A stretch of DNA of 35,958 nucleotides, taken from Limosilactobacillus oris DSM 4864. Its GTDB lineage: Bacteria; Bacillota; Bacilli; Lactobacillales; Lactobacillaceae. The notes under the pieces were generated by a model. That model was not told where the DNA came from and made no database searches. It was given only the letters and a program-made list of their open reading frames with translations. Position 1 is the first letter of the stretch. Every line of letters begins with the position of its first letter. The stretch covers positions 1-35,958 of the forward strand of contig NZ_AZGE01000006.1 in assembly GCF_001434465.1 (NCBI RefSeq). The letters are read 5' to 3'. Positions 1-35,958 of this stretch are shown piece after piece. Position numbers and translations under genes: made by a program.

Positions 1-57
1 CCATCAGTACTTAAAATTGTAGAGCCAATTATCAAAACTAACCTTGGAGGAACCTTT

Positions 58-1458
58 ATGAAACAGCAATCCAGTACCATTGGAGCCTGGGTGGTCGTGG
101 CAGTCGTTGCGGCGGGGATCATGTCCTTTGCCGGAGTGGTTGTCGAGACCGCCGTCAACATTTCCTTTCCGACCCTGATGCGTGAATTTGGCGTGTCCAC
201 TAGTCTGGTCCAGTGGATGACGACGATTTGTCTGCTGACCATTTCACTGACGGTGCCGCTCTCGGCCTACCTCAAAAGGCGCTTTAAGACTAAGCACCTT
301 TTCGTCTTTGCTAACCTGACCTTTACCTGTGGTCTCTTAATTGATATTTTTGCCCCTAATTTTGGCCTGCTCCTACTCGGCCGCTTGGTGCAGGGAATTG
401 GCACCGGGGTTGCGTTGCCCCTAATGTTTAACATCATCCTTGACTGGGTTCCGCAAAACCGGGTCGGCACGATGATGGGCGTGGGGACGATGATTACGGG
501 GATTGCCCCGGCGATTGGACCGACTTATGGGGGCCTCTTGGTCAATAGCCTCGGCTGGCGCTGGATTTTCATCTTCCTCCTTCCATTGTTAATCGCTTCT
601 TTAGTGATGGGGCTGTTCACAATCCGCCAGCAGACTTCCTGTACCCGTCCCCGCTTTGACTGGTGGGGATTAATCAGTCTCGTCTTGATGTTCGTTGGGC
701 TCACGATGGGCTTTGCCAACATGGGCAGCCAGCCGTTCTGGTCACTGCTGGTGGCGGGCAGTTTTGTCCTTGGCCTCCTGGGAGCCGGCGCCTTTATCCG
801 GCGTTCCCTGGCAGTCAGCGCGCCCATCATCAACCTGCGGATTTTCCGGAACAGCAGTTTTGCACGTCTGGCGCTCGGTTTTCTGCTCTTCCAGCTTGTT
901 GCCCTGGGGCTTTCATTCCTGCTGCCTAATTACATCCAGCTCACCAACCACGCGACGGCCATGACGGCGGGCTTGGTTGTCCTTCCCGGTGCCGCCCTAG
1001 GTGCCATCACCGGGCCGTTTGGCGGCCGCCTGCTCGACCAGTGGGGTGCCCGCCGACCGGTCCTGGCTGGTTCGGGCCTCAGCTGGTTGGCGGTAATCGG
1101 TCTGGCCTTTCTAGCGGGCGGGTTGCTCAGCAATGGCCTGATTGTTTTCCTTTATGCCTGCTTCATGCTGGGTATTGGCCTTTCTTTTGGCAATATCATG
1201 ACCAGTGCCCTTGCTAGTCTGCCGGACGCGGAAAACGGGGACGGTAACGCCATCCTGAACACGCTCCAGCAGTTTTCCGGGGCGGTCGGGACGTCAGTCG
1301 TTTCCGCAATCGTGGCCGCGAGCCAGCGCAACCACCAGCTTTCCCTGGCCCAAACGACCGCGACTGGGACCCAGCACGCCCTAGTGGTCCTCGTCGTAGT
1401 TCTGGCAGCCGAATTGGTAATTGTCGCGGTGACCCTGCCACGGCCCCGGCGGGCGTAA
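58..1458 (+). CDS. MFS drug/multidrug exporter, DHA2 (14-TM, EmrB/LmrB-like)
   Basis: Proton-driven exporter of the inner membrane, probably for drugs or other hydrophobic compounds; the substrate cannot be read from sequence. The 466-residue protein is hydrophobic throughout. It has the DHA2-type N-terminal start (VETAVNISFPTLMREFGVSTSLVQW, in the first 60 residues), the GRLVQGIGTGVALPLMFNI motif near residue 105 and a GIAPAIGPTYGG antiporter-type motif C near residue 150. Length suits a 12-14 helix DHA2 member. The start ATG has GGAGG (46-50) seven bases upstream. It stands alone; the 100 bp after it shows no convincing terminator. Family assignment is firm, substrate unknown. Confidence 0.88.
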   Translation: MKQQSSTIGAWVVVAVVAAGIMSFAGVVVETAVNISFPTLMREFGVSTSLVQWMTTICLLTISLTVPLSAYLKRRFKTKHLFVFANLTFTCGLLIDIFAPNFGLLLLGRLVQGIGTGVALPLMFNIILDWVPQNRVGTMMGVGTMITGIAPAIGPTYGGLLVNSLGWRWIFIFLLPLLIASLVMGLFTIRQQTSCTRPRFDWWGLISLVLMFVGLTMGFANMGSQPFWSLLVAGSFVLGLLGAGAFIRRSLAVSAPIINLRIFRNSSFARLALGFLLFQLVALGLSFLLPNYIQLTNHATAMTAGLVVLPGAALGAITGPFGGRLLDQWGARRPVLAGSGLSWLAVIGLAFLAGGLLSNGLIVFLYACFMLGIGLSFGNIMTSALASLPDAENGDGNAILNTLQQFSGAVGTSVVSAIVAASQRNHQLSLAQTTATGTQHALVVLVVVLAAELVIVAVTLPRPRRA

Positions 1459-1560
1459 TTATTAAGAAATTCTCCAGATAAGCCGTAGAATTTGCAGTTC
1501 TAGTGGCAAATCGGTAAACTTTCTTTGTATGAGACTACGTGAGCTTGGAGGAAGAAATTG

Positions 1561-2736
1561 ATGGAAGAAGTTTACATTGTGGCAGCGCAGCGGACCGCGA
1601 TCGGCAAGTTTGGCGGGGCCCTCGCACCACTAACGGCGGCTCAGCTCGGGGCGGCGGCAATTAAGAGTGCCTTGGCGGCCAGCGGGTTGGCAGCAGAGAA
1701 GGTCGACCAGGTCCTGATGGGGAACGTCATCCAGGCTGGCGGTGGTCAAAACCCGGCGCGTCAAGCAGCCATTGCGGCGGGACTCCCCCAATCAGTTCCG
1801 GCCATCACGGTCAACGATGTGTGTGCTTCGGGGATGTCCAGTATCAACCTAGGTGCTAGTCTGATCCAATCCGGCCAGGCCCAAGTAATTGTTGCCGGGG
1901 GGATGGAAAGTATGTCCAACGCGCCCTACCTCCTGCAACGGGCGCGGCAGGGTTACCGTTTCGGTGACGGCCAGCTGGTCGACGCCCTCCAGCGTGACGG
2001 CTTGAATGACGCTTGGGGCGGCTACCCGATGGGGATGACCGCTGAAAACGTCAATGACCGCTACCAAGTTAGCCGGGAAGAGCAGGACCAGTTTGCCCTG
2101 ACCAGCCACCAGCGGGCGGTCGCGGCGCAACGTCAGCACGCCTTCGATGATGAGATTGTCCCGGTGACGGTGCAAAGCCGCAAGCAAACCGTGGTAGTGG
2201 ACCAAGACGAGTCCCCACGGCCTGACACTTCACTATCCGCGTTAAGCAAACTCAAGCCAGCCTTTAAGCCGGATGGGTCGGTGACGGCGGGGAACTCCTC
2301 CGGCTTAAATGACGGCGGGGCGGCCGTAATCCTGGCATCCCGGGAAGCGGTGGAAAAGTACCAGCTCCGGCCGCTAGCTCAATGGCGGGCGTCGTCCTTG
2401 GTCGGCTTAGACCCGCAGCTGATGGGGCTGGGACCTTACTATGCCGTCAGCAAGCTCTTCCAGACAACCGGGCTGACGGAAAAAGACGTCGATATCTTTG
2501 AACTGAACGAGGCCTTTGCCAGCCAGACGCTTGTCAGCCAGCGCCTGCTTAAATTGCCGGCGGCCAAGGTCAACCCGTATGGCGGTGCGATTGCCCTGGG
2601 GCACCCCCTTGGCTGCTCCGGGGCCCGGATTATCGTCACCCTGGTTCACCAATTGCGGAGCCTTAACCAGCGGGTCGGTGTAGCCAGCCTCTGCGTCGGT
2701 GGCGGAGTGGGCGCTGCCACTTTGATTACAAGATAA
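1561..2736 (+). CDS. Acetyl-CoA C-acetyltransferase (thiolase)
   Basis: Condenses two acetyl-CoA to acetoacetyl-CoA (or the reverse); in lactobacilli this normally feeds the mevalonate route to isoprenoids. Visible thiolase signatures are NDVCASGMSS with nucleophile Cys88, NEAFAS, the His motif ALGHPLGCSGAR and the C-terminal LCVGGGVGAA that supplies the second catalytic Cys. The 391-residue length is normal for the family and there is no signal peptide. A TTG at 1558 directly precedes the ATG at 1561; the ATG is preferred because TTGGAGGA (1545-1552) sits about nine bases before it. No other mevalonate gene is adjacent. A terminator follows at once. Confidence 0.93.
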   Translation: MEEVYIVAAQRTAIGKFGGALAPLTAAQLGAAAIKSALAASGLAAEKVDQVLMGNVIQAGGGQNPARQAAIAAGLPQSVPAITVNDVCASGMSSINLGASLIQSGQAQVIVAGGMESMSNAPYLLQRARQGYRFGDGQLVDALQRDGLNDAWGGYPMGMTAENVNDRYQVSREEQDQFALTSHQRAVAAQRQHAFDDEIVPVTVQSRKQTVVVDQDESPRPDTSLSALSKLKPAFKPDGSVTAGNSSGLNDGGAAVILASREAVEKYQLRPLAQWRASSLVGLDPQLMGLGPYYAVSKLFQTTGLTEKDVDIFELNEAFASQTLVSQRLLKLPAAKVNPYGGAIALGHPLGCSGARIIVTLVHQLRSLNQRVGVASLCVGGGVGAATLITR

Positions 2737-2738
2737 GA

Positions 2739-2775
2739 AGCCGTGTGCCAAATCAAGTGGCCACGGCTCTTTCTT
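2739..2775 (+). terminator. Rho-independent terminator after thiolase
   Basis: AGCCGTG (2739-2745) pairs with CACGGCT (2762-2768), extended by GCCA/TGGC with a one-base bulge, followed by a T-rich run. It separates the thiolase gene from the maltose operon. Confidence 0.75.
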
Positions 2776-2809
2776 CGCCTTCATAATGAAAACGGTTAAT
2801 TATTTTTGC

Positions 2810-2846
2810 GCAAACGGTTGCACGATTCAAACTAATCTGTTATATT
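2810..2846 (+). promoter_or_regulatory. Maltose operon promoter with LacI/MalR-like operator
   Basis: Promoter TTGCAC (2818-2823), 17-bp spacer, TATATT (2841-2846), with an extended -10 TG at 2838-2839. The near-palindrome GCAAACGGTTGC (2810-2821) overlaps the -35 box and has the GCAA-N4-TTGC shape of LacI-family (MalR-type) operators. Binding by a MalR is an inference; no regulator gene lies in the window. Confidence 0.7.
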
Positions 2847-2863
2847 ATTATTGCAATTTGATA

Positions 2864-2876
2864 TGAAGCGTTTTCA
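2864..2876 (+). promoter_or_regulatory. Candidate cre (CcpA) site
   Basis: TGAAGCGTTTTCA resembles the cre consensus TGWAANCGNTNWCA but is one base short in the left arm. It lies about 12 bp after the expected transcription start, where CcpA would block elongation. Catabolite repression of maltose genes is usual in this group. Confidence 0.45.
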
Positions 2877-2923
2877 AAAACGCGTGATAGTTAGGAATTG
2901 TTGTATAAAGGAGTTGTTTAGTA

Positions 2924-4267
2924 ATGAGTGAAAAGTCTACTGCGGCTGGATTACCTGCGCTCTCTAAGTCAACCATCTGGATGATTAACTTCGGGTTCTT
3001 GGGTGTCCAAACCGCCTTCACTTTGCAAAGTTCGCAAATGAGCCGGATCTTCCAAACCATTGGTGCCGACCCGAATAGCTTAGGATGGTTCTTCATCCTG
3101 CCACCACTGATGGGGCTGGTTGTTCAACCAATCGTTGGTTACTACTCTGACCGGACCTGGGCACCAAAGCTCGGGGGACGGCGGCTGCCATACCTGCTCT
3201 TGGGGATGATTGTAGCTGTGATCGTGATGCTGCTGTTGCCAAACTCCGGGAGCTTCGGCTTCGGTTACGGGTCACTAGCGGCCCTCTGGTTTGGTGCCAT
3301 CACCGTGGCCTTCCTGGACTTGTCATCTAACGTGGCAATGCAGCCATTCAAGATGATGGTTGGGGACATGGTCAACGATGACCAGAAGAGTTACGCCTAC
3401 GGGATCCAGAGTTTCTTGTCCAACACGGGTGCCGTTTTGGCCGCTATCTTCCCATTCCTGTTCACTTGGTTTGGTGTTAAGAACATCGCGCCAAAGGGTG
3501 TTGTTCCAGATTCAGTTAAGGTCGCCTTCTACGTTGGGGCCGCACTGCTGGTCATCACCAGTCTCTTCACCGTTTTCCGGGTTCATGAATACGACCCAGC
3601 TACTTACGCGAAGTACCACGGTATTTCCGAAGAGGATAACAAGGAGGGTGGTAACTGGTTCACCCTGCTGAAGCACGCGCCAAAGGCCTTCTGGACCGTT
3701 ACCCTGGTACAATTCTTCTGCTGGTTTGCCTTCCAATACCTCTGGACTTACTCCGCTGGGGCCATTGCCCAGAACGTTTGGAACACGCATGATGCTACTT
3801 CAGCTGGCTACCAGGCCGCTGGTAACTGGTACGGTGTTTTAGCCGCCGTCCAATCCATCGCCGCCGTTGTCTGGTCATATGTTTTGGCAAAGGTGCCAAA
3901 CAAGTACCACAAGTACGGTTACGCCGGCAGTCTGCTGCTCGGTGCCCTCGGTTTCCTGTCAGTCTTCTTCATCCATGACCAATGGACGCTGATTCTTTCC
4001 TACATCCTGGTCGGGATTGCTTGGGCTGGTATGAACACTTACCCACTGACCATCGTTACGAACGCCCTGACTGGTAAGCACATGGGTACTTACCTCGGCC
4101 TTTTCAACGGTTCGATCTGCCTTCCACAAATCGTGGCTTCACTGCTTAGCTTTGCATTGTTCCCACTGCTGGGCTCTTCCCAAGTTAACATGTTCATCGT
4201 TGGTGCGATTGTCATGGCCTTGGCTGCCCTTTCGGTTGGTACGATTAAGGAAACCTACGCCGAATAA
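2924..4267 (+). CDS. SLC45-like MFS sugar transporter, probable maltose importer
   Basis: Predicted proton-coupled disaccharide importer of the cell membrane. The 447-residue protein is polytopic with 12 likely helices. It has the MFS motif after helix 2 as VGYYSDRTWAPKLGGRRLPYLL (near residues 72-93), which resembles the SLC45/sucrose-proton symporter group (conserved RRxPY) rather than drug exporters. Maltose phosphorylase and beta-phosphoglucomutase follow directly, so maltose is the likely substrate; this is inference from context. The gene is preceded by AAGGAG and by the regulated promoter at 2818-2846. Codon use is strongly biased, as in the next two genes, suggesting high expression. 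Confidence 0.85.
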   Translation: MSEKSTAAGLPALSKSTIWMINFGFLGVQTAFTLQSSQMSRIFQTIGADPNSLGWFFILPPLMGLVVQPIVGYYSDRTWAPKLGGRRLPYLLLGMIVAVIVMLLLPNSGSFGFGYGSLAALWFGAITVAFLDLSSNVAMQPFKMMVGDMVNDDQKSYAYGIQSFLSNTGAVLAAIFPFLFTWFGVKNIAPKGVVPDSVKVAFYVGAALLVITSLFTVFRVHEYDPATYAKYHGISEEDNKEGGNWFTLLKHAPKAFWTVTLVQFFCWFAFQYLWTYSAGAIAQNVWNTHDATSAGYQAAGNWYGVLAAVQSIAAVVWSYVLAKVPNKYHKYGYAGSLLLGALGFLSVFFIHDQWTLILSYILVGIAWAGMNTYPLTIVTNALTGKHMGTYLGLFNGSICLPQIVASLLSFALFPLLGSSQVNMFIVGAIVMALAALSVGTIKETYAE

Positions 4268-4288
4268 ATTAATTTCGTTGTAAAACGC

Positions 4289-4297
4289 TGTTATAAT
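4289..4297 (+). promoter_or_regulatory. Internal extended -10 promoter upstream of mapA
   Basis: TGTTATAAT is an extended -10 element with no good -35 box. A weak cre-like GTAAAACGCTGTTA (4281-4294, three mismatches) overlaps it. It would allow mapA-pgmB transcription separately from the transporter. Confidence 0.5.
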
Positions 4298-4309
4298 GAG
4301 GGATGAGGC

Positions 4310-4388
4310 GGGAGCCAGCGCTGCTTCCACCTTGTCCACTGTCGAATCAAAATATTTGAGAGGTTGAGCTAGTTCCCAGCCTCTTTTG
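4310..4388 (+). promoter_or_regulatory. Structured mapA leader with terminator-like hairpin
   Basis: Between the internal promoter and mapA are two hairpins: GGGAGC/GCTTCC (about 4310-4329) and AGAGGTTG/CAGCCTCT (4359-4366 with 4377-4384) followed by TTTT. The second looks like an intrinsic terminator of modest strength. It may end transporter transcripts or tune read-through into mapA. Confidence 0.45.
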
Positions 4389-4410
4389 ATAGAGAAAGGA
4401 CTTGAATTGA

Positions 4411-6663
4411 ATGAAACGGACTTTTGACATTGCCCCATGGCACGTTGCTACCAAGAACTGGGATCCCCAAGACAAGCGTCTCCAGGAATCAATGACCAGT
4501 TTGGCAAACGAAAACCTCGGGATGCGGGGCTTCTTTGAAGAAGGTTACTCCGGCGACTGCATGGAAGGGGTCTACCTCGGTGGTGTTTGGTTCCCTGACA
4601 AGACCCGTGTTGGTTGGTGGAAGAACGGTTATCCAAAGTACTTCGGTAAGATGATCAATGCGGTCAACTTTATGAAGCTGATCATCAAGGTTAACGGCGA
4701 ACAGCTGGACCTGGCTAAGCAAACGCCAAAGGACTTCAAGCTGGACCTCGACATGAAGCGCGGCGTCCTCGAACGTGAATTCACTGTTGAAATCGGTGGT
4801 ACCGAAATGTACTTCAACTTTGAACGGTTCGTTTCCGTTACCCAGAAGGAATTAGTTGGTCAACGGCTCCACATCAAGAACCGTGGTGACAGCGATGCGA
4901 AGGTTGAAATCACCAGCATGATTGACGCCGACGTTTACAACGAAGACGCTAACTACGACGAACAATTTTGGAACGTTTTGGGCAAGAGTGCCCAGGGCGA
5001 ACACGCTGAACTGACTTCCATGACGAAGAAGAACGACTTCGGAACGCCACAATTCACTGTTGGCATGAAGACGACTTCCAAGACCAACCTGGACCACGTG
5101 GGTGACGGCACTGACGATAAGGATGCTTACAACACCTTTGCTGGCACCGTTGCTGCGGGCAAGGAAGTTAACTTTGAAAAGCGGACGGTCGTTGTTACTT
5201 CCCGGGACTTCGATGGTCAGGAAGCCATTGAAAAGCACCTGGACGAACTGAGTGCGCAACTCGACGCCCAGAGCTTTGACGACCTGCTCGATCCCCACGT
5301 TAAGGAATGGGCTGACCGCTGGACCAAGTCTGATGTTGAAATTGACGGTGACGAAGGGGCCCAACAAGGGATTCGCTTCAACCTCTTCCAACTCTTCTCC
5401 ACTTACTATGGTCAAGATTACCGGCTGAACATTTCACCAAAGGGCTTCACTGGTGAAAAGTACGGTGGTGCTACTTACTGGGATACCGAAGCCTACTGTA
5501 TTCCGGTTTACCTGGGGGTTGCCAACCCAGAAGTTGCTCGTAACCTGCTGATGTACCGTTACAAGCAACTGGATGGTGCCTACATCAACGCCCAACAACA
5601 GGGCTTGAAGGGTGCGCTATTCCCAATGGTTACCTTCAACGGGATCGAATGTCACAACGAATGGGAAATTACCTTCGAAGAAATCCACCGGAACGGGGAC
5701 ATTGCCTACGCCATCTACCTGTACACTAAGTACACCGGTGACAAGTCATACGTTCTCCACGAAGGTGCCAAGGTCCTGACCGAAATTTCACGGTTCTGGG
5801 CTGACCGGGTTCACTACTCACAAAACAAGAACAAGTACATGCTCCACGCCGTTACTGGTCCGGACGAATACGACAACAACGTAAACAACGACTGGTACAC
5901 CAACCTGCTCTGCCGGTGGACGCTCCAATACACGCTGGAAATTCTGGATCAGGTTGACCCAGAGGTTGCTAAGAAACTTGACGTTTCCGAAGACGAAAAG
6001 CGGCGTTGGAAGGGCATTGCCGACAACATGTACCTGCCATACGACAAGCAACGGGACATCTTCCCAGAAAACGACGGCTTCATGGACAAGGACCTGACAC
6101 CAGTTTCCGAAATTCCAAGTGACCAACTGCCACTGAACCAAAACTGGTCGTGGGACCGGATCTTACGTTCACCATACGTAAAGCAGGGTGACGTCATCCA
6201 GGGTCTCTGGGACTTCATCGACGACTTTACGAAGGAACAAAAGAAGCACAACTTTGACTTCTACGAACAATTCACCGTTCACGAATCAAGTCTGTCCGCT
6301 TCCGTATACTCCATCATTGCCGCTGACCTGGGTTACGAAGACAAGGCCGTTGAACTGTACGAACGGTCGGCCCGGCTTGACCTGGACAACTACAACAACG
6401 ATACTTCCGACGGTCTGCACATCACTTCGATGACTGGTAGCTGGCTGGATATCGTTCAAGGGTTCGCTGGGATGCGGGTTCGTGACAACGAACTGCACTA
6501 CGCACCATTCCTGCCAAAGAAGTGGAACTCCTACCAATTCCGTCAGATGTTCCGTGGCCGGATTCTGAAGGTCAAGGTTGACAAGCACGGTACGAAGATC
6601 GACTTGGTATCCGGTGACCCAATCACGATTGATCTGGATGGCAAGAAGCTGGAATTAAAGTAA
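4411..6663 (+). CDS. mapA: Maltose phosphorylase (GH65)
   Basis: Cytosolic enzyme that splits maltose with phosphate into beta-glucose 1-phosphate and glucose, saving one ATP. The 750-residue length matches GH65 maltose phosphorylases. Landmarks are the acceptor/phosphate region YWDTEAYCIPVYLG and FNGIECHNEWEITFEEIHRNGDIAYAI, and the general-acid Glu486 in HAVTGPDEYDN, aligning with the catalytic Glu of the Lactobacillus brevis enzyme. AAAGGA at 4395-4400 precedes the ATG. beta-Phosphoglucomutase follows after 19 bp, completing the pathway to glucose 6-phosphate. Confidence 0.96.
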   Translation: MKRTFDIAPWHVATKNWDPQDKRLQESMTSLANENLGMRGFFEEGYSGDCMEGVYLGGVWFPDKTRVGWWKNGYPKYFGKMINAVNFMKLIIKVNGEQLDLAKQTPKDFKLDLDMKRGVLEREFTVEIGGTEMYFNFERFVSVTQKELVGQRLHIKNRGDSDAKVEITSMIDADVYNEDANYDEQFWNVLGKSAQGEHAELTSMTKKNDFGTPQFTVGMKTTSKTNLDHVGDGTDDKDAYNTFAGTVAAGKEVNFEKRTVVVTSRDFDGQEAIEKHLDELSAQLDAQSFDDLLDPHVKEWADRWTKSDVEIDGDEGAQQGIRFNLFQLFSTYYGQDYRLNISPKGFTGEKYGGATYWDTEAYCIPVYLGVANPEVARNLLMYRYKQLDGAYINAQQQGLKGALFPMVTFNGIECHNEWEITFEEIHRNGDIAYAIYLYTKYTGDKSYVLHEGAKVLTEISRFWADRVHYSQNKNKYMLHAVTGPDEYDNNVNNDWYTNLLCRWTLQYTLEILDQVDPEVAKKLDVSEDEKRRWKGIADNMYLPYDKQRDIFPENDGFMDKDLTPVSEIPSDQLPLNQNWSWDRILRSPYVKQGDVIQGLWDFIDDFTKEQKKHNFDFYEQFTVHESSLSASVYSIIAADLGYEDKAVELYERSARLDLDNYNNDTSDGLHITSMTGSWLDIVQGFAGMRVRDNELHYAPFLPKKWNSYQFRQMFRGRILKVKVDKHGTKIDLVSGDPITIDLDGKKLELK

Positions 6664-6682
6664 TAGCGGAGGCATTTAGAGA

Positions 6683-7345
6683 ATGAAGTTTGAAGACTTG
6701 AAGGGTTTTGCCTTTGACCTTGACGGGGTGATTGCTGACACTGCCCGTTTCCACGGCCAGGCTTGGCACCAACTCGCTGACAAGGTCGGCACCGAATGGA
6801 CGCCTGAACTGGCGGACAGTCTCAAAGGGGTTAGCCGGATGGACTCCCTGGAACTGATCTTAAAGGCGGGCGGTCACGAAAATGACTACACCCAGGAAGA
6901 AAAAGAAGCCCTGGCAACCGAAAAGAACGACAACTACATCAAGTTAGTTGAAACCTTGACGCCAGCGGACATCCTTCCCGGGATGAAGAACCTCTTGGAT
7001 GAATTAAAGGACAACGGTTACCACATCGTTCTGGCATCCGCATCCAAGAACGCACCAAAGGTTCTGAAGTACCTGCAGATTACCGATTACTTCGAGGGAA
7101 TCGTGGATCCCGCTAAGCTGAGTCACGGTAAGCCGGACCCAGAAATTTATAGCGAGGCCGCAAAGCTGATGAACCTGCCTGCCAACCAGGTGGCCGGATT
7201 GGAAGATGCCCAAGCAGGGGTGGAATCCATCAACCGGGCAGGCGAGGTGTCAATTGGCTTTGGCGCGTCACTTAAGGACGCGGCGGTCAAGTTTGACGAT
7301 ACCAGTGAAGTTTCATTGGCTGCCATCGAGGAGCAAATGGCCTAA
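6683..7345 (+). CDS. pgmB: Beta-phosphoglucomutase
   Basis: Converts beta-glucose 1-phosphate, the product of maltose phosphorylase, into glucose 6-phosphate. It is a HAD-superfamily protein of 220 residues with nucleophile Asp12 and acid/base Asp14 in FAFDLDGVIADTA, the cap residues of beta-PGM, the Ser motif LASASKN, the Lys in SHGKPDPEIY and the Mg-binding GLEDAQAG. GGAGG-like sequence (GCGGAGGCA, 6665-6673) lies before the ATG. It is cotranscribed with mapA. Confidence 0.95.
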   Translation: MKFEDLKGFAFDLDGVIADTARFHGQAWHQLADKVGTEWTPELADSLKGVSRMDSLELILKAGGHENDYTQEEKEALATEKNDNYIKLVETLTPADILPGMKNLLDELKDNGYHIVLASASKNAPKVLKYLQITDYFEGIVDPAKLSHGKPDPEIYSEAAKLMNLPANQVAGLEDAQAGVESINRAGEVSIGFGASLKDAAVKFDDTSEVSLAAIEEQMA

Positions 7346-7392
7346 CATCCTTTATACAACCTATCAATCACATTGCTATTTGCTTCTGAGCA

Positions 7393-7430
7393 ACGGGTCG
7401 ACCGGATTTCCGGCTGGCCCGTTTGTTGCT
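7393..7430 (+). terminator. Terminator after pgmB
   Basis: Long hairpin: ACGGGTC (7393-7399) with GGCCCGT (7416-7422), inner CCGG/CCGG, followed by TTTGTTGCTT. It ends right at the ribosome binding site of the next gene, so that gene would depend on read-through or on a promoter I could not pick out. Confidence 0.6.
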
Positions 7431-7443
7431 TGGAGGGGGAATT

Positions 7444-7881
7444 ATGCGAAAAATAAACTTGGCAATCCTAACTATTCTGCTAGTCCTTACTAGCAGTTCA
7501 ACTGTTGGGGCGGCCCAGCGGCAGCTGACGGACCAGCAGCTTGGTATTCTAGTGAGCTTGGCAGTCGATTCCCGCTGGGTGCGGCAGGAAGCTGCCAGCC
7601 AGTCCCTGGTCTACGGAGTCGTCCACCCTGCTGACCAGGTGCCGACCGGTGTTACTGACGATGATAGCTATATCGTGGCCCGCGATGGCCGCGCCCCGGC
7701 AGTCGTGTATTACCGGGTAGGTGCTAACCAGCATGTTCAGGTCACTTATCCGCCGGCTGGCAAGGAGGGGCGGTTGCGAACGACTGATTTCACCGTTAAG
7801 CAGCTGCGGCGGCGCTTTTTCCGGACGGCGGCCCAACGAAAGCGGGTCAACGCCTACGTCGGGAGTTTGCAAACAGAGTAG
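7444..7881 (+). CDS. Small secreted protein, Lreu_0056-like, function unknown
   Basis: 145-residue protein with a clear N-terminal signal peptide: MRKINLAILTILLVLTSSSTVGAA, with likely cleavage after VGAA. There is no lipobox or LPXTG. The mature part is small and soluble, with LTDQQLGILVSLAVDSRW, a Tyr/Asp-rich middle and a basic C-terminus (QLRRRFFRTAAQRKRVNAYV). It reminds me of small exported Lactobacillus proteins annotated as the Lreu_0056 family; this is from memory and unverified. The ATG at 7444 is chosen over an in-frame TTG at 7423 because GGAGGGG (7432-7438) is placed for it. No function can be assigned. Confidence 0.65.
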   Translation: MRKINLAILTILLVLTSSSTVGAAQRQLTDQQLGILVSLAVDSRWVRQEAASQSLVYGVVHPADQVPTGVTDDDSYIVARDGRAPAVVYYRVGANQHVQVTYPPAGKEGRLRTTDFTVKQLRRRFFRTAAQRKRVNAYVGSLQTE

Positions 7882-7903
7882 CCGGCGATTTCCATCGTTG
7901 CCG

Positions 7904-7973
7904 GGTAGCTCACCATGGCCGTGCTAGTTAATCCCGTGGAGAGCTACCACGGTCCCGGGAAAAGTTATATAAT
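7904..7973 (+). promoter_or_regulatory. Candidate promoter and overlapping inverted repeats before aldo/keto reductase
   Basis: TATAAT at 7968-7973 is a clear -10; the -35 is poor. CCGTGG (7934-7939) and CCACGG (7947-7952) form a dyad over the -35 region. GGTAGCTC (7904-7911) pairs with GAGCTACC (7941-7948), which overlaps the first dyad, so the two structures exclude each other. An operator is one reading. Confidence 0.4.
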
Positions 7974-8005
7974 TAAAAGTAAGCGAAACGGAAAGGATGG
8001 TTGTG

Positions 8006-8872
8006 ATGGTCGAACTAAAAAACATTAATTCACTGTACCACTTAAATAATGGGGTGACGATTCCCTGCGTTGGCTACGGAACTTTTCGGACGCCCGCTGA
8101 TGTGGCTGAGCAGGCGGTGGCAGACGCCATTGACGTCGGCTACCGGCTGATCGATACGGCTGCCGTATACGGCAACGAGGAAGCGGTTGGCCGTGGAATC
8201 AAGGATTCGGGGATTAACCGCCACCGCCTCTTTGTGACCAGCAAGCTCTGGAATGACCACCGGGGCTATGACAAGGCCAAGCAGGCCCTGGACGAAACGT
8301 TGGAACGGCTCCAGATGGACTACCTGGACCTCTACCTGATTCACTGGCCGGCGAACGAAAAGCAGTTTGGTGCCCGGGCAGCCGAAATTAACGCCGAAAC
8401 CTGGCGGGCGATGGAGGAGGCCTACCACGAAGGTAAAATTCGTGCTCTGGGGGTAAGCAACTTCATGCCCCACCATATTATTGAACTGATGAAGACCGCG
8501 GAGGTGGCTCCCGCTGTTGACCAAATTGAAGTTCACCCTGGCTGGCCCCACGTTGAGGAAGTTAAGTACCTGCAGGCCCACAATATCCTGGTAGAAGGGT
8601 GGGCACCGCTGGGTGGTCAGGGTGCCGAGGTAATGACCAACCCCACGATTTTGCAGCTGGCTGAAAAGTATGATAAGACGCCGGCCCAGCTGTGCTTGCG
8701 CTGGCTGATCCAGCGGGGTGTCCTGCCATTGCCAAAGTCAGTCCATAAGGAACGGATGGTTCAAAACACCCAGCTCTTTGACTTTGAAATCAGTGACGAG
8801 GATATGCAAAAGATTACCGCCCTGCCAAACCTGGGCGGCCAGTGCGCAGACCCGGACGCGGTTGACTTTTAG
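8006..8872 (+). CDS. Aldo/keto reductase (2,5-diketo-D-gluconate reductase-like)
   Basis: Cytosolic NADPH-dependent reductase of aldehydes and ketones. The 288-residue TIM-barrel protein shows the full catalytic tetrad: Asp50 (RLIDTAAVYGNE), Tyr55, Lys80 (VTSKLWN) and His113 (YLIHWP). The cofactor-binding LPKSVHKERMVQN lies near the C-terminus. The ATG at 8006 is preferred to the one at 7997 because GAAAGGA (7991-7997) is eight bases before it. The cupin gene follows after 18 bp, suggesting one transcript. Natural substrate unknown. Confidence 0.9.
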   Translation: MVELKNINSLYHLNNGVTIPCVGYGTFRTPADVAEQAVADAIDVGYRLIDTAAVYGNEEAVGRGIKDSGINRHRLFVTSKLWNDHRGYDKAKQALDETLERLQMDYLDLYLIHWPANEKQFGARAAEINAETWRAMEEAYHEGKIRALGVSNFMPHHIIELMKTAEVAPAVDQIEVHPGWPHVEEVKYLQAHNILVEGWAPLGGQGAEVMTNPTILQLAEKYDKTPAQLCLRWLIQRGVLPLPKSVHKERMVQNTQLFDFEISDEDMQKITALPNLGGQCADPDAVDF

Positions 8873-8890
8873 AAGGGATGGTTAAAGCCA

Positions 8891-9190
8891 GTGCAATTCA
8901 TTAAAACAACACCGGACGTTGACTTGGCGGAAAATATCGTCGAGACGCCTCGCCAGACCGTTACTCATTTGGTGATCCCAGCGGGGAAAGCCGTCCCCAA
9001 GCACCACGTTCCTGAAGACGTGGTAGTTGTGCCGATCAAGGGCCGGGTAGTTTTTGAAGATGTCAGCAACGGGACTGCCCAGGCCCTTGTCCCAGGCGAC
9101 ATTGTCAAGCTGGCGCCAAACGAGTGGCACGCCTTAGAGGCAGTTACGGACACGGAAGTAATGGTAATTAAATCCCAGCTCGCCGATTAG
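8891..9190 (+). CDS. Small cupin-domain protein
   Basis: 99-residue single-domain cupin. The first motif is visible as PAGKAVPKHHVPEDVVVVPIKGRVVFED (His-His with Glu), and the second as LVPGDIVKLAPNEWHALEA, which together give the usual metal-binding His/His/Glu/His set. Such proteins bind a metal or small ligand; the reaction is not known. It starts at GTG 8891, since no in-frame ATG is available upstream; AGAAGGGATGG (8871-8880) is the likely ribosome site. It shares the transcript of the aldo/keto reductase. Confidence 0.8.
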   Translation: MQFIKTTPDVDLAENIVETPRQTVTHLVIPAGKAVPKHHVPEDVVVVPIKGRVVFEDVSNGTAQALVPGDIVKLAPNEWHALEAVTDTEVMVIKSQLAD

Positions 9191-9203
9191 CGAGGAATAA
9201 TTA

Positions 9204-9246
9204 ACACCAGAAGAGCGGCTAGAAAGCCGGTTTTCTGGTGTTTTTG
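9204..9246 (+). terminator. Terminator after cupin gene
   Basis: ACACCAGAA (9204-9212) pairs with TTCTGGTGT (9233-9241), with an inner CGGCT/AGCCG stem, followed by TTTTTG. Confidence 0.9.
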
Positions 9247-9312
9247 TTCACCCTCCGTCCCGGATTGTTTTATGATAGAGGTAGTGAATTTTTGATAAGG
9301 AAATGATAGAAA

Positions 9313-10512
9313 ATGGCAGACAGGAAGAAAGAGACGATTTTTTCGAAGGACGTTGTGCTGGTAATGGCCGCGGCGTTCTTCTTCATGTTTAGCAATATGT
9401 ACTGTAATCCGTTGATTAACGGCTATGCGAAGAGCCTTGGTGCCAGCAGCGCCTTCGCCGGGGTCATTGTCGGAATGATGAGCATTGTCGCGATGTTTTT
9501 GCGGCCAATCGCGGGCAACCTAACTGACCGCTTTTCCAAGTACCAGCTGTCCTTGATTGGGGGTCTGTTATCGTTTGCCGGCGTCATGGGCTATGTGTTG
9601 ACCCCGAATAGCGGGATACTGCTCCTCTTCCGGCTGGTTAACGGCTTGGGTTATGTCCTCTGTACGGTCTGCATGACAACCTGGCTCTCCTACCTGGTAC
9701 CCTTTTCCCACGTCGGCGAGGCGATGAGCTTTTACGGGCTGATGAACGCCCTGGCAATGTCGCTGGCGCCGGCAATCTCAATTGACCTCTACCGGGTGAT
9801 TGGCTACCGGCTGGCGATTGTGATTTCGGCCGTTTCTGCTCTGATGGTCGTCGTCACAATTCAGTTCGTCAGCAACCGGGCCGTCCCGGATACCGCTGCC
9901 GCGCCAGCACCAGGGATCCGCCACCTCAAGATTATCCAGCGTGACTCTTTACCCGTGGCCGCCCTGATTGCCCTCTTTGCTATCCCCTATTTTGCAACCC
10001 AGGCAGACATTGTCAGCTACGTTGAACAGCGGCACCTGAATGTGGCAGTTGGCGCCTACTTCCTGATTTACGCGGTCGTATTGCTGGCAATCCGGCTGGT
10101 GCTGCGCAACCAGTTTGATACGGTGCGCTTCGGGGTCTGGCTTGTCGGCTGTACAATTGCCACCGCCTTTTACCTGGTGATGCTGGCGGTCATGGAGAAT
10201 AATTGGCAGATGGCCCTAGCCGCGGCGGGGATGGCCTTGGGCTATGGAATCATTTACTCTGTTTGCCAGTCGACTGCCATGATGCTCGCGCCAGGAAACG
10301 AACGCGGACTGGCGAGTGCCACTTTCTTCGTGGGAATGGACATTGGAATGTCGCTTGGTCCGATTGCCGGGGGAATTATCGACAGTTTGCTGCCGGTAGA
10401 GTATTTCTACCTGGTAATGCTGGTGGTTGTGCCGGTAATTTTGCTGATTTACCTGGCTAACCGGCGCAAACTAAACCAGGCGGTTATCCAGCACCAGCAA
10501 GACGTTAACTAG
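9313..10512 (+). CDS. MFS transporter (DHA1-like)
   Basis: 399-residue polytopic protein with about 12 predicted helices. MFS motif A after helix 2 is visible as RPIAGNLTDRFSKYQLSLIGG (near residues 73-93), and ATFFVGMDIGMSLGPIAGGIID near residue 336 marks the C-terminal half. It is most like DHA1-type efflux proteins; substrate unknown. A TATGAT (9271-9276) upstream may be the -10. The GDPD pseudogene starts 13 bp after its stop, so both may share a transcript. Confidence 0.85.
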   Translation: MADRKKETIFSKDVVLVMAAAFFFMFSNMYCNPLINGYAKSLGASSAFAGVIVGMMSIVAMFLRPIAGNLTDRFSKYQLSLIGGLLSFAGVMGYVLTPNSGILLLFRLVNGLGYVLCTVCMTTWLSYLVPFSHVGEAMSFYGLMNALAMSLAPAISIDLYRVIGYRLAIVISAVSALMVVVTIQFVSNRAVPDTAAAPAPGIRHLKIIQRDSLPVAALIALFAIPYFATQADIVSYVEQRHLNVAVGAYFLIYAVVLLAIRLVLRNQFDTVRFGVWLVGCTIATAFYLVMLAVMENNWQMALAAAGMALGYGIIYSVCQSTAMMLAPGNERGLASATFFVGMDIGMSLGPIAGGIIDSLLPVEYFYLVMLVVVPVILLIYLANRRKLNQAVIQHQQDVN

Positions 10513-10525
10513 CGGGGGCTGAGTG

Positions 10526-12313
10526 ATGAAAAATATTTTGACTGCAATCGGCCAGCAGACCCGCGCTTTTCAACGGCACTGGCTCAGCTATTTTAGCCTA
10601 TTTGTCAGCGTTGACCTGGTGATTCAGCTAATTGTAATCCCGCTTTTCCGGCTAGCGACAACTGTGATTTTGCAGGCGGCGCAAATCCCGTTTATTTCCT
10701 ACCAAAATGTGGTGATGATTGCCCGCCACCACCCGCTAGTCGTTGTGGCCCTGCTGGTGGAATTGATCTGCCTGTTGCTGGTAGTAGACCTGCAATTTGC
10801 CGCGGTCCTGCTCGGCATTCGTGATATTTCCCGGGAAATGTTTACCGTCCGCGGCCTGGTTAGGAAAATTTGGCAGACGTTGCGCCGCTTGCGCCCGAGT
10901 TCGCTCCTGGTCCTAATGGTTTATTTCATTTTAGTAATCCCCTTCGCGGACCTCGTCTACCGGACGCCCCTGCTAGCGAAAATTCAGGTGCCCCAGTTTA
11001 TCCTCGACTACCTGACCCGTAACGGCTTGCTGCTGACCGCCACGGTAACGATTTATCTTGTCCTGACCTTCCTCGGCCTGCGCCTGGTCTGGGCCCTCCC
11101 CTTAATGGTTTACCAACGACTGCGCCCGCGGGCGGCCTTTCACCAAAGCTGGCAGCGAACCCAGGGTCGGCGGTGGTTAGCGGTAGCCCTGCGCTTGCTG
11201 GCCATTGGTTTTCTCGCGGTGCTGGTCATGGCGGCCTTTTACACACTGGTAATCGGGGCTCAATGGCTGCTGGACTTCCTGCCGCAGCCAGTGGCGGCGC
11301 TGTTTGCCAACATTAACCTGCTAATCATTCAGCTGGGCAGCGAGTTGGTCACCACCTGGACCGGGGTGGTCACGGTTAGCCTGCTGTTCTTGCCGTTAAC
11401 CACGGCTGCTCCGGTGACGGCCTCGCAACGGCTGGCTGCGAAGGGCAACCGGGTCTTTGCCGGTCTGATCCTGGTCGTTTTGGTGGTCGTAGCGGCCGCC
11501 GGGAACGGCCTCTACCTCTCGACGAGCCAGCACCACCGGCCGGTGACGATTTCCCACCGGGGGGTAGCGGAAGAAAATGGGGTGCAAAACACCATCCCGG
11601 CGTTGAAACGGACCCACCGCCTGCACCCGGACTACGTGGAGCTAGATGTTCACGAGACTAAGGACCGGTAATTCGTGGTCCTGCATGATGAAAACCTCAA
11701 AGAGCTAGCGGGGGTTAACAAAACACCGCGCCAGCTGACGCTCAAGCAGTTGACCCGGTTGACGGTTCACGAGAACGGCCACCAGGCCAAGCTGGCTAGT
11801 TTTACCACCTACCTGCGGACTGCTGACCGTCTCCACCAGAAGCTGCTGGTGGAGATTAAGCCCACCCCGGCGGATTCACCTGGGATGGTGAAGCGGTTTG
11901 TAGATCGTTATGGCACTGACCTGATCCAGCACCATGCCCTGGTCCACTCGTTGGACTACGGGGTCGTTGAACAGCTAAAGCGGCTGGAGCCACGGCTGCC
12001 GGTGATGTATATCCAGCCCTATAATTTCACCTATCCGAATACCGCGGCTAACGGGTACTCGATGGAGTATTCGACCCTTACCTATGACTTCATTACGCTG
12101 GCCCATCTGCAAGGCAAACGGGTGTATGCTTGGACTGTCAATGAGCCGGCTGTTATGATGCAAATGATGTACAAGAACGCCGATGGGATCATTACCGATA
12201 ACCTGGCGGAATTGAACCGGCAAATCGCAACTTACGAGGATCAGCGCAGCTATGCCCGGCAGCTCTTAAACTACATCCTGGTCGTGCCGACTAACACAGA
12301 ATTTGCGCCTTAA
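10526..12313 (+). pseudogene. Glycerophosphodiester phosphodiesterase with N-terminal membrane domain, interrupted by an in-frame stop
   Basis: The reading frame runs 595 codons but contains TAA at 11669-11671 (codon 382). The N-terminal half is a multi-helix membrane domain typical of GDPD proteins of Firmicutes. The catalytic domain starts at HRG (residues 344-346), then NT and E-x-D in VELDVHETKDR, then the stop, and continues in the same frame with FVVLHDENL, the next catalytic His-Asp. Relatives usually have a Gln-like residue here, so one C-to-T change (CAA to TAA) explains the break. A GTG at 11675 with AAGGA 10 bases upstream could restart translation, but each half would lack catalytic residues. 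Intact enzymes hydrolyse glycerophosphodiesters to glycerol 3-phosphate. A read error is possible. Confidence 0.88.
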
Positions 12314-12395
12314 CGGAATTTTAAGGGCTTGCCCCCTAATAAAGTCAAATAAACGCTGTTAAAATAGCAAAAAGACACAAGGAGTTGGAAACACA

Positions 12396-13016
12396 ATGTC
12401 GATTTACGGGCCTTATGAAGAAACTCTTAATAATATCCTGGCAGACGTTGAACAGCAGCTGGCGGAGTGGAATGATCACCAGCTGGCGGCTAACCAACCA
12501 AAACTGTACGAGCACCTGATTGGCCGGGTGAAGACGCCCGCTAGCATGGCGGAAAAGTGCCGGCGCAAGGGCTATCCGGAGAGCACGGCCGCGGCCCTGC
12601 GTCAGTGCCGGGATGCGGTGGGAGTCCGGCTGGTCTGTAACTTTATTAGCGACATTACCCGCTGCCTCTCCTTGATTGAGCAGGCGGACTGGTGCACGGT
12701 GGTTAAGAAGAAGGACTATATCACCAATGCCAAGCCCAACGGCTACCGGAGCTACCACCTGATTTTAGACGTGGTGGAACCCTACGAAGACGTCGACGGG
12801 CAACGGCCCGGTCACTTCTTCGTGGAGGTACAGCTGCGGACGATTGCCATGGACTCCTGGGCGAGCTTGGAACATGAGATTAAATACAAGCACCACGTTG
12901 CCAACCCAGAGCGGATCAGCAAGGAATTGAAGCGGTGCGCCGACCATTTAGCGTCGTGTGACATCCAGATGCAAACGATTCGGCAGCTGGTCCAGGAAGG
13001 AGAAAGAGATAAATGA
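12396..13016 (+). CDS. Small alarmone synthetase (RelQ/YjbM-like (p)ppGpp synthetase)
   Basis: Cytosolic enzyme that transfers pyrophosphate from ATP to GDP/GTP to make (p)ppGpp. The 206-residue protein has a synthetase domain only, with no HD hydrolase or TGS/ACT part. Motifs are GRVKTPASMAEKCRRKG, the RDAVGVRLVC metal/ATP segment, KDYITNAKPNGYRSYHLIL (the Tyr that stacks on guanine) and VEVQLRTIAMDSWASLEHEIKYK. The C-terminus is a helical tail like that used by RelQ for tetramers. AAGGAG is at 12379-12384. Its stop overlaps the next start by four bases (ATGA), so it is translationally coupled to the response regulator. Confidence 0.92.
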   Translation: MSIYGPYEETLNNILADVEQQLAEWNDHQLAANQPKLYEHLIGRVKTPASMAEKCRRKGYPESTAAALRQCRDAVGVRLVCNFISDITRCLSLIEQADWCTVVKKKDYITNAKPNGYRSYHLILDVVEPYEDVDGQRPGHFFVEVQLRTIAMDSWASLEHEIKYKHHVANPERISKELKRCADHLASCDIQMQTIRQLVQEGERDK

Positions 13017-13678
13017 AAATTCTGCTTGCGGAAGATGAGGCCCAGCTGGCCCGGGTGTTAAAGCTGGCAATGACCAGCAGCGGCTACCAAGTTGACGCGG
13101 TCGACAATGGACAAAAGGTTGTGGACTTGGCAGCGGCTAACGCCTACGATGTGATGATTTTAGATATTATGATGCCGGTCAAAAGCGGCCTGGACGCCCT
13201 CCGTGAATTACGGGCCCGTGGCGACCGCACCTATGTCATTATGCTGACGGCGATGGCGGAGGAAGACGACCGGGTGACTGGTCTGGACGCGGGGGCGGAT
13301 GATTACCTGACTAAGCCATTTTCGCTCAAGGAACTGCTGGCCCGCTTGCGGTCATTAGAACGGCGGGTCAAAAGCTATGATGACCAAGATCTGGCCTTTG
13401 CTGACCTCCACCTCAATAGCGGCGAGCAGGTCTTAGAAAGCCATAATTCCATCAGCCTATCCCGGGAAGAAACCAGGATGTTGCAATACTTGATTCATAA
13501 CGCGGGAAAGGAGCTCCCGGCAGCCGACATTTTGCAGCGGGTGTGGGACGGTGACCAGGGCGCGGATGAAGAGGATGTCTGGATTAACATCTCCTACCTT
13601 CGCCACAAACTGCAATCGATTCAGTCAACAACCGAAATCGTTGGTGAAAAGGGCGGTCCGTACGTACTAAGGGGGTGA
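13013..13678 (+). CDS. Response regulator, OmpR/PhoB family
   Basis: 221-residue DNA-binding regulator. The receiver domain (1-~115) has acidic pocket EDE (7-9), phospho-acceptor Asp51 in DVMILDIMMP, switch Thr in MLTA and Lys in YLTKPFS. The C-terminal winged helix (~125-221) is OmpR-type, ending in VGEKGGPYVLRG. It overlaps the upstream alarmone synthetase by four bases and is followed after 6 bp by its histidine kinase. Target genes unknown. Confidence 0.95.
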   Translation: MKILLAEDEAQLARVLKLAMTSSGYQVDAVDNGQKVVDLAAANAYDVMILDIMMPVKSGLDALRELRARGDRTYVIMLTAMAEEDDRVTGLDAGADDYLTKPFSLKELLARLRSLERRVKSYDDQDLAFADLHLNSGEQVLESHNSISLSREETRMLQYLIHNAGKELPAADILQRVWDGDQGADEEDVWINISYLRHKLQSIQSTTEIVGEKGGPYVLRG

Positions 13679-13684
13679 GCTGTG

Positions 13685-14932
13685 ATGATTCAGCATTTTC
13701 GCAAGAAATTTATCCTCATTTCAACCAGCGCGTTGCTGGTCGTGATTATCACAATCATTGGCAGTATTAGCGCCGTAACTTACTTTCAAGCGCGACAGGA
13801 GGTTAACTCTGTGTTGTCGATTCTGAGTGACAATCAGGGGCGGATGCCGGCCCGTCAGGTTCCCAGCCAGTCGAACTTCTTTCCCCAGCAGCGCTTTACA
13901 CGGGAAAGCCTTTCCCAGTATCGCTACTTTAGTGCCACAATTCCGCACAACGGCGACCCGATTCAGGTCGATAACCAGCACATTTTGTCGGTGTCGGTGG
14001 CCACGATTCGGCAACTGGCGCAGCGGGTGGAGCGGCGGAATAATGACCATGGTCAGGTCCTGTACAACAGCAACGTGTATGCTTACCAGGTTCGGCGGAT
14101 GGGCAAGCGCACGCTGGTCGTCTTTTTGGATGAGAGTTTGATGATGTCCCGTGCCCGTGAAATTATCAATCTGGGAGTCTTGCTGGGTGTGGTTAGCTTG
14201 GTTCTCTATACGATTATCCTGGTCCTCTTTTCCCGGCGCGCAATTCGGCCCATCATCGAGGCCGAGCAGCGGCAAAAGGAATTTATCACCAATGCCGGTC
14301 ACGAGTTGAAAACGCCGCTGACGGTGATCTCTGCCAACACCGAAATGCAGGAACTGACGAATGGGGAGACAGAACTAACGACCAGCACGAAGGAGCAGGT
14401 CAGCCGGATGACCAAGCTGATCAACTACCTGGTATCGCTCGCCCGCCTGCAGGAACAGCCGCAGATGAACATCGTCCTGGTTGACGCGAGCGCGGTGGTG
14501 GACAGGGCAGTGGCGGGCTTTAAGAATGTTGCGGCCAATGCGGGCCACCGGTTTGAAGCGACGGTCGCGCCCGCTATTACCGTGATGGCCGACGAAAACT
14601 ACCTGTATGAGTTGGTTAGCATTCTGATCGATAACGCCAATAAGTACTGTGACCCCGATGGTACCGTTAGCGTCCAGCTCGCCGCGGTCAAAAAGAACGC
14701 GGTCCTGACGGTTACCAACAGCTATGCAAAGGGCGCACAAGTGGATACGAAGCGCTTTTTTGAGCGCTTTTACCGGGAAAACAAGGCCCGGACCCTGTCG
14801 AAGAACGCGGGGTATGGGATTGGCCTGTCGATGGCGCAGACGATTGTTCACAACTTCAATGGCCGGATCAGTGCGAAGTACGCTGATGGTCGGATTTCCC
14901 TAGTGGTGAGCCTCCGGCAGGTAACGAAGTAA
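13685..14932 (+). CDS. Membrane sensor histidine kinase
   Basis: 415-residue kinase with one N-terminal helix (about 10-32), an extracellular segment of about 125 residues and a second helix near 165-185. The catalytic part has the H box with His206 (NAGHELKTPLTVI), N box LIDNANKYC, F box FFERFYRENKAR and the G box GYGIGLSMAQTIV. The extracellular sensor region has no family I recognise. The start is ATG 13685 rather than GTG 13682, as AAGGGGG (13669-13675) is nine bases from it. Partner of the upstream regulator. Confidence 0.95.
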   Translation: MIQHFRKKFILISTSALLVVIITIIGSISAVTYFQARQEVNSVLSILSDNQGRMPARQVPSQSNFFPQQRFTRESLSQYRYFSATIPHNGDPIQVDNQHILSVSVATIRQLAQRVERRNNDHGQVLYNSNVYAYQVRRMGKRTLVVFLDESLMMSRAREIINLGVLLGVVSLVLYTIILVLFSRRAIRPIIEAEQRQKEFITNAGHELKTPLTVISANTEMQELTNGETELTTSTKEQVSRMTKLINYLVSLARLQEQPQMNIVLVDASAVVDRAVAGFKNVAANAGHRFEATVAPAITVMADENYLYELVSILIDNANKYCDPDGTVSVQLAAVKKNAVLTVTNSYAKGAQVDTKRFFERFYRENKARTLSKNAGYGIGLSMAQTIVHNFNGRISAKYADGRISLVVSLRQVTK

Positions 14933-14933
14933 T

Positions 14934-14967
14934 AAAAAACGCAAGCGATTCATCGCTTGCGTTTTTT
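14934..14967. terminator. Bidirectional terminator between kinase gene and guaC
   Basis: Perfect palindrome: A6-CGCAAGCGA, loop TTCA, TCGCTTGCG-T6. It serves convergent transcription, ending the kinase operon on the plus strand and guaC on the minus strand. Confidence 0.95.
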
Positions 14968-14973
14968 ATAGTC

Positions 14974-15948
14974 TTAGTAATCACCGTTCAAAATGGAGTT
15001 CTTGACGATAACGTAGTCGACCTTGCGAATCGCTTCCAGGTCGCGGCCACCAGCATAGGAAATCGATGACTGGAGGTCTTCTTGCATTTCCTGGAGCGTA
15101 TCCTTGATGGAGCCGCGGAATGGGACCAGCATTTGTTTGCCTTCGACGTTCCGGTAGGCACCCTTCTGAACTTCCGAAGCAGAGCCCCAGTATTGCTTAT
15201 ACTGCTTGCTATCAATTGTAATTACGTGACCGGGAGACTCGAGGTGACCGGCCAGCATGGAGCCAATCATAACCATTGAGGCCCCGAAGCGGACGGACTT
15301 GGCGATGTCCCCGTTGTGGCGGATCCCGCCATCCGCGATGATTGGCTTTCGGGCAGCCTTAGCGCAGAGCCGGATTGCAGCCAATTGCCAGCCCCCGGTT
15401 CCGAAGCCGGTCTTGAGCTTGGTAATGCAGGCTTTGCCGGGGCCGACCCCGACCTTGGTTGCATCCGCGCCAGCGTTTTCTAAGTCCCGCACGGCTTCCG
15501 GAGTCGCGACGTTGCCGGCAGTCACAAAGCTGGTCGGCAGTTGCTTTTTGATGTACTGGATCATTTTAATAACAAAATCCGAATGACCATGGGCGACGTC
15601 AATTGTAATGTATTCTGGAACCGATTGTTCGGCCTTTAGCTGATCGATGAAGTCGTATTCAGCATCCTTGATGCCGACAGAAATAGAGGCAAATAGCCGC
15701 CGGTCATGCATCCGTTGAACAAAGGCCAGCCGGTCCTCAGGCTGGAAACGGTGCATGACGTAGTAGTAACCGTTTTGCGCTAGCCAGACTGCTAAATCTT
15801 CGTCAATGACGCTTTCCATATTTGCCGGGACAACCGGGATTTTAAAGGTCCGCGGGCCAAACTGAATGCTGGTATCAGCCTCTTTCCTGCTCTTGATCAC
15901 GCACTTATTCGGAATCAGTTGAATATCATCATAGTCGAACGTTTCCAC
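14974..15948 (-). CDS. guaC: GMP reductase
   Basis: Converts GMP to IMP with NADPH and release of ammonia, linking guanine back to adenine nucleotides. The 324-residue protein is of the IMPDH/GMPR barrel fold with no CBS insert, and begins [16 protein letters not shown] as short-form GuaC enzymes do. Catalytic Cys174 is in [18 protein letters not shown], and [21 protein letters not shown] binds the phosphate. It is transcribed divergently from purA, whose product consumes IMP, so both enzymes meet at IMP. Confidence 0.95.
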
Positions 15949-15985
15949 AATAACGGCTCCTTTTCGTTAAAAAATTCCGTTAGTT

Positions 15986-16014
15986 ATTATGCACTAAACT
16001 TTGTCATCCGTCAA
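15986..16014 (-). promoter_or_regulatory. guaC promoter
   Basis: On the minus strand: TTGACG (complement of 16009-16014), 17-bp spacer, CATAAT (complement of 15986-15991). Spacing is ideal and the leader is about 30 nt. Confidence 0.7.
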
Positions 16015-16018
16015 TGAT

Positions 16019-16063
16019 AATTTCGTACAATTTTGTCAATAATTTTAAAAATAGTTCGATTCA
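16019..16063. promoter_or_regulatory. Candidate inverted PurBox pair in the guaC-purA intergenic region
   Basis: AATTTCGTACAAT (16019-16031) matches the PurBox consensus AWWWCCGAACWWT at 11 of 13 positions. ATAGTTCGATTCA (16051-16063) is a weaker match in the opposite orientation (about 10 of 13). The 19-bp gap is near the usual 16-17 bp. Control by PurR is an inference. Confidence 0.4.
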
Positions 16064-16066
16064 TCA

Positions 16067-16095
16067 TTGACCTTTAGGGTGAACTTCGGTAGGAT
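16067..16095 (+). promoter_or_regulatory. purA promoter
   Basis: TTGACC (16067-16072), 17-bp spacer, TAGGAT (16090-16095). The leader contains a small hairpin GTAAAAA/TTTTTAC (16102-16119) just before the GAGGTG ribosome site. Confidence 0.7.
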
Positions 16096-16145
16096 AAGGA
16101 AGTAAAAACGTCTTTTTACGAAAATAAACGATGAGGTGAAAATAA

Positions 16146-17441
<1,296 letters not shown>

Positions 17442-17445
17442 TTAA

Positions 17446-17492
17446 AAATAAGTAAGGTTTTGGCCGTGGGGCTGAAACCTTTTCTTATTTCT
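17446..17492 (+). terminator. Terminator after purA
   Basis: AAATAAG (17446-17452) pairs with CTTATTT (17484-17490) and AAGGTTT (17454-17460) with AAACCTT (17475-17481). Confidence 0.75.
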
Positions 17493-17541
17493 GGCCAAAA
17501 CGCGGTACAATATTACTAAATCAACAGAATGAGGGATGAAG

Positions 17542-18339
17542 ATGGCAAACTTGACAATTACAGTGAGCCGGCACTACCTGGACTGGCCGCTCCACCAGAC
17601 AATCAACCAGGCCGACCTGGTTCGGCAGCTTGGCGTGCACGTAACCGGCAGCAATGGAGAAGATTTGATGAACAAGCTCGTGATTAACTTGACCCAGGTC
17701 AACATTGACCAACAGGGTGAGTATCCGGTGATGCTGAGCGCGATGGATGCTACCGGGCAGACAGCTCAGCAGAGTGTCACCCTGCACGTCCGTCCGGCGG
17801 AACAAGTTGGCAATAGTCAGCAGGCCGCGGCTCCGGCACAACAGACAAAGGGTAAAAAACGGAACTGGCTGTTAGCAATTTTGGCAGTTATTATTCTCCT
17901 GCTGGTGTGGTGGGGAGTGAGCGCTCATCACCGTGCCCAACAGCAGGAACAGGCCGCTAATAATGCCCAGCAAAGCAGCCAGATTTCGGATAATTCCAGT
18001 AGCATCGCTAAGCTGAGTTCCGATAACCAAAAGCTGGCTAACCAGGTTGCCCAGCTGAAGGGTGCCGCCAAGCAGTACCAAAAGGATCATGACCAGCAGG
18101 CCTTGAATGAGCGGTTGGATCAAATTCAGTCGCAAAACCAGGAATTGCTTAACCAAGCCCAAAACTCAACCACTAAGGAACACCTGAATGAGGTTACTAA
18201 CGTTGTTAACCAGGTGCGGCAAGATCCGGATAACGGTGTTAGCGTTGTGAATGACCTGAAGAACCAGCCGGGCTTTAATCAAATTTGGACTACCGTTTCC
18301 CAGCGCCTGTCGACTTGGCTGAGTCGCTTTAGTAATTAA
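17542..18339 (+). CDS. Single-pass membrane protein with Ig-like N-terminal domain and coiled-coil C-terminus, unknown function
   Basis: 265 residues. The N-terminal ~85 residues look like a bacterial Ig-like fold of the DUF5011 type (QGEYPVMLSAMDATGQTAQQSVTLHV). A Gln/Ala linker and basic KGKKR come next, then one helix (NWLLAILAVIILLLVWWGV, about 109-128) and a Gln/Asn-rich helical C-terminus with heptad-like repeats. There is no signal peptide, and the positive charges before the helix predict the Ig-like part inside and the coiled coil outside, opposite to normal for such domains. ATG 17542 is chosen over 17536 since GAGGG (17531-17535) abuts the latter. TACAAT at 17506-17511 may be its -10. 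No function assigned. Confidence 0.75.
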   Translation: MANLTITVSRHYLDWPLHQTINQADLVRQLGVHVTGSNGEDLMNKLVINLTQVNIDQQGEYPVMLSAMDATGQTAQQSVTLHVRPAEQVGNSQQAAAPAQQTKGKKRNWLLAILAVIILLLVWWGVSAHHRAQQQEQAANNAQQSSQISDNSSSIAKLSSDNQKLANQVAQLKGAAKQYQKDHDQQALNERLDQIQSQNQELLNQAQNSTTKEHLNEVTNVVNQVRQDPDNGVSVVNDLKNQPGFNQIWTTVSQRLSTWLSRFSN

Positions 18340-18343
18340 ACGA

Positions 18344-18372
18344 TTGACAGTGGATTGGGAGCCAATTACAAT
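18344..18372 (+). promoter_or_regulatory. pyrR promoter
   Basis: TTGACA (18344-18349), 17-bp spacer, TACAAT (18367-18372): near-perfect sigma-A promoter beginning just after the previous stop codon. Confidence 0.85.
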
Positions 18373-18390
18373 AAAATAAATAGTTTCCTT

Positions 18391-18469
18391 TAAGTGGCCC
18401 AGTGAGACCGGCAAGGACCGATGGAATGTTGTTCTCCGTTAGTTACTTGTGCTGCTAACGGAGCTTTTT
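18391..18469 (+). promoter_or_regulatory. PyrR-binding attenuator leader
   Basis: The segment at 18396-18416 (GGCCCAGTGAGACCGGCAAG and the following base) matches the conserved PyrR-binding loop (UCCAGAGAGGCUxGCAAGG-like). It is followed by an intrinsic terminator: CTCCGTTAG (18434-18442) with CTAACGGAG (18455-18463) and CTTTTT. UMP-bound PyrR would stabilise the binding hairpin and favour termination. This is autoregulation of pyrR. Confidence 0.85.
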
Positions 18470-18493
18470 GGTTGGAAGAGAGAGTGGAATTAA

Positions 18494-19045
<552 letters not shown>

Positions 19046-19053
19046 GTAAGCTA

Positions 19054-19103
19054 AAAGGGAGCGTGACAGAAGTCATTTATGACTTCGTCTTCACGCCCCT
19101 TTG
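19054..19103 (+). terminator. Strong terminator after pyrR
   Basis: Three-part stem: AAAGGG (19054-19059) with CCCTTT (19097-19102), GCGTGA (19061-19066) with TCACGC (19091-19096), GAAGTCAT (19069-19076) with ATGACTTC (19079-19086). Confidence 0.8.
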
Positions 19104-19155
19104 TGTACTGCGCTGTTCGCTTTTTGTTAAAGTAATAGGACTTATGTCACAGCCC
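19057..19155. repeat. Fold-back element with imperfect inverted arms
   Basis: The left arm GGGAGCGTGACAGAAGTC (19057-19074) is nearly complementary to GACTTATGTCACAGCCC (19139-19155), enclosing about 65 bp. The left arm is also part of the pyrR terminator, so two folds compete. The inside contains TACTGCGCTG (19106-19115), which recurs inverted in the element at 35826. It looks like a dispersed intergenic repeat, but copy number cannot be judged from one window. Confidence 0.4.
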
Positions 19156-19187
19156 TTTTTATGTGTCGGGGAATGTTTCCCGGGAAA

Positions 19188-19592
19188 TTATTTTTCCTTC
19201 CAGTAACGGGCATTGGTTAGGATTTGCCGGGAGCGTTCGTCTGCTGGCCGGTAACCTTTATTGAAGAGGTGCCGGAAGTACATCATGTTGTAGAAGAAGG
19301 CAAAAACGACGGAGGGAATTGGAAATTCCAATAGCCAGTTAAGGCCAAAGAACAGGGCCACCAGGGCGTAGTCCAGGTCTAAGACGATGATTAACAAGAA
19401 GTTGTAATAGTCGCCCCGAAAGAGTGCCGGTAGTGGGCCAAACCAGAGGGTCGTCCATGAGATTCCCACCTTGGCGATCCGGATGTCACCCTGATCGTTA
19501 ACAATCTTGGTGTAATTTGGTGGGAGGGGGAGATTATTCAAGTTAAACGGGTTTTGGTCATTATTATTGTTGTTGCCAAATGGGTTTTGCAT
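19188..19592 (-). CDS. Small membrane protein, DUF2628-like, unknown function
   Basis: 134 residues. An Asn-rich N-terminus (MQNPFGNNNNNDQNPFN) is followed by an IAKVGISWTTLWFGPLPALFRGDYYNF segment, two to three hydrophobic stretches (LLIIVLDLDYALVALFFGLNWLL, VVFAFFYNMMYF) and a polar C-terminal tail. The WT-x-x-x-FGPLPALFRGD pattern resembles small membrane proteins of the DUF2628 type; this is a memory-based guess. ATG 19592 is preferred to a GTG at 19634, which has no ribosome site. The upstream neighbour on the same strand is rlmCD, 63 bp away. Confidence 0.65.
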   Translation of the reverse strand: MQNPFGNNNNNDQNPFNLNNLPLPPNYTKIVNDQGDIRIAKVGISWTTLWFGPLPALFRGDYYNFLLIIVLDLDYALVALFFGLNWLLEFPIPSVVFAFFYNMMYFRHLFNKGYRPADERSRQILTNARYWKEK

Positions 19593-19655
19593 ATCTCTTG
19601 TCCACTTCTTTCTGTTAAATAATAATGATAACACATTCGGGTGACTGACACTACT

Positions 19656-21047
19656 TTAGTGCCGGAGAGACAGCTTGACGACAGCTTCACAGCGGGCCGT
19701 CTGGGGCATCATGTCGATGGGCTGGATGTAGTCAACGTGGTAGACGCTGGTTAGCCGCCGGAGATTGCGGGCTAAGGAGGCCATTCCACAGGAAACGTAG
19801 GCAAATTTGCGGGGCTTGACCCGTAGAATCTGTTTAATCAGTTCGTCATCTAAACCGGTCCGCGGTGGATCGACAACCAGGGCGTCAAATTGCAACCCTT
19901 CATCGAGCCAGCGCGGCATCAGCTCTTCGGCCTTGCCAACTTCGTACTGGGCGTTGGTAATACCATTTAGCTTGGCATTGGCATTGGCGTCCGCGACGGC
20001 CTCAGGGATGACTTCCATCCCCCGGACGGCCTTCACCCGGGAGGCCAGCGAAAGACCGATGGTACCAATCCCGGCATAGGCATCAATCAAGGTGTCTTCC
20101 GGGGCGAGTTCCAGGGCTTCAGCAGCCTGCTCGTAGAGGACCTCCGTTTGTTCCGGGTTCAGCTGGAGGAAGGACCGGGCGGAGAGTTCAAAGTCGAGCC
20201 CCATCAAACTTTCGGTGATGGTCTCCTTCCCTGCCAGGTGGATCATTTGCTCACCCCAGACAAGTGGTGTATCACCGGGATTGACGTTTTGCATGACGGA
20301 AACGACCTCTGGCAGCTGCTGGGCGATGGCTTCCAGGAAGGGCCGCTTGTGAATCAGCTTGGGGGTATTGGTGATCAGGGTCAATTGGAGTTCGCCGGTT
20401 GTCCAGGATTCGCGGACGACGATGGTCTTGATAATGCCGCTGTTGTGGTCTTCATCGTAAACGGGGATTTGCAAGTCCTCAATCAATTGGACGACCGTCC
20501 GGACAACCTTCATTGTCCGGGGCATTTGAACCGCACACTCCTGCATATCAACGAGGTCATGGCTGTTAGGCTTGTACAGGCCCGCCGCCACGTGACCGTC
20601 CACCATCCGGACCTGGAACTGAGCCTTGTTGCGGTAATGATATTCTTCCGGTGCCTCAATCGTCCGGCGAACGTCATAGTTGCGGTAGCCGTATGGTTGA
20701 AACTTTGCGAGACTATCAAGGACGACCTGCCGCTTAAAGGCCAGCTGCTGCGGGTAGGCGAGGTTTTCCAGCTCAAACCCGCCAGCAACATTGGCGTAGC
20801 TATCCCGCGGGGTGACCCGGTGACGGCTGCGCTTGCGGATGCGGTGGATGGTTGCCTCTAAGAAACGGGGATGAATACGGGTAACTTCGGCAACCACGAC
20901 TTCGCCCGGGAGCGCGCCGGAAACAAAGCAAACCTTGTGCTTGTAGTAGCCGATTCCGTGCCCATTTACGCCCAAGCGGCGAATCGTCAGCGGGAAACGC
21001 TCCCCAATGTTAACCTCAACGTCCGTTTTTACTTGCTCTTTTGCCAT
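19656..21047 (-). CDS. rlmCD: 23S rRNA (uracil-5)-methyltransferase, RlmCD/RumA family
   Basis: 463 residues. SAM-dependent methylation of uridines in 23S rRNA. An N-terminal TRAM domain (about 8-66) is followed by a central domain and a C-terminal Rossmann methyltransferase with DAYAGIGTIGLSLASR, DPPRTGLD, nucleophile Cys in YVSCGMASLARNL and general-base Glu in ARCEAVVKL. The Fe-S ligand pattern of E. coli RlmD (C-x5-C-x2-C before LQHxxYxxQ) is not present: the matching stretch reads RDSYANVAGGFELENLAYPQQL. Start at 21047 is set by CGGAGT nearby; an upstream extension to 21134 has no support. TATAAT boxes occur on this strand at 21065-21070 and 21126-21131. Confidence 0.92.
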   Translation of the reverse strand: MAKEQVKTDVEVNIGERFPLTIRRLGVNGHGIGYYKHKVCFVSGALPGEVVVAEVTRIHPRFLEATIHRIRKRSRHRVTPRDSYANVAGGFELENLAYPQQLAFKRQVVLDSLAKFQPYGYRNYDVRRTIEAPEEYHYRNKAQFQVRMVDGHVAAGLYKPNSHDLVDMQECAVQMPRTMKVVRTVVQLIEDLQIPVYDEDHNSGIIKTIVVRESWTTGELQLTLITNTPKLIHKRPFLEAIAQQLPEVVSVMQNVNPGDTPLVWGEQMIHLAGKETITESLMGLDFELSARSFLQLNPEQTEVLYEQAAEALELAPEDTLIDAYAGIGTIGLSLASRVKAVRGMEVIPEAVADANANAKLNGITNAQYEVGKAEELMPRWLDEGLQFDALVVDPPRTGLDDELIKQILRVKPRKFAYVSCGMASLARNLRRLTSVYHVDYIQPIDMMPQTARCEAVVKLSLRH

Positions 21048-21185
21048 GTTTTTACTCCGTTCATTATAATATCCCTTCATTTTACCATCTTCAGCCGGGG
21101 AGTGGGGAAATGATAAGGCTAAGATTATAACCAAATCGTTGAAAAGTATCTATTAAGTGGAAAGAATACTAATAATTAGCCTGCT

Positions 21186-21213
21186 TTGGTGTCGCTGGCA
21201 TTGAAATTATAGT
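21186..21213 (+). promoter_or_regulatory. Possible promoter of the flavin-reductase/apbE operon
   Basis: TTGGTG (21186-21191), 16-bp spacer, TATAGT (21208-21213). Boxes are imperfect, so this is tentative. Confidence 0.4.
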
Positions 21214-21263
21214 AAAATGGCAGTGTGAAATGTTGCATAAATAATTATAAGGAAGTGACAAGT

Positions 21264-21839
21264 TTGAAGATTGCTGCGATTGCAGGATCCAATGCGAACC
21301 ATTCTTATAATCGAATGCTGTTAGAGTACATCGCGAAGGACTTTCGCGACACTGACGATGTCGATGTGATTGACATTCGCAAGGTTCCACTATTTAACGA
21401 AAACTACAAGGGTAAGACACCGGACGTAGTAGCTGATATTGACCGCCGGGTAGCTGCGGCCGATGCGGTGATTATTGCCAGTCCCGAATACAACCACTCA
21501 ATTACCTCCGCACTAAAGAGTATGGTAGAGTGGCTTTCTTATGAGCTGCACCCGTTGGAGAACAAGCCCGTTATGATTATCGGGGCTTCGACCCACGAGC
21601 AGGGTTCTTCCCGTTCACAGGTTCAGTTGCGGGATATTTTAATTTCTCCTGGGGTCAACGCCCACGTCTTCCAGGGAGAAGAATTCTTTATGAGCAACGT
21701 TGCCAGCTTGATGGATGAGGATGGCAACATTACTGACCCAGGGACAATCAAATTCCTCGAAAAGTGCATGCGGGAATTTAAGCCCTACGCAGCGGCGATT
21801 AACGGGATGGTTGCGAAAAAGGAGGAGGCAAATAACTAA
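21264..21839 (+). CDS. NADPH-dependent FMN reductase-family flavoprotein
   Basis: 191-residue flavodoxin-fold oxidoreductase that uses NAD(P)H and bound FMN to reduce quinones, azo dyes or free flavin; substrate unknown. It has the N-terminal phosphate loop IAAIAGSNANHSYNRMLLEYI and the family signature IIASPEYNHSITSALKSMVEWLS. The start is TTG 21264, with AAGGAAGTG (21249-21257) at proper distance; an extension to 21225 lacks a ribosome site. Unlike the next protein it has no tail motif. It overlaps the next gene by one base (TAATG), with GGAGGAGG near its own end serving the next start. Confidence 0.9.
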   Translation: MKIAAIAGSNANHSYNRMLLEYIAKDFRDTDDVDVIDIRKVPLFNENYKGKTPDVVADIDRRVAAADAVIIASPEYNHSITSALKSMVEWLSYELHPLENKPVMIIGASTHEQGSSRSQVQLRDILISPGVNAHVFQGEEFFMSNVASLMDEDGNITDPGTIKFLEKCMREFKPYAAAINGMVAKKEEANN

Positions 21840-23086
21840 TGAAAATTTTAGCGCTTGTCGGAACGAACGCAAACTTCTCCTATAACCGGATTTTACTCCA
21901 GTTCATGAAGAAGCACTTCCAGCAGATGGCCGACATTGAAATTTACGAAATTAGCAAGTTGCCCGCTTTCGGGGTCGACGTCCCGCTGAGTGAGCAGACA
22001 GAGGTATGGAAGCTCAAGCAGAAAGTCAAGGCCGCGGATGGGGTGGTGTTCTCCACGCCCGAATACGACCACGGGATTCCAGCAGCCCTCAAGAGCGCGA
22101 CGGAATGGTTATCCTACCACACCGAAGTTTTGAAGCATAAGCCGGTGATGGTTGTTGGGGTTTCTTACGGACGGCAAGCCTCTGCCCGTTCGCAGGTTCA
22201 AATGCGGCAGATTCTGATTTCACCTGACTGTGATGCCAACCTCCTTCCCGGAAACGAAGTGCTGATCGGTGGTGCGAGCCGGGTCTTTTCTAAGGACGGC
22301 CGCTTGATCAACGCCGAGATGCGTGACAACCTGGAAAAATGCTTTACGCACTTTATCGAATACATTCAAGTATTTAAGAATATTACTAAGGAGGAAGCTG
22401 AGATGCCTATTAAACGCCCAACTATCAGTGATGCTTACATTAACTTCCCGACTGGCCGCTTGACCCTGAAGGAAGTTCAACAGATTTTCAGTACGATTCC
22501 GTTTGAAATTGACCTGGTAGATAGCTCTGACCGCTTTGCTTGGTACTCAGACAAGCCCAACCGGGAACACGTCCGCAGCGTGGCTTCGCTGAACGAACCG
22601 GTTACGGAATGCCACCCGCCAAAGGCTGTTCCGATCGTTATGCAAATTATCAACAGCTTCCGTGATGGCAAGAAAGATGTTGTTACCCGGCCATTATGGA
22701 TGAACGGCCACCGCTCTCTGATTCAATACTACGCCCTGCGCGATGTTGACGGCCACTACCTGGGGACGATCGAATTTACGGGGAGTGTTGAATACATCCT
22801 CAACCTGTTTGAAAATGGCGGCTGGGACCAGAATCCGGACGCGACGACTGGTGCCTCCAAGCATGATGATGCTCCAGCAGACGCGGCGGCACCCGTTGCT
22901 GATGCTTCAACTGGTGCTTCGGAATCCTCTGCTGACGATGACACTGCTAGCCCTGCGGAAGCCGCAGGAACGCCAGCTGCGGATAGCGAAGATGGCGACG
23001 ACGCAACGACCGGCGCCTCCGAAAGTGGCAGTGTGGATGCTGACGACGAAACTGCCGATGCTTCTACCGGTGCCTCCGAAAACTAG
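21839..23086 (+). CDS. FMN-reductase domain + PAS-like domain + tail with four DA(S/T)TGAS flavinylation motifs
   Basis: 415 residues in three parts. (1) 1-~185: FMN_red domain, paralogous to the previous gene (LALVGTNANFSYNRILLQF, STPEYDHGIPAALKSATEWLS). (2) ~205-330: a PAS_10-like domain as found after DUF438 (LTLKEVQQIFSTIPFEIDLVDSSDRFAWYSD, CHPPKAVPIVMQIINSFRDGKKD, YYALRDVDGHYLGTIEFTGSVE), likely binding flavin or heme. (3) 331-415: an acidic, Ala-rich, presumably disordered tail with DATTGAS at 334-340 and 388-394 and DASTGAS at 355-361 and 407-413. The motif fits the ApbE target consensus Dxx(s/t)gA(T/S), and ApbE is encoded next. No signal peptide or membrane helix, so cytosolic. Met189 (22403) is a possible second start. 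Confidence 0.88.
   Translation: MKILALVGTNANFSYNRILLQFMKKHFQQMADIEIYEISKLPAFGVDVPLSEQTEVWKLKQKVKAADGVVFSTPEYDHGIPAALKSATEWLSYHTEVLKHKPVMVVGVSYGRQASARSQVQMRQILISPDCDANLLPGNEVLIGGASRVFSKDGRLINAEMRDNLEKCFTHFIEYIQVFKNITKEEAEMPIKRPTISDAYINFPTGRLTLKEVQQIFSTIPFEIDLVDSSDRFAWYSDKPNREHVRSVASLNEPVTECHPPKAVPIVMQIINSFRDGKKDVVTRPLWMNGHRSLIQYYALRDVDGHYLGTIEFTGSVEYILNLFENGGWDQNPDATTGASKHDDAPADAAAPVADASTGASESSADDDTASPAEAAGTPAADSEDGDDATTGASESGSVDADDETADASTGASEN
22388..22405 (+). promoter_or_regulatory. Internal Shine-Dalgarno and in-frame ATG (Met189)
   Basis: AAGGAGG (22388-22394), eight-base spacing, ATG at 22403, in frame with the host gene and located exactly between the FMN-reductase and PAS-like domains. 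It would yield a 227-residue PAS-tail protein. Confidence 0.55.
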
Positions 23087-23088
23087 GG

Positions 23089-24012
23089 ATGGCAAGTGAA
23101 TTGATGGCCCAGCAGCACAGCATGGTTCACCGGGCCCTGGGGACCAAAATTGTGCTGACGGTCTATGGGGACGAGTATTTTCCCCTGCTGAGCCAAGCGA
23201 TGAAGATGATTGATGGCTACGAGGACCGGCTGACGGTCAACCGGCCGGTCTCCGAGGTGATGGCGGTCAACCAGGCTGCCGGGCGGACCCCTAAATTAGT
23301 GTCGCCAACGACCTATGAACTGGTCAAGCTGGCGGTTCATTATAGTCGGGAGAATTTTGGCTTCAATGCCCTGATCGGCCCGCTGGTAAAGCTGTGGAAA
23401 ATCGGTTTTGCCGGGGCGAATGTTCCTAGTGACCAGGCGATTAAGGACCGGCTCCGGCTCATTGATCCCTACCAGGTGCTGCTGGATGATGATAACCGGA
23501 CTGTCTACCTCGAGCAGCCGGGGATGGAATTGGACCTGGGCGGGATCGCAAAGGGCTACATTGCCGACCGGGTCCGGGACTTTTGGCTGGCTCAGGGAGT
23601 TCCTGCTGGGATCATTAACTTGGGCGGCAACCTGGTTTTTGTCGGTCAATCACCCCGGCGAGCAGACGGTCAGTGGATTATTGGTGTCCAGGACCCGCAG
23701 CTCAAGCGGGGGCATGACCTGGAAACGGTTCGCCAGCCGGCGTGCTCGGCGGTGACCTCGGGGATTTACGAGCGCTTCCTGGTAAAGGACGGGCGGCGTT
23801 ACCATCACCTTTTGGATCCCCGGACTGGCTACCCGCTGGAGACCGACCTTAGCAGCGTAACGGTCTTTACTGACCAGTCGGTGCTGGGTGAAATCGAGGC
23901 CAAACGGCTCTTCTTTAACGGGGCGCCCTTGGCTGGCTGGGCGAGTCACCCGGGCAACCGGGGGGCGGTCTTTATTCACAATGACGAACGCGTCGAAAAT
24001 ATAAATATTTAA
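23089..24012 (+). CDS. apbE: FAD:protein FMN transferase (ApbE family)
   Basis: Moves FMN from FAD onto a Thr/Ser of target proteins, with Mg2+. The 307-residue protein shows the ApbE motifs PGMELDLGGIAKGYIADRVRDF, INLGGNLVFVG, SAVTSGIYERF and HHLLDPRTGYPLETDLSSVTV. Near the end, where many family members have AD-x-LST-x-LF, this one reads GEIEAKRLFF, a changed metal-site segment. It lacks a signal peptide and lipobox, so it acts in the cytosol. It starts 2 bp after the multi-motif protein and is almost certainly coexpressed; that protein is the obvious substrate. A later ATG at 23104 is an alternative start. Confidence 0.93.
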   Translation: MASELMAQQHSMVHRALGTKIVLTVYGDEYFPLLSQAMKMIDGYEDRLTVNRPVSEVMAVNQAAGRTPKLVSPTTYELVKLAVHYSRENFGFNALIGPLVKLWKIGFAGANVPSDQAIKDRLRLIDPYQVLLDDDNRTVYLEQPGMELDLGGIAKGYIADRVRDFWLAQGVPAGIINLGGNLVFVGQSPRRADGQWIIGVQDPQLKRGHDLETVRQPACSAVTSGIYERFLVKDGRRYHHLLDPRTGYPLETDLSSVTVFTDQSVLGEIEAKRLFFNGAPLAGWASHPGNRGAVFIHNDERVENINI

Positions 24013-24019
24013 AATGGGG

Positions 24020-24064
24020 GACGGCCGCTGAGCACTAGCTGTATGCTTGGCGGCCGTCTTTTTT
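24020..24064 (+). terminator. Terminator after apbE
   Basis: GACGGCCGC (24020-24028) pairs with GCGGCCGTC (24050-24058), inner AGCA/TGCT, followed by six T. Confidence 0.93.
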
Positions 24065-24087
24065 GGTGAGAAATAATTAAATTTCGA

Positions 24088-24116
24088 TTGCTTAATTTGA
24101 ATAAATGTAATATGAT
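24088..24116 (+). promoter_or_regulatory. serS promoter
   Basis: TTGCTT (24088-24093), 17-bp spacer, TATGAT (24111-24116). Confidence 0.65.
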
Positions 24117-24122
24117 AATGGC

Positions 24123-24346
24123 AAAATCAAACACGGAAGCATTTCAAGTAGGTTATTCAGAGAGGCCGCGGCTGGTGTGAGCGGCTGACCGAAACTCCGG
24201 TGCTGTTAAATGTGGGCGGGTAATGCCGCACGGCGGATGGCCGTTATCCATCACGAGGGTGACAGTTTGACTGTCGAACTTGGGTGGTACCGCGGAACTA
24301 AGAGCCATTTCGTCCCAAAATTTTTGAGGATGGAATGGCTCTTTTC
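24123..24346 (+). promoter_or_regulatory. T-box leader of serS
   Basis: Shows AGAGAGG and the distal-loop GGTGTGA of stem I, then ACTCCGG, consistent with a UCC (Ser) specifier, the conserved T-box GGTGGTACCGCGG (24283-24295), and a terminator AGAGCCATT (24301-24309) with AATGGCTCTTTT (24334-24345). Uncharged tRNA-Ser would stabilise the antiterminator and raise serS expression. Confidence 0.93.
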
Positions 24347-24362
24347 GTTAGGAGGAATTCAG

Positions 24363-25664
24363 ATGCTAGATATTAAGAAGATTCGTCAAAACCCAGACTT
24401 TTACAAGCAAAAGCTCGCTACCCGGGGTATTCAGGCGGAAGAAATCGATGAAGTCCTGGCCCTTGACCAAAAGCGGCGGGACCTGCTTCAGCAGACGGAA
24501 ACGATGAAGGCGCAACGGAACGCCGCATCAAAGAAAATTGGTGAAGCCAAGCGCAACGGTGAATCCGCGGATGAAGCCATCAAGGAAACCCGGGAACTCG
24601 GCGATAAGATCAAGCAGCTGGACGAACAGGTCGAAGCTAACGACGAAGAACTGCACGACAAAATGTCCCGCCTGCCTAACGTTCCGCACGATGGTGTCCC
24701 GGTCAGCCTGACCGAAGACGGGGCCGTTGAACTGCGGAAGGTCGGCAGGATCCGTGACTTTGACTTTGAACCCAAGCACCACTGGGACGTTGGTGAACAG
24801 CTTGGCATCCTTGACTTTGACCGGGCTGGGAAGGTTTCTGGCTCCCGGTTCGTCTACTACCTTGGCTTGGGGGCGCAGCTGGAACGGGCCGTTTACAACT
24901 TCATGCTCGATGAACACATGAAGGATGGTTATACCGAAGTGCTGCCGCCATACATTGTTAACGCCGACTCCATGTACGGGACGGGGCAGTTCCCGAAGTT
25001 CAAGGAAGGGGTCTACCAGGTCAATGGCGAAGACATGACCCTGATTCCGACGGCGGAAGTGCCGTTGACCAACTACTACCGTGGCGAGGTCATCCCAGAA
25101 GAAGAACTGCCGGTTTACGTGACTGCCCTGACGCCTTGCTTCCGTTCTGAGGCGGGGGCTGCTGGCCGGGATACCCGGGGCTTGATCCGGATGCACCAGT
25201 TTAATAAGGTTGAAATGGTGAAGTACACGAAGCCAGAAAATTCATGGGATGAGCTTGAAAAGATGACGGCCAATGCCGAAAATATCCTGAAGAAGCTGGA
25301 CATTCCGTACCACGTGATCACTTTGACAACGAGTGATATGTCCTTCACCGCTTCTGAGACCCACGACCTGGAGCTGTGGATGCCTGCCCAGAAGAAGTAC
25401 CGGGAAGTTTCCAGCTGTTCTAACTGCCTGGACTTCCAAGCACGGCGGATGCACACCCAGTACCGGGACGAAAACGGTAAGCTGCAATATGTTCACACCC
25501 TGAACGGTTCTGGACTAGCAGTCGGCCGGACCGTGGCTGCAATCTTGGAAAATTACCAAAACGCGGACGGCTCCGTGACGATTCCAGAGGTCTTAGTACC
25601 TTACATGCACGGGGTAACCAAGATTACCAAGGAAAACGCGGTACCATTCCGGAATAAGAAGTAA
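24363..25664 (+). CDS. serS: Seryl-tRNA synthetase
   Basis: Charges tRNA-Ser with serine in the cytosol. 433 residues, class II. The N-terminal long coiled-coil arm (about 25-105, [17 protein letters not shown] and on) binds tRNA. Motif 2 is [28 protein letters not shown] and motif 3 is [21 protein letters not shown] 24363 follows GGAGG (24351-24355); the open frame upstream to 24210 lies inside the T-box RNA and is not coding. Controlled by the T-box. Confidence 0.97.
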
Positions 25665-25687
25665 CTAGCAATCGCAAGAGAGTGAGA

Positions 25688-25735
25688 GAACACCGAAAAT
25701 CGGCTGGCAAGCTGGTTTTCGGTGTTCGTCTTTCG
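25688..25735 (+). terminator. Terminator after serS
   Basis: GAACACCGAAAA (25688-25699) pairs with TTTTCGGTGTTC (25716-25727), followed by a T-rich stretch. Confidence 0.85.
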
Positions 25736-25827
25736 CCGCGCGGCAAAACGGTTGGCCTGTCTGCCAGCTGACTGCGCCCCCCTCCGCGATTTCTGTTCAT
25801 CTCCACCTATGCCCTATATATAATTTC

Positions 25828-25836
25828 TGTTATAAT
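25828..25836 (+). promoter_or_regulatory. Extended -10 promoter of the LPXTG protein gene
   Basis: TG-T-TATAAT (25828-25836); a second TATA-rich box lies at 25815-25824. No good -35 is seen. Confidence 0.5.
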
Positions 25837-25878
25837 TAACGGGGAAGTAACTTTAATTTTTACGGGGGGTTATTAGTG

Positions 25879-27057
25879 ATGGTAAACAGAAACGTTAATC
25901 AGGCGGAAGTTAAGCAGCGGTTCAGCTTGCGAAAGCTCAAGATTGGCACCGTATCAGTACTCTTGGGGGCCACTTTCTTCCTCCTTGGTGGCAATGGTTC
26001 GGTCAAGGCGGATACGGCTAACCCTGGTTCGGCCACCGTCCAAGTTTCGGCGAGTCACCAGGAGCAGGTAAACAACCAGCAGCAGACTCAGGATGCAATC
26101 AAACTGGTTCAACAGGACCTGGGCGATAATGGCGAAGTCCAGAGCGACCAGGCGGTAACGATTGACCGGACCATCCACTACCAAGAACAGGGAACTAATA
26201 AAACGCTGGCGGATGATGCTAACCAAAATATCAGTATCGTGCCCTACTACCAGCTTGGGCACGTCACGGTTAACTACGTCGACCAAGATGAAGGCAATAA
26301 GGTTTTTGCTTCTAAACCGTTGAGTGGCCGGCGCGGGAGTGCGGTTAACTATGATGCGCAAAACACTATTTTTGATTATGAAAATATGGGTTATGAATTA
26401 GTGTCGAATGATTATCCGCAGGACGCGACCTTTACTGGCACGCCGCAGGTCTTTACGATTGTGTTTAAGCACCTTACAACGCCGGTGACGCCGGACAATC
26501 CAAATGTTCCCCGGACAGTTGCTCTTTACGCCGCGGCGGGCGCAGACCAGGCCCAGGACGAGGACGGTCTTTACTATGACCTTGTTCAGGGCAACAAGAT
26601 TATCGCGAAGGGCTTGACGAAGGATCAGGCCTGGGCAAAACTGGCAGAAATCGTTTCGCCGGAGATTGTTGGTTACCACCTAGTAAACAATAAGCAAAAG
26701 GTGATTGACGACCTGATCGCTGACGCCCAGGCGAATAGGCACACCGTCTATACGGTCTACTACACCCGGGACCAGCAGCCAACCCCGACCCCAGCTCCAG
26801 GTGAGACACCAACGACGACCCCCGCGGAAACGCCAGTAACGCCGGAAACGACTGGCCACGAGACTGCTACTCCGGTAGGGGGGGTCCAGACTGGCCGGAC
26901 AGCGCTTGTTAGTGCCACTACTACTAAGCAGGCGGCTTCAGCAACCCAATTGCCGCAAACGGGGACGCAAGCAGGACGGGAGAGTGTGCTGGGCTTAGGC
27001 GTAGCAATGCTCACCACGCTGTTTGGCCTGTTGGGAATTAAGAAACGCGAATATTAA
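25879..27057 (+). CDS. LPXTG-anchored surface protein with YSIRK-type signal and MucBP-like region
   Basis: 392-residue cell-wall protein, anchored by sortase A. The N-terminus has a YSIRK-like signal (RFSLRKLKIGTVSVLLGATFFLLGG). Then come a Gln-rich segment, a MucBP/Mub-like unit (HVTVNYVDQDEGNKVF to FTIVFKHLTTPVTPDNP, about 130-215), a further domain (VALYAAAGADQAQDEDGLYYDL to YTVYYTRDQQ) and a Pro/Thr stalk. LPQTG (about 358-362), a hydrophobic helix and KKREY end the protein. It probably binds mucus or another host surface; this is inference. ATG 25879 is taken over GTG 25876 by distance from GGGGGG (25864-25869). One MucBP-like unit is few compared with large mucus-binding proteins. Confidence 0.88.
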   Translation: MVNRNVNQAEVKQRFSLRKLKIGTVSVLLGATFFLLGGNGSVKADTANPGSATVQVSASHQEQVNNQQQTQDAIKLVQQDLGDNGEVQSDQAVTIDRTIHYQEQGTNKTLADDANQNISIVPYYQLGHVTVNYVDQDEGNKVFASKPLSGRRGSAVNYDAQNTIFDYENMGYELVSNDYPQDATFTGTPQVFTIVFKHLTTPVTPDNPNVPRTVALYAAAGADQAQDEDGLYYDLVQGNKIIAKGLTKDQAWAKLAEIVSPEIVGYHLVNNKQKVIDDLIADAQANRHTVYTVYYTRDQQPTPTPAPGETPTTTPAETPVTPETTGHETATPVGGVQTGRTALVSATTTKQAASATQLPQTGTQAGRESVLGLGVAMLTTLFGLLGIKKREY

Positions 27058-27115
27058 AACGGAAACCGCTGGCGGCAGTGATACTGCTACCGGGAGTTCC
27101 TACCAAGAATCATCA

Positions 27116-27154
27116 GGGTCCAGATTTCGGCAGTGCCGGAGCTGGGCCCTTTTT
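27116..27154 (+). terminator. Terminator after LPXTG gene
   Basis: GGGTCCAG (27116-27123) pairs with CTGGGCCC (27142-27149) with one G-T pair and an inner CGGCA/TGCCG stem, followed by TTTTT. Confidence 0.75.
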
Positions 27155-27388
27155 AGTACCGCAGCCCCGTTTTGGAAATTGACTGAGAAAGTTCTAACCA
27201 AAACAGGATTAGCCATCAAAACTGCTTAATAAAATTAAGCACTCTCCCGGTTCTACATTAACTTTTCACTATGTAAGAGCGCTTTCACGTTGGATAAATA
27301 CACGATTCTCGTATATCTATTCACTTCCGGCTTCACAGATGATAATGTATTATCAACGTTAAAATTTGATTAGAAAAGGAGTCGGTAG
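27155..27388 (+). promoter_or_regulatory. Upstream region of the amino acid ABC transporter, with cre-like site
   Basis: No gene is seen from 27058 to 27388. TAAGAGCGCTTTCA (27274-27287) fits the cre consensus with two mismatches. TATTAT (27348-27353) and GATAAT (27341-27346) are candidate -10 boxes without a good -35. AAAAGGAG (27374-27381) is the ribosome site. Confidence 0.35.
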
Positions 27389-28855
27389 ATGATGCGGAGA
27401 ACGGTTTTAAGAAAGTGGCTAACCGCCGTTGTTGCAGTCGTTGGGATTGCAGTGGGGTGGTTATTAGTCGAACCACAGAGCGTGTCAGCTGCGGAACCGA
27501 CTTATACCTTTGCCACCAACAACACCTTTGCCCCCTTTGAAATTCAGGATAGCAAGGGTGGCTACTCGGGGAAGAACCCCGGAATCGAAATTGAAATTCT
27601 GAAGAAGATTGCCAAGCACGAGCACTTTAAATACAAGCTCAAGCCAATGAGTTTTAACGGGGACCTGCAAGCCCTCGAAGGCGGCCAGGTGGATGCCGTG
27701 ATTGCCGGAATGAGTGTGACGGACGAACGGAAAGCCAAGTTTGACTTTTCCAAAGCCTACTACACGGATGGGGTAGAAATGGCGGTTGCCAAGGACAGTA
27801 AGATTCACTCCCTCAAGCAGCTCAAGGGCAAGACCGTTTCCGCTAAGGCGGGGACCAGTGCCGCCCTCTTCTTGAAGAAGAACCAGAAGAAGTACGGCTA
27901 CCAGATCAAGTACTTCGATTCCTCCAACACGATGTGGAACGACGTCAAGAACGGCAACACGGCCGCAACCTTTGATGATGGGCCGGTTCTGGAATACGGG
28001 ATCAAGACTGGGGTCCCGCTGAAAATCGTGACGAAGAAGCCAATCGACGCCCAGCCGGTGGCCGTTGGTTTCCAAAAGGGCAAGAACCTCGCCCTGCAAA
28101 AGAAGATTAACAACGGGATTGACTGGCTGAACGAAACCGGTCAGATGAAACAAATCGTTGACAAGTACACCAAGAGTGACAAGACGGCGAAGTCCAGCAC
28201 GGCTAGCCGGACCATCTGGGGCCTGCTGAAGGCCAACCGGGTCGCCCTCCTGAACGGGTTATGGATGACCATCCAATTGACGATTGTCGGGATTGCTTTG
28301 GCCCTGGTCTTCGGCCTGATCCTCGGGGTGCTGGGAGTAATGCAGAGCAAGGTTGCCAACGCCATCTCCAGTACGATTATTTACATCTTCCGGGGGCTGC
28401 CAATGATCGTTTTGGCCTTCTTCATCTACATGGGGTTGCCAAACGTGATTGGTCATAAGGTACCGCTCTTCCTCGCTGGGGTTGTGACCCTGATGCTTGA
28501 CGAAGGGGCCTACATTGGGGCCATCGTTAAGGGTGGTTTTGACGCCGTGGACCCTGGACAGTGGGAAGCTGCGCGGAGCCTTGGTTTGCCATACCGCAAG
28601 GCCCTAGTCAAGGTCGTTGCGCCGCAGGGGATTAAAATCATGGTACCGTCACTGGTCAACCAGTTCATCATTACCTTGAAAGATACGTCGATCCTGTCGG
28701 CCATCGGGGTGATGGAGCTGACCCAGACGGGGACCGTGATCATCTCGCAAAACATGGAAGGGTTCCGGATGTGGCTGATTATCGGGACAATCTACATTAT
28801 TATCATTACCCTGTTAACTTGGTTGTCAAACTACATTCAAAAGAGGATGGCTTAA
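27389..28855 (+). CDS. Amino acid ABC transporter, substrate-binding domain fused to permease (GlnP-like)
   Basis: 488 residues. A signal/anchor ([18 protein letters not shown] and SVSAAEP) precedes a family 3 binding domain (about 37-265, [45 protein letters not shown]). It is fused to a permease domain (about 275-488) of the His/Glu/Gln type with ATPase-contact loop [22 protein letters not shown]. It imports glutamine or another polar amino acid; exact ligand not readable. The ATPase gene follows after one base. Start ATG 27389 (ATG 27392 equally possible). Confidence 0.93.
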
Positions 28856-28856
28856 T

Positions 28857-29600
28857 ATGGATAAACAATATAAGGTACAAGTAAAAGACTTACACAAGAG
28901 CTACGGTAAAAACGAAGTCCTCCAGGGAATCAATTTGAACGTCTTACCGAGCGAAGTGGTCTGCATGATTGGCCCGTCTGGTTCCGGTAAGAGTACCTTC
29001 CTGCGCTGCCTGAACCGGCTGGAGGTGCCGAACGGCGGTCACATTTACGTTGATGGCTATGATATTGCGGACCCGAAAATCAACATTAACAAGGTCCGGG
29101 AAAACATCGGGATGGTCTTCCAACACTTCAACCTCTTCCCGAACATGACGGTGCTGGAAAACGTGACCCTTGCACCAATTCAGCTGAAAAAGGCCAACAA
29201 GGAACAAGCAGTCGAAGAAGCACTCCACTACCTGGAAATCGTTGGCTTAAAGGAAAAGGCGAACGTCAACCCGAAGACCCTCTCCGGGGGCCAAAAGCAG
29301 CGGGTGGCAATTGCCCGTGCCTTGGCGATGAAGCCCGACGTGATGCTCTTTGACGAACCGACCAGCGCCCTTGACCCTGAAATGGTGGGGGACGTCCTGG
29401 AAGTAATGAAGAACCTGGCAAACCAGGGAATGACAATGATTGTCGTCACCCACGAAATGGGCTTTGCCAAGCAAGTCGCAGACCGGGTCGTCTTCTTCCA
29501 CGATGGCAATATCCGTGAGCAAGGGACGCCAGAACAGATTTTTGATCACCCGCAGCACGCCGATACGCAGAACTTCTTGGATAAGGTATTAAACGTTTAG
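28857..29600 (+). CDS. glnQ: Amino acid ABC transporter ATP-binding protein (GlnQ-like)
   Basis: 247-residue ATPase that drives the preceding fused transporter. Walker [10 protein letters not shown] (near residue 39), Q-loop [17 protein letters not shown], signature [15 protein letters not shown], Walker [13 protein letters not shown] and switch His in [10 protein letters not shown] are all intact. The one-base gap to the permease stop implies coupled translation. Confidence 0.95.
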
Positions 29601-29626
29601 TGCTTAATAAATTAACGTGAACATAC

Positions 29627-29666
29627 TTGCCTAGTGACGCCCTTGGTTTATAATACTAAGGACGTC
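29627..29666 (+). promoter_or_regulatory. Promoter of first amino acid permease, with dyad centred on the -10
   Basis: TTGCCT (29627-29632), 16-bp spacer, TATAAT (29649-29654). GACGCCCTTGG (29636-29646) and CTAAGGACGTC (29656-29666) form an inverted repeat (9 of 11) centred on the -10 box, the place expected for a repressor site. Confidence 0.6.
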
Positions 29667-29691
29667 TTAGCTGTCTTCAAGGAGGGATTCG

Positions 29692-31050
29692 ATGGCTAAT
29701 AAAAATGAACCAAAATTGGAACGATCGCTGAAAAGCCGTCATGTGATGATGATCGCGATTGGTGGTGCGATCGGGACCGGGCTGTTCTTAGGCTCCGGTG
29801 AAGCAATTAAGCAGGCCGGCCCGGCAATCATTCTTTCGTACTTAATCGTGGGGATTTTTGCCTTCTTTATGATGCGGGCCCTCGGTGAACTGATTTTAGC
29901 GGACCCGACCAAGCACTCCTTCATTGAACTGATCAAGGTGTACCTGGGCGACCGGGTCGAATTTATCGCCGGTTGGATGTACTGGGCCTGCTGGCTGACC
30001 CTGGCGATGGCCGACCTGACCGCCACCGGGATTTACCTGCGCTACTGGTTTCCCAGCCTGCCGCAGTGGGTGGGCCCGCTGGTAATCATCATTCTGCTGA
30101 TGCTGGTCAACATGGTCAACGTCGGCCTCTTCGGTGAACTGGAGAGCTGGTTCTCGATGATCAAGGTCGTGGCGATTTTGCTGCTGATTGGAATCGGCGT
30201 GGTGCTGATTGTGATGCACGCCCGGGTTAACGGCCGCTTTGTTGAGTTGCAGAACCTAACCCGGTACGGGGGCTTCTTCCAGAACGGCCCGGTGAACTTC
30301 TTAATGTCTTTCCAGATGGTTGTCTTTGCCTTCGGGGGGATTGAGATGGTTGGCCTGACCGCGGGGGAAACTAAGGACCCGGAAAATGATATCCCCAAGG
30401 CGATTAACTCCCTGCCAGTCCGGATTGGGCTGTTCTACATCGGCTCGATGATTGCTCTGATGTCGATCTATCCGTGGTTCAAGATTGAAACAACTTCGAG
30501 CCCCTTCGTCCAAGTCTTTGCTGCCATCGGGATTCCAGCTGCGGCGGGAATCGTGAACTTCGTGGTACTGACTGCGGCGATGTCAGCAACCAACAGTGCC
30601 ATTTTTAGTACCAGCCGGTCGCTTTATTCGCTTGCCCGGGGCGGTAACGCACCGCGGTCCTTCGGCAAGCTGAGCACGAAGGTTGTGCCGAGTCGGGCCC
30701 TGTGGTTTTCCTCGGCCATCCTCTTTATCACGGTGGTCCTGAACTACATCATGCCAGCGGGAATCTTTAACTTTATTGCCAGCGTCTGCACGATTGCCTT
30801 TATCTACATCTGGCTAATCCTGCTCTTCGCCCACATCCGCTATCGGCAGCAGAATCCTGCTGGTGCCGCGGCCTTTAAGATGCCCGGTTACCCGGTCACC
30901 AGCTGGCTGACAATCGTGTTCTTTGCGGCCGTACTGGTCGTGCTGCTCTTTAGTGCAACCAGCCGGATCCCGGTTTTGGTATCCTTCGTCTTTCTCGCAA
31001 TTCTTGCCGTGGTATATGAAATAAAAAAACGGCGGCAGGCGCAAAAGTAG
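29692..31050 (+). CDS. Amino acid permease, APC superfamily (AAT family)
   Basis: 452-residue polytopic amino acid-proton symporter with 12 likely helices. It begins LKSRHVMMIAIGGAIGTGLFLGSGEAI, the AAT-family substrate-binding signature of helix 1, and contains EFIAGWMYWACWLTLAMADLTATGIYLRYW and GGIEMVGLTAGETKDPENDIPKAI. AAGGAGG precedes the ATG. The next gene is a close paralogue (long identical blocks such as the helix 3 region), so this is a tandem duplication. Substrate not readable. Confidence 0.92.
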   Translation: MANKNEPKLERSLKSRHVMMIAIGGAIGTGLFLGSGEAIKQAGPAIILSYLIVGIFAFFMMRALGELILADPTKHSFIELIKVYLGDRVEFIAGWMYWACWLTLAMADLTATGIYLRYWFPSLPQWVGPLVIIILLMLVNMVNVGLFGELESWFSMIKVVAILLLIGIGVVLIVMHARVNGRFVELQNLTRYGGFFQNGPVNFLMSFQMVVFAFGGIEMVGLTAGETKDPENDIPKAINSLPVRIGLFYIGSMIALMSIYPWFKIETTSSPFVQVFAAIGIPAAAGIVNFVVLTAAMSATNSAIFSTSRSLYSLARGGNAPRSFGKLSTKVVPSRALWFSSAILFITVVLNYIMPAGIFNFIASVCTIAFIYIWLILLFAHIRYRQQNPAGAAAFKMPGYPVTSWLTIVFFAAVLVVLLFSATSRIPVLVSFVFLAILAVVYEIKKRRQAQK

Positions 31051-31113
31051 GCTATTATCGGAATGGCAGCGATTGCAAGAGACGAATAATTAGACTAAAT
31101 TGCTAAATTTCGT

Positions 31114-31141
31114 TTGACATTTATGATAGAATACTTATAAT
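31114..31141 (+). promoter_or_regulatory. Promoter of second amino acid permease
   Basis: TTGACA (31114-31119), 16-bp spacer, TATAAT (31136-31141): consensus boxes. Confidence 0.85.
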
Positions 31142-31147
31142 TATTAG

Positions 31148-31336
31148 TAAATTCTAATCACTGGTTAACAGAGACCCTCACAAGTGCTGAAAGTAGGGAC
31201 CAGTTTAATGGCATGTTCGTAAAAGTGGGTGGTTCCCTTATCGACTGAGAGGTAGTTCACGAATAGTGGGCTATGAAGATGGGTGGAACCGCGTTAAAAA
31301 CGTCCCTGGCTAAAGCTAAAGCCAGGGACGTTTTTT
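31148..31336 (+). promoter_or_regulatory. T-box leader of second amino acid permease
   Basis: Contains AGAGACCC and the distal-loop GTGCTGA of stem I, the T-box GGGTGGAACCGCG (31281-31293), and a 15-bp perfect terminator (31296-31310 with 31321-31335) ending in T6. The leader is short and I cannot fix the specifier codon, so the amino acid sensed is open. It ties permease expression to uncharged tRNA. Confidence 0.9.
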
Positions 31337-31372
31337 ACGTTCACGCTGAAAATGACTAAGGAGGTCAACAAT

Positions 31373-32728
31373 ATGGATGAACAGCAAAGCCAAAAACTGC
31401 AACGCTCGCTAAAGAGCCGTCACATTACGATGATTGCCATCGGTGGGGCCATCGGAACGGGATTATTCCTGGGCTCCGGTTCTGCCATCCACGCTGCCGG
31501 TCCATCGATCATCCTTTCTTACTTGATTGTTGGGGTCTTCATCTTCTTCATGATGCGGGCCTTGGGGGAATTGCTGCTGGAGGACCCCTCCCGCCATTCC
31601 TTTATCGACGCCATTCAATACTACCTGGGTGACCGGATGGAATTCATCGCTGGCTGGATGTACTGGGCCTGCTGGCTGACCCTGGCGATGGCCGACCTGA
31701 CGGCCACCGGGATCTACCTGCGCTACTGGTTTCCCAACCTTCCACAATGGGTCGGACCACTGGTCATCGTGGTAGCGCTGATGCTAATCAACATGATTAA
31801 CGTCGGCCTCTTCGGTGAGCTGGAGAGCTGGTTCTCGATGATCAAGGTCCTGGCAATCGTTGCTTTGATTATCACCGGATTAGTGCTGATTCTGCTGCAC
31901 AGCCACGTTGAAGGTCGGACGGTATCACTAAGTAACCTGGTCAACCAGGGAGGCTTTTTCCCAACAGGACTAGCCGGTTTCCTGGTCTCGTTCCAGATGG
32001 TCGTCTTTGCCTTTGTCGGCATTGAGATGGTCGGCCTGACGGCGGGGGAAACCCGGAATCCGCAAAAGGATATTCCGAAGGCCATCAATACCCTGCCAGT
32101 TCGGATTGGTCTCTTCTACATCGGTTCGATGATTGCCCTGATGTCCATTTATCCCTGGTTCCATGTCAAGACGACTTCCAGCCCCTTCGTGCAGGTCTTT
32201 GCGGCCATCGGTATTCCCGGAGCGGCAGGGATTTTGAACTTTGTGGTGCTGACCGCGGCAATGTCGGCCACTAACAGTGCTATTTTTAGTACCAGCCGGT
32301 CGCTCTACGCCCTGGCCGAAAGCGGCAACGCGCCGCAACGCTTCAAAGAGCTGAGTCCCCAGGCGGTTCCGACCCGGGCACTGACTTTTTCGACCATTAT
32401 CTTATTTGTTACCGTCATTTTGAACTACATTATGCCAGCAGGAATCTTCGATGTTATCGCCGGAGTTTCGACAATTACCTTTGTCTTTACCTGGCTGATT
32501 ATCCTCTTTGCCCACATTAAGTTCCGGCAGGCGCACCCGGCGGGGATCACCAGCTTCAAGATGCCTGGTTATCCGCTCACCAGTTGGCTGACGATTATCT
32601 TTTTCTTCGGCGTGCTGGTCATCCTCTTGTTCATTGATACCACGCGGATTCCGTTGATTATTTCCGTGGTGATCTTTGTTCTGTTGGCAATCGGGTTTAA
32701 CTACACCCCAAAGGGAAAAAAGAAATAA
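31373..32728 (+). CDS. Amino acid permease, APC superfamily (AAT family), T-box controlled
   Basis: 451-residue amino acid-proton symporter, closely related to the preceding permease across the whole length (IAIGGAIGTGLFLGSGSAI, GWMYWACWLTLAMADLTATGIYLRYWFP, TAAMSATNSAIFSTSRSLYALA). Most changes fall in loops and the last helices. ATG 31373 is chosen because AAGGAGGT (31358-31365) is seven bases upstream; an in-frame ATG at 31352 has no ribosome site. The T-box makes it a starvation-induced importer for the amino acid sensed. Confidence 0.92.
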   Translation: MDEQQSQKLQRSLKSRHITMIAIGGAIGTGLFLGSGSAIHAAGPSIILSYLIVGVFIFFMMRALGELLLEDPSRHSFIDAIQYYLGDRMEFIAGWMYWACWLTLAMADLTATGIYLRYWFPNLPQWVGPLVIVVALMLINMINVGLFGELESWFSMIKVLAIVALIITGLVLILLHSHVEGRTVSLSNLVNQGGFFPTGLAGFLVSFQMVVFAFVGIEMVGLTAGETRNPQKDIPKAINTLPVRIGLFYIGSMIALMSIYPWFHVKTTSSPFVQVFAAIGIPGAAGILNFVVLTAAMSATNSAIFSTSRSLYALAESGNAPQRFKELSPQAVPTRALTFSTIILFVTVILNYIMPAGIFDVIAGVSTITFVFTWLIILFAHIKFRQAHPAGITSFKMPGYPLTSWLTIIFFFGVLVILLFIDTTRIPLIISVVIFVLLAIGFNYTPKGKKK

Positions 32729-32856
32729 AATTTTTTCAAAATGAGATACTGACCAAACTAGGGTTAAACAGTTTAGAAGCAGTGAGCTAACCACTCAAAA
32801 ACCGCAAATCGTCTAAGTTTGCTAATCGCTACCAACGTTGTCATGCCGCGGTTTGT

Positions 32857-32885
32857 TTGACCTCATAGTGGCAATGGATTATACT
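32857..32885 (+). promoter_or_regulatory. Consensus promoter in gene-free region
   Basis: TTGACC (32857-32862), 17-bp spacer, TATACT (32880-32885), pointing into a stretch without open reading frames. Confidence 0.65.
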
Positions 32886-32891
32886 AAAAAT

Positions 32892-33188
32892 GTGAAAGGG
32901 CGACGGCTAGTTTTGAACAAACATCTTCTCATAATAAACTACTTTAAAGCTGGTTAATTAATAACACGATAATTAACGACACCCCACTCCACATGAAACG
33001 CTTTAGTTTCCTTGAAAAGTATGGTAGCTAAAAATTAGTGGCCATATCTACAACCTTAAATGATTGAGCTTCAGTTCTTCATCCTTGGCGGAAGAACGCA
33101 AGATACGTTAACAAACCTTAATAGAGTTAACCGCGGCTGTTGTCCTTTCATTGGGAGCACGGAGACATCTACTTGTCTCCGCTTTTTT
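32892..33188 (+). ncRNA. Candidate structured non-coding RNA, about 295 nt
   Basis: Runs from the promoter at 32857-32885 to an intrinsic terminator (GGAGACA 33161-33167 with TGTCTCC 33174-33180, then GCTTTTTT). It has no credible coding frame. Internal hairpins are ATGG..CCAT around 33021-33045, GTTCTTC (33074-33080)/GAAGAAC (33091-33097) and GTTAAC (33107-33112)/GTTAAC (33126-33131). It does not look like tmRNA, RNase P or SRP RNA. It may instead be a long leader of the nucleoside genes ended by the terminator. Confidence 0.4.
33161..33188 (+). terminator. Intrinsic terminator of the candidate ncRNA
   Basis: Seven-bp GC-rich stem GGAGACA/TGTCTCC with six-base loop, then GCTTTTTTG. Confidence 0.85.
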
Positions 33189-33216
33189 GTTATAATGATG
33201 GTCCTTGGCAGGGGCG

Positions 33217-33258
33217 GTCCCGGTAACAAGCAGTGAGTTTGTGACTGGGACTTCTTTT
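33217..33258 (+). terminator. Second intrinsic terminator upstream of nupC
   Basis: GTCCCGGT pairs with ACTGGGAC (one G-T pair), followed by TTCTTTTTTG. A TATAAT (33190-33195) lies just upstream, so a very short transcript is possible. Confidence 0.6.
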
Positions 33259-33432
33259 TTGTCAGTACTGAGGAAGCGCTTTCGAGAAATTTCAGCGAGT
33301 TTGTGAACGCTTCCAGAATCAGTAAAACGTTTCAATAACCGCGATAAGTAAACCGATTTATGACCTATTAGCGCAACTAAACCGTTCTCAGTTCACAAAC
33401 TTGTTTATATTTAAGCCTTTACACAAGTTTGT
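33235..33432. promoter_or_regulatory. Array of AGTTTGT-core motifs and inverted repeats before nupC
   Basis: GAGTTTGTGA occurs at 33235-33244 and 33297-33306, TCACAAACTTG (opposite strand form) at 33393-33403 and ACAAGTTTGT at 33423-33432. ACAAACTTGT/ACAAGTTTGT is a perfect 10-bp inverted pair. GGAAGCG (33272-33278)/CGCTTCC (33308-33314) is another dyad, including a cre-like AAGCGCTT core (33274-33281). These fit an operator array for nupC. Confidence 0.45.
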
Positions 33433-33459
33433 TTTTAAGATATTCTTAAAGTCGTAAAG

Positions 33460-33487
33460 TTGTCTCGTCGAACAAAGCAATTATAAT
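33460..33487 (+). promoter_or_regulatory. nupC promoter
   Basis: TTGTCT (33460-33465), 16-bp spacer, TATAAT (33482-33487), just downstream of the motif array. Confidence 0.65.
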
Positions 33488-33557
33488 TTTTTCGATTTTA
33501 GTAGTAGAGGCGACAGTGTTTATTACATGGATTTTTTATTAAGGGGTGTATACAACC

Positions 33558-34760
33558 ATGTATCTTGCAATCAATATTCTAGGTTTGATTGTTTTCCTAG
33601 CGATTGGTTGGCTGTTCTCAAAGAACCGCAAGGCCATCAATTGGAAGACGGTTGCCATCATGGTCGTGCTGAACTTGGTTTTGGCATGGTTCTTGACGGG
33701 TTCTTCAGCGGGCCGGGCCGGTGTTAAGGCCGCTGCTGACGGCTTCGTTTGGATTGTTGACGTGTCCGCAAAGGGGACGGTCTTCGCACTGGGTGACTGG
33801 TACAACGTTAAGAACTTGAACTTCATTTGTTCTGCGCTGATGCCAATCCTGATGATTGTTCCGCTGTTCGACATCTTGACTTACATCGGCTTCCTGCCAT
33901 GGATTATCAAGTGGATCGGACGGGGACTTTCCTACATCACTGGTCAACCGAAGTTTGAATCATTCTTCGCTGTTGAAATGATGTTCTTAGGGAACACTGA
34001 AGTGCTGGCCGTTTCCGGGATGCAAATCCGGAAGATGAGCAAGGAACGGAACTTGACACTGGCCATGATGTCAATGTCTTGTGTTACTGCTTCTATTCTG
34101 GGGGCCTACATTGAAATGATGCCGGGTCAATACATTTTGACTGCTGTTCCAATCAACATTATCAACGCGCTGATTGCCACTAGTATGTTAAACCCAGTTC
34201 ACCTTTCACCAGAAGAAGACACCATCGAAAAGGTTGGTGCAACCGACAACGGCAAGAAGGAACCATTCTTCAGCTTCTTGGGTGACTCCATCCTGGGCGC
34301 TGGTAAGCTGATCCTGATCATCGTTGCAAACGTTGTTGCCTTCGTTGCCTTAGCTGCTCTGATTGACAAGATTCTGGCATTGTTCTGGAAGCCACTGTCA
34401 CTCGAAAGCATCCTGGGTGTAATTATGTTCCCATTCTCCTGGTTACTTGGTCTGCCAGTTCACCAGGCATGGCAATTGGCCCAAGACATGGGGATGAAGT
34501 TAGTTACGAACGAATTCGTTGTTATGGGTAAGGTTACGGCTGACATCGCCCACTACCCTGAACACTTGAAGGCCTGCCTGACGGTCTTCGTTACTTCCTT
34601 CGCCAACTTCGGTACCCTTGGAATGATCATCGGTGCCTTCAAGGGCTTGGCTAACAAGGAAGATAACGACTACATCGCTTCTAACATTGGCTACCTGCTG
34701 TTGTCTGGTATCTTGGTATCACTCTTATCAGCTGCCTTTGTTGGCCTGTTCGTTTGGTAA
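33558..34760 (+). CDS. nupC: Concentrative nucleoside transporter (NupC/CNT family)
   Basis: 400-residue polytopic importer of nucleosides, driven by protons or sodium. The core CNT signatures are visible: PKFESFFAVEMMFLGNTEVLAVSG (substrate-binding hairpin), MSCVTASILGAYIEMMPGQYILTA, and FVTSFANFGTLGMIIGAFKGL near the end. ATG 33558 is chosen over GTG 33546, as AAGGGGTG (33541-33548) is well placed. The nucleoside hydrolase follows after a hairpin, giving an uptake-and-cleavage unit. Confidence 0.94.
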   Translation: MYLAINILGLIVFLAIGWLFSKNRKAINWKTVAIMVVLNLVLAWFLTGSSAGRAGVKAAADGFVWIVDVSAKGTVFALGDWYNVKNLNFICSALMPILMIVPLFDILTYIGFLPWIIKWIGRGLSYITGQPKFESFFAVEMMFLGNTEVLAVSGMQIRKMSKERNLTLAMMSMSCVTASILGAYIEMMPGQYILTAVPINIINALIATSMLNPVHLSPEEDTIEKVGATDNGKKEPFFSFLGDSILGAGKLILIIVANVVAFVALAALIDKILALFWKPLSLESILGVIMFPFSWLLGLPVHQAWQLAQDMGMKLVTNEFVVMGKVTADIAHYPEHLKACLTVFVTSFANFGTLGMIIGAFKGLANKEDNDYIASNIGYLLLSGILVSLLSAAFVGLFVW

Positions 34761-34766
34761 AAAATT

Positions 34767-34792
34767 AAAGCAGCTTGCGGGCTGCTTTTTTT
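34767..34792 (+). terminator. Terminator between nupC and nucleoside hydrolase
   Basis: AAAGCAGC (34767-34774) pairs with GCTGCTTT (34781-34788) and more T. It may reduce, rather than abolish, read-through. Confidence 0.75.
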
Positions 34793-34804
34793 AACCTAAA
34801 GGCT

Positions 34805-34818
34805 CGTAAACGCTTGCA
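34805..34818 (+). promoter_or_regulatory. Candidate cre site before nucleoside hydrolase
   Basis: CGTAAACGCTTGCA fits TGWAANCGNTNWCA with two mismatches. It lies between the terminator and the AAGGAGG ribosome site (34827-34833). Confidence 0.4.
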
Positions 34819-34841
34819 ATTCAAACAAGGAGGAATTTACA

Positions 34842-35750
34842 ATGACTACTAAAATTATTATGGATACTGATCCGGGGATTGATGATGCTGCTGCTTTGAC
34901 CATGGCGATTAACGATCCGTCAATCGACCTGAAGCTGGTAACGGCCGTGGCTGGGAACGTCACTGTTGATAAGACGACCGCCAACGCCTTGAAGATTATC
35001 CACTTCTTTGGCAAGGACATTCCAGTAGCTGCTGGGGCAGAACAACCGCTGATCAAGCCGTTTGAAGATGCAGCCCGGATTCACGGTGAATCAGGGATGC
35101 CGGGGTACGACTTTGGCAACGACTACGGTCAGCCAATCAAGACGACGGCGGTTGAAGCCCTCCACGATGCTATCATGGCCGAAGACGAAGTTACCCTGGT
35201 GCCAACTGGTTCCTACACCAACATCGCCCTGCTTTTCAGTGAATACCCAGAAGTGAAGAGCCACATCAAGCGAATCGTTGCCATGGGTGGCTCGATGTCC
35301 GGCGGTAACATGACCAGCGTGGCTGAATTCAACGTCTTTACTGACCCTGACGCTGCCCGGATCATGTACAACTCCGGTATTCCGATTGTCATGGTTGGCC
35401 TTGACGTTACTTTGAAGGCCCTCCTGACCAAGGACACCATTGAAAAGCTCGGTCAGATGAATAAGACTGGTGAAATGCTACACGCCCTGATTACCCACTA
35501 CAACGACGGTACGGACGAAGGGCGGCCGATGCACGACGTTAACACCATCTTCTACCTGCTCCACCCGGAAGCGTTTACCACTAAGAAGATGTGGGTCGAC
35601 GTTCAGACGGAAGGTCCAACAATTGGTGCCACGGTTGGCGACGTGCGGGCGGCTTACCACGACGGCAAGACGAACGCGGAAGTCTGCTTAGACATCGACG
35701 CGGACTACTTCAACAAGTGGTTCCTGGATGAAGTTAGCAAGATGAACTAA
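34842..35750 (+). CDS. Nucleoside hydrolase (IunH/Rih family)
   Basis: Hydrolyses ribonucleosides to free base and ribose in the cytosol. The 302-residue protein has the calcium-binding family signature MDTDPGIDDAAALTMAI (residues 7-23), the VAAGAEQPL loop, VPTGSYTNIALLF, AMGGSMSGGNMTSVAEFNVFTDPDAA and the later His-Asp of MHDVNTIFYLL. Features are closest to pyrimidine/broad ribonucleoside hydrolases, but specificity is not certain. With nupC it forms a nucleoside salvage unit. Confidence 0.94.
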   Translation: MTTKIIMDTDPGIDDAAALTMAINDPSIDLKLVTAVAGNVTVDKTTANALKIIHFFGKDIPVAAGAEQPLIKPFEDAARIHGESGMPGYDFGNDYGQPIKTTAVEALHDAIMAEDEVTLVPTGSYTNIALLFSEYPEVKSHIKRIVAMGGSMSGGNMTSVAEFNVFTDPDAARIMYNSGIPIVMVGLDVTLKALLTKDTIEKLGQMNKTGEMLHALITHYNDGTDEGRPMHDVNTIFYLLHPEAFTTKKMWVDVQTEGPTIGATVGDVRAAYHDGKTNAEVCLDIDADYFNKWFLDEVSKMN

Positions 35751-35774
35751 GCACCATTTGTTCGGGTGCGAAAC

Positions 35775-35802
35775 GGGGTTGGGAATTAACTCAACCTCTT
35801 TA
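35775..35802 (+). terminator. Terminator after nucleoside hydrolase
   Basis: GGTTG (35777-35781) pairs with CAACC (35792-35796), extended inward imperfectly, then TCTTT. Confidence 0.55.
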
Positions 35803-35825
35803 ATACTTTAAAGTTAGTAATGCCT

Positions 35826-35899
35826 CAGCGCAGTAGCTGGCTGGCAGTTCAAACGCTGATAAATCAGCATTTGAACTGCCCCAAATAGGCTAGCTGCGC
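35826..35899. repeat. Large nested stem-loop element
   Basis: Inner stem: GGCAGTTCAAACGCTGAT (35843-35860) with ATCAGCATTTGAACTGCC (35863-35880), 17 of 18 Watson-Crick and one G-T. Outer arms GCGCAG-TAGCT (35828-35838) and AGCTGCGC (35892-35899). The 10-mer CAGCGCAGTA recurs inverted at 19106-19115. No gene lies here. Confidence 0.55.
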
Positions 35900-35910
35900 G
35901 TCGAAAGACA

Positions 35911-35952
35911 AACGTCTAAAATCAGCTTGTCAGCCGATTTTAGGCGTTTTTT
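35911..35952 (+). terminator. Strong terminator near window end
   Basis: AACGTCTAAAATC (35911-35923) pairs with GATTTTAGGCGTT (35936-35948), 12 of 13, followed by T residues. It would end any RNA from the stem-loop element. Confidence 0.85.
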
Positions 35953-35958
35953 CTCACT

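Follow-up and report, generated by a model that had tools for sequence, protein, structure and literature searches.

The 415-aa protein encoded at positions 21839-23086 of the Limosilactobacillus oris DSM 4864 sequence analysed here combines a flavin reductase (FMN_red) and a PAS_10 domain with a C-terminal tail that holds four ApbE-type flavinylation motifs. From the conservation of these peptide motifs, their linkage to apbE and the absence of FMN_bind matches over the cut-off, we conclude that the tail is very probably what the ApbE of the operon modifies, and flavinylation at one site or more can, on the evidence of sequence, be expected with considerable confidence. The same three lines of evidence support, by inference, the earlier note on this DNA, which had proposed the tail as an ApbE substrate. 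Its further remark that no FMN_bind-free, multi-site tail of this kind was known to be described is not supported as a sign of novelty, as related FMN_bind-free FMN_red proteins of Lactococcus with one or two C-terminal motifs were reported to be flavinylated in 2024 (PMC11334425).

Organization of the locus and of the tail

The window, i.e. the whole stretch of 35,958 nucleotides that was analysed, lies on contig 56 of a 2.03-Mb genome. Three consecutive genes on its + strand, encoding a stand-alone FMN_red protein, the 415-aa protein and ApbE, form a presumed operon. The last base of the first gene overlaps the start codon of the second, and the real start of the first gene is uncertain and possibly lies a few codons further in. 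With the stop codon of the 415-aa gene ending at 23086 and the apbE ATG beginning at 23089, the latter two genes are, as initially described, separated by 2 bp. The features are as follows:

21225..21839, + strand: stand-alone FMN_red protein (NAD(P)H-dependent FMN reductase family; Pfam FMN_red 121.9 bits, cut-off 24)
21839..23086, + strand: protein of 415 aa with FMN_red, PAS_10 and multi-motif tail (translation, Pfam)
22478..22777, + strand: PAS_10 domain (PF13596), residues 214-313 (Pfam 54.7 bits, cut-off 22.1)
22829..23083, + strand: acidic, Ala-rich, low-complexity C-terminal tail, residues 331-415 (composition, shuffle test)
22838..22858, + strand: ApbE motif 1, DATTGAS, residues 334-340, presumed acceptor Ser340 (translation; intact in 23 of 24 tails)
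22901..22921, + strand: ApbE motif 2, DASTGAS, residues 355-361, presumed acceptor Ser361 (translation; intact in 24 of 24 tails)
23000..23020, + strand: ApbE motif 3, DATTGAS, residues 388-394, presumed acceptor Ser394 (translation; intact in 22 of 24 tails)
23057..23077, + strand: ApbE motif 4, DASTGAS, residues 407-413, presumed acceptor Ser413 (translation; intact in 24 of 24 tails)
23089..24012, + strand: ApbE, FAD:protein FMN transferase, apparently cytosolic (Pfam PF02424 226.3 bits, cut-off 25.6)
24038..24054, + strand: terminator-like hairpin followed by a T run, 3' of apbE (consensus scan alone)

The intactness of motifs 1 to 4 was counted by eye in 24 aligned Limosilactobacillus-type tails. 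The terminator call is weak, since the region gave two such hairpins compared to 3.8 expected from shuffles. No Rfam family, the FMN riboswitch included, exceeded its threshold in the window and ten related loci, in a search run without a positive control.

The flavin reductase-PAS architecture that had been read from the translation was confirmed, as both domains exceed their Pfam cut-offs (FMN_red at residues 1-145 with 110.5 bits), and the N-terminus of the 415-aa protein is the beginning of the FMN_red fold. The closest named relatives of the PAS domain belong to Limosilactobacillus (Candidatus L. intestinipullorum and L. panis), and the PAS_10 profile finds the solved structures 3CAX (PF0695) and 2QKP, both of which are listed as uncharacterized. 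By simple scans, neither a lipobox nor a membrane stretch was detected in any of the three operon proteins, in agreement with the cytosolic location that had been assumed for the tail protein. A second PAS_10-like protein of 145 aa (L174; G000:C12:182626-183006), which lacks a motif, is encoded in the same genome. Positions 25876-27057 of the window further encode a protein of surface type whose C-terminus bears an LPQTG sortase-type signal, as read from the translation.

The tail itself is acidic and Ala-rich, as noted before, and contains 22 Asp/Glu, 23 Ala, a single Lys/Arg and no aromatic residue among its 85 positions. In a 2025 review, the motif of ApbE substrates is defined as D-x-x-[S/T]-G-A-[S/T], with seven residues as the minimal length (PMC12052999). 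Across the six frames of the window, a scan for this motif returned only the four tail copies, and translation places the DA(T/S)TGAS sequences exactly at residues 334-340, 355-361, 388-394 and 407-413, where they had been reported. At the level of the whole genome, a strict DNA pattern gave five matches, namely the four in the tail and one in a second protein (see below), and a control pattern gave none.

As the tail is of low complexity and rich in Ala and Asp, and as its linkers turn over quickly, one could imagine that the motifs are a product of chance or of repeat expansion, an explanation to which we assign next to no weight. When the tail was shuffled 200,000 times, 195,804 shuffles contained no motif, 4,157 contained one, 39 contained two and none contained three or more, for which reason chance was rejected. 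A repeat artefact was rejected on account of the codons, which vary between the motif copies, and of the fact that the linkers turn over and the motifs stay. In addition, the motif columns are conserved like the PAS domain, and motifs recur in most of the related loci.

Conservation of the motifs among relatives

When the named genomes were scanned with aligned PAS domains, 72 loci were obtained. All of them carry Lactobacillaceae or Streptococcaceae labels, save for one that is assigned to Bacillota and nothing narrower, and for three, from two assemblies, that bear the label Bifidobacteriaceae. The Bifidobacteriaceae-labelled contigs (L126, L133 and L139) hold lactobacillus-like PAS-tail genes, with seven motifs in one frame, and the assemblies are probably mislabelled. 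One to seven motifs are carried by 65 of the 72 loci (one motif in 7 PAS-containing frames, two in 14, three in 10, four in 24, five in 6, six in 3 and seven in 1). The outcome that the earlier note had named as speaking against its reading, homologues next to apbE without motif conservation, was looked for and did not appear. Among the seven motif-free frames, L165 is broken, and L167-L172 represent a split, Lactococcus-type arrangement in which the motifs sit on the neighbouring FMN_red protein in five of the six loci.

When the 24 Limosilactobacillus-type tails, the one from the window among them, were aligned, identity was 90.9% in the motif columns, which are free of gaps, a figure that depends on the motifs themselves anchoring the alignment. 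The PAS domain of the same set has 89.7% identity, and the linkers have 37.3% identity with 13.1% gaps. Where the motif residues of these tails agree, their codons differ in 58.8% of the pairs. Since the motif columns are kept while the codons differ, it is the peptide and not the DNA that is under selection, which extends to relatives what the synonymous differences between the four repeats had first indicated. The acceptor residue is Ser in 215 of 216 motifs.

The alignments took in 28 of 34 PAS stretches (A1), the window together with 30 of 31 frames with a recognised start, ten further fused frames being passed over (A2), and 24 of 30 (A3). The locus sets overlap and the samples are not independent, with L061 lying on the contig of L128, and L022-L024 on the contigs of L155, L153 and L151. 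In a phylum sample of 398 genomes, the strict DNA pattern for DA[S/T]TGA[S/T] had any match in 37 genomes, the present one included, and clustered matches in the present genome only; this says little about other lactobacilli, since spellings like DATSGAS escape the pattern and only two further genomes from this order were sampled. Second, stand-alone PAS proteins were also seen in genomes of the genus (L175-L179), with an intact motif near the end in two of the five (L176 and L177) and look-alikes in the others.

Linkage to apbE and occurrence of FMN_bind

At 50 of the 72 loci, an ApbE frame either overlaps the PAS gene or begins no more than 50 bp from where that gene ends, and at 58 loci ApbE is found anywhere in the fetched stretch. 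No ApbE lies within the fetched stretch at the other 14 loci, some of which are ended by contig ends. ApbE is present in 181 of 301 Lactobacillaceae genomes of a family sample, and in all 39 Lactobacillaceae genomes for which, among the matches listed, there is one that covers the PAS part (compared by eye). In a sample of 50 genomes of the genus, the fused gene occurs in 35 (E 3e-60 or better), every one of which has ApbE, the overall number of genomes with ApbE being 47.

That the ApbE serves an FMN_bind protein encoded elsewhere in the genome was considered and rejected, as the sole FMN_bind match of the genome stays below the cut-off (E 0.11). The 415-aa protein itself has no FMN_bind domain according to Pfam. 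Since the genome holds a single ApbE match (23089..24012) and no FMN_bind domain over the cut-off, the tail would be the obvious substrate. In a set of 15 genomes of the genus, an FMN_bind match is absent from eight, all of which have the fused gene; five genomes have both, and the two without the fused gene (G005 and G154) both have FMN_bind.

The ApbE subfamily

The best solved relative of the window ApbE is 7ESA, the Listeria FmnB, for which a catalytic triad of Asp301-Ser257-His273 is given (PMC12052999). With the active-site positions assigned from the spacing in the 7ESA alignment, Ser224, Arg229 and His240 are kept in the window ApbE, whereas Glu268 takes the place of the triad Asp and Lys272 that of a Thr; Asp and Thr are found at these positions in the solved Listeria and Treponema relatives. 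Residues 267-276, which hold both replacements, read GEIEAKRLFF. Counts were made in 50 PAS-linked ApbE frames that are longer than 250 aa and neither Lactococcus-type nor reductase-linked. Among these, Glu stands for the triad Asp in 50 and Lys for Thr in 47, Ser224 is kept in 42 (Thr in 8), and Arg229 and His240 are kept in all. Glu and Thr are found in five of five Lactococcus-type ApbEs, and the three reductase-linked (fumarate-reductase-like) ApbEs have Glu in two cases, Asp in one and Thr in all.

Given the two replacements relative to the solved enzymes, it could be argued that the tail stays unflavinylated, that the altered ApbE does something else (e.g. FAD hydrolysis) and that the motifs are kept for another reason. 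We regard this as quite improbable. The uniform presence of Glu and Lys in the PAS-linked ApbEs speaks against decay, the remaining active-site residues are largely or fully kept, and Glu likewise occurs in the Lactococcus-type and in two of the three fumarate-reductase-linked enzymes. Furthermore, FMN_red proteins of Lactococcus are flavinylated by their cognate ApbE (PMC11334425), an enzyme known to us by its description. Lastly, the selection that acts on the motifs would be left unexplained.

Relation to known flavinylated proteins

The nearest known system is that of the Lactococcus FMN_red proteins described by Huang et al. (2024; PMC11334425). Their C-terminus is extended and bears one to two motifs, apbE is co-localised, and they were flavinylated when coexpressed with the cognate ApbE in E. 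coli, the predicted Ser/Thr being needed. With these the 415-aa protein shares the FMN_red fold, the unstructured, motif-bearing C-terminal extension and the adjoining apbE. As far as the published description goes, it differs in two respects, namely (i) the number of motifs, with four in the 415-aa protein and up to seven in its relatives compared to one to two, and (ii) the PAS_10 domain fused between FMN_red and the tail. The present loci further include PAS-tail proteins without FMN_red, unlike the FMN_red proteins described there. A whole-word search of the main text of PMC11334425 did not find the word 'PAS'.

Among our split loci, four (L168, L169, L170 and L172) encode an FMN_red protein with two to three tail motifs, ApbE and then a separate, tail-free PAS protein; L171 has an FMN_red protein with four motifs and a PAS gene of the same family, with no ApbE recognised, and L167 has ApbE and PAS, with no FMN_red in its listing. 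The 415-aa protein looks like a fused, extended form of this Lactococcus FMN_red-tail/ApbE/PAS system. The Lactococcus-type FMN_red tails (L168, L169, L170, L172 and also L171) contain GWWIE-type sequences between the flavin motifs, which are perhaps docking elements.

In a reading that resembles the one given for the Lactococcus proteins (PMC11334425), the tail might simply anchor the enzyme's own cofactor, so that one tail flavin at a time would occupy the FMN_red (or PAS) pocket and additional motifs would merely raise the chance of one being filled. The L. lactis model, which puts the tail sites near the conserved flavin site (PMC11334425), is consistent with this, and one motif can suffice, since seven of the 72 loci hold only one. 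We nevertheless consider it unlikely, as at least one motif is kept in 22 of the 23 stand-alone PAS frames that have no FMN_red domain, most of them having at least two. Moreover, none of the four motif positions is intact in fewer than 22 of the 24 close relatives, which is above what would be expected of spare copies.

Three other systems bear comparison. The multi-flavinylated proteins of Meheust et al. (2021; PMC8238504), whose defining feature is the presence of two or more FMN-binding domains and for which multi-flavin electron transfer was proposed, also have several ApbE sites per chain. Predictions generally place these proteins outside the cytosol, whereas the 415-aa protein has bare seven-residue motifs in an apparently cytosolic tail and no FMN_bind domain. 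In Klebsiella pneumoniae, according to the review PMC12052999, a cytosolic ApbE modifies a soluble fumarate reductase; that enzyme and the operon ApbE are both signal-less with a cytosolic flavoprotein as substrate (here a predicted one), which in the present case would be a tandem tail array. The Flavin-tag, an engineered terminal DxxxGA[T/S] peptide modified by ApbE (PMC10722498), was designed for labelling, whereas the tail of the 415-aa protein is natural, multiple and conserved. In the openly licensed papers that we consulted, we found no description of a PAS_10 fusion, of arrays of up to seven motifs, of FMN_red-free PAS-tail proteins or of a second tagged family.

Gene neighbourhoods and proposed function

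The 72 loci comprise 41 FMN_red-PAS fusions, 23 loci with PAS alone, six split ones and two in which the protein is further fused to a reductase. A stand-alone FMN_red relative is found near the PAS gene at all 41 fused-type loci. The two reductase fusions, both from Secundilactobacillus (L128, 5407-8478; L130, 5419-8484), are chains of about 1,020 aa with FMN_red, PAS_10, tail motif, FMN_bind and FAD_binding_2, and one of their two motifs sits in the FMN_bind stretch. Their domains were scanned in L061 (8578-11637; same contig as L128), where the fusion also exceeds the cut-off of a flavocytochrome c model. At three Liquorilactobacillus loci (L022-L024), the fused gene follows directly on the gene of a protein that combines FAD_binding_2 and FMN_bind (domains scanned in L022; FMN_red start seen in L050, which shows this place with longer flanks).

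Near the 23 stand-alone PAS loci, we found an SpxB-like pyruvate oxidase at 13, ApbE at 16, FAD synthetase at 10 (two of these with no more than 26% identity to the query and at a distance of about 4 kb) and a lactate-oxidase-like protein at five, besides an AraC regulator at eight. The two pyruvate oxidases that were scanned both exceed the SpxB cut-off, and the one lactate-oxidase-like neighbour that was scanned is below the cut-off of its model. In Lacticaseibacillus and kin (L134-L136, L140-L143 and L145-L147), the SpxB-like pyruvate oxidase is present at ten of ten loci, and FAD synthetase and ApbE at eight each. The neighbours of the stand-alone PAS loci are flavoenzymes, or makers of the ApbE substrate FAD. 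Coexpression of an FAD synthase raises flavin incorporation into the Flavin-tag (PMC10722498), an effect that fits these natural neighbourhoods of FAD synthetase, PAS-tail and ApbE, since extra FAD synthase helps tagging by ApbE.

The FAD synthetase genes near 10 of the 23 stand-alone loci, with the two weaker cases included, could also point to a flavin status sensor or store, in which the degree of tail flavinylation would report the FAD supply and be read by the PAS domain or by partners. PAS domains often act as sensors. From our point of view this is improbable, since the FMN linkage is termed irreversible (PMC12052999) and would be poorly suited to such a role; the Rfam search described above, run without a positive control, also returned no FMN riboswitch.

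The earlier note had suggested a flavin wire or an electron store, sensed or gated by the PAS domain. Of an electron-carrying arm and a store, the former would be better in line with the gene neighbourhoods, and the reductase fusions (L128 and L130) are the strongest pointer to electron transfer. It is, in our estimation, reasonably probable that the tail acts as an electron-carrying multi-FMN arm, i.e. as a natural multi-copy 'flavin tag'. The cytosolic ApbE would move FMN from FAD onto the last Ser of several or all four motifs, a transfer that we infer from motif, linkage and selection, and the flexible acidic tail would form a swinging arm bearing several FMN groups. NAD(P)H would charge these groups in the active site of FMN_red, and other flavoproteins would take over the electrons, with PAS_10, the constant core of the family, as a docking or sensing module. 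PAS-tail proteins without FMN_red could possibly be charged by the adjoining SpxB-like pyruvate oxidase. Against a multi-FMN arm speak the near-uniform Ser acceptors, given that Thr is reported to be the acceptor preferred by ApbE (PMC12052999), the altered ApbE residues, the 14 loci at which no ApbE was seen, and the lack of an FMN_bind match over the cut-off that could point to a downstream acceptor in the present genome.

A candidate second substrate family

The fifth match of the strict pattern lies in a small protein (G000:C16:9297-9752; L038:1072-1530) that ends in DASTGASAH and is preceded in L038 by a gene which we take to be greA-like. Its likeness to HesB/IscA is weak: PF01521 is matched by 8 of 24 relatives at E values of 0.1 or lower (8e-4 for the best), and a search with its profile hits 2APN (HI1723) at E 0.046. 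In a survey of 87 family members from 48 genomes of the genus, at least one member with an intact C-terminal motif is present in 31 of the 33 genomes that have the fused gene vs. 3 of the 15 that do not (Fisher p 5e-7, kinship ignored). The three in the latter group, G307, G313 and G315, all lack an ApbE match; the completeness of G313 and G315 is 66% and 75%, respectively, and that of G307 is 93%, which makes G307 a true counterexample to the HesB-like motif going together with the ApbE system.

Genomes without the fused gene encode HesB-like proteins with look-alikes such as DTVAGAS or DTVASAS, and the second HesB-like member of the present genome ends in DASTAAS. Since such look-alikes are frequent C-termini where the fused gene is missing, the tag may derive from an older C-terminus. 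The HesB-like family is thus no more than a candidate for a second family of ApbE substrates.

Conclusion

Taken across the lactobacilli, we tentatively propose a wider scheme, which we hold to be possible rather than probable. In this scheme, one signal-less ApbE of an altered subfamily would tag several unrelated cytosolic proteins, namely FMN_red-PAS proteins (with tandem tags), PAS proteins alone (with up to seven tags) and small HesB-like proteins (with a C-terminal tag), and the resulting mobile multi-FMN arms would connect NAD(P)H and pyruvate oxidase with enzymes resembling fumarate reductase. Work on ApbE flavinylation has so far dealt mainly with extracytosolic proteins and with folded domains. 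If the proposal is true, this modification would extend to flexible tails in the cytosol that bear short linear motifs in tandem. Many lactic acid bacteria lack cytochromes, and for this group of organisms the tail would represent a covalent multi-flavin carrier. In the neighbourhoods that combine SpxB, FAD synthetase, PAS-tail and ApbE, such a carrier would offer the electrons of pyruvate oxidase a route other than oxygen.
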